Assembly (NCBI RefSeq): GCF_013343235.1
Contig: NZ_CP040094.1
Span: 1,178,501-1,242,500, forward strand
Source of the DNA: Nostoc sp. TCL240-02
Lineage (GTDB): Bacteria > Cyanobacteriota > Cyanobacteriia > Cyanobacteriales > Nostocaceae
Length of the DNA stretch: 64,000 nucleotides
Direction: 5' to 3'
This document shows, in pieces, positions 1 through 64,000 of this stretch (position 1 is its first letter; every line of letters begins with the position of its first letter). The position numbers and the translations under genes were made by a program. The notes under the pieces are model-generated. The model had not been told where the DNA came from, searched no databases, and was given only the letters and a program-made list of their open reading frames with translations.

Positions 1-147
1 TGACTGCCAAACCATGTAAGTAGATTTAGAGGCGACCAATTCAATACTATAATCCGCTTCTAGCAAAAATTTGATCGCGCGAACAGCGTAAATCAGACCA
101 GATGCGCCCGATACGCCTAAAATTAAAGGTTTGGTGTTGTTTGACAC
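1..147 (-). CDS. ubiX: Flavin prenyltransferase UbiX, N-terminal part (cut by window edge)
   Basis: Reading the minus strand from a GTG at 145-147 gives 49 codons beginning SNNTKPLILGVSGASGLIYA, the glycine-rich nucleotide-binding start of the UbiX/Pad1 flavoprotein family. UbiX makes the prenylated FMN cofactor used by UbiD-type decarboxylases in quinone synthesis. The rest of the gene lies outside the window. GTG is the only plausible start seen just before the conserved motif. It lies directly downstream of the RNase II-family gene on the same strand (17 bp gap), so the two may be cotranscribed. Confidence 0.8.
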   Translation of the reverse strand, partial: MSNNTKPLILGVSGASGLIYAVRAIKFLLEADYSIELVASKSTYMVWQS

Positions 148-164
148 AGAAAATTTAGTAAATT

Positions 165-2519
165 TTACTCATCTTCAGAGTAAGGGTCTAGGTCATCAGG
201 CTCCATATCATTTGGTAAGTAGAGGTCAGAAAGGTCTTCATTGGAACCATTGCCAGTTGAACCTTTAGCTAGACCATCGCTGCCGACTGTTACCAAATCA
301 ATTTGCTGGCGGTAGTAATCGACACTCTTAACTTGGACGGCGACGCGATCGCCTAATCGATAAGAAGCGCGATTTTTGCGACCGAACAGTGCCTGTTGTC
401 TAGCGCGATATTCATACCAATCGTCTTTGAGAGAACTGACGTGTACCAATCCCTCTACCCGCAAAGGTACACCAGGATTACTGCTGGATTCTACCTCGGC
501 TGCTGGTACTTCAATTTCTACAAAGAAACCGTAGGATTGAACGCCGGTAATCACGCCTTGAAATACCTGGCCGATGCGTTGCTTCATCAGTTGGGCTTTT
601 TGCAGTCCGGCTAAATCAGCTTCAGCTTCTTGGACTTCTTTTTCTCGGTCGTTGATTTGGACAATTACCCTAGTCAAATCGCTTTGGAGTTCTTGTTGCA
701 ATTCTGGGGGTAAAACGTTCCAGTTAATTTCCGTGTGGCTGGAGGAGTGGCGCAGGTTAACGCGTTCTCTGACACGGGTATTGCGGCGATCGCGTCCGTT
801 TTCGAGTAGGCTGTAATACACTCTCTGCATCAGTAAATCTGGGTAACGTCGCAATGGGGCGCTAAAGTGGACATATTGCGGTAGTGCCAGACCAAAGTGA
901 GATCCTTTGGTGGTGCTGTATGCTGAGGGCTTAAGGGTATCTTGCAACAAGTAAGTAAGAACTTGCTCAGAGGGAGATTCGGCAAAAGCTGTCGTTAAAT
1001 GTTGATAATCTAGGGGTTGGATATCTACTTCTGGATCTAGTGTGAGATCAACGCCTAAATTGACTGCCAATTTCAGCATTTCCTGAACATCTTCGACATC
1101 GGGCGTGCCTTGGACTCGCCAGATAGCCGGAACACCAAGAGCATTTAAGTGAGTTGCTACCAGTTGATTAACTAACAGTACCAACTCCGTGAGTAGCGAT
1201 CGCACAGGTAAATCATTCACTACCACTGTGCCAAGAATCCCTTCATCATAATAGGCGTTTTGGCTGGGCGGCAGATTTAACTGGAGGCTACCACGATTCA
1301 ATCGTACCTGTTTCACGCCTGTTTGCAAGGCTTGGAGGTCTTGCACTATTTGGACGACCTGTGGAGATTGATTGTGAGCTTCACCTATGAGAATTGCTTG
1401 GGCAAGTTCAGTACTTAGTGCAGTTTCTACGTTAATTACACTAGGCTGAATTTCCCACTCCAACACTTCTCCAGATTGGGGATCAATGGTAATTAAAAAA
1501 GAGATGGTTAAGCGATCGCTCCCAGGTACTAAAGAACAGCGTTCTGCTACAATTGGAGGCAAAATTGGCAGCACTAATTCTCCCAGATACACTGATTTAC
1601 CCCGTTTGAGTGCTTCTCTATCTAGGGCTTCATCAGGTTGGACATAGTGAGAAACATCAGTGATATGAACGCCTAAAAGCCAATTTCCGGCTAGGTTTTT
1701 TTCTAAACTAAAAGCGTTTTCTATAACTTTGGTGTCACCATTTACCCCTTCAATGGTGAGAGTAAACAAATTACGCAAATCCAACCGATTTTTTAGGTCT
1801 GCTTTGAGTAGCTTTTTGGGTAACTTGGCGGCGGCTTCTAGGACATGATCGGGAAAAGTCCGGGAAAGGTCGTGTTTGCAAGTAACTAAATCTATATCAG
1901 CAGCAGCTTCGGCATCGCTACCGAGGATTTGTACCACTCGACCAAGGGGAGGATATTGTGCCAACGGGTAACGCAAAACTTCCACATGAACAAGATGGTC
2001 GATCGCTTCTTCCAACTTTACCTCGTTAGGTTGAATCTTGAGTTCAAACAGCAATCGATCATCTAAAGGCACAGCCCGGAAACCAGTTTCCACCTGCTTA
2101 ATTCGTGCCAATAACGTGTGGTTGGAACGTTCTAGAATCAGCTTCACTTCCCCTTCAGGAGAGCGACGGCGGCTGCCTTCTTTGAGAACTCTAACCAAAA
2201 CGCGATCGCCATTCCAAGCATTACTCAGATGACTTTCGCGGATGTAAATATCCTCGGCTCCTTCCACATCTTGAATAGCAAAGCAAAAGCCTTTACTAGA
2301 ACAACGGAGTTTTGCCTCGATTATTCCCTCTTCTGAAACACGACGGTACTTGCCCCGTTCTTTGACCAAAATACCGATTTTTTCAAGAACATCTAAAGCA
2401 ATGTGAAGTTTTTGTAAACTTTTCTCATCTTCACAGCCAAGTTTCTTTTCTAAAACCTTCCGAGCTACCAATTTATCATCGGTGAAATTGGCAAGGAGTG
2501 TAGCGATTGAAAATTCCAT
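165..2519 (-). CDS. RNase II/R (RNB) family protein, Zam-like, with altered active site
   Basis: 784 aa. The order is an N-terminal winged-helix/cold-shock-like region (about 1-200), an RNB domain (about 245-600, with the HFSAPLRRYPDLLMQR motif typical of the family) and a C-terminal S1 domain (about 655-755), ending in an acidic tail. Active RNase II/R enzymes have the block TIDGEDARDFDDA with four catalytic Asp. Here residues 255-269 read TIEGVNGDTKVIENA, so the acidic cluster is largely replaced (the last DD becomes EN). This suggests little or no exonuclease activity. Cyanobacteria carry a second RNB protein, Zam, linked to acetazolamide resistance, and this is my best guess; the canonical rnb is usually beside rpmG-rpsR, which are absent here. 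The start is ATG at 2519. Confidence 0.8.
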   Translation of the reverse strand: MEFSIATLLANFTDDKLVARKVLEKKLGCEDEKSLQKLHIALDVLEKIGILVKERGKYRRVSEEGIIEAKLRCSSKGFCFAIQDVEGAEDIYIRESHLSNAWNGDRVLVRVLKEGSRRRSPEGEVKLILERSNHTLLARIKQVETGFRAVPLDDRLLFELKIQPNEVKLEEAIDHLVHVEVLRYPLAQYPPLGRVVQILGSDAEAAADIDLVTCKHDLSRTFPDHVLEAAAKLPKKLLKADLKNRLDLRNLFTLTIEGVNGDTKVIENAFSLEKNLAGNWLLGVHITDVSHYVQPDEALDREALKRGKSVYLGELVLPILPPIVAERCSLVPGSDRLTISFLITIDPQSGEVLEWEIQPSVINVETALSTELAQAILIGEAHNQSPQVVQIVQDLQALQTGVKQVRLNRGSLQLNLPPSQNAYYDEGILGTVVVNDLPVRSLLTELVLLVNQLVATHLNALGVPAIWRVQGTPDVEDVQEMLKLAVNLGVDLTLDPEVDIQPLDYQHLTTAFAESPSEQVLTYLLQDTLKPSAYSTTKGSHFGLALPQYVHFSAPLRRYPDLLMQRVYYSLLENGRDRRNTRVRERVNLRHSSSHTEINWNVLPPELQQELQSDLTRVIVQINDREKEVQEAEADLAGLQKAQLMKQRIGQVFQGVITGVQSYGFFVEIEVPAAEVESSSNPGVPLRVEGLVHVSSLKDDWYEYRARQQALFGRKNRASYRLGDRVAVQVKSVDYYRQQIDLVTVGSDGLAKGSTGNGSNEDLSDLYLPNDMEPDDLDPYSEDE

Positions 2520-2615
2520 GCAGTGAACCGACCTTTGGTCAAAACATCATTTTTTGTTTAATCTGGTTCATTCCTGTATACCCTTACGGCTTACAGAAAC
2601 AAGCTGGAAACGAAT

Positions 2616-2730
2616 TGCCCAGAGGCAAGGCTTCCTAAGTTCTAAGGAAAGGAAACCCAACCCACCAAGAGTGGGAAACTACTCCGGCAGTTCCGAGCAA
2701 AGGAAGCCTACCCACGGACAACTCTGGGCA
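2616..2730 (+). ncRNA. Candidate structured RNA (family not recognised)
   Basis: Two 9-bp perfect stems are nested: 2616-2624 (tgcccagag) pairs with 2722-2730, and 2628-2636 (aggcttcct) pairs with 2701-2709. Inside is a small hairpin, cccac-caaga-gtggg, at 2661-2675. The result is a rod with internal loops and a large inner bubble, loosely like 6S RNA, though I do not recognise conserved 6S sequence. A weak terminator-like hairpin plus T5 follows at 2831-2860. The strand is a guess from that T-run; the fold also exists on the other strand as a leader of the Zam-like gene. Confidence 0.35.
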
Positions 2731-2830
2731 TCTACGAACTTCTCACTGCACGATGCTCTCAGAATTCGCCTGCGTTCAAGTCACTTCACCTAACCAAACT
2801 TAAGATTGCACGCCTGATTTTACAATTTAG

Positions 2831-2860
2831 CCCCGCTAGTGAATTACGCGACGGGTTTTT
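2831..2860 (+). terminator. Weak hairpin with T-run
   Basis: cccg (2832-2835) can pair with cggg (2852-2855), followed by five T. The stem is short and this could also be part of a dispersed palindromic repeat. It would end a transcript coming from the structured segment at 2616-2730. Confidence 0.3.
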
Positions 2861-2899
2861 GAGAAGTTGGGTTTAGAGAATCCATACTGCCCAAAAGCG

Positions 2900-3058
2900 C
2901 TATGCAGGGGAGCCACTGCGGTGAGGCAGCCCCCGTCTTCTCCCTTGGCGTTAGCCTCTCCCTTTGGGAGAAGGGGAGACGCGAAGCGCGATGGCGGTTC
3001 CCGTCATTAGCGAGGTACGAGCGTCTGGGGTTTCCCCAAGTGGAGCAAGTGGCGTGGA
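2900..3058. repeat. Nostoc-type palindromic repeat cluster
   Basis: The block begins gggagccactgcgg and ends gcaagtggcg; the same ends flank a shorter copy at 60844-60888. In between are smaller palindromes such as tctccc...gggaga and gacgcgaagcgcg. This is the dispersed repeat style common between genes in Nostoc genomes. No coding function is implied. Confidence 0.6.
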
Positions 3059-3383
3059 AACTACAGGTGTTTGATTGTCTAGAGTGAAGGTAATTTTACG
3101 CCATTAGAATCTGATTTTTAACTAGGAGGAACTGCCGGTTAACCCAATTTTCCCACATGTAGAATCGGTAACAATTAGGTGAGCAGCTTAATAAGCAGTG
3201 AGGGCGAACCTTATCTCCATTATTGTAGATTTAGAGCGCACTTCCAGAAAATAGTTCTAGATATCTAGTTGGGTAATCAGTATAGCATTGCAGGCAAGAC
3301 TACCCAGATAAGTTAGCACTAGCCAAAAATTTCGTCAAAAAACGGCTACTGCTACAATTGGGACACTAGGCAAAGCATTAAAA

Positions 3384-3460
3384 GGGACTGGGGATTGGGT
3401 CTTAGGGATGAGGATTAAAATAATTCTTTCCCCTGTCCCAGTCTCCAATCCCAAGTCCCC
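3384..3460. repeat. Inverted repeat of G-rich/C-rich spacer motif
   Basis: gggactggggattggg at the left is complementary, with few mismatches, to a C-rich copy ending caatcccaagtcccc at 3460. It lies just before the 3487 gene and would form a long hairpin in its leader. Confidence 0.5.
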
Positions 3461-3486
3461 AAAAGATTTAGATTGGTAGTAGTATT

Positions 3487-4371
3487 ATGTTGGCTCAATT
3501 CCAGAGCTTGTATCCCAAGGGCAGTCTGATTTCTGAATTAGTGCAAATTTTTCAAGGAAAATATATTGTCCGGGCAAGCGTGCAAGTTGAAGGCGTAACC
3601 CGTGCGACGGGTATGGCAGCAGCAGAAACAGTAGAAGCAGCAGAAGACCAAGCCAGAACTAGGGCGTTGATAGTTTTGGGTATTACAAATTCGCCACCAC
3701 AATCAGTGGAATTTAGCTCAAATTCAATTTCTCCAGCGCAGCTAAATCCCTCCTTGAATACCAAAGGTGGATTGAGTGAATCTACTTATTCTTCTACGAA
3801 AGCTGGGGATTTTGTAGATAGTCAATGGCCAGAGGTTAGTGATAAAGAAATATCTATACCGCCTTCCAAAGTCCGCAACATCAAACCAGAAGTAGTAACA
3901 ACCAGTAACGAACAGTACGAATACAGTAGTGCTGCCCCTTTACCAAGCGAAAACTATAGCCAGGATTTAAGTCAAAACTTTCCTGTGACTACCAACCGGG
4001 AGCTAGAATTTGATCCTCCAGTTGAAAACTTGGAAATAACGTTTAGTAACGAGCCAGAAAATCAAACCTTTCCAGCAATTTCTGCTAATAATGTCACGCC
4101 ATTTACACCCCGGAGTTACAGCCCTCAAGAGGATGTCCCTACCCCGTCAGTGACAGGAAAGAGAAAGAAGAAAGCTGAACCCGTGGATTTATCGGATGTG
4201 ATTGCAAAAACAGATGTCGAACTTCAGCGTTTAAACTGGACACCAGAACAGGGACGGGAGCATCTGATTAAAACCTACGGTAAACGTGGGCGTACTTTGC
4301 TAACTGAAGAAGAATTACACGGATTCCTCAAATACCTGCAATCGCAGCCTGACCCAATAGCGGGATTTTGA
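3487..4371 (+). CDS. Conserved hypothetical protein with C-terminal LNWTPEQGRE module
   Basis: 294 aa, in three parts. Residues 1-65 form a compact alpha/beta segment (GKYIVRASVQVEG followed by an Ala-rich helix with ARTRAL) that resembles a dsRBD- or Rad52/ERF-like arrangement; I cannot decide which. Residues 70-230 are Ser/Pro/Asn-rich and probably disordered. Residues 235-290 carry a compact module with LNWTPEQGREHL, YGKRGR and a final helix. The same C-terminal module occurs in the protein at 55940-56656. The first part suggests nucleic-acid binding, but that is inference. The start is ATG at 3487 without a strong ribosome binding site; a long GC-rich inverted repeat sits directly upstream. 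Confidence 0.7.
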   Translation: MLAQFQSLYPKGSLISELVQIFQGKYIVRASVQVEGVTRATGMAAAETVEAAEDQARTRALIVLGITNSPPQSVEFSSNSISPAQLNPSLNTKGGLSESTYSSTKAGDFVDSQWPEVSDKEISIPPSKVRNIKPEVVTTSNEQYEYSSAAPLPSENYSQDLSQNFPVTTNRELEFDPPVENLEITFSNEPENQTFPAISANNVTPFTPRSYSPQEDVPTPSVTGKRKKKAEPVDLSDVIAKTDVELQRLNWTPEQGREHLIKTYGKRGRTLLTEEELHGFLKYLQSQPDPIAGF

Positions 4372-4394
4372 TTTGTCATTAGTTATTAGTCATG

Positions 4395-4492
4395 GTTCGG
4401 CTAAGGCAAAAGACGCGATTTATCGCGTCTTTGGATGATTTATCGAATCTTTAGTGATCTAAAATTTTTATCAAAAAACCTTAACCGAACCG
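4395..4492. mobile_element. MITE-like element with terminal inverted repeats
   Basis: ggttcggctaagg at 4395-4407 is matched by ccttaaccgaacc at 4480-4492 (12 of 13 complementary). Between them lies a strong hairpin, aaagacgcgat-tt-atcgcgtcttt. The ends resemble inverted repeats of small cyanobacterial insertion sequences. The element has no coding capacity, so it would need a transposase supplied from elsewhere. The internal hairpin may serve as terminator for the gene ending at 4371. Confidence 0.5.
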
Positions 4493-4582
4493 TATTGGAT
4501 TGAGGATGAGGTAAACCAGGGATATAAATTGTATGTTATTTAATTCTCATTCCTAAGTAGTTGAGCAGACCATCCATTCCCA

Positions 4583-4620
4583 AAATAACCCCTCTTCATT
4601 ACTGAAGAGGGGTTATTTTT
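4583..4620. terminator. Strong bidirectional terminator between the 3487 gene and clpP
   Basis: A 16-bp perfect stem, aaataacccctcttca, with loop ttac and complement to 4618, followed by T-runs on both strands. It sits between convergent genes, 52 bp past the clpP stop. Confidence 0.85.
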
Positions 4621-4671
4621 GAAGTTTAAGGGAATTAAAAGTGGTAAATCATCATTTACCAATCGTGACTA

Positions 4672-5283
4672 TTAATTCACAGCAGCAACAGCTGGACGGC
4701 TACCAGCAGCGTGGCGGTCAATCACTTGGTCAATCAAACCGTAGTCCCTGGCTTCCTCTGGTGACATGAAGAAGTCACGTTCTGTATCTTCAGCAATGCG
4801 CTCAATTGGTTGACCTGTATGTTCGGCTAAATAGTCATTTAGCCGCTTCTTATGGTACAAAATTTCCCGCGCCTGAATTTCAATATCAGTCGCCTGTCCT
4901 TGAGCGCCACCGAGAGGCTGGTGAATCATAATCCGAGAATGGGGTAAACTCATCCGCTTACCCTTAGCACCTGCGCTGAGGAGGAAAGCGCCCATACTCG
5001 CCGCCAATCCGGTACAAATTGTACAGACATCAGGGCGAATATGTTTCATAGTGTCAAAAATGCCCATACCAGCCGTCACCGAACCACCGGGAGAATTGAT
5101 GTACATATATATGTCTTTCTCCGGGTCTTCAGCATCCAAATACAGCAGTTGGGCAACAATCAAGTTAGCAATGTTGTTGTCAACTTGTTGTCCCAAAAAG
5201 ATGATGCGCTCACGTAACAGCCGTGAGTAGATGTCAAAGGCGCGTTCACCTCGACCCGATTGTTCAATAACGATAGGAATCAT
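4672..5283 (-). CDS. clpP: ATP-dependent Clp protease proteolytic subunit
   Basis: 203 aa, normal family length. ClpP forms the double-heptamer serine protease chamber that degrades proteins unfolded by ClpC/ClpX. The catalytic triad is visible: Ser96 in GLAASMGAF, His121 in [10 protein letters not shown] and Asp170 in [11 protein letters not shown]. The INSPGGSV oxyanion-loop motif is at 62-69. The start is ATG at 5283. Cyanobacteria have several clpP genes; I cannot tell which paralogue this is. It is transcribed alone, with a strong terminator downstream and no clpX next to it. Confidence 0.93.
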
Positions 5284-5897
5284 GGAAGCGTGTTTGTGGC
5301 TACTTTAAATACATTTTATCGGTGACAGCACGAAACTGGGGTTTATCTCTACTGTTCTCAAGCAGATAACTTAAATTTTGATTGAGGAAGGCAGGAGGCA
5401 AGAGGAAAACTGCCCTCTGTTTCCTGCCGCAACCGACCAGGGAAAGGTTTTAAGACAAGAACACTGAAGTTTAGTTCAGTGGTTTCAATTCATCCGGGGT
5501 CGAATCCTATAAATGAATTGGTTCTGTTGCCTGCTTCAAAATTTTCCCTTGCTCCCTGACCTTTGCCCCCTGATCCCTGCTCCCTTGCCTCTTTTTCAAC
5601 CTTTAAGGGCACTTTTTAGCCGCAAAAGGTGTCTAAGAGAATATCCCATGCAGGGAAGAACAAATCAAAAAACTCTAATTTTCGCCAATTTCATAATCTC
5701 AGCCTTTGCTAGATAACTTTGGCGATGTAGCCATTAAACCGATAACCGAAATCCAACTTGCTTAGGGACTTGTGTTAAATTTCTGTAACATTTTAAACAT
5801 TTTTTTAGGATTTCCCTCAGCAATTATCAAGTTATTTTTGTTAGATTCGGTAAATCGATAGTACGAGGTGTATTCAGAATAACCAGTCCTAATTGAA
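5284..5897. other. 614-bp spacer upstream of clpP
   Basis: Contains the presumed clpP promoter and low-complexity C/T-rich text (ctccctgacctttgccccctg) at about 5540-5600. No gene or firm regulatory site seen. Confidence 0.5.
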
Positions 5898-6080
5898 ATG
5901 CTATCCACTCACAAGAGACGTGCCATGCTGGAAAAACTTATACAAGCCGCCATCATCACCTTCTTGCTCCACCTGATAGCAGGACTTAGCCCAAATACTT
6001 TAATTCAGTCAAAGACAGCATCACCTGTGCCAGAAACGCCACCAAATATTGTCAGCTTGCTATTGCGATCTTTTCAGTAA
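5898..6080 (+). CDS. Small hypothetical protein with one hydrophobic segment
   Basis: 60 aa from ATG at 5898; a second ATG at 5925 (MLEKLIQ) has GAGACG just upstream and would give 51 aa. Residues 14-30 (IQAAIITFLLHLIAGLS) form a likely membrane or signal segment, followed by a Pro-rich polar tail. I do not recognise a family. It lies 160 bp before the DUF255 gene and may be an independent small membrane protein. Confidence 0.4.
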   Translation: MLSTHKRRAMLEKLIQAAIITFLLHLIAGLSPNTLIQSKTASPVPETPPNIVSLLLRSFQ

Positions 6081-6247
6081 AAATAGTTCACAAATTACAC
6101 AGGTGTCGGCGATATCAATGATGTGTACTACTCCTAACCAAGGGGTAGGTCGCTTGTAGGATTATCTTGCATATACATAGCTGTCTAGGTTAACACTCTT
6201 GGGAACAAGGTAGACTGAGCAAAGAAGGCAACTATTTGCATTTGATC

Positions 6248-8305
6248 ATGACTAATCGCCTTGCTGAAGCTAAGAGCCTCTATCTCCGCAAACACGCCGA
6301 AAACCCCATTGATTGGTGGCCTTGGTGTGACGAAGCGCTTGCAACTGCAAGGGCGCAAAATAAACCGATTTTTCTCTCCATTGGCTACTCTAGTTGCCAT
6401 TGGTGTACTGTCATGGAAGGCGAAGCTTTTTCTGATAGTGCGATCGCCCACTTCATGAATGCTAATTATCTTCCCATCAAAGTAGACAGGGAAGAAAGAC
6501 CTGACCTCGATAGCATCTATATGCAAGCTTTGCAGATGATGAGCGGTCAAGGAGGTTGGCCTTTAAATATTTTTCTTTCCCCAGAAGATTTAGTGCCGTT
6601 TTATGCTGGGACTTATTTTCCTGTAGACCCGCGCTATGGTCGTCCGGGATTTTTGCAGGTGTTGCAAGCCCTTCGCCGTTATTACGACACCGAAAAACAA
6701 GAGTTACAGCAACGCAAAGCCTTAATTATTGAGTCTCTGCTCACGTCTGCGGTGTTGCAAGACGGTACAACAACTGAGCTTGAAGACCGGGAATTACTCC
6801 GCCAAGGTTGGGAAACCAGCACAGGTGTAATTACTCCTAATCAATCTGGTAATAGCTTTCCGATGATTCCCTATACAGAATTAGCACTGCGGGGAACTCG
6901 ATTTAATTTTGAATCTCGCTATGATGGCAAGCAAGTTTCTACCCAGCGAGGACTAGATTTAGCGCTGGGAGGGATTTATGACCATGTAGCTGGTGGTTTT
7001 CATCGCTATACTGTTGACCCAACTTGGACAGTACCGCATTTTGAAAAGATGCTCTACGACAATGGACAGATTGTGGAGTATCTCGGAAATTTATGGAGTG
7101 CAGGAGTACAAGAACCAGCGTTTGAAAGAGCCGTTGCTGGTACTGTACAATGGCTAAAGCGGGAAATGACCGCACCGGAAGGTTACTTCTATGCTTCTCA
7201 AGATGCCGATAGCTTCACTCAACCCACGGCAGTAGAACCAGAAGAAGGAGCTTTTTATGTTTGGAGTTACAGCGAAGTCCAACAACTGTTAACGCCTGAA
7301 GAATTAACGGAATTACAACAACAATTTACTGTTACCCCTAACGGTAACTTTGAAGGACGTAATGTTTTACAAAGAAGGAATTCAGGCAAACTGAGTGCAA
7401 CGCTAGAAACAGCACTGAGCAAGCTGTTTACCGCTCGTTATGGCGTTGGTTCTAAGTCCCTAGAAACTTTTCCCCCGGCTCGTAACAACCAGGAAGCAAA
7501 AACCACTAATTGGCCGGGTCGCATTCCCTCCGTGACAGATACAAAGATGATTGTCGCTTGGAATAGCTTGATGATTTCTGGACTAGCTAAGGCTGCTGGT
7601 GCTTTCCAAGAACCATCATATTTGGAATTAGCAGCACGAGCGGCGAATTTTATTTTGGAAAATCAGTTTGTAGATGGGCGTTTTCAACGACTCAACTATC
7701 AAGGCGAACCGACTGTGTTAGCTCAGTCTGAAGATTACGCTTTGTTTATTAAAGCTCTGCTAGATTTACAAGCTTCCAACCCTGAGAATGAGCGATGGTT
7801 AGAAAAAGCGATCGCTATTCAAGACGAATTCAACGAATTTCTCTGGAGTGTTGAATTAGGTGGGTATAACAACACATCGAGCGATTATAGTCAAGATTTA
7901 ATTGTTAGAGAACGCAGTTATGCAGATAATGCGACACCGTCAGCCAATGGAATTGCGATCGCTAACCTTGTCCGTCTCGCTTTACTCACCGATAATCTAG
8001 ATTATTTGGATTTAGCCGAACTTGCTTTGAAAGCTTTTAAAAGTGTGATGCATCGCGCTCCCCAAGCTTGTCCCAGCTTATTTACAGCTTTGGATTGGTA
8101 TTGTAATTCTACCTTGATTCGCAGCACCACAGAGCAAATAAACTCGCTGATCCCCAAGTTTTTACCAGCATCTGTGTTTTCTCTAACATCTGATTTACCA
8201 GAGGGAAGCGTTGGGTTAGTTTGCCAAGGTTTGAAGTGCCTTGCACCAGCCGAAAGTGTAGAGCATTTATTGCAGCAAGTGGAGAAAAGTCAGGTGAGGG
8301 CGTGA
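6248..8305 (+). CDS. DUF255 thioredoxin-fold protein (YyaL/SSP411 family)
   Basis: About 685 aa from ATG 6248. The N-terminus has the signature of this family: NPIDWWPW, then [14 protein letters not shown] with a CHWC redox-like motif, and [10 protein letters not shown]. The middle and C-terminal parts resemble the (alpha/alpha)6 barrel of N-acylglucosamine epimerase-like proteins ([28 protein letters not shown]). The exact reaction is not known. An in-frame TTG at 6236 has an AAGAAGG 8 bp upstream and could be the start instead; I chose ATG because the conserved region begins MTNRL. Length is normal and the frame is intact. Confidence 0.88.
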
Positions 8306-8356
8306 AATAGTCTTTTTCTCCAACTAGGATGTTACTGACCCAGTATAGTGATGAGC

Positions 8357-8779
8357 CTAAACAGACCAAGGATTAACGATTACAACTCCTGTTCCAGCAA
8401 AATCTTTTTCGTTACGGGTGACAAGTGATAAAGAGTTATGAATTGCAATCGCTGCAATTAGAGAATCCATCACAGGTAGAGGTCGCCCATTCTGTTCTAG
8501 TTGCCCGACTAGATTTCCCCACAACACCATTGTTGAGACATCTATACTTAAAATTCTTTGTTGAAAGCGATTGGGTAGGGTTTCATTCAGCCAAGTTGTT
8601 AGAGATTCTTTCCGCTTAGATGCAGTAATTTTGCTGATGCCTTTAGCGATTTCGCCAATTGTGATGACGCTGAGGTAAAGTTTTTCTGGCACTTGGGCAT
8701 CTAACCAATCTAAAACTTGTTGATTTGGTTGTTTGGCAATAAGTTCGGAAATCAAGCAGGTATCAAGGAGGTAATTCAT
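8357..8779 (-). CDS. PIN-domain toxin, VapC-like
   Basis: 140 aa. PIN ribonucleases cleave RNA using a cluster of acidic residues that bind Mg2+. These are visible as Asp6 (NYLLDTC), Glu43 (TIGEIAKG), Asp105 (PVMDSLIAA) and Asp126 (TRNEKDF). The start ATG overlaps the stop of the upstream antitoxin-like gene by 4 bp (ATGA), the usual toxin-antitoxin arrangement with antitoxin first. It ends 51 bp from the convergent DUF255 gene. Confidence 0.88.
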   Translation of the reverse strand: MNYLLDTCLISELIAKQPNQQVLDWLDAQVPEKLYLSVITIGEIAKGISKITASKRKESLTTWLNETLPNRFQQRILSIDVSTMVLWGNLVGQLEQNGRPLPVMDSLIAAIAIHNSLSLVTRNEKDFAGTGVVIVNPWSV

Positions 8780-9000
8780 GGAGTGAAGGCATCGCGGGGG
8801 AGACTTCGATCTCGACTGAGGTCTAGTTCTTCGGTGAGTTCAGCCAGAGGGGATTGACGGAAAAACTCTGAGAGTTTGCTTGGTTTATCTGGGTGGGTGT
8901 TGTTGTGTGTGGTCAAGCTTTGGGCAAGGAGTTGGATGATGTACAGTTTATCGTTGGGGGAAAGCTGAAGGAGTTGTTGTTCGAGTTCTTGGATAGCCAT
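8776..9000 (-). CDS. Antitoxin partner of the VapC-like toxin
   Basis: 74 aa. The N-terminal half (ELEQQLLQLSPNDKLYIIQLLAQSL) resembles short cyanobacterial antitoxins of the addiction-module type. The C-terminal half is polar and probably wraps the toxin (FRQSPLAELTEELDLSRDRS). It shares a 4-bp overlap with the toxin gene downstream. Family identity is from context more than from sequence. Such genes usually repress their own promoter. Confidence 0.75.
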   Translation of the reverse strand: MAIQELEQQLLQLSPNDKLYIIQLLAQSLTTHNNTHPDKPSKLSEFFRQSPLAELTEELDLSRDRSLPRDAFTP

Positions 9001-9122
9001 GATGGGGTTTAAGTAGAGGATAAATTTATTCTACGGACTTTGGCTATTAGCCAGCGATTTTAATTGTTGACGAGTGATGCACACAAGTGCAAGATATATT
9101 TCTACCCCTATTTGTTGAAAAA

Positions 9123-9725
9123 ATGACTATTAACTCGCGTAGTCAATTAACAGCAATTGTATTAGCAGGCGGTAAAAGTTCTCGTATGGGTCAAGATAAA
9201 GCCTTGATTCCCATTGAAGGGATGCCGTTGTTACAGCGAGTTTGTAGCATTGCTCAAAGCTGTGCTGATACTGTTTATATAATCACTCCCTGGCCAGAAC
9301 GCTATCAAGATTTGCTTTTGCCTGGTTGCCAATTTATCCGAGAATTACCTTTATCTGGAGAATCCCTCGCCCACGGGCCTTTAGTTGGTTTTGCTCAAGG
9401 ATTAGCCGAAGTGCAGACAGAATGGGTTTTGTTGCTAGCTTGCGATTTACCAAGGTTGCGAGTTGAGGTGTTGCAAGAATGGGTAACTAGACTTGATAAC
9501 GTGGGGGATGATGCGCTCGCAGCTTTAGCTCATCATCCCAAAGGCTGGGAACCTCTGTGTGGTTTTTATCGCCGTCGCTGTTTGCCCCAACTTTTAGAGT
9601 TTATCAACCAAGGGGGGCGATCGTTTCAGCAATGGCTACGGCAATATCCGGTAGAAGTTTTGCCTTTACCAGAACCAGAAATGCTATTTAACTGTAATAC
9701 ACCAGAAGACTTGGCTTTAAGTTAA
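9123..9725 (+). CDS. mobA: Molybdenum cofactor guanylyltransferase
   Basis: About 200 aa from ATG 9123. It transfers GMP from GTP to molybdopterin to form the guanine dinucleotide cofactor. The GTP-binding signature LAGGKSSRMGQDKALIPIEG near the start and LACDLPRL (metal-binding Asp) are clear. An upstream in-frame GTG at 9087 would add 12 poorly conserved residues, so I prefer the ATG directly before the conserved strand. No other moco genes are adjacent. Confidence 0.88.
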   Translation: MTINSRSQLTAIVLAGGKSSRMGQDKALIPIEGMPLLQRVCSIAQSCADTVYIITPWPERYQDLLLPGCQFIRELPLSGESLAHGPLVGFAQGLAEVQTEWVLLLACDLPRLRVEVLQEWVTRLDNVGDDALAALAHHPKGWEPLCGFYRRRCLPQLLEFINQGGRSFQQWLRQYPVEVLPLPEPEMLFNCNTPEDLALS

Positions 9726-9736
9726 TTGAAGAAGCT

Positions 9737-9846
9737 CCAGAATTCAGAATCAATTAGTGGGAATAAGAGAAATGAGGGAAATTTTCCTTCTGAATTCTGA
9801 CCCTTCGACTGCGCTCAGGGCATTGCTCCTGACTCCTGAATTCTGT
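9737..9846. repeat. Inverted gaattcagaa/ttctgaattc repeats
   Basis: ccagaattcagaa at 9737 is complementary to ttctgaattctg at 9788 and again to tcctgaattctg at 9834. This is a common Nostoc spacer repeat and may act as terminator between mobA and the convergent gene. Confidence 0.5.
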
Positions 9847-9849
9847 TAT

Positions 9850-11349
9850 TTACCGAATGCGACAAAATTTGCGATCATTATCATTCTCAGGATATTGCCA
9901 AGAATAGGCAAAATGGCTAACTCCCTTCAATTGGGGGGCAAATTTTCGGAGTGCCTGCATTTGCACTTCTAGGGATGGACGATTACTGACCGATTCTCCC
10001 CATTTGCCGGCTAAAGCTGGAATCACTTTAGTACCCGGTTTTGTCATACTTAAAACTCGTTGCACTTGCGCCACAATACAACTGACATTACCGCAATTTC
10101 CATAAGACATGGGATGCCACTCTAATGTCGTGGGAAACCGATCCCAAGGTTGCAAGCGAGAATCATACCCCTGCCCTACAGTTTGGTTGCCATCAGGGAA
10201 AAACACTACTCCCGTAGAAACACCTTGCTGTTTTGCTGGGTAACTAGCTATGTTGACAAAATCTAGAATTCCTTGCATGGCGTGAGCAACTGCTAGCTGC
10301 CACAATTCCCATTGCAAAAGTGGTTGTCTGTCGGTTGCAGACAGAATTGATTTTTGCGCTGTTGGGGGAATGCGTCCTTGCCAGAGAGGTTCCCCTTCCT
10401 GGGGATAAAGTTTATCAATTTCGGCGATATCTCCGGCGGTGACATATCCCTTGCTCAAATAGCGGCGAATTAAGTCCAGCCCTTTGTAATTAAGTGCCCG
10501 TTTAAATAAAGCTTCTTGAATTGCGGGACTATATAGCCATAAATCTGAAACTTTGGTGGCGATGGAATCACTTCCTGCTTGTCGGGGATAGCGCACATAG
10601 TCTAATAGCAAGCCATCTGGACGACGGCGCAAAACTTCTTTTACTAATTGGTAGTAGTCGCTTTTTGCTTGGGAGTTGTAGGGGTCGATAAATACTTGAG
10701 AGCCGTTATCTACAACATATAGGCTGGTTTGACCTTTACCATTGCGAGCGATCGCACTTTCTCGATCTCGGCGTTGGGCGTAAGTATAGCCGAAATTGTT
10801 AGTAAACATCCAGGCATAGACCTTCAAACCGCGTTGCCGACCTTTTTGAATTGCTGTAGCGAGTATATCGATGTTTTCTGTCCCTGGAGTACGAATTATA
10901 GAAGGCCAAACCGTCGGGTTAGCTTTTGCTGGCAATAATACCTGTCCGTCGTAAAATACTTCCAAATTAACTTGGTTATAGCCACGGTTGACAATCCGAT
11001 CCATAATCTGATCGATTATTCCTGGCTGAATGTCACAGGGATACAAGCGCAACCAGAGTGCTTGGATTTGCGGCCAAGTTCGTGTGCGGCACTCCTGTAA
11101 TTCCTGTGCCTGTTTTTTTAGTAAGTTTTGGTAGCGGGTTTGGGCATCTTGATTGCCTTTGAGCGCTGATAAACGTAATTTTTCTTTTTCTTGCGCCACC
11201 GACGATGATAACTGGCAATATTGGGTTACTTGCGCCCTTGCTGGTTCGGCTCCAAAATTGGGCAGCAACGAACTACTAGTGAAAACAACAGCGAATATAC
11301 GCCGCCAAAATAATGTTGATCTTGCAACGCTTAAAGGATGGTTAGACAT
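9850..11349 (-). CDS. Secreted GHL10/DUF187-type glycoside hydrolase-like protein
   Basis: 499 aa. Residues 1-40 form a signal peptide (hydrophobic FAVVFTSSSLLPNF and a cleavage-like AEPARAQ). A short coiled-coil-like stretch follows (about 45-90). From about 95 the protein has the TIM-barrel pattern of the GHL10 family: GYNQVNLEVFYDGQVLLP, GLKVYAWMFTNNFG, PDGLLLDYVRYPRQ and FVNIASYP. These proteins are presumed to act on envelope or extracellular polysaccharides. The substrate is unknown. It is convergent with mobA and divergent from the binding lipoprotein at 11795. Confidence 0.75.
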   Translation of the reverse strand: MSNHPLSVARSTLFWRRIFAVVFTSSSLLPNFGAEPARAQVTQYCQLSSSVAQEKEKLRLSALKGNQDAQTRYQNLLKKQAQELQECRTRTWPQIQALWLRLYPCDIQPGIIDQIMDRIVNRGYNQVNLEVFYDGQVLLPAKANPTVWPSIIRTPGTENIDILATAIQKGRQRGLKVYAWMFTNNFGYTYAQRRDRESAIARNGKGQTSLYVVDNGSQVFIDPYNSQAKSDYYQLVKEVLRRRPDGLLLDYVRYPRQAGSDSIATKVSDLWLYSPAIQEALFKRALNYKGLDLIRRYLSKGYVTAGDIAEIDKLYPQEGEPLWQGRIPPTAQKSILSATDRQPLLQWELWQLAVAHAMQGILDFVNIASYPAKQQGVSTGVVFFPDGNQTVGQGYDSRLQPWDRFPTTLEWHPMSYGNCGNVSCIVAQVQRVLSMTKPGTKVIPALAGKWGESVSNRPSLEVQMQALRKFAPQLKGVSHFAYSWQYPENDNDRKFCRIR

Positions 11350-11716
11350 ATCTTCCAGTAGATGGACACAATAATCATCGACCCCAATTCAGATAATTGT
11401 AGGTAACGTGTATCGAATTATATAAGTAAGTACCAAGGGTTTAAAACCTATTTTTTCAAGACTGCCTAAGCCCTATTTGTGTTGCCGCATTTTTTTATAA
11501 AGACATAAACGCATATAAGGAAGTATAAAACATCTGAATACAAAGCAAGTTTAGTCTACTATTGGGTAGATTGCGCCTCTACCTTAGTTAGTGAAAATCT
11601 GCCAAAGCTAGTAGTTTTTTTGAAACAAGAATAACTTGACTTTTAGCTCTTGTTATTAACCACATTTTTCAATCTCTGGCGGCGTTGATCTCGCTTGGTA
11701 ATTTATAGCTATACTG

Positions 11717-11742
11717 CCAAAAATTATATTTGCAATTTTTGG
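11717..11742. promoter_or_regulatory. Perfect 9-bp inverted repeat upstream of the binding lipoprotein
   Basis: ccaaaaatt-atatttgc-aatttttgg, arms separated by 8 bp and centred about 65 bp before the ATG at 11795. It could be an operator or an mRNA hairpin. It does not match the Fur consensus well. The surrounding 11350-11794 spacer is AT-rich and otherwise without genes. Confidence 0.4.
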
Positions 11743-11794
11743 ATATTTTACTGAATATTTTTTTATGCAATCTTACTCCAGAAGGAATTTTAAT

Positions 11795-12688
11795 ATGCAT
11801 CGTCGTTGGCTCTTATCTGCTTTAGCGGTTTTGATGAGTATAGTTTTAGCTGCTTGCACGACTGCAAACACTCAGCAATCACAAATAAAAGTCACAAATC
11901 TATCAGCAAAAAGAGTTGTTGCTCTTTCTTCTCTTTCTGCGGATATTATTTCTCGACTCGATCCAACAAAAATTGTTGGAATCACTGGTAGTAAATTATT
12001 TAAAAATGACTCAAGATTTAAGGATATTCCCCGTGTTAGTGAAGGACAAAACCCACCCAATTTAGAAAAAGTGGTGGCACTAAAACCAGATTTAGTTATT
12101 GGTGCGGAAGGTTTTTCTAACATCCCAATTCAAAAACTTCAGCAGCTAGGAATTCCGACTTTACTAGCTAAGGTGAATAACTGGGAATCTCTAGAAGAAC
12201 TTACTAAAACCCTTGCTAAAAAAATTGATGCCGATCCTCAGCCTTTATTAAATCGTTATAAAACTTTCTTGCCAGAAAAGCCAACTCAGGGTTTTTCTAC
12301 TCTAGCGCTGGTTAGTCGTCAACCAATTTTATCGCCGAACAAAAATAGTTGGGCAGGAGATTTGCTAGCAAAATTCCAGGCAAAAAATATAGCAGCAGAT
12401 TTACAAGGAAAAAGCCCAATTAGTGGCTATGTGACGCTTTCGGCTGAGAAAGTTTTAGAAGCAAATCCAGAGGTGATAATTTTGGTTAATCCCCCGCAAG
12501 GGAATTCAGAAGCAGGACTTTTAAATTCGCTGAAAAAGGAAGCTTTTTGGAAGCAACTACAAGCAACTAAAAATAACCGAGTCTATGTGTTTGATTATTT
12601 TGGTTTGGTGAATCCAGGCAGTATAGATGCAATTGAAAAGGCTTGTCAGCAGCTTAAGAAGGTATTATTTGCACCACAAGCCACTTAG
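11795..12688 (+). CDS. Periplasmic iron-siderophore/B12-type binding lipoprotein
   Basis: About 297 aa from ATG 11795, preceded by AGAAGGA at good spacing, which decides this start over an ATG 30 bp upstream. The N-terminus is a lipoprotein signal (LLSALAVLMSIVLAAC). The body has the FhuD/BtuF/FecB pattern: KRVVALSSLSADIISRLDP, VVALKPDLVIGAE, EVIILVNPPQ. Such proteins deliver ferric siderophores, haem or cobalamin to an inner-membrane ABC transporter. No permease or ATPase is beside it. The neighbouring iron genes suggest an iron role, but B12 is not excluded. Confidence 0.82.
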   Translation: MHRRWLLSALAVLMSIVLAACTTANTQQSQIKVTNLSAKRVVALSSLSADIISRLDPTKIVGITGSKLFKNDSRFKDIPRVSEGQNPPNLEKVVALKPDLVIGAEGFSNIPIQKLQQLGIPTLLAKVNNWESLEELTKTLAKKIDADPQPLLNRYKTFLPEKPTQGFSTLALVSRQPILSPNKNSWAGDLLAKFQAKNIAADLQGKSPISGYVTLSAEKVLEANPEVIILVNPPQGNSEAGLLNSLKKEAFWKQLQATKNNRVYVFDYFGLVNPGSIDAIEKACQQLKKVLFAPQAT

Positions 12689-12721
12689 CTGAATAAATAT
12701 AAGATGAAAATCGCTAGGTTT

Positions 12722-12758
12722 CAGATCCCCGACTTCTTAAAGAAGTTGGGGATCTTGT
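12722..12758. terminator. Bidirectional terminator between binding lipoprotein and FTR1
   Basis: agatccccgacttctt is nearly perfectly complementary to aagaagttggggatct, followed by a T-containing tail on the plus strand. It separates two convergent genes. Confidence 0.8.
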
Positions 12759-12761
12759 TGT

Positions 12762-13730
12762 TCAATCCTTTGCAGAACTAATCGGTTTTTGACCAAAGGG
12801 AATATTTTTTTTACCTTCAGGAGAAGCACCTCCAAGGCTGCGGAAATACAATCCTCCAATGGTGAGTAAAAAGGTCACATATCCCACTGCTTGCACAAGA
12901 TAAAGATTGTCTCTATAACCAAATAAAGATTTGAGAATAATCCCAGGAAATTGCTCGTCAGGCAAGATTGTGGAAGTATTTGAAACCATTGGCCCCAAAA
13001 TACAAGAATGTACTCTTGTAAAACGTTCGTAATAGAAACATAGGCTTTCTGTGGCACGACTGCTAAGAGCAAGGTTCGCCACAGCTTCGTCAAAATGTTT
13101 CAAGCCTGAAACTACCAACCCAGCCACAATCAACACCAAAAAAACGCCCATTACCTGGAAAAACTGGCGGATGTTAATTTTCACACCCCATTTAAATAGC
13201 AGCACTCCAATGGCAGTTGCGGCTACTAAACCACCAATTGCACCCAATGCCGGCATGAATCCCTGTTGAAAATTAGCAGCAACGAACAGAACAGTTTCAA
13301 AGCCTTCGCGGACAACGGCAATTAAAATTAAAGTAAAAACACCCCAGCCAGCATTTGAGTTTTGTGTCAGTGCTTCTGTTACTGCTCCTTCAACCGTAGC
13401 TTTCATGAATCTGGCTTGTTTAGTCATCCAGATTAGCATCCAACTGAGCATTACGATCGCTAACACACTAAATATACCCTCTAGTGCTGGCTCAACTACA
13501 GAGGTATATTGAGGATTCGCTGCTCCCAGTATTTGAATTACCCAACTGAATAGCACGCCGATAAAGGCACTGACGACAATACCAACGCCGACACCCGCAT
13601 ATACCCAAGAGTTAAGTCGGGATTGTTTAGCTTTTTTCAGCAAAGCTAGCACAATCCCAACAACAAGGGCAGCTTCTACTCCTTCTCGGAGCGTTATTAC
13701 AAAAGTAGGTAGAGCAGTACTAAAATCCAT
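12762..13730 (-). CDS. FTR1-family high-affinity iron permease
   Basis: 322 aa with about seven hydrophobic helices. Both iron-binding REGxE motifs are present: REGVE at 15-19 and REGFE at 141-145. FTR1/EfeU permeases import iron after oxidation by a partner ferroxidase. A tail of about 30 polar residues follows the last helix. It is the last gene of a minus-strand iron block after a bacterioferritin-like protein, a helix-hairpin-helix lipoprotein and a multicopper oxidase, which makes a Fet3-Ftr1-like arrangement likely. Confidence 0.9.
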   Translation of the reverse strand: MDFSTALPTFVITLREGVEAALVVGIVLALLKKAKQSRLNSWVYAGVGVGIVVSAFIGVLFSWVIQILGAANPQYTSVVEPALEGIFSVLAIVMLSWMLIWMTKQARFMKATVEGAVTEALTQNSNAGWGVFTLILIAVVREGFETVLFVAANFQQGFMPALGAIGGLVAATAIGVLLFKWGVKINIRQFFQVMGVFLVLIVAGLVVSGLKHFDEAVANLALSSRATESLCFYYERFTRVHSCILGPMVSNTSTILPDEQFPGIILKSLFGYRDNLYLVQAVGYVTFLLTIGGLYFRSLGGASPEGKKNIPFGQKPISSAKD

Positions 13731-13734
13731 CTTT

Positions 13735-13838
13735 TTTCCTTTGTCTTTTGTCTTTTGTCATTAGTCAGTTGTCCTTTGTCATTTGATTTTTTTTGACTAA
13801 TGACCAATGACTAATGACTAATGACCAATGACTAATGA
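13735..13838. repeat. tgactaatgac / tttgtcttttgtc tandem repeats
   Basis: From 13795 the unit tgac(t/c)aatgac repeats about five times. From 13735 to 13790 there is a related ctttgtcttttgtc text on the other strand. This is a typical Nostoc short tandem repeat between genes, here between ftr1 and the bacterioferritin gene. Confidence 0.75.
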
Positions 13839-13841
13839 CTT

Positions 13842-14276
13842 TTAGCTAAAATCGCGTAACATCTTTTTCAGTTCGAGATTATGCATCTCTTCTTGCCCAA
13901 TCATGCCACGAGCGAATTCTTCCAGATAAATACTAGCATTGGTGACAGTTTCGAGGAGATTTTTATACAAATCCAATGCCTTTTTTTCATGGGATAAGCT
14001 TTCTTCCAAGATATCCTTGACTTTATGCCGATAGGTTTCTTCCATTGGGGCAATTTTCAGTGAGGGATGCCCATCTAAACCGGTAAGAATTTCTCCTACT
14101 TGTTCAGCATGAAGTAAAGACTCGCTTGCCTGTGCTTTGAAAAAAGCCACAATTGGAATACGGTTAGGGCCAGTCACCATCAAAGAATAATGTGTATAAC
14201 GCACTACCCCTGCTAGTTCAAATTCCATGATGGCATTCAGCAGGTCAATGGTTTTTTTCTGGTCAAGTTCTTGCAT
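13842..14276 (-). CDS. Bacterioferritin-like ferritin-family protein
   Basis: 144 aa, a four-helix ferritin-like protein. Helix A has the ferroxidase Glu (NAIMEFELAGVVRYTHYS), helix B has ASESLLHAEQVGE, and later helices carry LEESLSHEKKALDLY and IGQEEMHNLELKKML. Bacterioferritins oxidise and store iron; small cyanobacterial members often handle iron without a full 24-mer haem cage. I do not see the haem Met with certainty. It lies between FTR1 and a lipoprotein on the same strand, fitting iron handling. Confidence 0.85.
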   Translation of the reverse strand: MQELDQKKTIDLLNAIMEFELAGVVRYTHYSLMVTGPNRIPIVAFFKAQASESLLHAEQVGEILTGLDGHPSLKIAPMEETYRHKVKDILEESLSHEKKALDLYKNLLETVTNASIYLEEFARGMIGQEEMHNLELKKMLRDFS

Positions 14277-14407
14277 CAGTTGTTAGTTAAAGTAACGAAT
14301 GGAGTGTCAGAAGTTAGGAGGAGGTAATTCGTAATTAATAACTCCTAACTCCTAACGATTTCATCATTTTAAACTCCTTAGCATCAGCTTTCCATTAAAA
14401 CAAACTG

Positions 14408-15445
14408 TTATCGCTGTGCTTGGGTATTGGATTTGTCAACGACTTTTTGAGAGTTTTCCTCAATGGTTTTTACGAGCTTGGTAACATCATTAGTTGTTTT
14501 GACTGCTTTCGTTGGTGGGATGGCGGAAGGCCAAACTTTTATGAGTTCAGCGAAACTAGCATCGATCGCTTTGTGGGCTTCGGGATCTGCTTGAGCTACT
14601 TGACTAGAAATTCCTTTGTATAAATCATTTGCATAAAAGACAAAACCACGAGAGTCTTGATACTCAATCGGGGCGGTTATTTTACCATTTGCGATCGCAG
14701 CACCATATTCTGAGTTAGCTGAATCTAGCAGTTCGTTAATTACCTGTAGCACAAATCCTGGTTTTGAGCGTTGAGCTTCTGGCAAAGCTGCGATCGCTCC
14801 GTCAACTGCTTGCACTGAAGAAGTAAAATTAGTTTTAACTTTGCTATCCTTCGGACTAGATTTTACTAAATCTTGCAAGCTTACCAATGTTGTCTTAAAT
14901 TCTTTGACTTTGCGCTCATTTAATTGGTCTTCTACATCAACATAAATCTCCTCAACCGGATGCCCAATATGAGGTTCTGCTTGTTTTGGCTGATTCTGAT
15001 CTAGCAATTCTCGTGCTACCAAAAGATGCCCTTTCATTAAGCCTAACTTACTCATGTAGTCAACATCTTTGGCTTCACCCGTGAGTGCCACTTCTTGAAC
15101 ACCAACCTGGTCTTTAATTTGGTCAAATTGTTCTTGAGTAATGACTTTTTTAGTCACTAAATCTTCTGGGCTGCCATAGGGACGACCTGCCTGGATTTTG
15201 TTAGATAAAGCTGGAACACCTAGTTTGGCTTCAAACTTATCTAATTCGGACAAGATAGCAGTGTTAATATTAATTTTTTCTTTGCTACTGTGACCGCTAT
15301 GGCTGTTACTACTTACTGCCTCTGTAGCTGGAGTGCTAGCAGCTGGTGCTGATGGATTTTCTGCGGTTGGTGTACTGTTACAGGAACTTAAGGTAACTAT
15401 TAAGGCTGCTGCTGCTGTTAAACAAACATAACGAAGTTTTATCAT
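14408..15445 (-). CDS. Helix-hairpin-helix lipoprotein of the iron cluster
   Basis: 345 aa. The signal ends in a lipobox (ALIVTLSSCN), followed by a Ser/Ala/His-containing linker (SNSHSGHSS). Residues about 58-110 look like a ComEA-type helix-hairpin-helix (INTAILSELDKFEAKLG, GRPYGSPEDLV). The rest is helical (PHIGHPVEEIYVDVEDQL, GFVLQVINELLDSANSEYG) and faintly recalls imelysin/EfeO-like iron-binding bundles. I cannot name its function. Position between the multicopper oxidase and bacterioferritin suggests a periplasmic partner of the iron importer. Confidence 0.65.
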   Translation of the reverse strand: MIKLRYVCLTAAAALIVTLSSCNSTPTAENPSAPAASTPATEAVSSNSHSGHSSKEKININTAILSELDKFEAKLGVPALSNKIQAGRPYGSPEDLVTKKVITQEQFDQIKDQVGVQEVALTGEAKDVDYMSKLGLMKGHLLVARELLDQNQPKQAEPHIGHPVEEIYVDVEDQLNERKVKEFKTTLVSLQDLVKSSPKDSKVKTNFTSSVQAVDGAIAALPEAQRSKPGFVLQVINELLDSANSEYGAAIANGKITAPIEYQDSRGFVFYANDLYKGISSQVAQADPEAHKAIDASFAELIKVWPSAIPPTKAVKTTNDVTKLVKTIEENSQKVVDKSNTQAQR

Positions 15446-15611
15446 TTTCGCTCCTCACAAAACTAAAAAAGCATTAATTGAAACATTTCAAACTATTTAG
15501 TAGAAGCTAGTTTGTTTGACACGTTGTAATAGACTTTACTTTGACATATAATGACAGTTTTTATCAACTAGTTGAACTAAAATTTTAATAAATTAATGAC
15601 AAATTATTTAT

Positions 15612-16637
15612 TTAAGAAGTTTTAACAGGATTTTGAGAGTTACTCTCAGTAAGTACTTCAAATTGACCCATGCAACCGTTTTCTGCGATCGCATCCTGAT
15701 GGGGATGGAACATATACTTACCTGGATAGCGAAAAGCAAATTCCAAGATGTGCCTTTCCGCTACACCCATCGTAATCACATCAGTTTTCTCGCTAGGAGT
15801 CATACTCATGCCATAGCGATAGACATCAAAGAAGTTGGCATGGAGATGAAAAGTCACTGCTGGATCGTATTCAATGATGTTGAGGACATACAGCCGAATT
15901 AACTGATCTTTGTAAATACGAATGGGATTATGCATGTAATAGTGGGGCAGACCATTAAAGGCATAATAATCGTTATGGCTGTCATCATTTACGTCATATC
16001 CACCCATCACTAGTACAATCTCGTCAGCCGGGGGACGGGGAGTAGGTGGATCGATGATAAACATCCCGTACAGTCCCTTCGCAATGTGACGGGTGACTGG
16101 TTCAATATGGCAGTGGTACAGGTGTACGCCATAAGGTTCGGCATCAAATTCATAAATTGTGGCACTACCATTGCTGATTGGGCGAACACCATCCATTTCC
16201 GCCGGATGAACCCCATGAAAATGCAACGAGTGAGAATGTCCCGCGTTATTGAGAAATAGTATCCGAATGCGATCGCCCTGTTTAGCCCGTAGCGTTGGCC
16301 CTGGGATGCGACCATTTAAGTCCCAGATGTTGTAAGAGACAGCACTATTGATCTTTATGATTGAAGTACCAGCAGTTAGCTGAAATTCACGGATAGTCCG
16401 CCCATTTTCTTGCTTTACCGTCCCATAATCAAAATCCCTTAACATATTCATTGGGTTAGTAACGTCGTCTGGTGCTGACCTATCGAATGGTGGCACTTTG
16501 ACGATTGACTTACTTTGTAGATTTAGCATCTGCCAAAGTCCAGCTGCACCAGTCACTCCAGCACCTGCTAGGCCCAGCTTCAATAATTGACGGCGGCTCC
16601 AAGGCTTTCCGTTACCTAGAACGAAGTTGTTGGGCAT
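15612..16637 (-). CDS. Two-domain multicopper oxidase, putative ferroxidase
   Basis: 341 aa. The N-terminus has a Tat signal (SRRQLLKLGLAG, Arg15-Arg16), so it is exported folded. Copper ligands are visible: His139/His141 (HFHGVHP), His175-Cys176-His177 with His184 and Met192 (YHCHIEPVTRHIAKGLYGM), His264/His266 (TFHLHANF) and His311/His313 (MFHPHQD). The type 1 site lies in domain 1, as in two-domain oxidases and nitrite-reductase-like proteins that work as trimers. With FTR1 downstream, a Fe(II) oxidase role is the best inference. A Fur-like box lies 67 bp upstream. Confidence 0.85.
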   Translation of the reverse strand: MPNNFVLGNGKPWSRRQLLKLGLAGAGVTGAAGLWQMLNLQSKSIVKVPPFDRSAPDDVTNPMNMLRDFDYGTVKQENGRTIREFQLTAGTSIIKINSAVSYNIWDLNGRIPGPTLRAKQGDRIRILFLNNAGHSHSLHFHGVHPAEMDGVRPISNGSATIYEFDAEPYGVHLYHCHIEPVTRHIAKGLYGMFIIDPPTPRPPADEIVLVMGGYDVNDDSHNDYYAFNGLPHYYMHNPIRIYKDQLIRLYVLNIIEYDPAVTFHLHANFFDVYRYGMSMTPSEKTDVITMGVAERHILEFAFRYPGKYMFHPHQDAIAENGCMGQFEVLTESNSQNPVKTS

Positions 16638-16666
16638 GACATTTAGTTACGGTTAGCACCAAAAAG

Positions 16667-16687
16667 AATTGCAAAAGATTTGCAATT
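16667..16687. promoter_or_regulatory. Inverted repeat in multicopper oxidase leader
   Basis: aattgca-aaagatt-tgcaatt, a perfect 7-bp inverted repeat 30 bp before the oxidase start codon on the minus strand. It may be an operator or mRNA hairpin. Confidence 0.35.
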
Positions 16688-16703
16688 GCTTTTAGATATT
16701 AGA

Positions 16704-16722
16704 GGAATTAATAATCATTGTC
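16704..16722. promoter_or_regulatory. Candidate Fur box upstream of multicopper oxidase
   Basis: ggaattaataatcattgtc matches 14 of 19 positions of the Fur consensus GATAATGATAATCATTATC, with the core ATAATCATT intact. It lies 67-85 bp before the oxidase start, where repression by Fur would be expected. The rest of the 16638-17329 spacer is AT-rich without other clear features. Confidence 0.5.
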
Positions 16723-17266
16723 AATAATTTTATAGTGCTTAAAAACTGTTATTTAGGTTGCTAAATCTAGATCAAGCTAGAATCAGTCTTTGAAAATCCT
16801 AGCCAAACTTGCTTTATTTCAACAGTATTATTGCGCTTAAATTATGTATAAATTGTATTTGGTAAAAACTAACTGTTTTATACCTATTCCTGATATGCTT
16901 ATTGCTTCAGCAATACCTGTAGTACAAACATAGATATAGACACAAGCAAGCAAATATCCGTAATCAGTAGCGTATTTAATTGGCTTAGAGATGAAATAAA
17001 TTACATTTCAATGAATTTTGTATGCTTGGTAACATGAGCATTTTTGATTTTTCATTTTAATCTGTTACCTTCGTGTTATCAGCTTTGAAAATGCCGTAAT
17101 TCAAATCGATGTGTCATTCTTTTGTTATTTGTATGTATTTTATGTGGAGATTTCTACATCCTGATGAGCCGATGTTCAAAGGATAGTATAGTATTCACTA
17201 AAGTCGAATTACACAATACATTTGATACACACTTGTCAAATACAAAGTTGATCGTATATCTTTTTC

Positions 17267-17295
17267 CAATCAAGCGGCATCATGCCTTTTGATTG
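17267..17295 (+). promoter_or_regulatory. Leader hairpin before cbtB-like gene
   Basis: caatcaa (17267-17273) pairs with ttgattg (17289-17295), enclosing ggcatcatgcc. It lies about 30 bp before the ribosome binding site ATAGGAGGT. It may regulate translation, but I see no cobalamin-riboswitch box. Confidence 0.35.
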
Positions 17296-17329
17296 ATAAA
17301 TTACCCAAATTAATTATAGGAGGTCAAAA

Positions 17330-17521
17330 ATGACTACTTTATCTCAGATGTCAGTATTGCAAAAGACCGCAGATATTACCTTATCAAAGCCTGTGCAGGT
17401 AACACTCTATATGATGCTATCTTCTTTAGTTATCTGGACTGTTTTGTTCTCTACCTATCCTGCGGTTCATAATACAGCACACTCAGCGCGTCACCACACA
17501 TTAGGCGTTGCATGTCACTAA
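17330..17521 (+). CDS. CbtB-like small cobalt-transport membrane protein
   Basis: 63 aa, preceded by a strong ribosome binding site (AGGAGGT, 6 bp spacing). It has one transmembrane helix (about 27-45) and the histidine-rich C-terminus HNTAHSARHHTLGVACH, which is the signature of CbtB. CbtB normally works with CbtA in cobalt uptake for B12. No cbtA follows. Metal binding is likely; cobalt specificity is inference. Confidence 0.75.
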   Translation: MTTLSQMSVLQKTADITLSKPVQVTLYMMLSSLVIWTVLFSTYPAVHNTAHSARHHTLGVACH

Positions 17522-17895
17522 ATTATCATAATCACAAGATTTTTTAGGTGAATGAAAAATGCTAGGTAACACAACAAAGTTGCGATGCTAAAATATCGCA
17601 GTTTCGTACTAGTATTTTTGCTTGGAAATAACTTTTAGGTAATGTAGAGATGCTTTTTTTCATTTCCACATTACCTTAACTGTATTTTTGATGATGTCTT
17701 AATTTATGAATAGTTCTTTTACTTAGTAATAAGAATGTGGAGTAAGTTTCATCCACTGCTATTAAGCTTTACAACGACCATACACTAGGGACGCAATGCC
17801 TTGCGCCCCTACTACGACGGATGTGGTTCATATACATGAAACAACTGTAAGTTGTTGTAAAAAGTACAAAAGTTTCACATTTACCGTAAGTTTTT
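17522..17895. other. 374-bp spacer with a short palindromic repeat
   Basis: At 17789-17812 the text gacgcaatgccttgcgcccctac is a common Nostoc spacer palindrome; a relative (gtaggggcgcaagaccttgcaccc) is at 19120-19143. No gene seen. Confidence 0.5.
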
Positions 17896-19071
17896 ATGAA
17901 AAAATATCGGCTTTTTGGAGTTATCAGTGCTGTTTGCATCACCTTGTCAATTCTTTCTTCTTTTGTAGGTAATTCCCAAACCCCTGCATCCAGAGTGCTA
18001 CTCTCTACCAACCCAACTTTAGAACGTATTCTTCCCTTTGAAGCAGAGGCAGAAAAATTACAATCTCCTGTTACCCTGACGTTACAAGCTGTTGATGCTG
18101 CGGGTAAACATTTAGAAAATACCAAAATTAGCTTACAAATTCTAACACCACCGCGTAATCGTTGGTTAACAACAGATTTCCCTATTGTTGAGGGAACAAA
18201 ATTGCTGGAAATAGATGCTACTGCACCTGATGGTAAGCTAGAAATTCAGCAAATGTTACCCATTCGTGGTAACTACCAACTACTGGTGAATGTTTCACCT
18301 TTAGTAGCAAATGCTTTTGCTCCATATCAGCAAACTTTAAATCTGAATGTCCACGAAAATCCAATAAAATATAAATATTTTGTGGTTATCGCAGCTTTTT
18401 TACTATCGCTTGGATTGTTAGGTGGTTGGGTTATTGGCGGACAAGAAGAACTGCAACAAGGAGAAATTGCACCACAGTCAGTACGGCTTTTATTAAGTGC
18501 ATTGACAGTAGTGGCTATAGTAACTCTATTAATTATCAATATTAGTGCAGAAGTTGCAGAAGCTCATGGCAGCGAACATCACTCAAGTAGTACTGAAGTA
18601 ATCGCACCATCATCTCAAAAATCTCAGGGATTGGAAATTAACCTTAGTGGAGATAAAAACGCAACTGTCGGAAAACTTGCGAATTTGGTGCTACAGGTGA
18701 AAGATAGCGCAGGAGAACCTATCAAAGATGTAGCGTTGGAAGTAAAAGCGATCGCCACAGAACATAATTTAACAGTCTTTGACTACAAAGGTATCCCTGA
18801 CGAAGAAGGTAAGTTAACATGGCAAGAACAGTTTTTTGATGGTTCACCTCACAAAATAGAGGTGGAAGCAACTCCTCTACCAGGATCTAACCGTCAATTT
18901 GCACCCGTAAAAGTAGCGCAAGAAGTGGAAGTTAAAGCGATCGCCCCACCAATATATATCCGATTGATTGGTTTATTCTACTTTACAGCCTTTGTCGGCA
19001 TTGGTATGGCCATTGGTTTGCTAATACAGCACCGAAGAACACCGCGAGAAATTAGTAACACCAATGCTTAA
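17896..19071 (+). CDS. Membrane protein with two Ig-like periplasmic domains
   Basis: 391 aa. It has an N-terminal signal anchor (about 5-28), a first beta-rich domain (about 40-150), a transmembrane helix (about 160-182), another (about 198-215), a His-rich linker (EAHGSEHHSS), a second beta-rich domain (about 235-345) and a C-terminal helix (about 355-378). The beta domains recall FixH/YtkA-like or bacterial Ig-like folds seen in metal-handling proteins. I cannot name the family. It follows the CbtB-like gene on the same strand, 374 bp away, so a link to metal transport is possible but weak. Confidence 0.6.
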   Translation: MKKYRLFGVISAVCITLSILSSFVGNSQTPASRVLLSTNPTLERILPFEAEAEKLQSPVTLTLQAVDAAGKHLENTKISLQILTPPRNRWLTTDFPIVEGTKLLEIDATAPDGKLEIQQMLPIRGNYQLLVNVSPLVANAFAPYQQTLNLNVHENPIKYKYFVVIAAFLLSLGLLGGWVIGGQEELQQGEIAPQSVRLLLSALTVVAIVTLLIINISAEVAEAHGSEHHSSSTEVIAPSSQKSQGLEINLSGDKNATVGKLANLVLQVKDSAGEPIKDVALEVKAIATEHNLTVFDYKGIPDEEGKLTWQEQFFDGSPHKIEVEATPLPGSNRQFAPVKVAQEVEVKAIAPPIYIRLIGLFYFTAFVGIGMAIGLLIQHRRTPREISNTNA

Positions 19072-19381
19072 GTAAGAGTTTCCGCTAAGGGACTTCCAGT
19101 TAAAAAAATATCCCATCGTAGGGGCGCAAGACCTTGCACCCTTACAAATCTATAAATAATTTGGGATAATTTATTTTTTGCAAGTTCCTAAGACAACGAT
19201 GTGTATTAATAAATTAAAGTGTATTAATAAATTAAAATAGTGTGGTTTTACCACAACTATTTTTTTTGTTAATGGGTTATGAAACCATAAAAAGATAGTG
19301 TACTAAAAAAACCTAAGCTAATTGCATAGACTTGTCAAGCATTGATTAATTACGAATACTAATATTAGTCTAGTTTTTATT
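19072..19381. other. 310-bp AT-rich spacer
   Basis: Holds the spacer repeat at 19120-19143 and a duplicated gtgtattaataaattaaa at about 19200. No gene or firm site seen. Confidence 0.45.
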
Positions 19382-21328
19382 ATGTTTATATTTTTGCCTC
19401 TCCTTTCTTGGATTGCTATTTTTTGGTTAATTAATAAAAATCGTACCGATTGGCGTGAATCGCTGATATTAACATCTACTTACTGGGGAATTTTTATCGC
19501 TATAATCACAGAATTTTTGAGTGTTTTTAACTTAATTACTTTTGGCTGGATATTAGCAACTTGGGGATTAATATGTATTGTATTAATTTATATATGGTTT
19601 CGATTAAATTCCCAAAACCCTAAGATTTTAGAGATAAATAATTATTTCCAAACAAATAAAAATACTCAAATCCCATCCTTATTAAAATTATTGTTATGTA
19701 GTGTAGGTTTCATTGTAGCAACAGTTGGATTAATTGCTATCATTGCACCACCAAATAACTGGGATTCTATGGATTATCACATGAGTCGTGTTGCTCATTG
19801 GATACAAAATCATAGCATTGCTCATTATCCAACAAATTATACTCCACAGCTATATCAAAACCCTTGGTCAGAATTCGTAATTTTGCACTTTCAAATTTTG
19901 AGTGGTGGTGACTACTTCGCTAACTTAGTTCAATGGTTCAGTATGATTGGCTGTGTTATTGGAGTGTCATTAATTGCAAAACAACTCGGAACAGATTTAC
20001 GAGGTCAGGTTTTTTCTGCGGTTGTAGCTGCAACAATACCTATGGGAATTTTGCAAGCTTCAAGCACTCAAAATGATTATGTACTTGCATTTTGGGTAGT
20101 TTGTCTCGCTTACTACTTGCTATCAACTATCCAAGCAGCAGAAAGCGATATTTGGACGAATTCATTTAATATTGGCAGTAGCACAGGATTAGCTATTTTG
20201 ACCAAGGGAACTGCTTATTTTTATGTATTTCCCTTTTTAATTTGGTTTGGCTTTTACCAGATTAAACGCTTACGGTGGCAAGCATGGAAGCCTGCTTTGA
20301 TTGTAGGAAGTATCTCTTTATTACTTAATATCAGTCACTATTTACGTAATTATAATTTATTCGCTTCTCCACTTGGCGAACCAGGTGGCTATCGTAATGA
20401 AGTATTCGGTATTAATATACTCATTTCTAATATTCTGAGGAATATTGCTTTGCATATAGGAACACCCATTGGTTTATGGAATGGAATAGCGAATAAGTTA
20501 ATTCAAATTATCCATATATTCATCCGTGTAGATATTAACGATCCTCGAATAACTTTTTCCAAGACATTCTTTGTACCAGGAGGTTGGGCAACACTTGGGA
20601 TAACTGGTAATGAAAATAGTGCTGGGAACTTAGTATATGTAGCACTAATAATGATATGTATAATGTTTTTTATAACTCGAAAATCTATCCGTAAGGAAAA
20701 CTATATTTTCGCTTATCTTATTGCTACCATGTCTACATTTTTGATATTTTGCTATTTGGTAAAATGGCAAGCCTGGAATAGTCGCCTGCATTTACCTTTT
20801 TTTGTAATAATTTCTCCGTTTTTAGGTGTTGTTTTATCTAAGCTTAAAAAGCAAAAAATTGCAAATTTTATAGTAATATGTCTGCTAATATCATCATTAC
20901 CCTGGGTCTTTTTTAACAGGTATAGACCTATTATTGATAGTAACAATATATTTCAAATGCCCAGAAATGAGCAATATTTTAGTAATCGCCCATACCTAAA
21001 AATAACTTACACAGGAGCAGTTGAGTTTATAAATTCAAAAAAATGCTCTAATATAGGTTTATTAATGGGAAATGATCCTTGGGAATACCCTTTATGGGTA
21101 CTTTGGCGAGCAAATAATTCAGAACTAGTTAAACTTCAACATATTAATATAAATAATATTTCGGCAATTTTAGAAAAAGAAGATTCTTATAGAGATTTTG
21201 AACCTTGTGGAATTATTTCGATGGAAACTAAAAAAAGTAAACAGAATAAATCTCAAGAAGTTAATTGTAAAGGCAAAACTTACCTCCGAGCATGGGATTC
21301 TCCAGATATTGGTATATTTATTAAGTAA
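19382..21328 (+). CDS. GT-C-fold membrane glycosyltransferase (ArnT/PMT-like)
   Basis: 648 aa with about 12 hydrophobic helices. After the second set of helices comes WDSMDYHMSRVAHWIQN, the acidic DxxxYH-type loop found in lipid-carrier-dependent GT-C enzymes (GT39/GT83-like). The C-terminal about 120 residues are soluble and would lie outside the membrane. Such enzymes move a sugar from a polyprenyl carrier onto lipid or protein. The gene is more AT-rich than its neighbours, which hints at a distinct origin. The start is ATG at 19382; no sugar-pathway genes are adjacent. Confidence 0.75.
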   Translation: MFIFLPLLSWIAIFWLINKNRTDWRESLILTSTYWGIFIAIITEFLSVFNLITFGWILATWGLICIVLIYIWFRLNSQNPKILEINNYFQTNKNTQIPSLLKLLLCSVGFIVATVGLIAIIAPPNNWDSMDYHMSRVAHWIQNHSIAHYPTNYTPQLYQNPWSEFVILHFQILSGGDYFANLVQWFSMIGCVIGVSLIAKQLGTDLRGQVFSAVVAATIPMGILQASSTQNDYVLAFWVVCLAYYLLSTIQAAESDIWTNSFNIGSSTGLAILTKGTAYFYVFPFLIWFGFYQIKRLRWQAWKPALIVGSISLLLNISHYLRNYNLFASPLGEPGGYRNEVFGINILISNILRNIALHIGTPIGLWNGIANKLIQIIHIFIRVDINDPRITFSKTFFVPGGWATLGITGNENSAGNLVYVALIMICIMFFITRKSIRKENYIFAYLIATMSTFLIFCYLVKWQAWNSRLHLPFFVIISPFLGVVLSKLKKQKIANFIVICLLISSLPWVFFNRYRPIIDSNNIFQMPRNEQYFSNRPYLKITYTGAVEFINSKKCSNIGLLMGNDPWEYPLWVLWRANNSELVKLQHININNISAILEKEDSYRDFEPCGIISMETKKSKQNKSQEVNCKGKTYLRAWDSPDIGIFIK

Positions 21329-21376
21329 AATTGTATTTTTTACAAGATCATAAAATTAAAATTTACTGAGAAAATA

Positions 21377-22519
21377 ATGCTAACTAAAATTAATGTCGAA
21401 AAAATTCTTGAGCGTGCCTTAATGGGGTACGACTTATCTCCCCAAGAGGGAGTGGTATTGCTACAACAAACTGAGCCAGAGGCAATCGCAGCAATCCGTG
21501 CTACATCTGACACACTCCGCCACACGCAAGCAGGCGATACGGTTACATACATAATCAACCGCAATATTAACTTTACCAATATTTGTGAGCAGCACTGTAG
21601 TTTTTGTGCATTCCGTCGAGATGATGGTGATGTCGGTGCATACTGGTTAGATTCGGCGCAAATTTTAGAAAAAGCGACAGATGCAGTGCAACGGGGTGCG
21701 ACAGAAATCTGTATGCAGGGTGGGTTAAATCCACAAGCGCTGATAAATGGTAAATCTTTGCCCTACTATCTCAAAGTAGTGGAAACCATCAAACAGGAAT
21801 TTCCGCAGATTCATCTCCATGCTTTTTCTCCCCAGGAAGTGGAATTTATTGCCAGACTTGATGGGCTTGAGTATACAGATGTAATTATTGCTTTGCGCGA
21901 TGCTGGTGTTGGCTCAATGCCGGGAACAGCAGCAGAAGTATTAGACGATGAAGTAAGGCGGATATTGTGTCCAGAGAAAATTAATACAGCCACTTGGCTA
22001 GAAATTGTCAGCACCGCTCATAAATTAGGCTTACATACCACCAGCACCATGTTATCTGGGCATATTGAAACCCACGAACAGCAAATTGGACATTTAGAAA
22101 AATTGCGATCGCTCCAAAAAACTGCCATCGATCAAGGATATCCCGCAAAGATCACAGAGTTTATTTTATTACCCTTCGTTGGCCAAGAAGCCCCCAAACC
22201 CTTACGTCGCCGTGTCGGACGCGATCAACCAGTTTTAAGCGATGCGCTGCTGCTAGGCGCTGTGGCGCGGATTTACTTGGGTAATTGGATTCCCAACCAT
22301 CAGCAGAGTTGGGTAAAACTGGGGCTTGCAGGTGCAACCGAAGCCTTACTTTGGGGTTGCAACGATATCGGTGGCACATTGATGGAGGAGCATATTACCA
22401 CAATGGCAGGTGCTTTGGGTGGTACGTGTATGGAAGTGGAAACTTTAGAAACTGCGATCGCTTCTTTAGGACGACCTTACCAACAACGTAACACTCTTTA
22501 TCAAAAAATTAATAGTTAA
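21377..22519 (+). CDS. cofH: FO synthase subunit 2 (radical SAM)
   Basis: 380 aa. The radical-SAM cluster motif is Cys70-x3-Cys74-x2-Cys77 ([12 protein letters not shown]). The segments [40 protein letters not shown] and [13 protein letters not shown] are typical of CofH, which with CofG makes the deazaflavin FO. In cyanobacteria FO serves as antenna of some DNA photolyases. cofG is not in this window. The start is ATG at 21377, 48 bp after the glycosyltransferase stop. Confidence 0.92.
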
Positions 22520-22640
22520 GAATAGCTTTGATCTCTGTGTTCTCTGCGCCTCTGTGATGAAATAAATTACTTTTAAACTGCAAAAGTGCAGAGAGTTCAG
22601 AGAGAAATAAAGAATTTATAGGAACATTAATCAAATCGAA

Positions 22641-22656
22641 TTAAGTTCAGATTAAG
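22641..22656. promoter_or_regulatory. Direct repeat TTAAG-N6-TTAAG upstream of response regulator
   Basis: Two TTAAG half sites with 11-bp spacing, the geometry used by OmpR/PhoB-family regulators, lie 92 bp before the ATG of the response regulator gene. Autoregulation is a reasonable inference. Confidence 0.35.
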
Positions 22657-22747
22657 AATATATAATAAAAATTTTAAGATTACCCTTGTAGATAAGATAA
22701 TCCTGATTCGGTGTTAGCAAGCTCTAATAATTTAGAGGTGGAGCATT

Positions 22748-23422
22748 ATGAGAATTTTAATAGTTGAAGATGACGATCGCATTGCTAAACCATTAGCCGA
22801 GTTTTTAAGACGACAACACCATATTGTGGATATAACAACTGATGGTTTTGCAGCCTGGGAATGGTCGCAGTCAGGATTCTATGAGCTAATTTTATTAGAT
22901 TTAATGCTTCCTAAATTAGATGGAATTACTTTATGTAAGCGTTTACGCGCTACTTCATCTAATGTTTTGATTTTAATGCTGACGGCACGAGATACAACAG
23001 ATGATAAAATTATAGGACTTGATGCTGGTGCTGATGATTACTTAGTTAAGCCATTTGAACTAAAAGAATTAGCAGCACGCATCAGGGCTTTAGCTCGAAG
23101 AACTCCAGAGATTCGTCCTCAGATTTTAATCCACGGTGATTTGCAACTAGACCCAGCAACTCAACAGGTTACTTATGCAGGAAATATCATATCATTAACT
23201 CCTAAAGAATATATGATATTAGAATATTTTTTGAGAAATCCCAATTTAATTGTAACTCGTTCTGCAATTCTTGACAAACTATGGGACTTTGATAAATATT
23301 CAGGAGAAGGAAGTATTAAAACTCATATTACAAATTTGCGGAATAAACTTAAAGCATCTGGAAGTTCAGAGGAATTGATTGAAAATATTTATGGCATTGG
23401 TTATCGTTTAGGACACAATTAA
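22748..23422 (+). CDS. OmpR-family response regulator
   Basis: 224 aa. Receiver domain 1-120 with acidic pocket (VEDDD), phospho-acceptor Asp51 (LLDLMLP) and conserved Lys101 (DYLVKPFE). Winged-helix DNA-binding domain about 130-222 (LTPKEYMILEYFLRNPN, HITNLRNKLK). It resembles RppA/NrsR-type cyanobacterial regulators, which respond to redox or nickel, but the signal here is unknown. A GGTGG element precedes the ATG. The partner kinase follows 68 bp downstream. Confidence 0.92.
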   Translation: MRILIVEDDDRIAKPLAEFLRRQHHIVDITTDGFAAWEWSQSGFYELILLDLMLPKLDGITLCKRLRATSSNVLILMLTARDTTDDKIIGLDAGADDYLVKPFELKELAARIRALARRTPEIRPQILIHGDLQLDPATQQVTYAGNIISLTPKEYMILEYFLRNPNLIVTRSAILDKLWDFDKYSGEGSIKTHITNLRNKLKASGSSEELIENIYGIGYRLGHN

Positions 23423-23490
23423 ATAAATTAAGAGGATATTAATTTTAGATATATTTTATTTTAAAACTAACAATTAATAGCGAAAATAAT

Positions 23491-24723
23491 GTGTTTCAAC
23501 GAATTAGATACCGTTTATTATTGTCTTATTTAGTGGTGTTTGCATCGCTGCTAGGAATATTTGCGATCGCAGTCCGATTTGCTTTCACTCGTAGTCTGAG
23601 TGAACAAATAACAGATAAACTCACAGCCATAGGCAAAGGTGCGGCTGCAAATGTAGAGTTTGAAAAAGGTCGCCTAACGGTTGAAAGTGACTTTCGTCCC
23701 CAAGACTTAATTGCTTCTCATCAAGGATTACAGTGGTTTGATACTCAAGGTAATTTAATTACCCAACAAGGAAAAACTGTTTTAACTTTACCTTTTTTAC
23801 CAAACCAAATGGTACAAATTCAAACAGGTAAAGTTCCTATCCAAGTAGTGACTGTTCCAATTATTGCTAGCGATAATGGTGAGCTTGTTGGGTATGTAAG
23901 GGTGAACCAATCTTTAGAAGAATTTGATGAAACTCTACAAAAACTGGACTGGGTATTAGGCGGTGGAATTATTATAACTTTGCTTCTTAGTGGTCTTGGG
24001 GGAATTTTGCTAACTCGTCAAGCAATGCAACCCATTGAAGAGAGCTTTCAAAAACTCAAACAGTTTACTGCTGATGCTTCCCATGAACTACGCAGTCCGT
24101 TAATGGCTATCAAAATTAATGCCGAGTTACTGCTAGAATATCCAGAAGAAATAAGCCCAAAAGATGCAGATAAGTTTCAGGCGATCGCCAGTGCTACTAA
24201 CCAGATGACTCGCCTCACAGAAGACTTATTATTGTTAGCACGCACCGATAAAGTCCCGACTCAGAATAGAGATACTCTCAATTTAACCTCAATATTAGAG
24301 AACCTAATACAACTGTATAAACCTCAAGCTGAAACCAAACAAATTAACTTTAAATTTAAATTAATTGCTAATCTTCAGCTAGTAGGTGATTCAGTTCAAT
24401 TAACGCGACTGTTTACTAATTTAATTGAAAATGCACTCTACTATACACCATCAAAAGGTGTAGTTGAAATTAAAACTAGTCGCGTTGGTTCCCAGCTTTA
24501 TGTCAATGTGCAAGATACAGGCGTGGGAATTGCACCAGAGCATATTGACAAGGTTTTTGAGCGTTTTTGGCGAGCAGATCAGTCTCGTTCTTATTGGTCA
24601 GGTGGTTCTGGTTTAGGGTTAGCGATCGCTCAAGCTATTGCCCAAAATCACGGTGGATTAATTAGTGTTACGAGTAAATTAGGAGTTGGTAGTTGTTTTA
24701 CTGTGCATTTACCAACCTCTTGA
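23491..24723 (+). CDS. Sensor histidine kinase
   Basis: 410 aa from GTG at 23491. Topology: TM1 about 10-30, periplasmic sensor of about 125 residues, TM2 about 157-176, then H-box with His198 (ADASHELRSPL), N-box (LFTNLIENALYYT), G1 (VQDTGVGIAPEH), F-box (FERFWRADQSR) and G2 (GGSGLGLAIAQ). All catalytic motifs are intact. It is RppB/CusS-like in layout. It is cotranscribed with the response regulator and convergent with the PepSY gene. Confidence 0.92.
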   Translation: MFQRIRYRLLLSYLVVFASLLGIFAIAVRFAFTRSLSEQITDKLTAIGKGAAANVEFEKGRLTVESDFRPQDLIASHQGLQWFDTQGNLITQQGKTVLTLPFLPNQMVQIQTGKVPIQVVTVPIIASDNGELVGYVRVNQSLEEFDETLQKLDWVLGGGIIITLLLSGLGGILLTRQAMQPIEESFQKLKQFTADASHELRSPLMAIKINAELLLEYPEEISPKDADKFQAIASATNQMTRLTEDLLLLARTDKVPTQNRDTLNLTSILENLIQLYKPQAETKQINFKFKLIANLQLVGDSVQLTRLFTNLIENALYYTPSKGVVEIKTSRVGSQLYVNVQDTGVGIAPEHIDKVFERFWRADQSRSYWSGGSGLGLAIAQAIAQNHGGLISVTSKLGVGSCFTVHLPTS

Positions 24724-24742
24724 CAATGTGATTTTAAGTTCC

Positions 24743-25228
24743 CTACTTACCATCATCATTGGTTTCGCGATCGCCATCACTAGTTTCTTTAACTTGAATA
24801 CTACTCTTGGGACGAGTGGCTTCATTCTTTTCATCTTGTTGATTGGTATTTTCAACATAGAGAACTTTGCCGTTACCAGCATCTACTGTAACTTCTTGCT
24901 GACCAATTTCTACAGCATAAATTAAGTTGCCATCTTCATTTTCGAGTTTGACACTTTTGGCTTTACCTCCCACCGATGCTTCACCTGCTTGCTGTGCTTG
25001 TTGTGCTGTAATTTTAGCTAGAGGTTGCAGTTTTGCCGCTTCTTGTGCATCGTCGTTGGTTTCACCGTCTCCATCACTGGCTTCAGCAACTTTGATAACA
25101 CTATGATGCTGACGTGCAATTGCTACAAAAGATTGTGGTTGTTTTGCAGACACAACTCTCGATAATTCAGCAAGTCCTAAAGTACCAACAAAAGCTGCTG
25201 CCAAAATAATTTTTGTTGAAGTTTTCAT
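24743..25228 (-). CDS. Periplasmic PepSY-domain protein with acidic repeats
   Basis: 161 aa. A signal peptide (1-28, IILAAAFVGTLGLAELSRVVSA) is followed by an acidic motif, SDGDGETNDD (about 51-60), a PepSY domain (about 70-130, KITAQQAQQAGEASVGGK, GNLIYAVEIGQQEVTVDAGNGKVL) and a second copy, SDGDRETNDDGK, at the C-terminus. The duplicated Asp-rich motif could bind Ca2+ or another cation. PepSY proteins beside two-component systems often act as periplasmic inhibitors or signal partners. It is divergently transcribed from the membrane protein at 25533 with mirror-image operator-like sequences between. Confidence 0.85.
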   Translation of the reverse strand: MKTSTKIILAAAFVGTLGLAELSRVVSAKQPQSFVAIARQHHSVIKVAEASDGDGETNDDAQEAAKLQPLAKITAQQAQQAGEASVGGKAKSVKLENEDGNLIYAVEIGQQEVTVDAGNGKVLYVENTNQQDEKNEATRPKSSIQVKETSDGDRETNDDGK

Positions 25229-25278
25229 AATTGAAAAATTCCTTTAAGTCTGGGTTTGTATTTTCACAGTAGGTAATA

Positions 25279-25302
25279 AAAGTCCAGAAATAGTCAAGAT
25301 TG
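25279..25302 (-). promoter_or_regulatory. Operator-like direct repeat before the PepSY gene
   Basis: Read on the minus strand it is TTGAC-tatttc-TGGAC with flanking aatc and tttt. It is identical at 23 of 24 positions to the plus-strand copy at 25407-25430. The 11-bp half-site spacing fits an OmpR-family regulator. Confidence 0.6.
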
Positions 25303-25406
25303 ATTTGAGTTCAAAAAATTTAATATCAAATGGTGAAATTAAGTTCTAAGTAAACATTTCATCTGTTTTTAGTGCTTATATCAGGGGAAAATTCCCTTTT
25401 CAATCA

Positions 25407-25430
25407 AATCTTGACTATTTCTTGACTTTT
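25407..25430 (+). promoter_or_regulatory. Operator-like direct repeat before the four-motif membrane protein
   Basis: aatc then TTGAC-tatttc-TTGAC then tttt: two identical half sites 11 bp apart, mirror image of the site at 25279-25302. It lies about 100 bp before the ATG at 25533. Both promoters of this divergent region are therefore probably bound by one regulator, most simply the neighbouring response regulator. Confidence 0.6.
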
Positions 25431-25532
25431 GCTATGTAAAGTAAAATAACTCAGTATTTTTTGACAAAACAGCTAACTTTTACGATGTGATGTAATCTCA
25501 CTTATACAGAAAAATCAAGAAGGAGAAAGATT

Positions 25533-26300
25533 ATGCAAAAGATATTAAACAGGGTTCCAGAGATTACAATTTACTTCTGGATTATTAAGGTTCTGGCAAC
25601 CACGGTAGGTGAAACCGCAGCAGATTTTCTATCAGCAACACTGAACCTTGGTTTAGGCATTACATCCTACATTATGAGCGCTGTGTTATTGATTATGCTG
25701 TTGAATCAGTTTAAGCTTAAACGCTATGTTCCAGCAATTTTCTGGTTTGTGGTCATTTTGATAAGTATCGTTGGCACACTGATCACTGATAGATTAGTAG
25801 ATGAGCTTGGAGTTAGTTTGGTAACAACTACTGTAATTTTTAGTGTTTCCTTGTTGATAGTTTTTGCACTCTGGTATTCAAACGAAAAGACATTAGCCAT
25901 GCACTCCATCAATACAGCTAAAAGAGAGCTTTTTTATTGGGTGGCTGTTTTATTTACGTTTGCCTTGGGCACTGCAACAGGAGACCTCTTAGCAGAGTCT
26001 TTGGGATTGGGTTATGCACAATCAGCACTGATATTTGGTGCTTCAATTGCAATCATAGCGATCACTTATTATTACTTGTGGATGAATGCAGTTTTGGCAT
26101 TCTGGTTAGCTTATATCTTAACTCGTCCGCTTGGAGCATCTATAGGTGATTTGCTATCCCAATCTGCTACAAATGGTGGCTTTGGTTTTGGTACTGTCGG
26201 AACCAGTATGCTTTTTCTTTTTATAATCATAAGCCTAGTTATTTACTTAAGCCTTAAGCAGAAAAAACTAGCCTTACTGCCGATTGACCGACAAGACTGA
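25533..26300 (+). CDS. COG4705-like membrane protein with four G-x4-D motifs
   Basis: 255 aa with about eight hydrophobic helices. Four copies of G-x4-D occur: GETAAD (26-31), GTLITD (81-86), GTATGD (146-151) and GASIGD (201-206), spaced 55, 65 and 55 residues. This gives a pseudo-four-fold repeat of helix pairs, each with an acidic residue in or at the membrane, as expected for an ion-conducting or transport protein. The family is uncharacterised as far as I know. AAGGAGA precedes the ATG. The paralogue follows 41 bp downstream. Confidence 0.75.
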   Translation: MQKILNRVPEITIYFWIIKVLATTVGETAADFLSATLNLGLGITSYIMSAVLLIMLLNQFKLKRYVPAIFWFVVILISIVGTLITDRLVDELGVSLVTTTVIFSVSLLIVFALWYSNEKTLAMHSINTAKRELFYWVAVLFTFALGTATGDLLAESLGLGYAQSALIFGASIAIIAITYYYLWMNAVLAFWLAYILTRPLGASIGDLLSQSATNGGFGFGTVGTSMLFLFIIISLVIYLSLKQKKLALLPIDRQD

Positions 26301-26341
26301 TCAGCGATCGCTGAATTAGTATTTTTTATTGTGAAAAATAA

Positions 26342-27085
26342 ATGAACAAAGTTGTAAAAGTCACAATTTTCTTCTGGATCATGAAGATCATCGCCACGAC
26401 GCTCGGCGAGACGGCAGGTGACTTCATCTCAATGACTCTTGGGCTGGGGTATTACATAGGCTTTACCGTAACGTTCGCGATTCTGGCTATTCTCCTGTTT
26501 TTTCAAATTCAATCCGACAGATATCGTCCAGCTCTTTATTGGGCGGCCATCATTGCAACAACTACAGCCGGAACCGAAGTTTCAGACCTGATGGATCGAT
26601 CTTTCGGGCTGGGCTATGCAGTGGGATCGCTTATTCTGGTAGCTGGTCTGTTGAGTGTTCTTGCTATTTGGTATTACCGCGATCGCGATCTGAGCGTTTA
26701 TCCGATTGTCAAGAAAGATGCAGAGACTACCTATTGGCTGGCCATTGTATTCTCCAACAGTTTGGGAACGGCCTTTGGTGACTTTCTGACAAGCAACTTG
26801 GAACTGAGTTATATCCAGGGCGCATTCGTGACAGCCAGCGTCATTGGTGTTGTTATCGCCCTTCACTACATAACAAAGTTGAGCGATATTCTCCTATTTT
26901 GGCTCGCGTTCATCTTCACGCGACCCTTCGGAGCCACCTTCGGAGATTTTCTTACTAAGCCTGTCAAAGATGGCGGTCTATCACTTCCAAGGGAATATGC
27001 TTCGGCGATCGCTTTTATCCTGCTGGCAGTTGTGCTATTCTTTTCCGTGCGAAAGGAGAAAAAAATACGTCAGCCAATCGAGTGA
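26342..27085 (+). CDS. Second COG4705-like four-motif membrane protein (possible import)
   Basis: 247 aa with the same layout as its neighbour: GETAGD (22-27), GTEVSD (77-82), GTAFGD (142-147) and GATFGD (197-202), with identical 55/65/55 spacing. The proteins are clearly homologous but diverged. Codon use is GC-richer than the first copy (for example acgacgctcggcgagacggca), so this copy may come from horizontal transfer rather than local duplication. It is in the same transcription unit as the first copy and is followed 31 bp later by a PAP2 phosphatase. Confidence 0.75.
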   Translation: MNKVVKVTIFFWIMKIIATTLGETAGDFISMTLGLGYYIGFTVTFAILAILLFFQIQSDRYRPALYWAAIIATTTAGTEVSDLMDRSFGLGYAVGSLILVAGLLSVLAIWYYRDRDLSVYPIVKKDAETTYWLAIVFSNSLGTAFGDFLTSNLELSYIQGAFVTASVIGVVIALHYITKLSDILLFWLAFIFTRPFGATFGDFLTKPVKDGGLSLPREYASAIAFILLAVVLFFSVRKEKKIRQPIE

Positions 27086-27116
27086 TGCGTTTAAGCATAA
27101 TGAATAAAATTAAAGT

Positions 27117-27815
27117 ATGCTCCGACAAATTTCTAATTTCTGGTTGCTTCACATACATCCTCGTTTGGCTCCCTTAATTGCCACAATTGGTATTGTTGGG
27201 CTTGCTAGTTGTCTGCTGATACTTTTTGTTTTAGCAGAAATAGCTGAAGAGGTTTTAGAGCGAGATGCTTTTAGATTTGATACGACTTTTCTGTTATGGC
27301 TACATCAGTTTGCCAATCCGAGTTTAGATAATGTAATGCTGTTTATTACAAATCTTGGTAATCCTACTACAGTAGTTCTAGTTGCAGGCATTACTTTCTT
27401 ATTACTTTGGTGGCGACGTTACCAAGAAGAAGCAAAAGTTTTTGTACTTGCTTGCTTAGGAGCGTTAATTTTAAATACAGGACTAAAGTTATTTTTTTCT
27501 AAACCTCGCCCTGAACTATGGCATCGATTGATTTCTGAAAAATCTTTTAGTTTTCCTAGCGGTCATGCACTAGGTTCTATGGTACTTTATGGTTTTATTG
27601 CTCACGAATTGGCAACTCACTATCCTCGTTTTGCCAAATTTATTTACAGTTTGACAGTTATTTTAATTGCTGCCATTGGTATTAGCCGCTTATATTTAGG
27701 AGTCCATTGGCCTACAGACATAATTGCAGGTTATGGAGTGGGTTTTTTGTGGCTGATGATATGTATTACGATGCTGAAGTTACAAAGATTGAGGCAGAGA
27801 AATTTAGTTGATTAA
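27117..27815 (+). CDS. PAP2-superfamily membrane phosphatase
   Basis: 232 aa with about six helices. The three phosphatase motifs are present: KLFFSKPRP, PSGHALGS with the catalytic His, and SRLYLGVHWPTDIIAG. Such enzymes dephosphorylate phosphatidic acid, undecaprenyl diphosphate or similar lipids. It is the last gene of the run behind the PepSY/two-component module (31-bp gap), suggesting a role in envelope response. The substrate is unknown. Confidence 0.87.
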   Translation: MLRQISNFWLLHIHPRLAPLIATIGIVGLASCLLILFVLAEIAEEVLERDAFRFDTTFLLWLHQFANPSLDNVMLFITNLGNPTTVVLVAGITFLLLWWRRYQEEAKVFVLACLGALILNTGLKLFFSKPRPELWHRLISEKSFSFPSGHALGSMVLYGFIAHELATHYPRFAKFIYSLTVILIAAIGISRLYLGVHWPTDIIAGYGVGFLWLMICITMLKLQRLRQRNLVD

Positions 27816-27936
27816 ATCCTATTAACCTTTAATTCCACAACTCTAACTCCCATGCTCCTATTTTCCATAGACCGAAAACTGTTGCTCTCAATCTAGGCAG
27901 TAAGCCCATCAGCCTTACCTCTCGCAAAGAAGGTAT

Positions 27937-27952
27937 GACAATGATAATTGTC
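27937..27952. promoter_or_regulatory. Palindrome with Fur-box likeness upstream of psb27
   Basis: gacaat-gata-attgtc, perfect arms. The first 12 bases match 11 of 12 of the Fur consensus GATAATGATAAT, but the second half does not. It sits 171 bp before psb27. Function uncertain. Confidence 0.3.
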
Positions 27953-28122
27953 CAATCAGATTTTTTAATTAACTGATTTTTTGCCCAGGATGCTTGTAAA
28001 TCAGCGCTTTTTAGGGAATGAAACAGCCCTTATCCTCTCCCCACTCCCCATTCAATTGATCCCCAAGTTACCAATCCAAGATAGGATGGACGTTGATTTA
28101 CGTATTCTTTTAATTAATGCAT

Positions 28123-28521
28123 ATGAAGCGCTATTGGTCGCGTTTGCTTGCGCTGGTTTTGGTTGTGTCTATCGGCTTAATGGGCTGTACTGGCAGTCCA
28201 GATAGTTTGACTGGGGATTATCGCCAAGATACCTTAGCTGTGGTCAATGTTATGAGACAGGCTCTGAATCTATCACAAGATTCATCAGACAAAACAGCAG
28301 TTCAAGCAGAAGCGCGTCAGAAAATTAATGACTTTTCGGCTCGCTATCAGCGAGTTAACTCTGTTTCTGGTCTTGGCTCATTTACAACTATGCGGACAGC
28401 CCTTAATTCCCTGGCTGGACACTACAGTTCTTACCCAAATCGTCCCGTACCCGAAAAACTCAAAAATCGTTTAGAGAAGGAATTACAGCAGGTTGAAGCA
28501 GCGCTGAAGCGTGGCGGTTAA
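28123..28521 (+). CDS. psb27: Photosystem II assembly lipoprotein Psb27
   Basis: About 132 aa from ATG 28123 (another ATG lies 6 bp upstream). It has a lipoprotein signal (LLALVLVVSIGLMGC) and a four-helix body with TGDYRQDTLAVVNVMRQAL, FSARYQRVNSVSGLGSFTTM and RTALNSLAGHYSSYPNRPVP, characteristic of Psb27. It binds CP43 on the lumen side during PSII assembly and repair. A hairpin at 28561-28580 follows the stop. Confidence 0.92.
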   Translation: MKRYWSRLLALVLVVSIGLMGCTGSPDSLTGDYRQDTLAVVNVMRQALNLSQDSSDKTAVQAEARQKINDFSARYQRVNSVSGLGSFTTMRTALNSLAGHYSSYPNRPVPEKLKNRLEKELQQVEAALKRGG

Positions 28522-28560
28522 CTCTTGCTCAGGCGAATAAAATTCGTGGCTATACAGACA

Positions 28561-28580
28561 AAACCCACCTCCGTGGGTTT
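28561..28580 (+). terminator. Hairpin downstream of psb27
   Basis: aaacccac-ctcc-gtgggttt, perfect 8-bp stem, with only a short T-run at the end of the stem; moderate terminator candidate. Confidence 0.5.
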
Positions 28581-28594
28581 CAAACTCCTGAGTC

Positions 28595-28686
28595 CGCGTG
28601 GTGCGCGTTGGCGTTCGCGGAGCATGTCGCAGACAAGCCTCTCGTAGAGAAGCGTCTCGCAGAGAAGCGCAGAGCAAGCGCGATAG
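28595..28686. repeat. Nostoc-type palindromic repeats (ctcgtagagaagcg family)
   Basis: Units such as ctctcgtagagaagcgtctcgcagagaagcg and gcgcgttggcgttcgcgg repeat in tandem between psb27 and polA. Relatives occur at 41488-41525, 52400-52446 and 56881-56920. Confidence 0.65.
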
Positions 28687-28722
28687 GCGAACTTTATTAG
28701 TGTAGCCACGATTTCTAATCGC

Positions 28723-31659
28723 TCACTTTGTATCCATCCAATTTTCACCAACACGCGCTTCAACCAGCAACGGCACGCTCAACTCAACTGCATTCTCCAT
28801 CACCGACTTAATTTGCGGTTGTAATTCTTTCCACTCATCAGGCGGAATTTCGAACACTAATTCATCGTGAACTTGCAACAACAAATGGGCCTGATAGTTC
28901 TTCAAAACCTCATGCAGTCTTACCATTGCAATTTTGATAATATCAGCGTTAGAACCTTGAATAGGTGCATTAGCCGCCGAACGTAGTAAACCTGCATCAT
29001 AAGGGCCCAAATTCTTCAATTTACTTAGATCGATATCTCTTGGATCGCTGCCTTTTAATTTGCGTAAACTGTTATTAGTAAAGTCAAAATAACGACGACG
29101 ACCGAGAATAGTTTCTACATAACCAAAAGCGATCGCTTCTTTTTTTACTTGCTCCAAATATGCAAAAACTTTAGGATATCGTTCATTAAACCGCTTAATG
29201 AACTCGTTGGCAATGTTCTTATCTATCCCTGTTGAGCGCGAAAATCTGAGAGAACCCATTCCATAAATCACGCCAAAATTGATAGTTTTTGCTATTCCTC
29301 GTTCTTCTGAGGTTATATTTTCTTTTTCAAATACTAACCGTGCGGTAACAGTGTGAACATCTTCATTTTGCTGATATGCTTGCACTAATATTGGCTCTTG
29401 ACTCAAATGAGCCAAAATCCGCAATTCAATTTGTGAGTAATCAGCAGCCACCATTAACCAACCAGCTTCAGGCAAAAATGCCTTCCGAATTTGGCGACTA
29501 AAAGCTGTACGAATGGGGATATTTTGTAAATTCGGATTAGAAGAAGATAACCTACCAGTTGATGTTGCTGCTTGATTAAAATCAGTATGCACCCTCTGGG
29601 TATCTGGACGCACCAATGCAGGTAAGGCATCAACGTAAGTAGACTTTAATTTAGATAGAGTGCGATACTCAATGATCGCCTCAACAAAACCACTTTTATC
29701 ATCTTCTTGGAGTTTTTCTAGTGTGGCTGCGTCTGTAGAGAAGCCAGTTTGAATTTTACGAGAATGTTTGGTACTTAATCCCAACTTTTCAAACAAGATT
29801 TGGCTCAATTGCTTAGGGGAACCTAGGTTAAAATTTTCCCCAGCTATTTCAGTTGCTTCCTCTTTTAATCTGGCTAACTCAGTTTCTAAATGCTGCGAAA
29901 GTTCTTTTAAATAAACTGAATTGATGCGGACACCCGTGTATTCCATTTGGGCTAAAACCGCTTCTAGTGGCTGTTCCACTTCCACTAATAGCTTAGACAA
30001 AGTTGGAATTTGCTCCAGTTCCTCACGCAATTTCCGTACTAAGCCAAAGGTAGAATAAGCATCCATGCCGCAGTAATCTGCAACGGCGGGAATATCTATA
30101 TCAGCGATGGTTTTGCCTTTAGGAACTAAATCTAAATAACTTTTTGCTATCAATCCCAAATATCGCTGCCCTAAATCCATCAAATTATGACTTGAATCTG
30201 GATTTAGAATGTAACTTGCCAGCATAGGATCAAACACTACTCCTGCTAAATTAATCCCTTGACACTTTAGAACTAATCGGTCAAATTTGGCATTCTGTAA
30301 AGCTTTCGGATAATCAGCACTTTCGAGAATTGGGCGTAATGTTTCTAACACCAAATCTTTATTCAAATTCTCTCCATTTTTATGCCCCAGAGGAATATAG
30401 GCTACTTCATCTGGTTGCGTTCCCCAACAGCAACCAATTCCTACTAACTCAGCATCTCTTGGTTCTAAAGCGGTAGTTTCAGTATCCCAAGCAACGGGAA
30501 TATTTGGGTTAGTGAATGTTTGCAAAAGTTTCACTAACTCAGTTAATTTGGCTGGGGTATTGATGATTCGTGGTGTAATAGGTGAACTAGATTGCTGGGA
30601 AGCTGTTGCTGTATCACTAGCACTGAAGAACCATGAATCATTATCTTCATTATCCCTCACTTCTAAGTTAGGATTAACCACGTCTGTTTTGGCTTCTTGC
30701 TTCTCTTCAATTTGACCGCCAAAACGTTGCTGTATGTCATTTATTTTTCCTAAAAAAGACTTGAATTCTAACTTTTCTAAAATGGGGGATAAGACGCTTG
30801 TATCAAATCCTTTTAATTTGCAATCTTCTAAATTAAGTTCTATAGGAACATCTAAAACTATGGTTGCCAAATAACGAGATTTATCGGCATCTTCTTTCCC
30901 ACTGGCTAGTTTTTTCTGAGTTGCTCCTTTAATTTCATCTAACGCAGCATAAATATGCTCAAGGGAACCATAGGTATTTAGCAGTTGCACTGCTGTCTTT
31001 TCCCCAATTCCCTTAACCCCAGGAATATTATCTGATTTATCACCACAAAGAGCTTTAAAGTCAACAATTTGTGAAGGTAAAACGCCCATCTTCTCTTTGA
31101 CTTGTTCTGCTTCAAATTCCGTAATGCTATTTGTAGAGCGTTTTAGGGCATCTGGACTAAAATTCAGAACAGTGATTTCTTTATCAGAGTCGATCAGTTG
31201 AAATAAATCGCGATCGCCAGTCAGAATCTTCACCTTATACCCAGCAGCAGTTACTCGCTGTGCTAAGGTTCCCAAAACATCATCTGCCTCGTAACCAGGG
31301 GCAGTAAAAATTGGTAGATTGAAGCCATTCAGTAACTCATGCAGGTTTGCTAAGTCGGGAATGAAGTCTTCTGGCGTTTCTTTGCGATCGGCTTTATAAG
31401 TCTCGTCAGCTTCATGACGAAAAGTAGCCTCACCTAAATCAAAAGCGATCGCCATTGCTTGAGGCTGTTGTGTTGCCATTACCTCCAGCAGGCACTTCAC
31501 AAAACCAAAACATATACTCGTAGGAATCCCTGCTTTAGTACGCAGTCCTCCATCTCGCCCTTTGGCGAAAGCAAAGTATGAACGATAAGCCAGGGAGTGC
31601 CCATCTACAAGGATGAACGTGGGGCGTGTTGCTGTTACAGAAGTGAAAGTTTCAGACAT
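28723..31659 (-). CDS. polA: DNA polymerase I
   Basis: 978 aa. Domains in order: 5'-3' exonuclease (about 10-300; FILVDGHSLAYRSYFAF, GDKSDNIPGVKGIGEKTA), 3'-5' exonuclease (about 375-560, with the DxE motif in AWDTETTALEP, so probably active) and Family A polymerase (about 590-978; motif A VAADYSQIELRILAH, O-helix GIAKTINFGVIYGMG, motif C LLQVHDELVFE). It fills gaps in repair and removes RNA primers. The start is ATG at 31659. It is transcribed alone. Confidence 0.96.
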   Translation of the reverse strand: MSETFTSVTATRPTFILVDGHSLAYRSYFAFAKGRDGGLRTKAGIPTSICFGFVKCLLEVMATQQPQAMAIAFDLGEATFRHEADETYKADRKETPEDFIPDLANLHELLNGFNLPIFTAPGYEADDVLGTLAQRVTAAGYKVKILTGDRDLFQLIDSDKEITVLNFSPDALKRSTNSITEFEAEQVKEKMGVLPSQIVDFKALCGDKSDNIPGVKGIGEKTAVQLLNTYGSLEHIYAALDEIKGATQKKLASGKEDADKSRYLATIVLDVPIELNLEDCKLKGFDTSVLSPILEKLEFKSFLGKINDIQQRFGGQIEEKQEAKTDVVNPNLEVRDNEDNDSWFFSASDTATASQQSSSPITPRIINTPAKLTELVKLLQTFTNPNIPVAWDTETTALEPRDAELVGIGCCWGTQPDEVAYIPLGHKNGENLNKDLVLETLRPILESADYPKALQNAKFDRLVLKCQGINLAGVVFDPMLASYILNPDSSHNLMDLGQRYLGLIAKSYLDLVPKGKTIADIDIPAVADYCGMDAYSTFGLVRKLREELEQIPTLSKLLVEVEQPLEAVLAQMEYTGVRINSVYLKELSQHLETELARLKEEATEIAGENFNLGSPKQLSQILFEKLGLSTKHSRKIQTGFSTDAATLEKLQEDDKSGFVEAIIEYRTLSKLKSTYVDALPALVRPDTQRVHTDFNQAATSTGRLSSSNPNLQNIPIRTAFSRQIRKAFLPEAGWLMVAADYSQIELRILAHLSQEPILVQAYQQNEDVHTVTARLVFEKENITSEERGIAKTINFGVIYGMGSLRFSRSTGIDKNIANEFIKRFNERYPKVFAYLEQVKKEAIAFGYVETILGRRRYFDFTNNSLRKLKGSDPRDIDLSKLKNLGPYDAGLLRSAANAPIQGSNADIIKIAMVRLHEVLKNYQAHLLLQVHDELVFEIPPDEWKELQPQIKSVMENAVELSVPLLVEARVGENWMDTK

Positions 31660-32198
31660 AGCCCTATTTTAGCCAGAAGCTTTGTCACATAGTTAGCAAT
31701 TTAAGATGCTTGTTCAACTTGGTTTTGGCGGCAAGAGCGCACTTATTGAGTACATAATATATTATGTATTATTTTTACATACTATTGTCTACGCATTTGC
31801 AGTTTTAGTACGGAAGCCCAGTAGAACTAATTTTTGCTAGAGATACTACCCTAATTAGGTACGTGAGTAGAAATATAGTAACCAAATCCCTAACTTCTCA
31901 GCATAAATTGGGGATCTATACTCCTGAGCGCTTTATGTTTAATTCGATAGACCTAGCTTACTTCTCAGGAACCAACAAACACTAGCTTAGTATTTCGCCA
32001 TCAGACTACCACTATACAAAGCCTCTCTTCCTTAATAAAACTTTATATGTACCAATCAACAAGTATATTTTCCGCAGGACTCGAATATAAAAGCTTTACA
32101 TAAATTTACGTGTATTTATCAAGCCTACAAGTAAAGTTTCAGAGTTAGAAATAAGTGAGTAATGCCGTAATGATTCGTTTTAGAAAAAATCTTTCATC
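31660..32198. other. 539-bp AT-rich spacer
   Basis: Divergent promoter region between polA and the PEP-CTERM gene. I see no gene, repeat cluster or firm operator in it. Confidence 0.5.
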
Positions 32199-32897
32199 AT
32201 GAAAACAAAATTATTGAACACTCTGGCAGCTGCAACAACTATGGTAGGAATAGTTGCAAATTCTGGAGTAGCTAATGCAGCCTCTCTCTCGTACACCAGT
32301 TCCATTGATTACGATTTGACAGATATCACTGATGCACCTCTGAGCGTCCAACAATTTGACTCATCTCTAGGCACACTCACAGGTGTGACAATAGCATTTA
32401 CTGGCGACATCCTGGGAAATGCAGGTTTTGAAAATACGGGTAAAAGCTCGGCTAATATAACAGTAAATCTTGCCAGTCAACTCACCTTAAAATTAAATAA
32501 TCAGTCTCTGTTTGCGCTCAATCCACAAAATAGCTTCAGTTACGAAGTTGGTCAATTTGACAACAGCATTGATTTTGGTGGTACATCTGGAAAGGCTTTT
32601 TCTAACTTAACTGCCACACAATCTGGTACTCAATCTTTTACTAATATCCAATTATTGCAGTCTTTCATTGGTAATAGCAACATAGACTTTTTGTTCTCAG
32701 CTACAGCCAATTCAGTAGTTTCAGGTTCGGGCAACATAGCATCTTATGTTCAAACGCTTGCCAAAGCAAATATCAAAGTAACTTATGACTACGATGATGT
32801 TAAATCGATACCTGAACCCTCTGCCACACTTGGAGTTGGTTTAATTGCTGGGCTTTGTCTGTTGTCACAACGCAAAAAAAGCTGGCTCAAAGGGTAA
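32199..32897 (+). CDS. Secreted PEP-CTERM protein (choice-of-anchor E type)
   Basis: 232 aa. Residues 1-27 are a signal peptide ending in GVANAASL. The body is a Ser/Thr/Asn-rich beta protein with repeated strands (LTGVTIAFTGDILG, NITVNLASQLTLKL). The C-terminus has the sorting signal IPEPSATLGVGLIAGLCLL followed by basic residues. Such proteins are exported and processed at the PEP-CTERM tail by an exosortase. The function is unknown, but related proteins are linked to exopolysaccharide and cell surface. Confidence 0.82.
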   Translation: MKTKLLNTLAAATTMVGIVANSGVANAASLSYTSSIDYDLTDITDAPLSVQQFDSSLGTLTGVTIAFTGDILGNAGFENTGKSSANITVNLASQLTLKLNNQSLFALNPQNSFSYEVGQFDNSIDFGGTSGKAFSNLTATQSGTQSFTNIQLLQSFIGNSNIDFLFSATANSVVSGSGNIASYVQTLAKANIKVTYDYDDVKSIPEPSATLGVGLIAGLCLLSQRKKSWLKG

Positions 32898-32965
32898 AAT
32901 TCATAGACTTTCTTGAATACGTGGTTTTTTCCATTCTATCTATCTGTCAGGCTCTTTAATTTAAA

Positions 32966-33003
32966 TTAAAAACCCCAATTTTTTCGAGAGTTGGGGTTTT
33001 TTG
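32966..33003 (+). terminator. Terminator after the PEP-CTERM gene
   Basis: aaaaaccccaa then ttggggttttttgt with a 12-nt loop; strong stem with T6 directly following. Confidence 0.85.
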
Positions 33004-33174
33004 TCTGGATTATTATCCAGAATTTTGAGCAATATTTAAAAAATACTATAGCAATCTAAATCGTGTGATTCAGTATCCTCATGTTATAAAAATTAGGTTG
33101 ACTAGAGAACCCAATTTTTGCTAATGTTCCCCACTCCTGTTAACCTCTTACTGGAACTTAAAATCTAGGAAATT

Positions 33175-34044
33175 ATGCAGAAAGCATCTGCCGCACATTT
33201 AGCATCTACCGATCATCAGGCTGCTGCAAAAGACATTAAACTACTAGTTTTGGATATAGACGGCACGATCGCAGGACACTCTAACACTATCAGCGCATGT
33301 GTAAAGCAAGCTATTGTGGCAGCGCAAGCACGAGGAATTCCAGTAGCGATCGCCACTGGTAGAATGTATCGTTCAGCCTTGCGCTTTCACCAAGAAATCG
33401 GCTCTACCTTACCATTAATGGCTTATCAGGGAGCCTGGATTCAAGATCCAATCAACCAAAAAATTCATCGCCATTGGGCTGTTTCTAGAGAAATCGCCTA
33501 CCAGCTACTCGACTATTTTGAACAGCCTGAGTTGCGATCGCTTCTATCTGTCCACTTTTATATCAACGATCAACTATACGTCCGTGAGTTAACTAGAGAA
33601 ACCCAAATTTATGCAGAACGTTCTGGTATTATCCCGATTCCCGTTGGTGATTTGCGCCAAACATTAACAAATGAACCGACAAAAATTCTCGCTTTGTCTG
33701 ATGATACAGATTTAATCCATCGGTTATTGGGGAATTTGCGCCGCCAATATACACCTGCTGAACTTTATCTCACAACATCTGTTGCTACCTTTTTTGAAGC
33801 AACTAACGCTTCTGTGAATAAGGGAACTGCTGTGCGTTACCTAGCCGAAGAATTACTGGGATTAGAGATAGCCAACGTTATGGCGATTGGTGATAACTTC
33901 AATGATGTAGAAATGCTAGAGTCTGTTGGACTTGGTATAGCTATGGGTAATGCACCCGAAGGAGTCCAAGCGATCGCGCGGTGGGTAGCTCCTAGTGTAG
34001 AGGAAGACGGAGTAGCAGTAGCAATTGAAAAGTTCTTGCTGTAA
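33175..34044 (+). CDS. Cof-type HAD-IIB hydrolase
   Basis: 289 aa. HAD motif I is LLVLDIDGTIAG, motif II region ATGRMYRSAL, motif III includes the Lys of NASVNKGTAVRYL, and motif IV is GDNFNDVEMLESVGLGIAMGNAPE. These are sugar-phosphate or nucleotide phosphatases of the Cof family; the substrate cannot be told. The first 20 residues are poorly conserved, so the start may be later than ATG 33175. Confidence 0.88.
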   Translation: MQKASAAHLASTDHQAAAKDIKLLVLDIDGTIAGHSNTISACVKQAIVAAQARGIPVAIATGRMYRSALRFHQEIGSTLPLMAYQGAWIQDPINQKIHRHWAVSREIAYQLLDYFEQPELRSLLSVHFYINDQLYVRELTRETQIYAERSGIIPIPVGDLRQTLTNEPTKILALSDDTDLIHRLLGNLRRQYTPAELYLTTSVATFFEATNASVNKGTAVRYLAEELLGLEIANVMAIGDNFNDVEMLESVGLGIAMGNAPEGVQAIARWVAPSVEEDGVAVAIEKFLL

Positions 34045-34080
34045 TGAGGGTACTTTTTCAAGCCTAAACCTTATAAATCA

Positions 34081-34180
34081 GAAAGGACACCGACGACTGG
34101 CCGTGTTTCGTCTCGGTGCCCTAGCTGGTTCGCTCCTCACACACCTGCTAATGTAGCCGAGGTGATGCTTTGAGTCAATA
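34081..34180 (+). ncRNA. Candidate Yfr1-like regulatory RNA
   Basis: Between convergent genes, gctcctcacac at 34132-34142 matches 10 of 11 bases of the unpaired ultraconserved element ACUCCUCACAC that I recall for the cyanobacterial small RNA Yfr1. It is flanked by a strong 5' hairpin (caccgacga...tcgtctcggtg, 34088-34118) and a 3' hairpin (cacct-gct...agc-cg-aggtg, 34142-34164), as expected. Known Yfr1 is about 54-69 nt, so exact ends are open. There is no long T-run. Confidence 0.45.
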
Positions 34181-34223
34181 GCTATTATAAAAATTTTTAT
34201 TTTGCCTAAGCGACATTACCGAT

Positions 34224-35129
34224 TTATAACTCCAAAGGCGCAAAAACACCCAAGTTTTCCTCTAGTACATATCTTAATACTGACTGAGTAGCCATAAGTA
34301 ATCCTAGTCTGGCTTGTGCTAACTCTGGTAATGTAATTTTCACCTCACCCCAAATCCGGCAATTAGACCAGAAGTTTTCAAAAGCTTGGCTCAAATTCAG
34401 CGCGACCTTTTCCCATTTCACAGAACGGCTAATATTAGGGCACTCTATGTTGTCTAGCACTTGTATTAATTCGGAAATTAGATGAAGCTCATCTGGATGA
34501 TTTAGTCGTAATGTTTCATCACAGTTGAGCCAAGGTAGAGGGTTAGGAGAAATAACATCCCAAAAACCTTGACTAGCATCTGTAACAGGTTGTTTAAGTT
34601 GAATCAATCCCTCTCGGTGAGCCAGCAATACCAGCGAACAGCAACGTGCATGAGCGTGCTGAACAGCAAACAAATTGGGCATTGGGCATGGGGCAATAAT
34701 TAATAGTTCTTCTCCCCCTGCCTCCCCTGCTCCCTGCTCCCTGCCCCCTATCTCCCCCTCTTCCCCCAAACTCCCGACTGCAAGACTTTGTAACCAAGTC
34801 GCTAAGGTCGAGTGAGTCAATTCAAAATGTATCCAGCCAGGAGGAACAATTTGGATAGTAAAAACGTCATCGCAAGTCCTTGATAAATCAGATGCGATCG
34901 CACTAGCAAGCTCCATAGGTTTTCGATTCTGAGATTTTGACAGTTGCAGGGACACACTTGAGGTATATAAAACTCTATTTTCATCTCTATCTTTATGTAG
35001 ATGAATTTTTTTATCTACTATGCATATATTTTCTACTTTGTAAGTATCAATGCTTAGTGATTTTATTAAACAACTGTACAATAACTGCTTGATAGATTTA
35101 TAGTTGCTAACTGGTAATTTATAATGCAC
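34224..35129 (-). CDS. ArgRS-like protein lacking catalytic core (N-terminal + DALR domains)
   Basis: 301 aa. Residues about 50-116 resemble the N-terminal additional domain of arginyl-tRNA synthetase (YTSSVSLQLSKSQNRKPMEL, PGWIHFELTHSTLATWL). Residues about 155-301 are a DALR anticodon-binding domain (VQHAHARCCSLVLLAHREG, QARLGLLMATQSVLRYVLEE, LGVFAPLEL). The catalytic HIGH/KMSKS core that should lie between is absent. Residues about 119-152 are instead low-complexity and encoded by spacer-type repeat DNA (34674-34775). tRNA binding without aminoacylation is the natural inference. Start chosen at ATG 35129. Confidence 0.75.
   Translation of the reverse strand: MHYKLPVSNYKSIKQLLYSCLIKSLSIDTYKVENICIVDKKIHLHKDRDENRVLYTSSVSLQLSKSQNRKPMELASAIASDLSRTCDDVFTIQIVPPGWIHFELTHSTLATWLQSLAVGSLGEEGEIGGREQGAGEAGGEELLIIAPCPMPNLFAVQHAHARCCSLVLLAHREGLIQLKQPVTDASQGFWDVISPNPLPWLNCDETLRLNHPDELHLISELIQVLDNIECPNISRSVKWEKVALNLSQAFENFWSNCRIWGEVKITLPELAQARLGLLMATQSVLRYVLEENLGVFAPLEL
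34674..34775. repeat. Spacer-type repeat inside a coding sequence
   Basis: gggcattgggcatggggcaa and ctcccctgctccctgctccc are texts usually seen between Nostoc genes (compare 44560-44617 and 5540-5600). Here they run in frame through the ArgRS-like gene for about 34 codons without a stop. Confidence 0.6.
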
Positions 35130-35260
35130 GTAATATTATTTAAACAGTCATGTAAGATATATTTGTTACTTTTCTGTCATCTATCTTGCGGTGTAAATTT
35201 AATTTAGATGAAGAAAAATGAGAAGAGGATAAAATTTGATGAATAATCGATGAATAGTAA

Positions 35261-35274
35261 GTAAACTTTACTAC
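35261..35274 (+). promoter_or_regulatory. NtcA-type site GTA-N8-TAC
   Basis: gta-aactttac-tac lies within a palindrome, agtaaa-c-tttact. A -10-like TATAAC starts 20 bp downstream at 35295. This spacing fits an NtcA-activated promoter for the Crp-family gene starting at 35441. Confidence 0.55.
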
Positions 35275-35440
35275 CATCATTGTACAGTAGGAAGTATAAC
35301 AAAAGAGTAGAGAGTAATTTGCTTTCTATTCTTTGGATTGGCTGGCGCTGTTAGGCGTTAAGCCTGCCTCGTCAACACAAAGACACTCCTTGCACCTTTT
35401 GATCACGTCTTTGTCTTCAGCCGAACGCTCTTTGTTACCT

Positions 35441-36160
35441 ATGCAATCTCCATCCTCCTTTTCTGAGGCATCACGGCCTTTTTTAACTTGGCAACGAATT
35501 CTTGACTGGGCTCAAGAACACTATCGATGCCGTACCTTTAGCAAAGATGAGCGCATTCCAGCCCGGCCTGGATTGCTATATTTGGTGCAAAGGGGTGCGA
35601 TCCGCATGGTAGGAACTGCCCAAGTTAGTGCAACAGCTAGTCAGCTAACGTCTCGACGAATCAACAGAACCCCAGAAGAAGCGTTCTTGGGTTTTGTGGG
35701 AGCGGGACAGCCATTTGAAATTGTTGCTCAGTCGCCATTTACACTCCAGGCTTACGCCCATGTTGACCAAACTGCGGTGCTGTGGATGTACTGGCATGAC
35801 CTAGACAACTGGCCTCACTTCCGTCGTGAAGTTATGGATGCCTTTAGGTATCAGCACCAGCGTAAGCTGCTGTGGCTGAGTGCCTTGGGACAACGCCGTA
35901 CAATTGATCGACTCTTAGGATTTCTCACATTGTTAATTGAGGAATATGGAGAGCCAGCAATGAGCGACACCGATCCTGATGTGATTCGCGGCTATTGTCT
36001 GCCTTTCCCCCTCACCCATGCCCAAATTGGTAGCGCGATTGGTTCGACCCGTGTCACCGTCACCCGCTTAATGGGTAAGCTGCGTCAACGCGGCTTAATC
36101 CTCACCCAAGGGGATAATTTAATTTGTTTGCCAGCAGAATCGATTAATAGAGCTGGTTAA
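35441..36160 (+). CDS. devH: Crp/Fnr-family regulator, DevH-like
   Basis: 239 aa from ATG 35441; a TTG at 35333 would add 36 residues of no family likeness. N-terminal cNMP-binding-like beta barrel (about 30-150; PGLLYLVQRGAIRMVG, FLGFVGAGQPFEIVAQ) and C-terminal helix-turn-helix (about 185-235) with GSAIGSTRVTVTRLMGKLR, nearly the NtcA recognition helix. It fits my recollection of DevH, a Crp-family protein needed for the heterocyst glycolipid layer in Anabaena. The NtcA-type site upstream agrees. It is convergent with the binding-protein cluster. Confidence 0.7.
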   Translation: MQSPSSFSEASRPFLTWQRILDWAQEHYRCRTFSKDERIPARPGLLYLVQRGAIRMVGTAQVSATASQLTSRRINRTPEEAFLGFVGAGQPFEIVAQSPFTLQAYAHVDQTAVLWMYWHDLDNWPHFRREVMDAFRYQHQRKLLWLSALGQRRTIDRLLGFLTLLIEEYGEPAMSDTDPDVIRGYCLPFPLTHAQIGSAIGSTRVTVTRLMGKLRQRGLILTQGDNLICLPAESINRAG

Positions 36161-36169
36161 AGCAGAGTT

Positions 36170-36194
36170 CAGAGCGGCGATTTCCGCCACTCTG
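36170..36194. terminator. Hairpin between convergent devH and binding protein gene
   Basis: cagag-c-ggcg-atttc-cgcc-a-ctctg, a nine-pair stem with one mismatch. It lacks a long T-run; moderate candidate. Confidence 0.5.
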
Positions 36195-36214
36195 CCTGAG
36201 TGTAATCCCAGGTG

Positions 36215-37261
36215 TCAGCGAATTTTGACAAATCCAGCTTGGGTAATAAATTCTTGTCCCTGTTCAGTCAGCAGTAAGTTGGCGTAAGCGACACCTGCTT
36301 GCTGCTCAGTCTGACCATTCTGTTTGACCACCACAAACAGATTGCGGGTAATCGGGTATTTTCCTGATTGGAAAGCCTCAATATTCAATTTGTTCCGTTT
36401 ACCAGGACATTCAGACGGGAGGACAAATGTTTCTTGGTAAGGAGCAATATATTGCCCTTGTTTTCGCCCTAACGGTAAGGGTTTGATTGAACATTGAGGA
36501 ATCACCTCTGGGGCAGAAGCGTAGTAGATACCACCAGAACTACCAGCCAATTTTTGCAAGGCTTGGGTGGTTGTGGAGATAAATTCCACATTGGGGCTGA
36601 AAGCTTGACCACCCAAGATGTCTTGGACAAAAAGTTCTACAGTACCGCCATCAGCAATGCGGCGAGAATAGGGCTTAATCGGAATATTGGGGCCACCCAC
36701 CTGGCTCCAATTATTGATTTTGCCTGTGTAAATTGACTTTAATTGGTCTACCGTTATTCCTGGGATTTTGAGGTTGGGGTTGACTGCAACTGCTAAACCA
36801 TCAATAGCTACAGGAATTTGTTTCAAACTGAATCCACGCTGCTGGGCACGGCTTAATTCTTGATCGAGGACTGGTCGGGAAGACTGGGCAAAGGCTAGCT
36901 GACCGTCTATCAGTGACTGGATGCCAGTACCAGAACCAGGAGATGCGTTGCTAGGTTCTACATAACGCAGCCGAAACTCTGGTCGCGCCGCTTGAATTGG
37001 TGAATCAACTACCAAGCGAATCGGTGCCCAAGATGTACTGCCTCCATAATTGAATAATCCTGTAGGAACATCTTGTGTTGAGGCAAAAGTCTTGCCACTA
37101 GGTTGTTCTGATACAGCTTGTGGTGTTTTGGTGCTACCAGAATTAATTGCATTTAGGTCAACACCAGACTTTCTACTAAACCACCAAAAACCGCCAGCTA
37201 TTAACCCGGCTGTGATTAGGATGGATAAAACAAGAATAGTTGTTTCATTTTTTTGAGACAT
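36215..37261 (-). CDS. Membrane-anchored PstS-like binding protein A
   Basis: 348 aa. Begins MSQKNET, followed by one transmembrane helix (ILVLSILITAGLIAGGFWWF). The rest (about 65-348) is a PstS/PBP-like phosphate-type binding domain: FNYGGSTSWAPIR, GSGTGIQSLIDGQLAFAQSSRP, IPVAIDGLAVAVNPNL, LKSIYTGKINNWSQVGGPN, ITRNLFVVVKQNGQ. It is 40-50% alike by eye to the protein at 38989-40032. The last gene of the kinase cluster, 272 bp after the preceding gene. The anchor is uncleaved-looking, so it stays on the membrane, and no ABC permease is nearby. Confidence 0.85.
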   Translation of the reverse strand: MSQKNETTILVLSILITAGLIAGGFWWFSRKSGVDLNAINSGSTKTPQAVSEQPSGKTFASTQDVPTGLFNYGGSTSWAPIRLVVDSPIQAARPEFRLRYVEPSNASPGSGTGIQSLIDGQLAFAQSSRPVLDQELSRAQQRGFSLKQIPVAIDGLAVAVNPNLKIPGITVDQLKSIYTGKINNWSQVGGPNIPIKPYSRRIADGGTVELFVQDILGGQAFSPNVEFISTTTQALQKLAGSSGGIYYASAPEVIPQCSIKPLPLGRKQGQYIAPYQETFVLPSECPGKRNKLNIEAFQSGKYPITRNLFVVVKQNGQTEQQAGVAYANLLLTEQGQEFITQAGFVKIR

Positions 37262-37533
37262 AGTAAATTACCCGCACGTCCATTCAATATAAGTGCTTAA
37301 CTTGATAGGTGCTTGCTACTTGAGATTGTATTTGGCGGACGGGTGTTTTGTTAATGAATTATGACAAATCCTAACTTCTGAATTACTTACGGTTTTAGAT
37401 ATAGTAAATTTCCTTTGAATTATTTGTTAGTTCTGGTAGTTGATATTATAATTTTTCCCTCTAAAGCTCAATTTCTCATCTTGAGAGCTTTTTTAGATTA
37501 ACTATTGGTTAATTTTTAATTTTTTATTGCTGA

Positions 37534-38931
37534 TTAACGCACTGGCTCAAAGTCATAACCAGTGCGAGAGCGAGAACCAGGAACGATTTTTACAAGTTGG
37601 ACTAGCGCATTGCGATCGCCTGATGCTAAAAACCGAATTGTACCAGAAGCGCCGGTGGCAGAAAAGTCAGACGATGCCAGGGCTTGTTGGATTCCCGATC
37701 TTGTGGGATTGCGTTCTAATGCGGCAATCAAAGCTACAGTAGCATCATAACTTAGGGCACTTCGCCAACTCACATCACCACCCCATAGCTGCCGAGATTT
37801 CTGGGGGAAATCTGATTTGGAAGCGCCGTCAATATGCCAGGGAACTGCCACTACCATCCCCACAGCTTGTTCTCTACCAATCTCTAAAGTTTTGGCGGTA
37901 TAAACATCATCTCCAGCCAGTAGTGTTAATCGTTTTTGGTTAATTTGAACTACTTGCAGGGCTTTATCGAGAGTTTCAGTGTTAGCAGCTAACATCAAGA
38001 CTTCTGCACCTTGCTTAGTTGCTTGTTCTAGACTTTTGGCCGCACTAAAATCTGCTCTGGATAAGTCAAATTCGCTGGATACTTGTCCACCTTCTAAAGA
38101 AACAGATGAAACAAACTCAGACTTTAAAGACTGGCTATAGTTGCTCTGAGAATTAAAGAAAACCACTGCATTTTTTTTCTGCAAGGTTCTCACCATGTAG
38201 TTGGCTAAACTTCTTGCAGCCATAAAATCACTGGGAACTGTGCGAAAAACGTAGTGGCTAAAGTTAGAAATTTTGACAGATGTGCTAGTAGGGGAAATTG
38301 CTACAAGTTGTCCTGAAGTATAAATAGTACCTGCGGCTAAGGTAGAATCGCTAGTAATCGGCCCAACTACACCCAATACTTCTGAATTGCTAACTAGGCT
38401 AGAAGCGATTTGCTTCGCTATTTCTGGATTGTCGTCGTCGTTAGCTATCCCTACTCTCAACGGCACTCCCTTAATTCCCCCAGAGGTATTAATTTCATTT
38501 TGGGCTTGAGCGATGCCACGTAAAATTTCTAAAGAAGTATTGGGGTCAGTGCCTATTGGTACAGAAGCCATAATGGTGTAACTCTTAGAAGACTTGATGC
38601 GAGCGTTATTAAGAAAGATCAGCGCTTCTGGATCGTTACGGTTGAGTTTTAGGGAATCTGTGAAATTAGCGATCGCCTTATCATAACTTTTCGCAGCGAT
38701 CGCCTGGATTCCTTCTTTTTTTGCAGCAGAAACCGCACCTGGAGTCAAAGTTTTGTCTCCTAAACTAATCCGATCTTGTAGGGATGGATTGTTAGCTGGT
38801 TCTGAACCTGGAATGATGGTATTACCTATTTTGGCTCCACCATTAGTAAACCACCACACACCACCGCCAACTATTCCAACTGTCAGCAACAGAGCCAAGG
38901 CTAAAACTGCGGTTTCATTCTTTTGTGACAT
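37534..38931 (-). CDS. Membrane-anchored TPR + LivJ-type binding protein B
   Basis: About 465 aa from ATG 38931 (MSQKNET; two more codons to ATG 38937). After the same N-terminal anchor comes a TPR-like pair of helices (about 65-105; KSYDKAIANFTDSLKLNRNDPEALIFLNNA), then a Peripla_BP_6 domain of the branched-chain amino acid type (about 115-460; AQNEINTSGGIKGVPLRVGI, VVGPITSDSTLAAGTIY, SALSYDATVALIAALE). It combines a protein-interaction module with a ligand-binding module outside the membrane. It lies between the two PstS-like proteins, all on one strand. Confidence 0.85.
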   Translation of the reverse strand: MSQKNETAVLALALLLTVGIVGGGVWWFTNGGAKIGNTIIPGSEPANNPSLQDRISLGDKTLTPGAVSAAKKEGIQAIAAKSYDKAIANFTDSLKLNRNDPEALIFLNNARIKSSKSYTIMASVPIGTDPNTSLEILRGIAQAQNEINTSGGIKGVPLRVGIANDDDNPEIAKQIASSLVSNSEVLGVVGPITSDSTLAAGTIYTSGQLVAISPTSTSVKISNFSHYVFRTVPSDFMAARSLANYMVRTLQKKNAVVFFNSQSNYSQSLKSEFVSSVSLEGGQVSSEFDLSRADFSAAKSLEQATKQGAEVLMLAANTETLDKALQVVQINQKRLTLLAGDDVYTAKTLEIGREQAVGMVVAVPWHIDGASKSDFPQKSRQLWGGDVSWRSALSYDATVALIAALERNPTRSGIQQALASSDFSATGASGTIRFLASGDRNALVQLVKIVPGSRSRTGYDFEPVR

Positions 38932-38988
38932 GAACAAGTTTTAATAAAATAAAAATGTTTATTATTTGGCTAAATCTAACTGCTTTGA

Positions 38989-40032
38989 TCATTTAATTCT
39001 GACAAATCCAGCCTTTTCGATCAGGTCTTGACTCTGAGGCGTCAGCAGCCAATTTGCATAAGCTTCGCCTGCTTGCTGATCTGTTTGACCATTCTGTTTA
39101 ATAATTACAAATAAATTGCGAGTAATTGCATAATCTCCACTTCGAAATGCCTGACTATTTAATTGATTACGTTTATTGGGACATTGAGATGGAGGTACAA
39201 ACGGTTGTTGGTAAGGGGGCACTAATTGACTACTTGTGCGCCCCAGTGGTAAAGATTTAATAATACACTGAGGTACAACCTCTGGGGCAGATGCATAGTA
39301 AATTCCCCCAGGATTTGCAGCTACTTTTCGTACTGCTTCAGTGGTCGTGTTAACATAACTAACATTGACACCAAAATTTTCTTTATTTAGAACATTTTCG
39401 AGAAAGAATTCTACTGTACCCCCAGCTTCTTTGCTACGAGAGTAAACTTTAATTGGTAAATTTGGCCCACCTACTTGTTGCCAATTAGTAATTTTGCCAG
39501 TGTAAATGTCTTTGAGTTGGGCGACAGTTAAACCAGGGATGTTGAGATCGTGGTTGACAGCGATCGCAATTCCATCAATCGCCACTGGAATTTCTTTCAA
39601 ACTAAACCCTTTTTGTTGAGCTTCGGCATTTTCTTCAGCCTTTACTGAACGAGAAGACTGAGAAAAAGCTAGTTGATTGTCTATCAACATCCGAATCCCA
39701 GTTCCAGATCCTGCTTGACCTGACGGAGGTTGAGTGTAACGTAAAATAAACCGAGGGCACTGGCTTTCTAGTACGGAGTCTACATTTTTACGAATAGGTG
39801 CCCAAGTTGTACTACCACCATAGTTGAATGTCCCTTCTACGAGGTTGGGCACGTTACATCTACTGATAAACTGATTTATCGGGTTATCTGTGTTGTTAGT
39901 CCCCGAAGATTTTGCAATAGTTCCATTTAGTTGCGCCCACCGTTCCATAAAAAACCATAAGCCGCTAAAGATTAAGCCAATGGTGATGACAGCAGCTAAG
40001 AAAAGACTAAGTGTTTCGTTTTTCTGAGACAT
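38989..40032 (-). CDS. Membrane-anchored PstS-like binding protein C
   Basis: 347 aa. Same start MSQKNET and one transmembrane helix (FLAAVITIGLIFSGLWWF), then a PstS-like domain nearly parallel to protein A (FNYGGSTTWAPIRKNVDS, GSGTGIRMLIDNQLAFSQSSR, LKDIYTGKITNWQQVGGPN, YAITRNLFVIIKQNGQ). A Cys pair (CIIKSLPLG, PPSQCPNKRN) is conserved between A and C. It begins 28 bp after the kinase stop, so the two are surely one operon. Confidence 0.87.
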   Translation of the reverse strand: MSQKNETLSLFLAAVITIGLIFSGLWFFMERWAQLNGTIAKSSGTNNTDNPINQFISRCNVPNLVEGTFNYGGSTTWAPIRKNVDSVLESQCPRFILRYTQPPSGQAGSGTGIRMLIDNQLAFSQSSRSVKAEENAEAQQKGFSLKEIPVAIDGIAIAVNHDLNIPGLTVAQLKDIYTGKITNWQQVGGPNLPIKVYSRSKEAGGTVEFFLENVLNKENFGVNVSYVNTTTEAVRKVAANPGGIYYASAPEVVPQCIIKSLPLGRTSSQLVPPYQQPFVPPSQCPNKRNQLNSQAFRSGDYAITRNLFVIIKQNGQTDQQAGEAYANWLLTPQSQDLIEKAGFVRIK

Positions 40033-40060
40033 TATGTGGCTATTAGCACCAAAAGTTTTT

Positions 40061-41458
40061 TTAAAGGATGAGAGATAATAATTTATAAATAAGCCGAAAT
40101 ATGGCTGTTAGTGAAATTGCTACTAAAGCTGCTGCAATTGATAAAATAATTACTCCCTGAATGCCAAGCCCCCCTTGTAAAAAGGGAATAAAAAAAATAA
40201 TTGCAAAAGTAATTGTTGGAATAATTAATAAATCGAACTTTTCAATCCACCGCCTAGTTTGGGCAAATACCAGTATCCCCAGAATTACAGATGCAACGCT
40301 TAAAGTAACTATTGGTGATTGTACTAGACTGAAGAGGGCGATCGCTATCAATGCCCCCTCAAATCCACTAAATGCCGCCCCACCCAATAATTCCACTGTA
40401 GAAAATGCTGGTTGAGTTGGTGGAGACTGGGAGACGACGGGATTAGAACTTTTAGGAGATTGTGGCGGAAGTGTTACAGAAGGCGAATTAAGTTGTGTAG
40501 CGGCTAGAGGCTGTGAGTAAAGTGCATCTAGAACTTCCTGCGCTGACTGAAAGCGCTGATTAGCAGCAGGTAGCAGCATCTTATCTAAAATGTCAGCAAG
40601 GCGAGGATTGACATTTACTTGCTCCCGCCATTTCCACTGGTTGCTATAGGCATCAAATAGTTGAATTGCTTCTTTATTAGTCAATAAGGTAATAAGAGTT
40701 ACAGCTAAAGCGTATAAATCTGTAGACGGAAATACTTGCCCCCCTGCCATCTGCTCAGGCGGTGCAAATCCCATAGAATAAATTCCTGTGGAAGAAGCAG
40801 CCCCTAGTGCAACATTTGTTACTTGTTTAACTGCGCCAAAATCTAGTAGAAAAAGTTTCCCATCGCGACGGCGCATAATATTAGAGGGTTTAATATCTCT
40901 GTGGATAATACCCCGTTCGTGGACAAACTTTAACACCTTCAAGATTTCTTGCAACACCTCTAACACTTGGTGTTCAGAAAATTTGCCCTGTTGAACTAAT
41001 TCTTCTTCTAAATTTTGCCCATCAATATATTCTTGTACTAAGTAAAAAAATTGATCTTCCTGTCCTGATTGCGAACTATTAACTATCACTGGAAAGAAGG
41101 CAAACAAGTCAGGAATTTGTTCATGATCGTTACCAAGTTGTGCTAGAACGTCTGCCTCTCTCTCAAACATTATCTGTGCTTGTTGCAGTTGAGTTGAGGT
41201 TAAATTACCCACTGGTTGAAACTGCTTAACCACGCATTGACGCATTCCTGGGATGCGGCGATCGCGTGCCAAAAATGCTGCTCCAAACCCACCCCTTCCC
41301 AGCAACTTCGTGGGTACATATCGACCATCTAACAGCAGTGGCATACCACACGTAGTACAGTATTTTTGCTGCGTTGTTTTCAGGGTTGTAATATCATCTA
41401 AATCAGCAAAATAGTTTTGTGGGCGTGGACAACGTGGACGAGTACAGTAAACTTCCAT
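40061..41458 (-). CDS. Ser/Thr protein kinase with 4-Cys prefix and membrane tail
   Basis: 465 aa. Residues 1-45 hold the zinc-ribbon-like 4-Cys prefix (CTRPRCPRP, CTTCGMPLL). The kinase domain follows (about 50-310): P-loop GRGGFGAAFLA, Lys in CVVKQF, catalytic HRDIKPSNIM, DFG in LLDFGAVKQ, APPEQM; all active-site residues are intact. A Pro/Ser-rich linker and three to four C-terminal helices (about 355-465) anchor it. First gene of an operon with three anchored solute-binding proteins, suggesting extracellular ligand sensing coupled to phosphorylation. Confidence 0.92.
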   Translation of the reverse strand: MEVYCTRPRCPRPQNYFADLDDITTLKTTQQKYCTTCGMPLLLDGRYVPTKLLGRGGFGAAFLARDRRIPGMRQCVVKQFQPVGNLTSTQLQQAQIMFEREADVLAQLGNDHEQIPDLFAFFPVIVNSSQSGQEDQFFYLVQEYIDGQNLEEELVQQGKFSEHQVLEVLQEILKVLKFVHERGIIHRDIKPSNIMRRRDGKLFLLDFGAVKQVTNVALGAASSTGIYSMGFAPPEQMAGGQVFPSTDLYALAVTLITLLTNKEAIQLFDAYSNQWKWREQVNVNPRLADILDKMLLPAANQRFQSAQEVLDALYSQPLAATQLNSPSVTLPPQSPKSSNPVVSQSPPTQPAFSTVELLGGAAFSGFEGALIAIALFSLVQSPIVTLSVASVILGILVFAQTRRWIEKFDLLIIPTITFAIIFFIPFLQGGLGIQGVIILSIAAALVAISLTAIFRLIYKLLSLIL

Positions 41459-41487
41459 TTTCGTGATTAGTCATTAGTCACTTGTAC

Positions 41488-41525
41488 TGAGCGTAGTCGT
41501 TGGCGCAGCCTCTCGTAGAGAAGTA
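41488..41525. repeat. cgtagtcgttggcgcagcctctcgtagagaag repeat
   Basis: Short dispersed Nostoc palindromic repeat, related to 28595-28686, in the leader of the kinase operon. Confidence 0.55.
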
Positions 41526-41568
41526 TTGGCCATTTACAAAAACAAAGGACTAATAACCTTAACTAATT

Positions 41569-41627
41569 TTAGATTTTAGATTTTAGATTTTGGAGTTAAG
41601 GAAAAATTTCCCATCCAAAATCTAAAA
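41569..41627. repeat. attttag tandem repeat with inverted arm
   Basis: Four copies of attttag(attttag) followed after 25 bp by the complement ccaaaatctaaaat. May form a hairpin between rbcR and the kinase operon. Confidence 0.55.
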
Positions 41628-41748
41628 TATTGGCTTTATACCCTTGAATTAATTCGTGGAGATGAATCAAATAATTTCATGATCTCAAGCTCCACTTTTC
41701 CTATGGTATCAATCCAAAATCTTAAATTTAAAATTGTGTTACCAGATT

Positions 41749-42762
41749 TTAGTCTTCGCCAGAGGAGGCGGGTATTGCTATATCCAATGTAGTTACCACG
41801 ATGTTTTTTTGTGCTAATTTTAACACATCTTTACTCCATCCAGGGTTAGCAAACTGGGGCAAAATTTCTTGACTAAAGGCTTCTGCTGCCTTGGATCTAT
41901 AGCGATTAGGATTAAAAATCAACCATAGCGTGCGTTTGACGACTACCCCTTCAATAGGGGTACGGTGCAGAACACCCATTTGTAACTCTTTTGCGATCGC
42001 ACTTGTTGAAACAAAAGCAGCCCCTAAACCAGATTGCACGGCATTCTTAATTGCTTCAATGGAATTTAGTTCCATTTCAACCTTAAAACGTCTGGTATCA
42101 ATTTCACAGCGTCCTAGCACTTGGTCAATCACTTTACGGATGGTCGATTGGGAATCTAGGGCAATGAATTGTAATTTATATAGGTCTTCTTTTTGGATTG
42201 TTTCAAGTTTAGCAAAGGGGTGAAAGACAGGTAAAATCAGCGCTAGTTCATCTTCTGCGTAAGAAATAACTTCCAAAGATTCTGATAGTTCACCAGGAAT
42301 TTCACCGCCGATTATTGCCAGATCAACTTGTCCGTTAGCGACACTCCAAGCAGTCCGCCGGGTAGAGTGGACGTGTAATTGCACTGCCACATCTGGATAT
42401 TTTTGTCGGAACATTCCGATCATTCTAGGCAAAAGATAAGTGCCGGTGGTTTGAGAAGCACCGACAATTAACGTACCGCCTTGGAGATTTTGTAAATCCT
42501 CAATGGCGCGGCAGGTTTCTTGACACAGACTGAGGATTTTTTCACCGTAATTTAGGAGTAGATGTCCTGCTTCCGTTAATTGGGCACGTCGTCCTCCACG
42601 GTCGAATAAAGGGACATCTAGCTGCCGTTCGAGATTTTGGACTTGTAAGCTGACGGCAGGCTGGGAGACATAAAGACTATCGGCGGCACGTTTGAAGCTT
42701 CCTTCTTGTGCGATCGCTTTTAAAATCCGTAACTGATCTAAAGTGAAAGGAAGGTCAGACAT
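41749..42762 (-). CDS. rbcR: LysR-family regulator RbcR (Ycf30-like)
   Basis: About 337 aa from ATG 42762; the 45 bp before it have no family likeness. N-terminal helix-turn-helix ([40 protein letters not shown]) and an effector domain beginning [20 protein letters not shown]. The highly conserved sequence matches the cyanobacterial/plastid RbcR group that controls RuBisCO and carbon metabolism genes. Divergent from nnrU, 212 bp apart. A CcmR/NdhR identity is less likely. Confidence 0.82.
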
Positions 42763-42974
42763 AAGGCTCAACCCACAAACATTGAAAGGAGCGGATGCAC
42801 ACAACAAATAAACTTTGGCAGCAATCAGCCGCGTATGATTTGTTGCATATTAAACTTGAAGACTTGACTCGAAAAGGACAGTAGCACAACATCTTGACTA
42901 AAGTCTCCTTTGGAATACTTTGTGGTATTGGTTGTACTGAATTCAATTTTCTTTAAATTACTTCACCCGTCTAT

Positions 42975-43697
42975 ATGCTGCTGATTTCTTGGTTGACACC
43001 CAGTCATTTTGTCATACTGGGGTTACAAATAGTTTTTGCGATCGCTCACAGTGGAGGCGCTGCTTTGCGTCCTTGGGCAGAAAAGTATATTGGCCCAAGG
43101 CTTTATCGCATTCTCTTTGCATTAGTCAGCCTCCCGTTGGCTGTGATATTAATTATTTACTTTTTTGGGCACCGTTATGATGGTTTGCAACTTTGGCAGG
43201 TACAAGGAGTGCCAGGAGTACGAGAATTTGTTTGGCTGCTGTCAGCAATCTCGTTTTTGTTTTTATATCCTGCTACCTTCAATCTACTAGAAATTGCTGC
43301 CATTCAAAAGCCCCAAGTTCATCTCTACGAAACCGGAATTATTCGAATTACCCGTCATCCCCAGATGGTGGGACAAATAATTTGGTGTGTTGCCCATACT
43401 CTGTGGCTGGGTACTACCTTTACCCTTGTGACTTCCATTGGATTGGTGTTGCATCACTTGTTTGGGGTTTGGCATGGGGATCGCCGTCTAAGCGATCGCT
43501 ATGGAGAAGCCTTTGAAATTGCCAAACAACGGACTTCAATTATTCCCTTTAAAGCAATTATTGACGGCCGTCAATCTATCTTATGGCAGGAATTTCTTCG
43601 CCCTTCTTATTTGGGAGTTGCCATTTTTATAGCTTTGCTTTGGTGGTCGCACCCTCTGTTGATGGAAGCAACTGGTAGAATAAAATGGGAAATTTAA
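42975..43697 (+). CDS. NnrU family membrane protein, Z-ISO-like
   Basis: 240 aa with six to seven helices. Conserved His residues characteristic of the family are at AIAHSGGAALRPWAEK and ITRHPQMVGQIIWCVAHTLW, plus HHLFGVWHGDRRL. The plant 15-cis-zeta-carotene isomerase Z-ISO belongs to this family and uses haem bound by such His. A carotenoid isomerase role is plausible but not shown. The start is ATG at 42975; the gene is divergent from rbcR. Confidence 0.82.
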   Translation: MLLISWLTPSHFVILGLQIVFAIAHSGGAALRPWAEKYIGPRLYRILFALVSLPLAVILIIYFFGHRYDGLQLWQVQGVPGVREFVWLLSAISFLFLYPATFNLLEIAAIQKPQVHLYETGIIRITRHPQMVGQIIWCVAHTLWLGTTFTLVTSIGLVLHHLFGVWHGDRRLSDRYGEAFEIAKQRTSIIPFKAIIDGRQSILWQEFLRPSYLGVAIFIALLWWSHPLLMEATGRIKWEI

Positions 43698-44111
43698 GCG
43701 ATCCCCAGTGTCAGCAGAAAATCCCAAATAGATTGAAATTTCTACTTATCAATTGCCCCGAATCAATGTAGGATAAATTCAAACATCTATCAATGGGGGT
43801 GCGTTTAGTCAGCTTAAGATTTTATATTGGTAGTTGAAGACCCGTTGTCTTTCCTTGGGAGTAGCAAATTGTCACAGTCAAATCCCAGGCGGACAAAGCA
43901 ATCAGGAGTCTAACATCCGAAAAAGCCACAGTGAGAGTCGCAGTGGCTTTTTACGTCAGAGACACATCAACTCGCAGAATTTTTGCCCAATTATTCTGTG
44001 TCCTGAGATTTGGTTCCTGAAAGCATCTATCAGCAGTTACTGACTTACCAATCCTTCACTTCAGTACTGATAAGTAATTTGATATAAAAACCTTATAATC
44101 CAAGAGGCGTC
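43698..44111. other. 414-bp spacer between nnrU and thioredoxin
   Basis: Contains a strong hairpin at 43920-43952 and no protein gene. The segment 43830-43952 could be a short transcript ending at that terminator, but there is no further support. Confidence 0.45.
43920..43952 (+). terminator. Terminator hairpin
   Basis: aaaaagccac-agtgagagtcgca-gtggcttttt, perfect 10-bp stem with T-run. Ends nnrU or a small RNA. Confidence 0.75.
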
Positions 44112-44498
44112 ATGGTGTTGTCGGTTAGTGAACGGACATTTACTCAAGAAGTTTTAGAATCACCTATTCCTGTTTTAGTTAACTTTGAAGCACCTTGGTG
44201 TGGCTTGTGTCGGATTATCCACCCACTGTTGTTGCAATTTCAAGCCCAATGTGGGGACGAAATTAAATTAGTTGGGGTTAACGCCGATCAAAATTTTAAA
44301 TTGTCTACTACTTATAGGCTAAAGTCACTGCCAACTTTACTACTGATTCAAAATGGCACTGTTCGCCATCGCTTAGAAGGCTTTCGCGGCAGAGAAGATT
44401 TACGTCTAGCTTTAGAAGACATTAAAGCCAGCTACAGCAATTACGCGAAAATCTACAATAGTTCAAAAACAGTGGACTTAGAGCGTCGGTCTGCTTGA
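44112..44498 (+). CDS. Thioredoxin-family protein with CGLC active site
   Basis: 128 aa. Thioredoxin fold with active site WCGLC (Cys30, Cys33) in place of the standard WCGPC; cis-Pro is in [13 protein letters not shown]-terminal extension of about 20 residues is unusual. CGLC changes redox potential and is seen in some atypical thioredoxins. Reducing partner and target are unknown. It lies between nnrU and ndhF, with a terminator after it. Confidence 0.85.
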
Positions 44499-44559
44499 TG
44501 GGTATGGGACATGGGGCATGAGAAAATGAGGGGACAAGAGGGCAGGGAGGCAAGTGTAA

Positions 44560-44617
44560 TTCCCAATTCCCAATTCCCAATGCCCCATGCCCAATTCCCA
44601 ATTCCCAATGCCCAAAT
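44560..44617. repeat. aattccc/aatgccc heptamer tandem repeats
   Basis: About eight copies of the heptamers aattccc and aatgccc. Typical Nostoc short tandemly repeated repetitive DNA. Confidence 0.75.
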
Positions 44618-44636
44618 CTAAAACCATGCTTAACAC

Positions 44637-44668
44637 CCCACCCAATCAGTCTTGGGTGGGTTATTTTA
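44637..44668 (+). terminator. Terminator after thioredoxin gene
   Basis: cccacccaa-tcagtc-ttgggtggg, perfect 9-bp stem, then ttatttt. Confidence 0.8.
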
Positions 44669-44743
44669 TCCTAAAGGGTGTGTGTCACAATTATTAACAG
44701 TTTCGACACGCTAAATCAAGAATTCTAAAAGTAGGCGTCAGTG

Positions 44744-46846
44744 ATGGAAGTAATCTATCAGTATGCCTGGCTGATTCCGGTGTTCCCTCTTTTTGGGGCG
44801 ATGCTGGTCGGTCTAGGGTTAATCTCGTTGAATCAGGTGACAAACCGCCTACGGCAGCTTAACGCTGTGGTGATTATCTCCATGATGGCAGCAGCTATGG
44901 GACTGTCGTTTGCCTTGTTATGGAGTCAAATTCAAGGACATGCGCCTTATCTCCGCACCTTTGAATGGGCGGCAGCAGGTAATTTTCACCTGAGCATGGG
45001 CTACACTATTGACCACCTGACAGCCCTAATGCTGGTGATTGTCACAACGGTAGCCTGTTTAGTCATGGTTTACACCGATGGCTACATGGCTCACGATCCC
45101 GGTTACGTGAGGTTTTACGCCTATCTCAGTTTGTTTGGCTCTTCAATGTTAGGTTTGGTGATCAGCCCCAACCTAGTACAAGTTTATATATTCTGGGAAC
45201 TGGTGGGGATGTGTTCCTACTTGTTGGTCGGTTTTTGGTATGATCGCAAGTCAGCAGCGGATGCCGCGCAAAAAGCTTTTGTGACCAACCGCGTAGGCGA
45301 CTTTGGTCTGTTACTCGGCATTTTGGGGCTGTTCTGGGCGACAGGAAGCTTTGATTTTAATATCATGGGCGATCGCCTCGCTGAACTCGTGCAATCAGGT
45401 TCTATCAGTAATTTTCTAGCTGTCCTGTTGGCGATTTTAGTTTTCTTAGGCCCAGTAGCGAAATCAGCCCAATTCCCCCTCCACGTCTGGCTACCAGATG
45501 CGATGGAAGGCCCCACCCCCATTTCTGCCTTGATTCACGCGGCAACAATGGTGGCGGCGGGTGTTTTCCTCATTGCCCGGATGTACCCAGTATTTGAAGA
45601 CGTTCCAGCAGCAATGAATGTCATTGCCTTTACTGGGGCGTTTACGGCGTTTTTGGGGGCAACCATTGCCATTACCCAAAATGACATCAAAAAGGGCTTG
45701 GCTTACTCCACCATTTCCCAACTTGGTTACATGGTGATGGCAATGGGAATAGGTTCCTACAGTGCTGGACTATTCCACTTAATGACCCATGCCTATTTCA
45801 AGGCGATGCTGTTCTTGGGTTCAGGTTCAGTAATTCATGGTATGGAAGGTGTTGTCGGTCACGACCCCGCCTTAGCCCAAGATATGCGCTTGATGGGTGG
45901 ACTGCGAAAGTATATGCCCGTCACAGCAACTACCTTTTTGATTGGTTGCTTGGCAATTTCTGGGATTCCACCTTTTGCTGGTTTCTGGTCAAAAGATGAA
46001 ATTTTGGGGAAGGCTTTTGAGGCTAACCCATTTCTTTGGATGATTGGCTGGCTAACTGCTGGGATTACTGCTTTCTATATGTTCAGAATGTATTTCATGA
46101 CATTTGAAGGCAAATTCCGGGGTACTGACGAAAAAATCAAGCAAAAACTCAAGAGTGCTGCGGCGACAATTGTCCTGGAATTAGAGTCAGAAGAACCAGT
46201 CCCGAATTTTGGGCCTGGGGCGATGAAGAAAGGAGAATTGGCGGCAACTAGTCAGCATCATGATTCCCATGACTCCCACGGACATCACAGCGACTCCCCC
46301 CACGAATCGCCGTGGACAATGACGCTGCCGTTGGCACTGCTAGCAGTGCCTTCTATTTTGATTGGTTTGGTGGGAACACCCTACGCCAATTATTTTGAAG
46401 AGTTTATCTTTCCTCCTAGCGAAACTCTCTCCGAAGTTATAGAAAAGGCTGCCGAGTTCAATCCGACGGAATTCTACATCATGGCGGGTGCCTCAGTCGG
46501 AATTTCCTTGATTGCGATTACCCTGGCTTCGCTGATGTATTTGCGCCGTAAAATTGATCCGGCTGCGATCGCTGCTAAAATCCAACCACTTTACGAGTTA
46601 TCCCTCAACAAGTGGTACTTTGATGACATTTACCATCGGGTTTTTGTCCTCGGCTTGCGTCGCGTAGCTAGACAAGTTATGGAAGTTGACTTCCGCGTTG
46701 TCGATGGTGCTGTTAACCTCACAGGCTTTTTCACCCTTGTTAGCGGTGAAGGCCTGAAGTACCTAGAAAACGGTCGCGCTCAATTCTATGCCTTGATTGT
46801 ATTTGGGGCTGTTTTGGGCTTAGTGATTGTCTTTGGTGTTACCTGA
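44744..46846 (+). CDS. ndhF: NAD(P)H-quinone oxidoreductase subunit 5 (NdhF)
   Basis: About 700 aa from ATG 44744; GTG 44741 is directly in front. Multi-helix proton-pumping subunit of NDH-1. Family blocks are clear: SMGYTIDHLTALMLVIVTTV, YIFWELVGMCSYLLVGFWYD, LPDAMEGPTPISALIHAATM, FAGFWSKDEILG. The variable loop near 510 is His-rich (SQHHDSHDSHGHHSDS). Sequence looks like NdhF1 of respiration/cyclic flow. The partner ndhD lies 5.8 kb downstream, separated by accessory DNA. Confidence 0.95.
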   Translation: MEVIYQYAWLIPVFPLFGAMLVGLGLISLNQVTNRLRQLNAVVIISMMAAAMGLSFALLWSQIQGHAPYLRTFEWAAAGNFHLSMGYTIDHLTALMLVIVTTVACLVMVYTDGYMAHDPGYVRFYAYLSLFGSSMLGLVISPNLVQVYIFWELVGMCSYLLVGFWYDRKSAADAAQKAFVTNRVGDFGLLLGILGLFWATGSFDFNIMGDRLAELVQSGSISNFLAVLLAILVFLGPVAKSAQFPLHVWLPDAMEGPTPISALIHAATMVAAGVFLIARMYPVFEDVPAAMNVIAFTGAFTAFLGATIAITQNDIKKGLAYSTISQLGYMVMAMGIGSYSAGLFHLMTHAYFKAMLFLGSGSVIHGMEGVVGHDPALAQDMRLMGGLRKYMPVTATTFLIGCLAISGIPPFAGFWSKDEILGKAFEANPFLWMIGWLTAGITAFYMFRMYFMTFEGKFRGTDEKIKQKLKSAAATIVLELESEEPVPNFGPGAMKKGELAATSQHHDSHDSHGHHSDSPHESPWTMTLPLALLAVPSILIGLVGTPYANYFEEFIFPPSETLSEVIEKAAEFNPTEFYIMAGASVGISLIAITLASLMYLRRKIDPAAIAAKIQPLYELSLNKWYFDDIYHRVFVLGLRRVARQVMEVDFRVVDGAVNLTGFFTLVSGEGLKYLENGRAQFYALIVFGAVLGLVIVFGVT

Positions 46847-46853
46847 TTTTAAT

Positions 46854-46886
46854 AGGGGTGGGCGGCTGTCCACCCCTAAGTTTTTT
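46854..46886 (+). terminator. Terminator after ndhF
   Basis: aggggtgg-gcggctgt-ccacccct then aagtttttt; 8-bp perfect stem with T6. It would cut ndhF transcription before the accessory genes. Confidence 0.8.
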
Positions 46887-46905
46887 AAAAGTAGCTAATA
46901 GGCGA

Positions 46906-47097
46906 ATGATAAAGAAGAAATACATTTACTGGCAAGATGATGATATGTGGTTAGGTTATCTCGAAGAATATCCCGACTATTGGACTCAAGGTGAAACTGA
47001 AGAGGAGTTAAGAGAAAATCTACTCGATATTTACAATGAATTAACAAGTGGAACTATCCAAAATATTCGTAGAGTTGCAGAACTTGAAGTTTCATGA
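46906..47097 (+). CDS. HicB-like antitoxin
   Basis: 63 aa from ATG 46906; the longer open frame upstream runs through the terminator. The sequence KKYIYWQDDDMWLGYLEEYPDYWTQGETEEELRENLLDIYNEL is the partial RNase-H fold of HicB antitoxins. The stop overlaps the HicA-like start by 4 bp (ATGA). Antitoxin first is the reverse of the classic hicAB order but common in cyanobacteria. Confidence 0.82.
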   Translation: MIKKKYIYWQDDDMWLGYLEEYPDYWTQGETEEELRENLLDIYNELTSGTIQNIRRVAELEVS

Positions 47098-47285
47098 AAC
47101 GAAGAGACTTAATCAGTAAACTTGAAGAAATGGGTTGTATCTTCGTTCGTCATGGTGGCAAGCATGATTGGTATCAGAATCCAATAACAAAAATATCTCA
47201 AGCTGTTCCTAGACATAGGGAAATTAAGGAGAACTTGCAAAACATATTATTAAGATGCTTAACGATGAAGCAGGCTAATGCTTAG
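47094..47285 (+). CDS. HicA-like mRNA interferase toxin
   Basis: 63 aa. Has the dsRBD-like HicA pattern: RDLISKLEEMGCIFVRHGGKHDWYQNP with the catalytic His (HGGKH), followed by AVPRHREIKENLQNILLR. It cleaves mRNA when freed from the antitoxin. Coupled to the HicB-like gene by a 4-bp overlap. Confidence 0.85.
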   Translation: MKRRDLISKLEEMGCIFVRHGGKHDWYQNPITKISQAVPRHREIKENLQNILLRCLTMKQANA

Positions 47286-47302
47286 AATAAAAGGTACTCA
47301 CT

Positions 47303-47536
47303 ATGACCCTTGAACAGCTTGAAGCCGAAGTTCTTGCACTTTCAAAAGATTCTCAAGTGATTTTATTAGCAAGATTACTGGAAAGATTGGGTCAAGAAAG
47401 TGGAATAGATCAAGAAATTGCGGCTAGTTGGGCTGAAGAAGTGTTTCAACGAGTTCGTGCATCTTTTACTGAATTAGTCGAGAATAGAATTCAGAAATCA
47501 ATTAGTAGGGGATTTAAACCCCCTAAATTTTGTTAA
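47303..47536 (+). CDS. Putative addiction-module component (orphan antitoxin-like)
   Basis: 77 aa. N-terminal half LEAEVLALSKDSQVILLARLLERL and then DQEIAASWAEEVFQR match short cyanobacterial addiction-module proteins (TIGR02574-like). The C-terminus (SISRGFKPPKFC) looks unrelated to the family end. No toxin follows on the same strand. It may be an orphan. Confidence 0.6.
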   Translation: MTLEQLEAEVLALSKDSQVILLARLLERLGQESGIDQEIAASWAEEVFQRVRASFTELVENRIQKSISRGFKPPKFC

Positions 47537-47733
47537 ATATTCAAGTCTTCTTTTACATCTGGCGGTTCAAACATAATATCAAAACCTCCATTGGGAATAG
47601 TTCGACGCAAAAATCTTAAATGGTCGTCTGCATCTTGGCGGTTAGCAAAACGGGCGACGGTGTGAGATTGGGTAATCACTACAGTTTTTACTATCACCCA
47701 AGGATGATTTTGGACAATAACTGGTTTTATCAT
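47533..47733 (-). CDS. Small hypothetical protein
   Basis: 66 aa, beginning MIKPVIVQNHPWVIVKTVVI and containing HTVARFANRQDADDHLRFLRR. The composition looks like a real beta-alpha protein, and GGAGACATTCACC upstream of the ATG offers a ribosome binding site. The family is not recognised. Overlaps the convergent gene end by 4 bp. Confidence 0.55.
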   Translation of the reverse strand: MIKPVIVQNHPWVIVKTVVITQSHTVARFANRQDADDHLRFLRRTIPNGGFDIMFEPPDVKEDLNI

Positions 47734-47877
47734 GGTGAATGTCTCCTTTTGTTAGGGAGCCAAGAGCCAGCAGGAAGCCTCGGAAACTTATTTGCTGGCT
47801 TCTGACAAGATTTGTATTTTTGTTGCGGGGTTGCTGTAAGTTTGAGTGTGTTTTCATCGCTTCTAAACACTCTCATC

Positions 47878-48267
47878 TCATAGATTTTGTGGTAAAAGCT
47901 GGGTTGCATCATGGTCGTGAAGTCCTGGGACAACTAGCCATAGCCACATCCGGCACTTGAATAAGCGCAGTAATAGCAGTTCTTCAGGGAATATTTGATT
48001 TCTGTGACCTTGCCAGTGTCCCAGGTGTGCAAGTTGTTGTTTGGCGCAGGTTGGGCAGAGGTCGCCTGGTTTTCCTTTGTCGATGGTGTAGTTTGAGTCT
48101 TCAGGATTGAGGGGTTTAATCCCAGGAAAGCGCCCTGCTTGGGAATGGGGGCAGGGTTTACCGTCGAGTTCTGCGGGGATGATGCCAGTGCAAATTAGGT
48201 TATCGGGGTATACGTTGCCGTCGGGGGAGAGGAAGAGGGCTTTGGGTTCGGTGTTTTGAATATTCAT
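47878..48267 (-). CDS. Hypothetical protein with Cys motifs; C-terminus uncertain
   Basis: About 129 aa from ATG 48267 (MNIQNTEPKALFLSPDGN); a longer start at 48294 has no support. Contains CPHSQAGRFPG and LCPTCAKQQL, possible metal-binding Cys. From about codon 75 another frame offers a Cys-rich ending (NCYYCAYSSAGCGYG then stop at about 47938), so a frameshift or overlapping reading is possible. Function unknown. It lies downstream of the HTH gene of the R-M pair. Confidence 0.5.
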   Translation of the reverse strand: MNIQNTEPKALFLSPDGNVYPDNLICTGIIPAELDGKPCPHSQAGRFPGIKPLNPEDSNYTIDKGKPGDLCPTCAKQQLAHLGHWQGHRNQIFPEELLLLRLFKCRMWLWLVVPGLHDHDATQLLPQNL

Positions 48268-48349
48268 TTTACAATGTAGATTGTATATTAACAAAAATAA
48301 AGTCTACATTGTAAAATGTCAACAAATAGACCAAAAGTTCTTTTGACCT

Positions 48350-48835
48350 TTAGCCTCTGTCTCTATATTTAAATCCAGCTTGATCCGCAATTAAGGTTAG
48401 GTATTTCGATGTAGCTAGGGTTGGCTCATAGGCTGCAATTTCCCATTGACTGACTGTTTGCTGATAGACACCTAGCCTTTCTGCAAACTCTGCCTGTGTT
48501 AAACCCATGTGAAGACGCAGTGCTTTGATTAATTCGCCATTCCACAGTACAGTGTCACCTTTAAGCTGAACTTGAAAGTTATTAGGAGGTTTATAAAATT
48601 TGATTTGCTGCTTATCAAATTCAACATCTTCAACCCGATACCCCGCTTCTATCCAGGCTGAAGCTTGTAACGCACCTTTACTGCGATTGCTCCACCACGC
48701 CCGTTTACTTTTCGCTGAATTGGGCAAAGTGTCTTTTATTAAATTCTCAATTTCAGCAAATGATAGAGTTATTTCATTTTGCTCACTGCCACGCAAAAAT
48801 TCAAGGAGTGGCTGATATTTACTCCCCTCCTTCAT
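48350..48835 (-). CDS. R-M-linked regulator: DUF7662-like domain + XRE helix-turn-helix
   Basis: 161 aa. Residues 1-80 (YQPLLEFLRGSEQNEITLSF, LPNSAKSKRAWWSNRS, ASAWIEAGYRVEDV) resemble a domain often found beside restriction-modification genes. Residues about 100-150 are an XRE-type helix-turn-helix (RLHMGLTQAEFAERLGVYQQTVSQWE). The start overlaps the end of the methylase-like gene by 4 bp, so they are translationally coupled. It probably acts as a control protein of that locus; the target is unknown. Confidence 0.78.
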   Translation of the reverse strand: MKEGSKYQPLLEFLRGSEQNEITLSFAEIENLIKDTLPNSAKSKRAWWSNRSKGALQASAWIEAGYRVEDVEFDKQQIKFYKPPNNFQVQLKGDTVLWNGELIKALRLHMGLTQAEFAERLGVYQQTVSQWEIAAYEPTLATSKYLTLIADQAGFKYRDRG

Positions 48836-51111
48836 GTCACATCTTCCTCTCCCAATATCATGCGTTCAATACGGGCTTTTGCTTCATAAACTAAGTTTTC
48901 AGCCTGAGTATGTAGGCTTTTAGCTTTATTGGAGCGTTGGGTAATTTCCGTAACTATTTCGTTTTGAACTTCTTTATCAGGAACAGGAATAAGCGTTTCT
49001 TTAATATCACTTTCTAAGATAGCTGGGTATGACGAACCCGCAGATCGTCGCCTAAATTGTTCAAGGGTGGTGCTTAATCGTAAAGCCAAATGTAGATATG
49101 CAGAACTTATTTTTTCTGTTGAATGAATAATAGTAAATCCTGTAGAACAAATAAAACCTTCCATTTCATTTTGGATCAGTGCAATTGCTCCTCTATTAGG
49201 GCGTACTGTAGATACAATAATATCTCCAGTATAAACAACTTGCCTCGCACGGCTAGGCGCATTTGCTTCAGTAACTTCTATAGCTCTCTCAACCGTTCCT
49301 AACTTAATATTAATACTGGAAATATCAATATACTGAAATATAGCTTCTGCCTCATTTGACAGTTTCCGTATTCTTTCTCGAATATGTTGCATTGAAATAT
49401 TTGCTAATATTCCATCAGGCAACACAATCGCTAACTTGCCTCTTGGTGCAAGAAATTCTAGACAACGATTAATAAAAGCTACTTCTTGCGGTAGGCTTGG
49501 AACAACCTTGCCCTTTTTCTTTGTCACTCCATCTCGTCCAGCAAAGTCTTTTAAAACACTTTCATTTGTCACTTTAGAACCAAATCGAGGATTAGTTAAA
49601 ATCATTGTCAACCCTCCCATGTAAAACCCAGGACATTCTGGAAGCCCCTCTGTAATTCCTCCTGTAATGCTACCCAATGGCTCCAGCGAATCCATTACCT
49701 TTAAATCTGCATATTGTGCGCCATTCATTAAAGTATTAACTCGCGCTATGTGCATCACAGTTCGAGAATATTCAGCACCAAATAAATGATTATCTCGAAA
49801 CTTGATAAACTCTTGGGTTGGTTCTTCAAGATTAATCCCTTCAGCACTACCACCATTATTTGCTATTGCTTTTGCATACTCCTGCTTACGCACATAATCC
49901 AAAACGTGCGTCAACATCCGCGCTGAACCACAAGCAGGATCACCAACATAATCATTTACTGTAGGTTGCAAAATACCTACCATTAAATTAATTACTGGTG
50001 TAGGTGTGAAATATTGCCCCAAATCATCACGGAAAGTCTTACTTAAAAAATCCTCAAACACCCCACCTTTGACATCTGCTGAAGATTTTCGCAAACTCCA
50101 AGGCTGTAAACGCTTAACAATTTCCATTGTGGTATGAGGCTTAAATTGCAGCACATCAGCTTCATTAAAAGCCAAACGCGCATTCAAATCAGCACCAAAT
50201 TTTTTTGCTAGTGTTTCTCGTTCCCATTGCTTCGCTTTCTCAAAAGTATCTCTGACTTGAACTAATAAACGTTCTGGATCAGTTTCATTACTAACACTAA
50301 ATACATAAGCCCGTGATTCTCCTGTTTGCTTTACCAAGTCTATTGTTGCCTGTTCGTCATACCATTTAGCAAACAAGAATTTAACCATTGCATCAACAGC
50401 TTCTTGTGGCTGCAAACCCTCGTTATCTCTCAGAATAGAGTGACAACCAGATCGTGTATCTCCCAAAACTTCCCGAAACCTATCACGGGTTAGGGGCGTG
50501 AGTCCTGTCTGAATCCCATCTGGTTCACTGGGATTAAGGATTACAGTATAAGGGCTGTGCTGTGCGGCTTCACGGGCGCTTTCATATTTAGGTAAATCGC
50601 CAATAGGTTCTAACTTGCGTGGGTAGTCAAGGTCACGACGATAAATTACTGTATGCTTACCACTGCTTAAAATCGCATAACGGGCAGATGGTGAAGCACT
50701 CATGTAAGCATTGAGTCGGTTAAGATGATCTACCCAACCTTCTCCTTCAGTCCCGCCAACTTTTTTATTTGGTTCCATAGCCTCCACCATAATGAAGGCT
50801 ACATCCAAATTACCTACAGAATCAGCATAGCGGTCATCATAAACTACAACATCTGCGCGTCCTTGATAGCGTCGTCCGCCTTGATAAGTTCCCTCAGCAA
50901 AATCTGCATTTAGTTCTAGTTCCATTGCCTCTAGTGGAACACCGTACTCTTCTACTAAAATCTCAAGCGCCCACATCGTCACAGGGTCTTCTGCTGGACG
51001 TACATAAGAACCATCGGCTTTAAATAACTTCTGTAGATTTATATACTGGCGATACTTCTGTGGTATGTTAGCCGGATTCTGGTAAGGATTAGTGAAATCG
51101 GAGAAAGGCAT
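48832..51111 (-). CDS. Single-polypeptide R-M protein (HsdR_N + N6-methylase + TRD), apparently degenerate
   Basis: 759 aa. Residues about 1-160 resemble the HsdR_N nuclease domain (GRADVVVYDD, IMVEAMEP), but the PD-(D/E)xK Lys position reads Met112 (EAM). Residues about 320-580 are an N6-adenine methylase: motif I is DPACGSARML (usually GSGG/GTGG) and motif IV is TNPRFGS where active enzymes have NPPF. After LPDGILANISMQHIRERI the text jumps to a type I S-like recognition domain (TGDIIVSTVRPNRGAIALI), suggesting an internal deletion near residue 582. The frame is open throughout. Activity is doubtful. Confidence 0.78.
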   Translation of the reverse strand: MPFSDFTNPYQNPANIPQKYRQYINLQKLFKADGSYVRPAEDPVTMWALEILVEEYGVPLEAMELELNADFAEGTYQGGRRYQGRADVVVYDDRYADSVGNLDVAFIMVEAMEPNKKVGGTEGEGWVDHLNRLNAYMSASPSARYAILSSGKHTVIYRRDLDYPRKLEPIGDLPKYESAREAAQHSPYTVILNPSEPDGIQTGLTPLTRDRFREVLGDTRSGCHSILRDNEGLQPQEAVDAMVKFLFAKWYDEQATIDLVKQTGESRAYVFSVSNETDPERLLVQVRDTFEKAKQWERETLAKKFGADLNARLAFNEADVLQFKPHTTMEIVKRLQPWSLRKSSADVKGGVFEDFLSKTFRDDLGQYFTPTPVINLMVGILQPTVNDYVGDPACGSARMLTHVLDYVRKQEYAKAIANNGGSAEGINLEEPTQEFIKFRDNHLFGAEYSRTVMHIARVNTLMNGAQYADLKVMDSLEPLGSITGGITEGLPECPGFYMGGLTMILTNPRFGSKVTNESVLKDFAGRDGVTKKKGKVVPSLPQEVAFINRCLEFLAPRGKLAIVLPDGILANISMQHIRERIRKLSNEAEAIFQYIDISSINIKLGTVERAIEVTEANAPSRARQVVYTGDIIVSTVRPNRGAIALIQNEMEGFICSTGFTIIHSTEKISSAYLHLALRLSTTLEQFRRRSAGSSYPAILESDIKETLIPVPDKEVQNEIVTEITQRSNKAKSLHTQAENLVYEAKARIERMILGEEDVT

Positions 51112-51233
51112 GAAGTTATTGCTATGGGAGACAGACTACACAGTAGATAAATGATATGCGATCGCGGCCAATAGAAGCCCAACATTTAGTAAAATAATAA
51201 ATTTATCACTAATTACAATTAAAAAAATAATTC

Positions 51234-51521
51234 ATGTATTGTGACAATCTAGTTTTCTCCCGTCATGCTATCCAGCAAATGTTTTATCGTCGCATCAGTC
51301 AAAAAGAAGTAAAAGCTGCGATTTCTTATGGAGAAGTGATAGAAGAAAATCCTGATGATATACCCTACCCCAGTTATCTCATATTGGATTTTATAGAAGG
51401 TAAACCGATTCATGTTGTATTTTCTTACGATGAAGCTACAGATATAGGATATGTAGTAACAGCTTATATTCCTGATGCTAATATTTGGTTAGATGGTTTT
51501 AAAACTAGGAAACAAAGATGA
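51234..51521 (+). CDS. DUF4258 protein, putative toxin
   Basis: 95 aa. FSRHAIQQMFYRRISQKEVKAAI is the DUF4258 signature, followed by a beta-rich part (PIHVVFSYDEATDIGYVVTAYIPD). The fold is RelE/BrnT-like. Its stop overlaps the start of a YgiT-type zinc-finger antitoxin gene, so a toxin-antitoxin pair with toxin first is likely. Confidence 0.82.
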   Translation: MYCDNLVFSRHAIQQMFYRRISQKEVKAAISYGEVIEENPDDIPYPSYLILDFIEGKPIHVVFSYDEATDIGYVVTAYIPDANIWLDGFKTRKQR

Positions 51522-51745
51522 TGAAATGTGTAATTTGTCAGCATGGAGACACTAAACCAGGTTTAGTAACTGTGACATTAGAAAGAGATGAATGTATTAT
51601 TGTTTTAAAAAAAGTTCCAGCAGAGATTTGTGATAACTGCGGTGAATATTATTTAAGTGATGCTGTTACCGAACAGGTTTTACAAAAAGCAGAGTCAGCT
51701 ATTAATAATGGAGCAGAGTTGGAGATTCTTAGATATGCAGCTTAG
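51518..51745 (+). CDS. YgiT-type zinc-finger antitoxin (MqsA N-terminal-like)
   Basis: 75 aa with two CxxC pairs (CVICQHG and CDNCGEYYLSD) as in YgiT/MqsA zinc fingers. It lacks the C-terminal helix-turn-helix of full MqsA. Coupled by a 4-bp overlap with the DUF4258 gene. Its last 51 bp overlap the end of the convergent gene at 51695-52006. Confidence 0.85.
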   Translation: MMKCVICQHGDTKPGLVTVTLERDECIIVLKKVPAEICDNCGEYYLSDAVTEQVLQKAESAINNGAELEILRYAA

Positions 51746-52006
51746 TTTTCTTATTGGCGTTTCTGCTTTAGCGATGGGTTTGGCTACGCGATCGCTCAAG
51801 GTAAACTTTGCGAAATCTCTCTTTCTTTTAGCAGATTGGGCAGATGCAATCAGTTGTTGTTGAGTTTTATTAAATGATTTATTCCATTTCAATTCATCTT
51901 GCAAATCTTCCAGGTACTCTCGGAGATGTTCTGCAACTCTTTCTTGCACATCTTCAGATAAAGATTCCATCATCTTAATTACAGTAGCGATCGCTGGAGA
52001 TGACAT
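51695..52006 (-). CDS. Small hypothetical with repeat-derived C-terminus
   Basis: 103 aa. N-terminal half (SSPAIATVIKMMESLSEDVQERVAEHLREYLEDLQDELKWNKSF) is a helical domain common in cyanobacterial antitoxin-like proteins. From about residue 63 the sequence passes through a HIP1-containing repeat (acgcgatcgctcaagg) and into the antisense of the zinc-finger gene, so the native end was probably lost by a repeat insertion or frameshift. Confidence 0.6.
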   Translation of the reverse strand: MSSPAIATVIKMMESLSEDVQERVAEHLREYLEDLQDELKWNKSFNKTQQQLIASAQSAKRKRDFAKFTLSDRVAKPIAKAETPIRKLSCISKNLQLCSIINS

Positions 52007-52054
52007 AATCTAATTTCCTTTATCAATTTTCCCTGTCTATTTTACTAAAAAAAC

Positions 52055-52318
52055 TCAATCAAATCGCTTACTGTAGTCCCAAAGCTCTGAAACTGGGAAG
52101 GTTTGTTCTACTGCTGCTTGTCGCACTGACTCTTGCAAATCAGCTAATATTTGTGCTTTTGGCTCTTGTTCATCAATCCAAGCTAAACCACTGACGTTAT
52201 CAGAATTTATGGAACTTATGAGCTGTTGCCAAAGTTCTACAGGGACGAGTACATCAGTTGTTTCTCCATTTACGTTAGTGACATAACGAATCTGATTTTC
52301 AATTTGTGCGATTATCAT
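52055..52318 (-). CDS. Small antitoxin-like protein
   Basis: 87 aa from ATG 52318, preceded by GGAG; a longer frame to 52375 is less likely. IAQIENQIRYVTNVNGETTDVLVPVELWQQLI resembles Phd-like antitoxins of cyanobacteria. It lies directly upstream of the gene at 51695 on the same strand (48 bp gap); the two may form a module. Confidence 0.65.
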   Translation of the reverse strand: MIIAQIENQIRYVTNVNGETTDVLVPVELWQQLISSINSDNVSGLAWIDEQEPKAQILADLQESVRQAAVEQTFPVSELWDYSKRFD

Positions 52319-52672
52319 TATGTTTAGTTCTCCTGCTATGCTTTTTTGCACCAAATTGCTTTTTTCAACTACCAAACCGCATTTTGTATTTTTAGAGTTG
52401 GACTACGCGTAGACGCGGAGCGCCTTGTCGTAGACATCGCACCCCTAAGCTATAATTTACCAACTTTTTTAGGGTAAATTGTTGACCTGACCGGGAGTAT
52501 CACAACCTACATTCCGCACGCCCAAAGGTCAAAAGAGACTCCCAACAGGAGAAACGAGGGATTGCCAATTTAATTAAATCAACCTAACGAGGAAGACGAA
52601 ATCCCCAAAAAGCTGTTACTTAATAACTAGTGACTTTTTGCCAAACATGATTTTGATAGCAGACGAATTGTG
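52319..52672. other. 354-bp spacer upstream of ndhD
   Basis: Holds a Nostoc palindromic repeat at 52400-52446 (gcgtagacgcggagcgccttgtcgtagacatcgc) and presumably an ndhD promoter. No gene seen. Confidence 0.5.
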
Positions 52673-54250
52673 ATGAATATAGCTAATTTTCCGTGGCTGA
52701 CGACGATTATTCTGTTTCCGATAGCCGCGTCGCTACTTCTTCCCGTCATTCCTGATAAAGAAGGCAAAACAGTGCGCTGGTACTCCCTTATCGTGGGGCT
52801 GATAGATTTTGCACTAATTGTTTATGCTTTTTATACTGGGTATGATTTCTCCAATCCAGATTTGCAGTTGGTGGAAAGTTACCCCTGGGTACCACAAATG
52901 GGTTTGAATTGGTCAGTAGGGGCAGATGGCTTATCCATGCCCCTAATTATTTTGACTGGATTCATTACCACGCTGGCGATTTTAGCAGCTTGGCCTGTCA
53001 CCTTCAAGCCCAAGCTATTTTACTTCTTGATTTTGGCGATGTATGGCGGTCAGATTGCCGTGTTCGCCGTCCAGGATATGCTGTTATTTTTCCTGGTGTG
53101 GGAACTGGAACTAGTACCGATATACTTTCTGCTGTCGATTTGGGGAGGTAAAAGGCGGCAATATGCAGCAACCAAATTCATTTTATACACTGCTGGCGGC
53201 TCGCTGTTTATTTTGCTATCTGCCCTGACAATGGGATTTTACGGCGATACGGTGACGTTTGACATGAGAGCGATCGCCTTAAAAGATTTTGCCCTGAATT
53301 TCCAACTAGCCCTCTATGCTGGCTTCCTGATTGCTTACGCCGTCAAGTTGCCGATTATTCCCTTGCACACCTGGCTACCTGATGCCCACGGTGAAGCTAC
53401 AGCCCCCGTACACATGTTATTAGCAGGTATTCTCTTGAAAATGGGCGGTTACGCCTTAATTCGGATGAATGCCCAGATGCTCCCCGATGCCCACGCTTAT
53501 TTTGCACCAGTGTTGGTGGTTTTGGGGGTAGTTAATATCATCTACGCTGCCTTAACATCCTTTGCCCAGCGAAACCTGAAGCGAAAAATTGCCTACTCCT
53601 CAATTTCTCACATGGGCTTTGTGATGATTGGTATTGCCTCCTTCACCGATTTGGGATTGAGTGGGGCAGTATTACAAATGGTTTCCCACGGGTTAATTGG
53701 GGCGAGTTTGTTCTTCCTGGTTGGCGCAACCTATGATCGCACTCACACCCTAATGCTGGATGAAATGGGCGGTGTTGCGAAGAGAATGCCGAAGATTTTC
53801 GCCATGTTCACCACCTGCTCAATGGCTTCTTTGGCATTGCCAGGGATGAGCGGTTTCGTGGCAGAATTGATGGTATTTGTGGGCTTTGCTACTAGCGATG
53901 CTTATAGCTCTACCTTCAAAGTCATTGTAGTATTCTTGATGGCAGTGGGAGTGATTTTAACTCCGATTTATCTGCTGTCGATGTTGCGAGAAATTTTCTA
54001 CGGAGAAGAGAACAAGGAATTAGTTTCTCACCAAGCTTTGATAGATGCTGAACCTCGTGAAGTATTTATCATTGCCTGTTTGTTGATTCCAATTATTGGG
54101 ATTGGTTTCTATCCAAAATTGCTGACTCAAATGTATGACGCGACAACTGTACAATTGACTGCAAGATTGCGTGATTCAGTGCCGACATTAGCACAGCAAA
54201 AAGATGAAACCCTAAAAGTTTCTTTGAGTGCGCCGAAAATTGGTAATTAA
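52673..54250 (+). CDS. ndhD: NAD(P)H-quinone oxidoreductase subunit 4 (NdhD)
   Basis: About 525 aa from ATG 52673, with GTG 52670 immediately before, as also in ndhF. Proton-pumping antiporter-like subunit of NDH-1 with about 14 helices. Family blocks: [77 protein letters not shown]. Looks like NdhD1. Normally close behind ndhF1; here separated by accessory genes, so it probably has its own promoter. Confidence 0.95.
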
Positions 54251-54290
54251 GTTGCGATCGATAGTTTAGTTTAAACATTTATTGCTTTGA

Positions 54291-54317
54291 GGGCGGGTTT
54301 TGTACCTGCCCTTTTTG
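54291..54317 (+). terminator. Terminator after ndhD
   Basis: gggcgggt-ttgt-acctgccc then tttttgtt; 8-bp stem with one G-T pair. Confidence 0.8.
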
Positions 54318-54401
54318 TTACTCAATTCAAACGTTTTAATTGGGTAACAATAAAAAAACTGTATGAGGGGTAAATGAATAAATGTATTTTTTACAATTAT
54401 T

Positions 54402-54632
54402 CTAAAAATAGATTATTAAGCTGATTGATAGATTTGTTTGCAACCAATGAAGTAAATCTTCCATAGTAGTAAAATTTAACAAAGTTTCGCCAAGGGTTTC
54501 TAATTGATTTAAAGAAATAGATTGCATGTGTTTTTGCAATTGTGGTGATAATTCTCCCAATGGTCTTTGTAATAACCTTAAAAATAATGGTAAAAAACCT
54601 CTAAAAAGTGTTTGATTAAAATTCGTGAATGG
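54402..54632 (-). pseudogene. Remnant of Rpn/DUF4351-type nuclease-transposase gene
   Basis: Minus-strand reading gives 76 codons: RGFLPLFLRLLQRPLGELSP, then HMQSISLNQLETLGETLLNF and MEDLLHWLQ, the C-terminal DUF4351 pattern of the cyanobacterial Rpn (PD-(D/E)xK) proteins. The N-terminal nuclease part is absent. It is a 5'-truncated relic, so expression is unlikely. Confidence 0.7.
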
Positions 54633-54704
54633 CTCTGTAGTGACATATCTGATACTTAAGTACGATTCAGAAAAAAATTGGGCTAAAAATCAGCTAAGTT
54701 CCAG

Positions 54705-54866
54705 CTACGCCATATTTTCGAAGTCAAGGTTGAGAAAAGACTTTTTCTCTTGGTAGGTATAGCTAATCAGCCCAGCTACCAAATTCACCATGAAATTGAA
54801 TACTCTGCGACTTCTGGAATGTTCTAGTTGAACAATATTCCACCCTTTTTTGCTATTGTGGGTTAG
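54705..54866 (-). pseudogene. Transposase C-terminal remnant
   Basis: Minus-strand codons read LTHNSKKGWNIVQLEHSR and FNFMVNLVAGLISYTYQEKK, then a stop at 54705. EHSRxR..NF.VNL.AGLI.Y is a typical transposase ending of insertion sequences; I cannot fix the family. The upstream part is missing. With the neighbouring DUF4351 relic it marks a site of past insertions. Confidence 0.65.
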
Positions 54867-55067
54867 ACACTCTCATAGTCAGTACCAAAAAATTACTTAA
54901 TTAGAAAATTACACTTGCAATTGCTTTTCAATACTGAAAATAAAGAGAAGCTATGGCTACGACAGGCTATTCGGCATCGCTAAAAATGGTTCTTTATTCT
55001 GGCGCTGCGATCGCACATCAAGAGATTACCTACAATCTATTTAGAATCAGATTTGGCAAAACCGCTC

Positions 55068-55790
55068 ATGTTAAACTACAATCCACTACATTGTTTGCCA
55101 TCTTCCGAAGAGCTACCCGACTCAAATGATACCCCTGTGGATAATGAAGTCCAAAATTTAATTCCCGGCTTACTGAAAACGACACTGGCTTTAGTTTGGT
55201 GCGATCGTTGGGATTGGTTTTTTGGTGTTGATATGGGTATTTATTATCACCCAGACAAACCAGCCATTGTCCCTGATGGGTTTCTCAGCTTAGGAGTTAA
55301 ACGTGTAATTGATGAGGACTTACGCTTAAGTTATGTGCTGTGGGAAGAAAAAAAGCTGCCAATTTTAGCACTAGAAGTTGTTTCTCAAATTTATCGGGAA
55401 GAACATAGCAGCAAGAAAGAACTCTATGCTAAAGAATTAGGAATTTTGTACTATGTTGTGTATAGTCCCCTTCGCCGGAAAAAGACGCCTTTGGAGGTGT
55501 ATCACCTAGTTGATGGGGAATATATCTTAATGTCAGGAAATCCCGTTTGGCTACCAGAAATTGGTTTAGGAATTGGGCGAGAACGGGGAATTTATCAAGG
55601 TATAGTCCGGGAATGGCTTTACTGGTATGACGAGGAAGGGCAAAAATTGCTCACACCAGAAGAACGGATTAGGGAAGCGGAAGAACGCGCAGCTTTTGAA
55701 GAAGAGCGACGAGTGGAAGCAGAACAAAAAGTGAAAATGTTAATTGAAAGGTTGAATGCGCTTGGTCTCGATCCAGAAACTTTGTTATAG
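55068..55790 (+). CDS. Uma2-family (DUF820) endonuclease-like protein
   Basis: About 240 aa from ATG 55068 (TTG 55053 also in frame). PD-(D/E)xK-like core: MGIYYHPDKPAIVPDGFLSL and PILALEVVS match Uma2, with a charged coiled-coil C-terminus (EERIREAEERAAFEEERRVE). Uma2 genes are highly amplified in filamentous cyanobacteria; their function is poorly known. The start just before LPSSEELPDSNDTPVDNE fits relatives. Confidence 0.82.
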   Translation: MLNYNPLHCLPSSEELPDSNDTPVDNEVQNLIPGLLKTTLALVWCDRWDWFFGVDMGIYYHPDKPAIVPDGFLSLGVKRVIDEDLRLSYVLWEEKKLPILALEVVSQIYREEHSSKKELYAKELGILYYVVYSPLRRKKTPLEVYHLVDGEYILMSGNPVWLPEIGLGIGRERGIYQGIVREWLYWYDEEGQKLLTPEERIREAEERAAFEEERRVEAEQKVKMLIERLNALGLDPETLL

Positions 55791-55939
55791 ATTCACCAAA
55801 TTTCGTAATTTTTACTGTCTTAATGTTAATTAGCTTCCTGGGTAGGGAATTATATTTATAAGCAACTAATAGCTTAACGGTACAAATCGTAATGACTTGT
55901 TGCTAAATAAATATATTTATCAAAACCTGCATCAAAAAT

Positions 55940-56656
55940 ATGGAAGTTAAATTAGGATTTGGAGCAGTCCCAAAACCTCAATATGTTTTTGTCAGCAAAG
56001 AAGCCGATCACTGCTGGTATATGCTTGCTGAAGATGAAAAACGCATCCCAATTTATGAGAGAGCTTTGACTGGAGTAATTACAGGAATAGAAGTTAATAA
56101 AAAGGTTGAAACTAAATTCGGGCCAGTTGAAAAAAACGATTTATATATTTTGGCAGATAAACCTTATATTATCCGTTCAGGTAGCGACTCTTTCTTTTCT
56201 AAAAGTTTATTGTTATCTTTAGATACCCTTACTTATAAAGAATTGTGTAATTCACTAACGATCGCCGTTAGTCCTGGAGATAGTAATGTAGTTTTTTGTA
56301 AAATTTACGATCCAATAAATTATCGTTCTGTAGGTGTTAGTTGGGATGGAAATAAGGAATTAGACTGGCAAGCTTTAGGACAAAGAGTAAGTTTAAAAAT
56401 TAATAAAATTTATAATTTTAATCAATATAAAAATCAATCTCAATCAGAAACAATTGACAATATAAAAACGCCTGAACCGCATGATGTTTTTATAGCTCAA
56501 ACTGACACATATTTAGCTCAATTAAATTGGACTCCAGAGCAGGGAAGGGAATATTTGCAGCAGAAATATGGCAAGCGATCGCGTCTACAACTCACTGATA
56601 CAGAAATTCTGGACTTTATTGATTACTTGAAGCTACAACTAACCCAAAGTTACTAA
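55940..56656 (+). CDS. Hypothetical protein with the LNWTPEQGRE C-terminal module
   Basis: 238 aa. The N-terminal about 170 residues (KPQYVFVSKEADHCWYMLAE, KFGPVEKNDLYILADKPYII) are a beta-rich domain reminiscent of OB-fold or single-strand-binding-type proteins, not identified. The last 55 residues (LNWTPEQGREYLQQKYGKRS, then LTDTEILDFIDYL) match the C-terminal module of the protein at 3487-4371. AT-rich like Nostoc accessory genes. The start is ATG at 55940. Confidence 0.72.
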   Translation: MEVKLGFGAVPKPQYVFVSKEADHCWYMLAEDEKRIPIYERALTGVITGIEVNKKVETKFGPVEKNDLYILADKPYIIRSGSDSFFSKSLLLSLDTLTYKELCNSLTIAVSPGDSNVVFCKIYDPINYRSVGVSWDGNKELDWQALGQRVSLKINKIYNFNQYKNQSQSETIDNIKTPEPHDVFIAQTDTYLAQLNWTPEQGREYLQQKYGKRSRLQLTDTEILDFIDYLKLQLTQSY

Positions 56657-56682
56657 ACTTAGATTCTGTGAAGTTTTTCCCG

Positions 56683-56835
56683 TTAACTAGCAACTTCCAA
56701 CCAACCTTGAATTGCATCTTGTAGCATTTCTAACAGATGTTCGTAGCTGTTTCCCCAAGTGTGACATCCTGGTAGGGCAGGTACAGAAGCACACCACACA
56801 CCATCTTCTTGCCAGATAACTGCTTTAATTTTCAT
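56683..56835 (-). CDS. HicB-like antitoxin, short (50 aa)
   Basis: Minus-strand ATG at 56835 gives 50 codons: MKIKAVIWQEDGVWCASVPA, then LPGCHTWGNSYEHLLEMLQD and AIQGWLEVAS. This is the HicB antitoxin domain. No intact HicA is next to it, so it is an orphan or decayed pair. The frame is complete. Confidence 0.75.
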   Translation of the reverse strand: MKIKAVIWQEDGVWCASVPALPGCHTWGNSYEHLLEMLQDAIQGWLEVAS

Positions 56836-56880
56836 CGCTAATCATCTCTACAAGATTGCGACTAATATTTTAGCGTCAAG

Positions 56881-56920
56881 CCGAGTGCGTAGGCGTAGCC
56901 CGTCGTAGACATCGCTTGTC
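56881..56920. repeat. cgtaggcgtagcccgtcgtagac repeat
   Basis: Dispersed Nostoc palindromic repeat, related to 52400-52446, upstream of the HicB-like gene; it may have disrupted a former neighbour. Confidence 0.55.
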
Positions 56921-56951
56921 CATTACATTGAGATTTTAGCCTCCCACAGGT

Positions 56952-57098
56952 GCGATCGCATCCGGCAATAATGAACAACTAGCCCTTACATTAAACTCAA
57001 TCACAGAAATAGCTAAATCCTGCCCATTCAAAGAACTTGCAAATTTAGCTTCTGTTCGCGCTGCCCTAGATGATCCAGATCACGAATGGACGTTTTGA
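56952..57098 (+). pseudogene. C-terminal fragment of an unknown small protein
   Basis: An open reading of 48 codons without a start codon: LALTLNSITEIAKSCPFKEL, then ANLASVRAALDDPDHEWTF and stop. It looks coding but begins in a HIP1-containing repeat after a stop. A terminator follows at 57135. Probably the end of a broken gene. Confidence 0.4.
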
Positions 57099-57134
57099 TT
57101 TTATAACAGCGCGATCGCTCTCCCAAAACTTTCT

Positions 57135-57162
57135 AAAAAAGCCTACGTTGCTGGGCTTTTTT
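57135..57162 (+). terminator. Terminator hairpin
   Basis: aaaaaagcc-tacgttgctg-ggctttttt with T-run. It ends the fragment at 56952-57098. The rest of 57163-57333 shows only HIP1 sites. Confidence 0.7.
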
Positions 57163-57333
57163 CATGTAGTATGAGGCTTACGGGCTACAAAAGCTTTGAG
57201 GATAATAGCGATCGCCACTATCGATGCGATCGCAATAGTTGGGCTGTCTGTTCAATCCACAAGTTAAAATCTGCTTTATAAGTTGCGCTCATAGCCGTTA
57301 TTGATCAGGTGCATAGTTTAAGCCAAAATATCT

Positions 57334-57591
57334 TCATTTTCCGATGCGCTCAAGTTCCTCTCGCAATACTCGCCGTAATGTGTCTTCTAACGGTTCACGG
57401 CGCTGCTGAATGTACTCACGCAAGGCATCGTTAATCAAAGTTTGGTAATTTCCTCCACCTGCTGCGTGAACTTGGTCACGAAACCATGCTAGTACTTCAT
57501 CATCTAGACGAATTGTAATTCGAGTTTTGCCTGTTGGTGTTGATTCAATCGCTCCCCGCTTGCCCTCGCTAAAATCATACTCAGCTTCCAT
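57334..57591 (-). CDS. brnA: BrnA-type antitoxin
   Basis: 85 aa from ATG 57591 (GTG at 57594). Ribbon-helix-helix region: GKTRITIRLDDEVLAWFRDQ followed by GNYQTLINDALREYIQQ, typical of BrnA. It neutralises BrnT and represses the operon. Directly behind brnT with 3 bp between. Confidence 0.9.
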   Translation of the reverse strand: MEAEYDFSEGKRGAIESTPTGKTRITIRLDDEVLAWFRDQVHAAGGGNYQTLINDALREYIQQRREPLEDTLRRVLREELERIGK

Positions 57592-57594
57592 CAC

Positions 57595-57861
57595 TTATCC
57601 ATCCTCATACTGCTTTTGTTCATAGCGCGTAGCTTTGCGGGCAGAAATTAATCGAATCTCATCATTGCGCCATGTATACACAACTACTAAAACTCGATTG
57701 AAAGCATCTATCCCAATAGTGATAAATCTCTCTTCATCAAAACGTTCATCTGTGATGGTAATTGCTAAATCGTCAGAAAATACAGTTACTGCATCAGCAA
57801 AGTCAACGCCATGCTTGCGAAGATTGGCTGCTGCCTTATCCCTATCCCACTGATACGCCAT
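57595..57861 (-). CDS. brnT: BrnT-type ribonuclease toxin
   Basis: 88 aa. WDRDKAAANLRKHGVDFADA, ERFITIGIDAFNRVLVVVYT and RLISARKATRYEQKQYE are standard BrnT motifs (RelE-like RNase). Toxin first, antitoxin second, as in known brnTA operons. Confidence 0.92.
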   Translation of the reverse strand: MAYQWDRDKAAANLRKHGVDFADAVTVFSDDLAITITDERFDEERFITIGIDAFNRVLVVVYTWRNDEIRLISARKATRYEQKQYEDG

Positions 57862-57943
57862 CTAAATCTATTGTATGCACGAATGTGCATATTAGCAGAT
57901 GAAGAGTACTTAACTGGCTTACTTCTGTATGTTTTTTCAAGCC

Positions 57944-58219
57944 TCAAAAATCTTCATCATCAACAAAAAATTCCGCATCGTCTTCTAATCGAGAATTACG
58001 CTGTCCAATACCAGCTAGTCCCCAAAGAGGTTGCAGCAGTGCCATGCCAATTAACCCCAAACAAGCACTAAAAGCTAACACTAAACCCATTGGTATCTGA
58101 ATCGATTGGAATGTTAAGAATTTTAACGATACGGGTGTGGCATTTTGGACTGAAATAATTGCGATCGCGATTACCCAAACCGCTACAACTACGGATGTCA
58201 AAAAAGGAGCAATTTTCAT
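57944..58219 (-). CDS. LapA-domain (DUF1049) membrane protein
   Basis: 91 aa with two transmembrane helices (about 7-24 and 43-66) and the motif IISVQNATPVSLKFLTFQS typical of LapA-domain proteins. Acidic C-terminal tail. In other bacteria LapA helps lipopolysaccharide assembly control; in cyanobacteria the role is unproven. Downstream of the phosphoglucomutase gene on the same strand (86 bp). Confidence 0.82.
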   Translation of the reverse strand: MKIAPFLTSVVVAVWVIAIAIISVQNATPVSLKFLTFQSIQIPMGLVLAFSACLGLIGMALLQPLWGLAGIGQRNSRLEDDAEFFVDDEDF

Positions 58220-58305
58220 ACTTTGAGCAAAGTTAGGAGTGAGATAACTGTTAATAGGAATTAAGAATTATTAATTTACAAATCTTAACTTTTAACTGCT
58301 AATTC

Positions 58306-59721
58306 TTATCCCTCTAATTTAGCAATGACACTCTCTAACTCTTGGGCAATTTGGGTGAGTTTTTCGGGAGTGTTGGTTTCTAGGTAGACGCGCACCAGTG
58401 GTTCTGTACCGGAGGGACGCAGTAAAATCCAGCTACCTTCTTCTAAATACAGCTTAATACCGTCTTTCCGCCCCACTTCCTTGACTTTAATTCCTGCTAC
58501 CTCTGTAGGCGGATTTTTAGTAAAGGAGTCGATAACGGCCGTTTTGTGCGCCTCTGTGAGGTGCAAGTCTAGGCGGTTGTTGTAAAGTGGCCCATCAGCT
58601 TCTGCGATCGCTTCTTTAACCATCTGACTCAGAGGTTTACCTTCATAAGCGATCGCTTCTGCCACCAGCATATCTGCTAAAACCCCGTCTTTTTCTGGAA
58701 TATGCCCGATAATACTCAAACCGCCTGATTCTTCTCCACCAATTAATACGGCAGTTTCCCGCATTTTTTCACCGATGTATTTAAAACCAACAGATGTTTC
58801 GTAAATTTGCAGCCCATTTTTAGCAGCGAAATTATCCAACAGGTGGGTTGTCGCTACAGTGCGGACTATCGCGCCAGTTTTACCTTTGTTTTTAATTAAA
58901 TGACGTGCTAGAACTAACAACACAGTATTCGGAGTGAGGACAGTTCCTTGTTCATCAACAATACCAAAGCGATCGCTATCTCCATCCGTTGCCAAGCCCA
59001 AATCAGCTTGATCTCGGACTACAGCTTCCACTAATTCAACCAATTGTTCTCCTTTGGGTTCTGGCATTCCACCCCCAAATAAAACATCTCTCCAATCGTG
59101 GAAACTTTCTAGCTGAACACCACTATGTTGTAAAACTTCATCTAAATAGCCACGGGAGGTAGAATACAAAGCATCGTACTTTATTTTTAAATTAGCGCTT
59201 TTGATCTTTTCTATATCAAGTAGGGTGTAGATAAATTGCAGGTAATCAGGTTTCGGATCGAAAATTGAAATTGAACCTGATGGGTTGTTTCCAGGTAACT
59301 CATCCGATGCACTTTCTATATTTGCCACAATAGTATCAGTAATCTCTGGAGTGGCAGGCCCAGCATAATCGGGTATATATTTAATTCCACAGTAAGGTGC
59401 TGGATTATGACTAGCAGTAAACATTAACGCCCCTGCGGAATTTAAGTAACGGGCATTGTAGGCAATTACTGGTGTGGGGCAATCCCGAACGGTAATTTTC
59501 ACAGTCCAACCCAAGTCTGCCAGTACTTGGGCCGCAGTTTTGGCAAACTGGTCAGCTAAAAAGCGAGTATCGTAGGCAATAAGTACTGGTCTATCTTTTG
59601 TGTAGGCTGTTTCCAAGTAGGTGGCAATTGCTCTTGTTACTTTTCGCACATTGGGGAAAGTAAAGTCATCGGCAATAATCCCTCGCCATCCATCAGTACC
59701 AAATTTTATCTTGCTAGACAT
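58306..59721 (-). CDS. Phosphoglucomutase/phosphomannomutase family protein
   Basis: About 471 aa from ATG 59721 (GTG at 59730 also in frame). All four family motifs are present: KFGTDGWRGI, active-site Ser in TASHNPAPYCGIKY, metal loop DGDSDRFGIVD, sugar-binding GGEESGG, and phosphate-binding RPSGTEPLVRVYLE. It interconverts hexose 1- and 6-phosphates; glucose versus mannose cannot be decided. Confidence 0.92.
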   Translation of the reverse strand: MSSKIKFGTDGWRGIIADDFTFPNVRKVTRAIATYLETAYTKDRPVLIAYDTRFLADQFAKTAAQVLADLGWTVKITVRDCPTPVIAYNARYLNSAGALMFTASHNPAPYCGIKYIPDYAGPATPEITDTIVANIESASDELPGNNPSGSISIFDPKPDYLQFIYTLLDIEKIKSANLKIKYDALYSTSRGYLDEVLQHSGVQLESFHDWRDVLFGGGMPEPKGEQLVELVEAVVRDQADLGLATDGDSDRFGIVDEQGTVLTPNTVLLVLARHLIKNKGKTGAIVRTVATTHLLDNFAAKNGLQIYETSVGFKYIGEKMRETAVLIGGEESGGLSIIGHIPEKDGVLADMLVAEAIAYEGKPLSQMVKEAIAEADGPLYNNRLDLHLTEAHKTAVIDSFTKNPPTEVAGIKVKEVGRKDGIKLYLEEGSWILLRPSGTEPLVRVYLETNTPEKLTQIAQELESVIAKLEG

Positions 59722-59867
59722 TCTTGCCACTTGCTCCCGTACATTATCAGTACTATAAAAGCTTCCTGCAAAGCGTGTGTAGCAGCAACTATCCTCCGAA
59801 GTTCTTTTCTAAGTAAGGCTTAGTTTAAACTTCTCCCCACCGTATTTTCTCTCACTGTTTCTGAGCA

Positions 59868-60722
59868 ATGTCAACCCCCGATCGACCTTTTGCCAGTTAT
59901 CACCTTTGGTCTCTAGTTGCCCCAGCGACCGGGCAAGAACGCTGGCATTGCCAGATGAGACGGGGGTTTATCAAAGCACGGCAACACGAACCACAAGTCA
60001 AAGCACTGCTAGCGCAAGCCACTGCACCCCAGCGCATTGGTATACTCGCGCAAAAAGGTGTTTATGAGTTTCATCATCATAGGCATCTGCTGAAGCAATC
60101 AGATGGTGTAGAAAGAGTTGCACAGCTACTTAAATTAGGCAATTCAAGCGTTCAAGTCCAGCAACGCGTGCTGCAAATTTTGCAAAAATATCATGATGCG
60201 CCGTTGCTTTTGGATAAAGATATTATCCAATTAACTCCGGGTGATGAAGGCTTTCCTAAGCCAATAGTAGTTGAGCAAGAGGATTATTGCTTTCGGTTAT
60301 ATGCGGCTATGGACTGTGTTTTCATTGAATCTGATAGGACTTTACATATTTTAGATTTCAAAACAGGTAAGTCAGCTTTTGACAAACGACAGGCATTAGT
60401 TTATTTGCTAGCTGCTCGTTATCTTTACCCTGGACACGAAGCTGTCGCATCATTTTATAATTTAGAAATATGTAAAAAGTCTGAGTTAATTAGCATCAAT
60501 AATTACGAATTAGAATCTTTAAAATTTGAGTTAGCTAATATTGCCCACAAGCACCAGCACGATTTGCAAAAATATCAGGAAAAAACTACTAATTTTAGTA
60601 AAATTTTTCCTCCAAATCCTGGCTCTCACTGCCGCTTTTGTCCATTTAATTCCATCTGTGAGTTTGCCGATTTTAAGCAAACTCAATCATATCCAATGCC
60701 CAGTTTAAGAGTTAATAGCTAA
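59868..60722 (+). CDS. PD-(D/E)XK nuclease, Cas4/RecB-like, with Fe-S cysteines
   Basis: 284 aa. Nuclease core: AMDCVFIES, then LHILDFKTGKSAF (D-x-K) and QALVYLLAARYLYPG. A C-terminal Cys cluster (SHCRFCPFNSICEF) plus an upstream Cys resembles the 4Fe-4S site of Cas4/AddB-type nucleases. No cas genes or CRISPR array are near. It probably acts in DNA repair. Divergent from the phosphomutase gene. Confidence 0.85.
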   Translation: MSTPDRPFASYHLWSLVAPATGQERWHCQMRRGFIKARQHEPQVKALLAQATAPQRIGILAQKGVYEFHHHRHLLKQSDGVERVAQLLKLGNSSVQVQQRVLQILQKYHDAPLLLDKDIIQLTPGDEGFPKPIVVEQEDYCFRLYAAMDCVFIESDRTLHILDFKTGKSAFDKRQALVYLLAARYLYPGHEAVASFYNLEICKKSELISINNYELESLKFELANIAHKHQHDLQKYQEKTTNFSKIFPPNPGSHCRFCPFNSICEFADFKQTQSYPMPSLRVNS

Positions 60723-60833
60723 TTAATTTACCTATTTATCTTGGTTCAATTTTCAAAACAACTTACTAAATACTCGTATTTTTACTGGTCTGATTCTCTT
60801 CTATCAGACAACCTAGATGTTGCGAAAACAATT

Positions 60834-60955
60834 GTAGGTTGGGGAGCCACTGCGTTGCGCGGGTTCCCCGCGTTGTAGCAAGTGGCGTTGGAGGCATTGC
60901 GTAACCCAACATCCTGATATTTTATATTGTTGGGTTACGCTCCACCCAACCTACG
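60834..60955. repeat. Nested palindromic repeat (gtaggttggg...cccaacctac)
   Basis: gtaggttgggg at the left is complementary to cccaacctac at the right; inside are gggagccactgcg...gcaagtggcg (as at 2900-3058) and gcgtaacccaaca / ttgttgggttacgc. May form a cruciform or terminator. Confidence 0.65.
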
Positions 60956-61101
60956 TCTAATGCACTATTTTAAGTTTGCCATACCAGTACAATTTTGTTT
61001 GCTGGGGAGTAGGGAAGAAGCAAGGGAGGCAGGGGAGAAGTTGCAGTAAATTTTTCCCTTCGGCATCTCTGCCTTTTGTGTGCGATGCCCAATGCTCAGA
61101 T

Positions 61102-62772
61102 TCAAAAGGGTGGCAATTCTTTAAGAATTATGAACCGGATATGATTTATTGCCAAATCGCCAATGGGGATATCTTCTTTGGTTAGCCGCTCACCTTTACT
61201 TGTCACGGTTTCAAAGGTGATACCTTTGCCAATTTCAATGTGATACCAGCATAAGCCCATAAAAAAGCGCGTCGGATAAGGCCCACCTTCACCCACATCA
61301 TCAGGATTTGATTCCATTGGCAACCAGCCAAAATTCGGGACGTAGAATTCCAGCCAAACATGATTAAAATCTGGTTGTAGTGGCACTCCTAGTAAGTCAC
61401 TATGGGGAGGGCATTTGTACCTACCTACGGTGCGGCAGGGAATGCCATTTAAACGGGATAGGGCAAGTAAAACGCCGACATATTCGCCACAGGAACCAAC
61501 GCCCCGTTCTAAAACTATATCTGGTGTGTCAATGTAAGGCTTAATCCCATAAGATAACTCATCATAAACGTAATTGCGGATGCTGTGCATTTTCCGCAGC
61601 ACATTGGTTTCAGAACCAATTGCTTCTCTGGCGGCACGGCGAACAATGGTAGTATCCATTGCTAAATCGTCGTCATCTACTAGGTAGCGTGTTTGTAATT
61701 CGGGAGATAGTTCAGGTATATTTTCAACATCTCTAGGTGTGATACGATACTTAATTCCTCGAACTTCCACAAGTGCTTTCCAGCCAAATATATGCCGTTC
61801 TCCTGGAGCAAGAGAATCAAATTTAAAGACTGCTACACGTTGCCCTTCTATCACTTCTTCGGTAAATGGTATACCAATTGGTTCAACGTGTTTCACCTTT
61901 TGACGCTCTGTTTCCGATGGTAGGGCAATGCGCCATTCAACATCAGGTAAATACACCTCGTCTAAGGGGGCAATTTCCTCGGCATAAGACATTTCAATCA
62001 GATAGCCATTAGAGAGAGCGTAGCGCTTATCTGGCTGGTAATGATAATGCAGGGGATGAATAAAAGTGCGATCGCGGAATGTTAGCTCATGACTCGGATC
62101 GGCATTGGGGTTATCCCGGATATAAGGCTCCTCTGAGGCGTAGGCAACGTAAATACTTTCCTTACCTGTTTCGCCATTTTTATGTATTGCTATACCTGTA
62201 GGACATTCAAACGGTGTCAAGACACTAAATTGAAGTTCTCCTGTTGCCCTGTCCATTGCGTACACTGATTGTTCGGTGCGATCGCAAATCCATAGCATTT
62301 CTTGGGTGACTGCTAAATTCTCTATCCCAACTCCAGGGGCATAAAATCTGGTAATCTCTTTTCGGGTTTCGCGGTCATACACCAAAATGTAGCCCAGCCG
62401 TTGGCAGGTGACATAAACTGTTGTTTCCCAAACAGCAACGCCGTCAGCCGGATAAGGCAATGTCACAAAATGTTCTAAACCCAAAGCATTGAGCTTGCAC
62501 AAGTAAACACTATTTTCTCGGCTTACCCACAGGGAATCTTCCCACACCGCTATACCAGTGACATCGGTAAATTCTTTAACTTGATGAGGGTTGATAATTT
62601 TGCTGTTGTCAGAGGTGGGATCAATCTCCAGTAGATGCCCTTTAATACTGTCAATGGCAATGAGTCTATCTTTAATGAAAGTAATGCCACACAAGGTAGC
62701 AGCAGTAAGCGGTCGAATTGTTTTTTGCCCAAACATCTGGCTAACGGTCAAAGTGGGGAGTGCAAAACTCAT
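61102..62772 (-). CDS. Transglutaminase-like protein with beta-propeller N-terminus
   Basis: About 556 aa from ATG 62772 (preceded by CAAGG); a TTG at 62832 is less likely. The N-terminal about 250 residues show repeated strands of an NHL/YncE-type propeller (VTGIAVWEDSLWVSRENSVY, GVAVWETTVYVTCQR). The C-terminal part is a transglutaminase core with Cys in VGSCGEYVGVLLALSRLNGI, His in FNHVWLEFYVP and Asp in MESNPDD. No signal peptide is seen. Possible cysteine protease or cross-linking activity; substrate unknown. Confidence 0.83.
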   Translation of the reverse strand: MSFALPTLTVSQMFGQKTIRPLTAATLCGITFIKDRLIAIDSIKGHLLEIDPTSDNSKIINPHQVKEFTDVTGIAVWEDSLWVSRENSVYLCKLNALGLEHFVTLPYPADGVAVWETTVYVTCQRLGYILVYDRETRKEITRFYAPGVGIENLAVTQEMLWICDRTEQSVYAMDRATGELQFSVLTPFECPTGIAIHKNGETGKESIYVAYASEEPYIRDNPNADPSHELTFRDRTFIHPLHYHYQPDKRYALSNGYLIEMSYAEEIAPLDEVYLPDVEWRIALPSETERQKVKHVEPIGIPFTEEVIEGQRVAVFKFDSLAPGERHIFGWKALVEVRGIKYRITPRDVENIPELSPELQTRYLVDDDDLAMDTTIVRRAAREAIGSETNVLRKMHSIRNYVYDELSYGIKPYIDTPDIVLERGVGSCGEYVGVLLALSRLNGIPCRTVGRYKCPPHSDLLGVPLQPDFNHVWLEFYVPNFGWLPMESNPDDVGEGGPYPTRFFMGLCWYHIEIGKGITFETVTSKGERLTKEDIPIGDLAINHIRFIILKELPPF

Positions 62773-62945
62773 AAAACCTTGGGGGAAGTATAAAAAACCC
62801 TCACCTTTGGATAGGGAGGAAACATGACTCAAGCGGTTTTAAGCGCCGTCACACCAATTGCTTGATGCGGAAAATCCTAGTCAAGCAGTGGCTCCCCCTA
62901 ATTGGGGTGAGTAAACAGAGGAGTAGTATTTACCCGTTTCCCTTT

Positions 62946-63101
62946 ATGCCGGGAGCGCCTTGCTCAGAACGGATTGTGAGCCTAGCCAAAGTTATTGGTC
63001 GGTACTATCCAAACAGCACTTCTTTACCCCTCGTAAAGATGTTTAACCATTTAGTTCTAGAGTTTGGGACTGGCATCACGCATCCCAAAGTAGGTCTTTA
63101 A
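62946..63101 (+). CDS. Possible small protein (51 aa)
   Basis: Open from ATG 62946: MPGAPCSERIVSLAKVIGRY, then NSTSLPLVKMFNHLVLEFG. Codon use looks plausible, but no ribosome binding site or family is recognised. It could be a chance frame in the 62773-63391 spacer. Confidence 0.3.
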   Translation: MPGAPCSERIVSLAKVIGRYYPNSTSLPLVKMFNHLVLEFGTGITHPKVGL

Positions 63102-63391
63102 CTCTTGCCAATAACATAGTACAAAAAGTACTTAGGCGGGTCAGCTATCTAAATGTGGTTCTTGATTGCCACCTTTAGAGCGGGGTACTGACAATTATCG
63201 GTAAAATGTGTTCCGATCAACTCTTTCGTGAGAAATAATACTATGTCAAAACAGGAGGAATTTACAAATGTTAAGAATTACATATACATTCACATAACTA
63301 GGCGATCGCCTTAATGTAACTTTAGAAGATGGAATTCCTGCCATCACTAAATTATGATCGAATTTTGTAACCATTTGCTGTGACCTACACG
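63102..63391. other. Leader of the P-type ATPase gene
   Basis: Contains AGGAGG at 63253 and a short frame at 63268 interrupted by TAA after 9 codons but continuing to read LGDRLNVTLEDGIPAITKL. May be a decayed small gene or a leader peptide. Confidence 0.35.
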
Positions 63392-64000
63392 ATGTCTGCT
63401 AATTCTCTGCCTGAAGGTGCCGCCGTTTGGCATAGTTTAGAAGTTGATAAAGCACTAGACCTGCTCGATAGTAATGCAGACAGTGGCTTAACACCCCAAG
63501 AAATTCAACAGAGGTTGCAAAAATACGGCCCCAACGAACTTGAAGAAAGTGCTGGCCGTAGTGCTTGGGAAATTCTGCTAGATCAGTTCAAGAACATTAT
63601 GTTGTTGATGCTGATTGGCGTAGCTCTGATTTCTGGGTTTTTAGACCTGATGGCTTTGCGTGAGGGCAGATTAAAGCCTGGTGAAGTGCCATTTAAAGAT
63701 ACGATCGCTATTTTAGCAATTGTGATTCTCAATGGCATACTCGGCTATGTCCAAGAAAGCCGTGCCGAAAAAGCCTTGGCAGCCCTAAAAAAAATGACTT
63801 CTCCCTTAGTACGGGTCATCCGCGACACCAGACTGGTGGAGATAGCAGCCAAGGAACTAGTTCCAGGGGATGTAATGCTGCTGGAAGCTGGAATGCAGAT
63901 AGCTGCGGATGGACGTTTAATAGAACAGTCTAATTTACAAGTGCGTGAGTCGGCATTGACTGGTGAAGCCGAAGCGGTGAATAAACAGGCATCACTAAAA
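63392..64000 (+). CDS. P-type cation ATPase, P2/Ca2+ type, N-terminal part (cut by window edge)
   Basis: 203 codons from ATG 63392 to the window end, no stop. N-terminal motif [21 protein letters not shown], then two helices ([19 protein letters not shown] and [17 protein letters not shown]) and the A-domain TGE region [14 protein letters not shown]. This matches PacL/SERCA-like Ca2+ pumps of cyanobacteria. GTG 63380 is an alternative start. Phosphorylation site lies outside the window. Confidence 0.85.

Follow-up and report, generated by a model that had tools for sequence, protein, structure and literature searches.

Why would a Ser/Thr kinase be encoded together with three membrane-anchored solute-binding proteins? 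The question is raised by a four-gene cluster on the minus strand at positions 36215-41458 of the window, i.e. the whole stretch of 64,000 nucleotides of Nostoc DNA that was analysed. The genes are arranged in the order kinase, PstS-like binding protein B (PstB), TPR + LivJ-like binding protein (TPR-LivJ) and PstS-like binding protein A (PstA), with intergenic gaps of 28, 57 and 272 bp, and are flanked by LysR-type and Crp-type regulator genes. Promoter-like and terminator-like sites in the cluster show no excess over the shuffled expectation. The initial annotation had placed the genes correctly, and domain searches agree with its description of a 4-Cys kinase with a membrane tail, followed by two PstS-like proteins and one TPR/LivJ-type protein. 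The answer favoured here, with a probability of roughly 0.74 and judging from sequence, is that the four genes specify a split receptor kinase with multiple inputs.

The first gene (40061..41458, minus strand) encodes a kinase of 465 residues with matches to Pkinase (1.4e-34) and 4Cys_prefix_kin; the NF045510 model for 4-Cys prefix Ser/Thr kinases scores 47.2 bits against a cut-off of 24. The prefix cysteines (Cys 5, 10, 34 and 37) and the intact catalytic motifs HRDIKPSN and DFG can be read from the translation. Such intact motifs, which lie outside the NF045510 model, are usual in 4-Cys prefix Ser/Thr kinases. Among the 72 tail kinases of the fetched loci, HRDxKP occurs in 66/72 and DFG in 72/72. 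The C-terminal membrane tail (approximately residues 353-465 plus the stop codon, 40061..40402, minus strand) was delimited by hydropathy and an alignment of 17 tails, the second tail kinase of this genome (L104) and the remnant in L091 among them. It is hydrophobic, carries an RRWIEK loop and is devoid of any extracytoplasmic or sensor domain. A simple 19-residue scan resolves three hydropathy peaks, and our own reading of the sequence is that of four TM helices. No PDB sequence matched the tail at E <= 1. It is proposed that this tail is a docking module.

The proposed counterpart of the tail is the anchor shared by the binding proteins. It occupies residues 1-28 of each and is encoded, all on the minus strand, at 39949..40032 (PstB), 38848..38931 (TPR-LivJ) and 37178..37261 (PstA). 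All three proteins start with MSQKNET, although the TPR-LivJ ORF also offers a TTG two codons upstream. The initial annotation had further assigned a WWF segment after the anchor helix to all three; this stands for PstA and TPR-LivJ, while PstB has WFF. A degenerate DNA pattern for MSQKNET, which also fits MTQKNET, occurs at three sites in the 7.89 Mb genome, all of them in the cluster. The reversed pattern, used as control, has no site in the same genome, and an anchor profile retrieves the same three copies and none further. A chance or generic start was therefore rejected. The seven MSQKNET codons differ among the three genes by synonymous changes only, which favours selection on the protein and led to the rejection of a recent duplication.

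The PstA and TPR-LivJ anchors share an identity of 0.61, compared to a maximum of 0.43 in 2000 shuffles of the PstA anchor. Across loci, PstS-like and LivJ-like anchors of one locus show a mean identity of 64% over 28 residues (24 pairs, 17 loci), with unrelated folds attached; this value was obtained with a stricter motif that left out 11 ORFs lacking it and is thus biased towards conserved anchors. The looser count gives 59%, including at least one pair of 0.11 that was taken as a mis-set start. The 17 tails and the 28 aligned anchors were sampled from loci retrieved with the tail or with the MSQKNET pattern, and strongly diverged members may therefore have escaped. The anchor has positive charges at either end, so that its topology does not follow from the charge rule alone. 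The common anchor could also serve membrane retention alone.

Beyond the anchor, both PstS-like proteins match PBP_like_2: PstB (347 residues, 38989..40032, minus strand) with 1.2e-33 and PstA (348 residues, 36215..37261, minus strand) with 2.6e-27. Both miss the curated TIGR02136 (ptsS_2) cut-off of 206.6, PstA with 147.8 bits and PstB with 154.1 bits. The closest solved structures of PstB by sequence are 4q8r, 4gd5 and 9l8j. The AlphaFold model of PstA (pLDDT 89.7) contains a helix at residues 4-31 and a low-confidence linker at 38-55, and its Foldseek matches to 9l8j (1.8e-21) and 4gd5 (1.3e-19) point to the PstS fold. The TPR-LivJ protein (465 residues, 37534..38931, minus strand) matches Peripla_BP_6 (6.4e-34) and ANF_receptor. 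Its model (pLDDT 91.5) is matched by 3hut, 4q6b (a Leu complex) and 3td9, and places TPR-like helices at 69-79, 83-96 and 101-112 between the anchor and the LivJ domain; no TPR was called by the Pfam search.

Do tail and anchor belong together beyond this genome? Across 80 genomes of the order, both were found in 57 and neither in 17, with tail only and anchor only in three genomes each, at author-chosen thresholds of 1e-8 for the tail and 1e-3 for the anchor. Fisher's test gives p ~1e-11 with phylogeny ignored, a value that overstates independence because the genomes are related. One of the anchor-only genomes is 61% complete, and in another the match is weak (1.5e-5). In seven families, genomes with both elements and genomes with neither stand side by side; in two of these the latter genome is less than 90% complete.

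Linkage was counted for 61 tail ORFs in 60 loci (the window not included; kinase domain in 58/61). In 30/61, the tail ORF is followed on its own strand, within less than 500 bp, by an anchored-type binding protein, which lies 0.8-2.7 kb away in three more. The fetched stretch holds no anchored binding protein for 27/61, two of which are at contig ends; for 24 of these 27, comparison by hand found the anchor elsewhere in the same genome. Among loci on named contigs, 56/63 tail kinases are linked to a binding protein, in a sample that is mostly Nostocaceae and whose strains partly overlap the other sample. Starting from the anchor, a kinase orthologue of more than 50% identity is present in 20 of the 40 MSQKNET loci fetched and absent from the other 20. 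One kinase-less locus (L080) is at a contig end, with the kinase on another contig of the same genome, and in L091 the kinase core is missing. Adjacency everywhere was rejected on these counts, and co-occurrence is stronger evidence than adjacency. The conserved linkage on which the initial annotation depended does exist, though many loci are unlinked.

Fusions provide a further connection. Kinase and TPR-LivJ were found in a single ORF in 11 cases among 20 fetched regions of relatives; the regions were picked mostly for long open frames, or for separate pairs, hence 11/20 is no frequency. HRDxKP is present in 10 of the fusions, DFG in 11 and a TM segment between the domains, by hydropathy, in eight. 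All of the seven run through Pfam contain PF00069 and PF13458. Related pairs also occur in the same genome: L104 combines the second tail kinase with a TPR-LivJ protein whose diverged anchor is missed by the anchor profile, and L058 pairs a kinase with a PstS-like protein. At L056, a 4-Cys-like/kinase-like part, a TM segment and PBP_like_2 are fused; this kinase-like part has no match in Pfam or NF045510, and two homologues score below the Pkinase cut-off.

The receptor-kinase reading is supported by the linkage, the near-complete co-occurrence of tail and anchor and the kinase/TPR-LivJ fusions in relatives. The same three lines partly support the initial proposal that ligand sensing is passed to the kinase, with the many unlinked loci fitting it less well. 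In the mechanism envisaged, the binding domains would lie outside the cytoplasmic membrane and take small solutes, amino-acid-like for LivJ and oxyanion-like for the PstS-like proteins. The common anchors would pack on the kinase tail, making each binding protein an interchangeable sensor subunit. Ligand binding would then shift the anchor-tail arrangement and thereby alter kinase activity on cytoplasmic substrates. A broader version, for which the odds seem about even, is that of one kinase with many sensors: a TM plug would dock binding proteins of unrelated folds into the kinase tail, so that extracellular inputs (phosphate-like, amino-acid-like) could be added or swapped with the kinase unchanged. 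The TPR-LivJ module would also plug into caspase, CHAT and AAA proteins, tying nutrient sensing to cell fate in cyanobacteria.

These last partners also suggest another role for the same receptor, in which it would respond to danger or to kin and act within a conflict or programmed-death network instead of nutrient acclimation. In the Nostoc genome analysed, the TPR-LivJ module occurs in fusions with caspase and with AAA_35 domains, and in related genomes with CHAT; the AAA_35 fusion adjoins a TIR-AAA_35 gene. Variants with TM and PBP elements are mentioned in a 2020 conflict-system paper, which was counted in favour. However, no effector or toxin domain was recognised, by reading, in the ORFs of 28.7-48.3 kb or, by Pfam, in the cluster genes and the regulator gene on either side, and the pocket segments of the binding domains are conserved. 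This role is considered unlikely.

The pockets also bear on whether the binding domains are ligand-free periplasmic scaffolds or adhesins that place the kinase. The PstS-like family has GGT in place of the GSGT of its phosphate-binding relatives, with which its pocket segments are partially conserved, and the LivJ pocket segment of L104 is degenerate. Other pocket-segment residues are nevertheless strongly kept: S75 (40/41), S128 (41/41), R129 (37/41) and R200 (34/41) in the PstS-like proteins, and S194 (28/29), S216 (28/29) and D341 (25/29) in LivJ. These counts cover 41/53 PstS-like sequences (39 of 51 listed, L058 included, plus two from the window) and 29/42 TPR-LivJ sequences (28/41 and the one in the cluster), with omissions chosen by eye, mostly near-duplicates. 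A mere scaffold is accordingly held to be improbable.

The initial annotation had noted that no ABC permease is present, which was borne out: among the two permease families searched, BPD_transp_1 and BPD_transp_2, nothing lies within 80 kb of the cluster. The closest BPD_transp_1, and hence any PstC/PstA permease for the PstS-like genes, is ~86 kb off; the closest BPD_transp_2, as in LivH/LivM-type permeases for the TPR-LivJ gene, is more than 5 Mb off on the contig, or ~1.3 Mb assuming a circular chromosome. On the basis of these two families, a linked ABC importer was rejected. The binding proteins do have folds typical of ABC importer systems, the genome has 33 BPD_transp_1 and 10 BPD_transp_2 matches, and BPD_transp_2 occurs near 6.75, 6.86, 7.34 and 7.77 Mb with no adjoining Peripla_BP_6 match, which makes an orphan importer partner possible. 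That the binding proteins serve such distant importers, with the neighboring kinase regulating uptake or being incidental, is nonetheless the least probable alternative, as three Pst-type permease pairs adjoin their own PstS genes, and binding proteins (at 7145383 and 7602014) stand next to two BPD_transp_2 pairs. Also against it are the co-occurrence of anchor and kinase tail and the fusions of this TPR-LivJ module to kinases.

The activating stimuli of bacterial Ser/Thr kinases have been called an outstanding question (PMC6069109), and none of the sensing-related terms sought is present in a 2025 review (PMC11863333) on cyanobacterial Ser/Thr phosphorylation. As a split receptor kinase, the cluster would provide one kinase family with specific candidates for its sensors, and anchor and tail as a testable docking pair. 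Two unrelated binding folds would be joined to one kinase through a common plug, and the same sensor module connects to caspase-, CHAT- and AAA-domain proteins.

How does the cluster compare to known systems? A Ser/Thr kinase gene is also found next to a PstS gene in the mycobacterial PknD-PstS2 pair. The nearest solved PstS-type proteins, Sll0540 of Synechocystis (9l8j) and 4gd5, resemble the PstS-like proteins in fold and distantly in sequence. Compared to PstS-type phosphate binders, however, the cluster proteins, as read from their sequence, have a TM anchor in the place of a lipobox or cleaved signal, contain the altered GGT and are unlinked to a permease. The initial annotation considered the design to be undescribed, which does not hold for its general form. 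In the GlnH-GlnX-PknG system of Actinobacteria, a solute-binding protein gene likewise lies beside a Ser/Thr kinase, and transmembrane control was proposed (PMC6069109, PMC9769921); PknG also has a domain that holds a metal by four cysteines (PMC6069109). Yet GlnH is a lipoprotein, whereas the Nostoc binding proteins, of two folds, have a common TM anchor. GlnX is a separate 4-TM relay with periplasmic domains, and no GlnX-like gene is found among the ORFs between the LysR- and Crp-type genes. PknG is soluble with a C-terminal TPR, while the Nostoc kinase has a hydrophobic tail and the TPR-like helices are on a binding protein. A 2005 paper lists Kinase + ANF Receptor in Nostoc sp. PCC 7120 and Kinase + solute-binding domain in Streptomyces coelicolor (PMC1262709). 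There, kinase and LivJ/ANF-like domain form one unit, as in the 11 fused relatives described here; as far as that listing goes, the Nostoc cluster differs in being split, with one kinase and up to three binding proteins, PstS-like ones included. What is new here is the anchor common to two folds, its partner tail and their co-inheritance.

The four genes of the minus-strand cluster at 36215-41458 (a 4-Cys Ser/Thr kinase with a membrane tail, two PstS-like proteins and one TPR-LivJ protein) have the content and arrangement that the initial annotation described. The order is kinase, PstB, TPR-LivJ, PstA, and the successive spacers measure 28, 57 and 272 bp. The gene directly upstream of the kinase (window 41749-42807, minus) encodes a LysR-type regulator and shares the strand of the cluster; downstream, a Crp-type regulator gene is found on the opposite strand. 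A LysR-type gene also occupies the equivalent position in locus L091, which comes from a different family, pointing to a possibly conserved neighbourhood.

The kinase carries the 4-Cys prefix, the Pkinase domain, HRDIKPSN and DFG. Its hydrophobic C-terminal tail would, by our reading, cross the membrane four times, the positively charged RRWIEK loop joining TM helices 2 and 3; a simple hydropathy scan resolved three peaks. No extracytoplasmic sensor could be recognised in this kinase and no output domain in the three binding proteins. In predicted models, the layout of the latter reverses that of the kinase: a short N-terminal stretch leads into one helix, which a low-confidence linker joins to the binding domain. 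The parsimonious model for the cluster is a receptor kinase in pieces, in which the anchored binding proteins would act as sensor, with the kinase tail serving as a socket in the membrane and the kinase providing the output.

The anchor is indeed common to all three binding proteins: both the MSQKNET pattern and the profile built from 28 anchors find these three, and nothing else, in the 7.89 Mb genome. Across the phylum, the exact pattern occurs in 40/386 genomes. The PstS-like and LivJ-like folds are unrelated despite similar anchors, which within one locus share on average 64% identity over 28 residues (range 0.43-0.89; 24 pairs, 17 loci; 11 ORFs without the motif excluded). The MSQKNET codons of the window's three copies differ synonymously, for which protein-level selection would be the simplest reading.

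Across 80 genomes sampled from the order, the tail profile (built from 17 tails) and the anchor profile each match 60. Both are present in 57, only the tail in 3 (G229, G056, G392), only the anchor in 3 (G399, 61% complete; G410, a weak match; G423) and neither in 17 (Fisher p ~1e-11, phylogeny ignored). For the 74 genomes that are >=90% complete, the corresponding counts are 56, 3, 2 and 13. Seven families (f1, f2, f6, f11, f12, f51, f57) mix genomes having both with genomes having neither, the latter being <90% complete in f12 and f51.

Adjacency of tail kinase and binding protein is common, not universal. Among 61 tail ORFs, 58 also have a kinase domain; 30 are followed within 500 bp by a binding protein that fits one of the two profile types, and 3 more by one at 0.8-2.7 kb. 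Another is a broken duplicate that precedes an intact copy, and the remaining 27 show no such protein within the fetched stretch (two at contig ends); for 24 of these 27, the genome has an anchor elsewhere. In named genomes, mainly Nostocaceae and partly overlapping with strains of the order sample, the 63 kinase loci comprise 56 with an adjacent binding protein, 1 with one nearby, 4 with none and 2 at contig edges. Among the 40 MSQKNET loci fetched, a kinase orthologue (>50% identity) is encoded in 20 and absent from the other 20. The number of binding proteins varies between loci from one to three (commonest order PLP, 20/63), as expected if sensors are swappable. In L091:6811-7513 (genome G121), a kinase gene adjoining an anchored binding protein lacks the catalytic core and keeps a prefix remnant and the tail, and L120:6884-7249 (G159) is a 121-aa tail-only ORF 150 bp ahead of an anchored protein; judging from these two loci, the membrane tail may outlive kinase activity.

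The structural matches of the PstA model (pLDDT 89.7) are PstS proteins, with Sll0540 of Synechocystis (9l8j) ranking first and phosphate-bound 4gd5 next. The pocket segments of the PstS-like proteins mainly retain their residues, yet GGT aligns to the GSGT of phosphate binders, and the NCBIfam PstS score falls under the cut-off. An oxyanion is a plausible candidate ligand; phosphate is unproven. For the LivJ model (pLDDT 91.5), the matches are leucine-binding proteins. S194, S216, T217 and D341, which we take to be ligand-touching residues, are kept in 28/29, 28/29, 24/29 and 25/29 sequences, in segments aligning with amino-acid binders.

Kinase and TPR-LivJ module also occur fused. The TPR-LivJ profile matches in 34/36 genomes of the family, many matches lying in open frames >740 aa, and 11 of 20 fetched regions encode kinase and TPR-LivJ in one ORF. 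DFG is present in all 11 fusions, HRDxKP in 10 and, at the threshold used, a TM helix separating both domains in 8; Pfam found PF00069 and PF13458 together in 7/7 submitted. The fusion L235:487-3018 has a CTRPR...QQRYC..C prefix resembling that of the window kinase. In the window's own genome, none of the four TPR-LivJ matches is fused to a kinase. It does encode paralogous pairs: at L104, a TPR-LivJ protein whose anchor has diverged lies 72 bp after a 4-Cys kinase that has a homologous tail, and at L058, a PstS-like protein, TM-anchored and 52% identical to PstA, comes after a kinase for which one TM is predicted.

The same genome encodes a 712-residue fusion (L056:2572-4710) that opens with a four-Cys-like segment and continues through a kinase-like region and a TM to PBP_like_2, its gene overlapped at the 3' end by an FHA-domain gene (L056:1956-2600). 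Neither Pfam nor NF045510 matches the kinase-like region, whose assignment depends on homologues. These number 303; among the 120 listed, at least 29 by count combine PF00069 and PF12849 (precomputed), and the named ones are cyanobacteria. Two rescanned homologues score 28.4 and 27.7, under the Pkinase cut-off of 31.7. In ten L056-type sequences HGN replaces HRD, and DFG is replaced by DLA (9) or DVS (1); the branch therefore resembles pseudokinases and looks like a second, pseudokinase-based sensor. A further ORF of ~1330 aa (L054:29-4021) combines a PBP_like_2 domain with a signal-like segment at the N-terminus.

Other effectors carry the TPR-LivJ module as well. The window's own genome encodes a caspase-TM-TPR-LivJ fusion (L105:4804-7335, TM predicted), several named relatives of which are 'caspase, EACC1-associated type', and, at L106:1032-5446, an AAA_35-TM-TPR-LivJ fusion (TM predicted) whose gene is preceded by a TIR-AAA_35 gene. 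In other genomes CHAT is fused to the module, with two LivJ-like domains in protein P0124 and one in L222:600-3029. These caspase, AAA_35 and CHAT fusions make receptor-like use of the module a recurring theme. A metacaspase with ANF_receptor was reported in 2012 (PMC3501461), and a 2020 paper mentions conflict-system variants with TM + PBP (PMC7159879).

Parts, linkage, co-occurrence and fusion of the system are observed; for the proposed receptor kinase, we infer topology, docking, ligand control and substrates. The anchor has positive charges on either side, so its orientation is deduced from the fused relatives, in which a single TM helix follows the kinase, caspase or AAA part. The cluster is a real and conserved sensing module that is likely to be functional.

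In the part of the open-licence full-text literature that was covered, neither the shared anchor nor the tail nor the split multi-sensor arrangement was found described. The earlier claim that such a design is 'not described' is too strong. Control of PknG via GlnH and GlnX has been proposed (PMC6069109, PMC9769921), and a 2005 survey enters Kinase + ANF Receptor in Nostoc 7120 and Kinase + solute-binding domain in Streptomyces, and includes the pknG-glnH cluster (PMC1262709).
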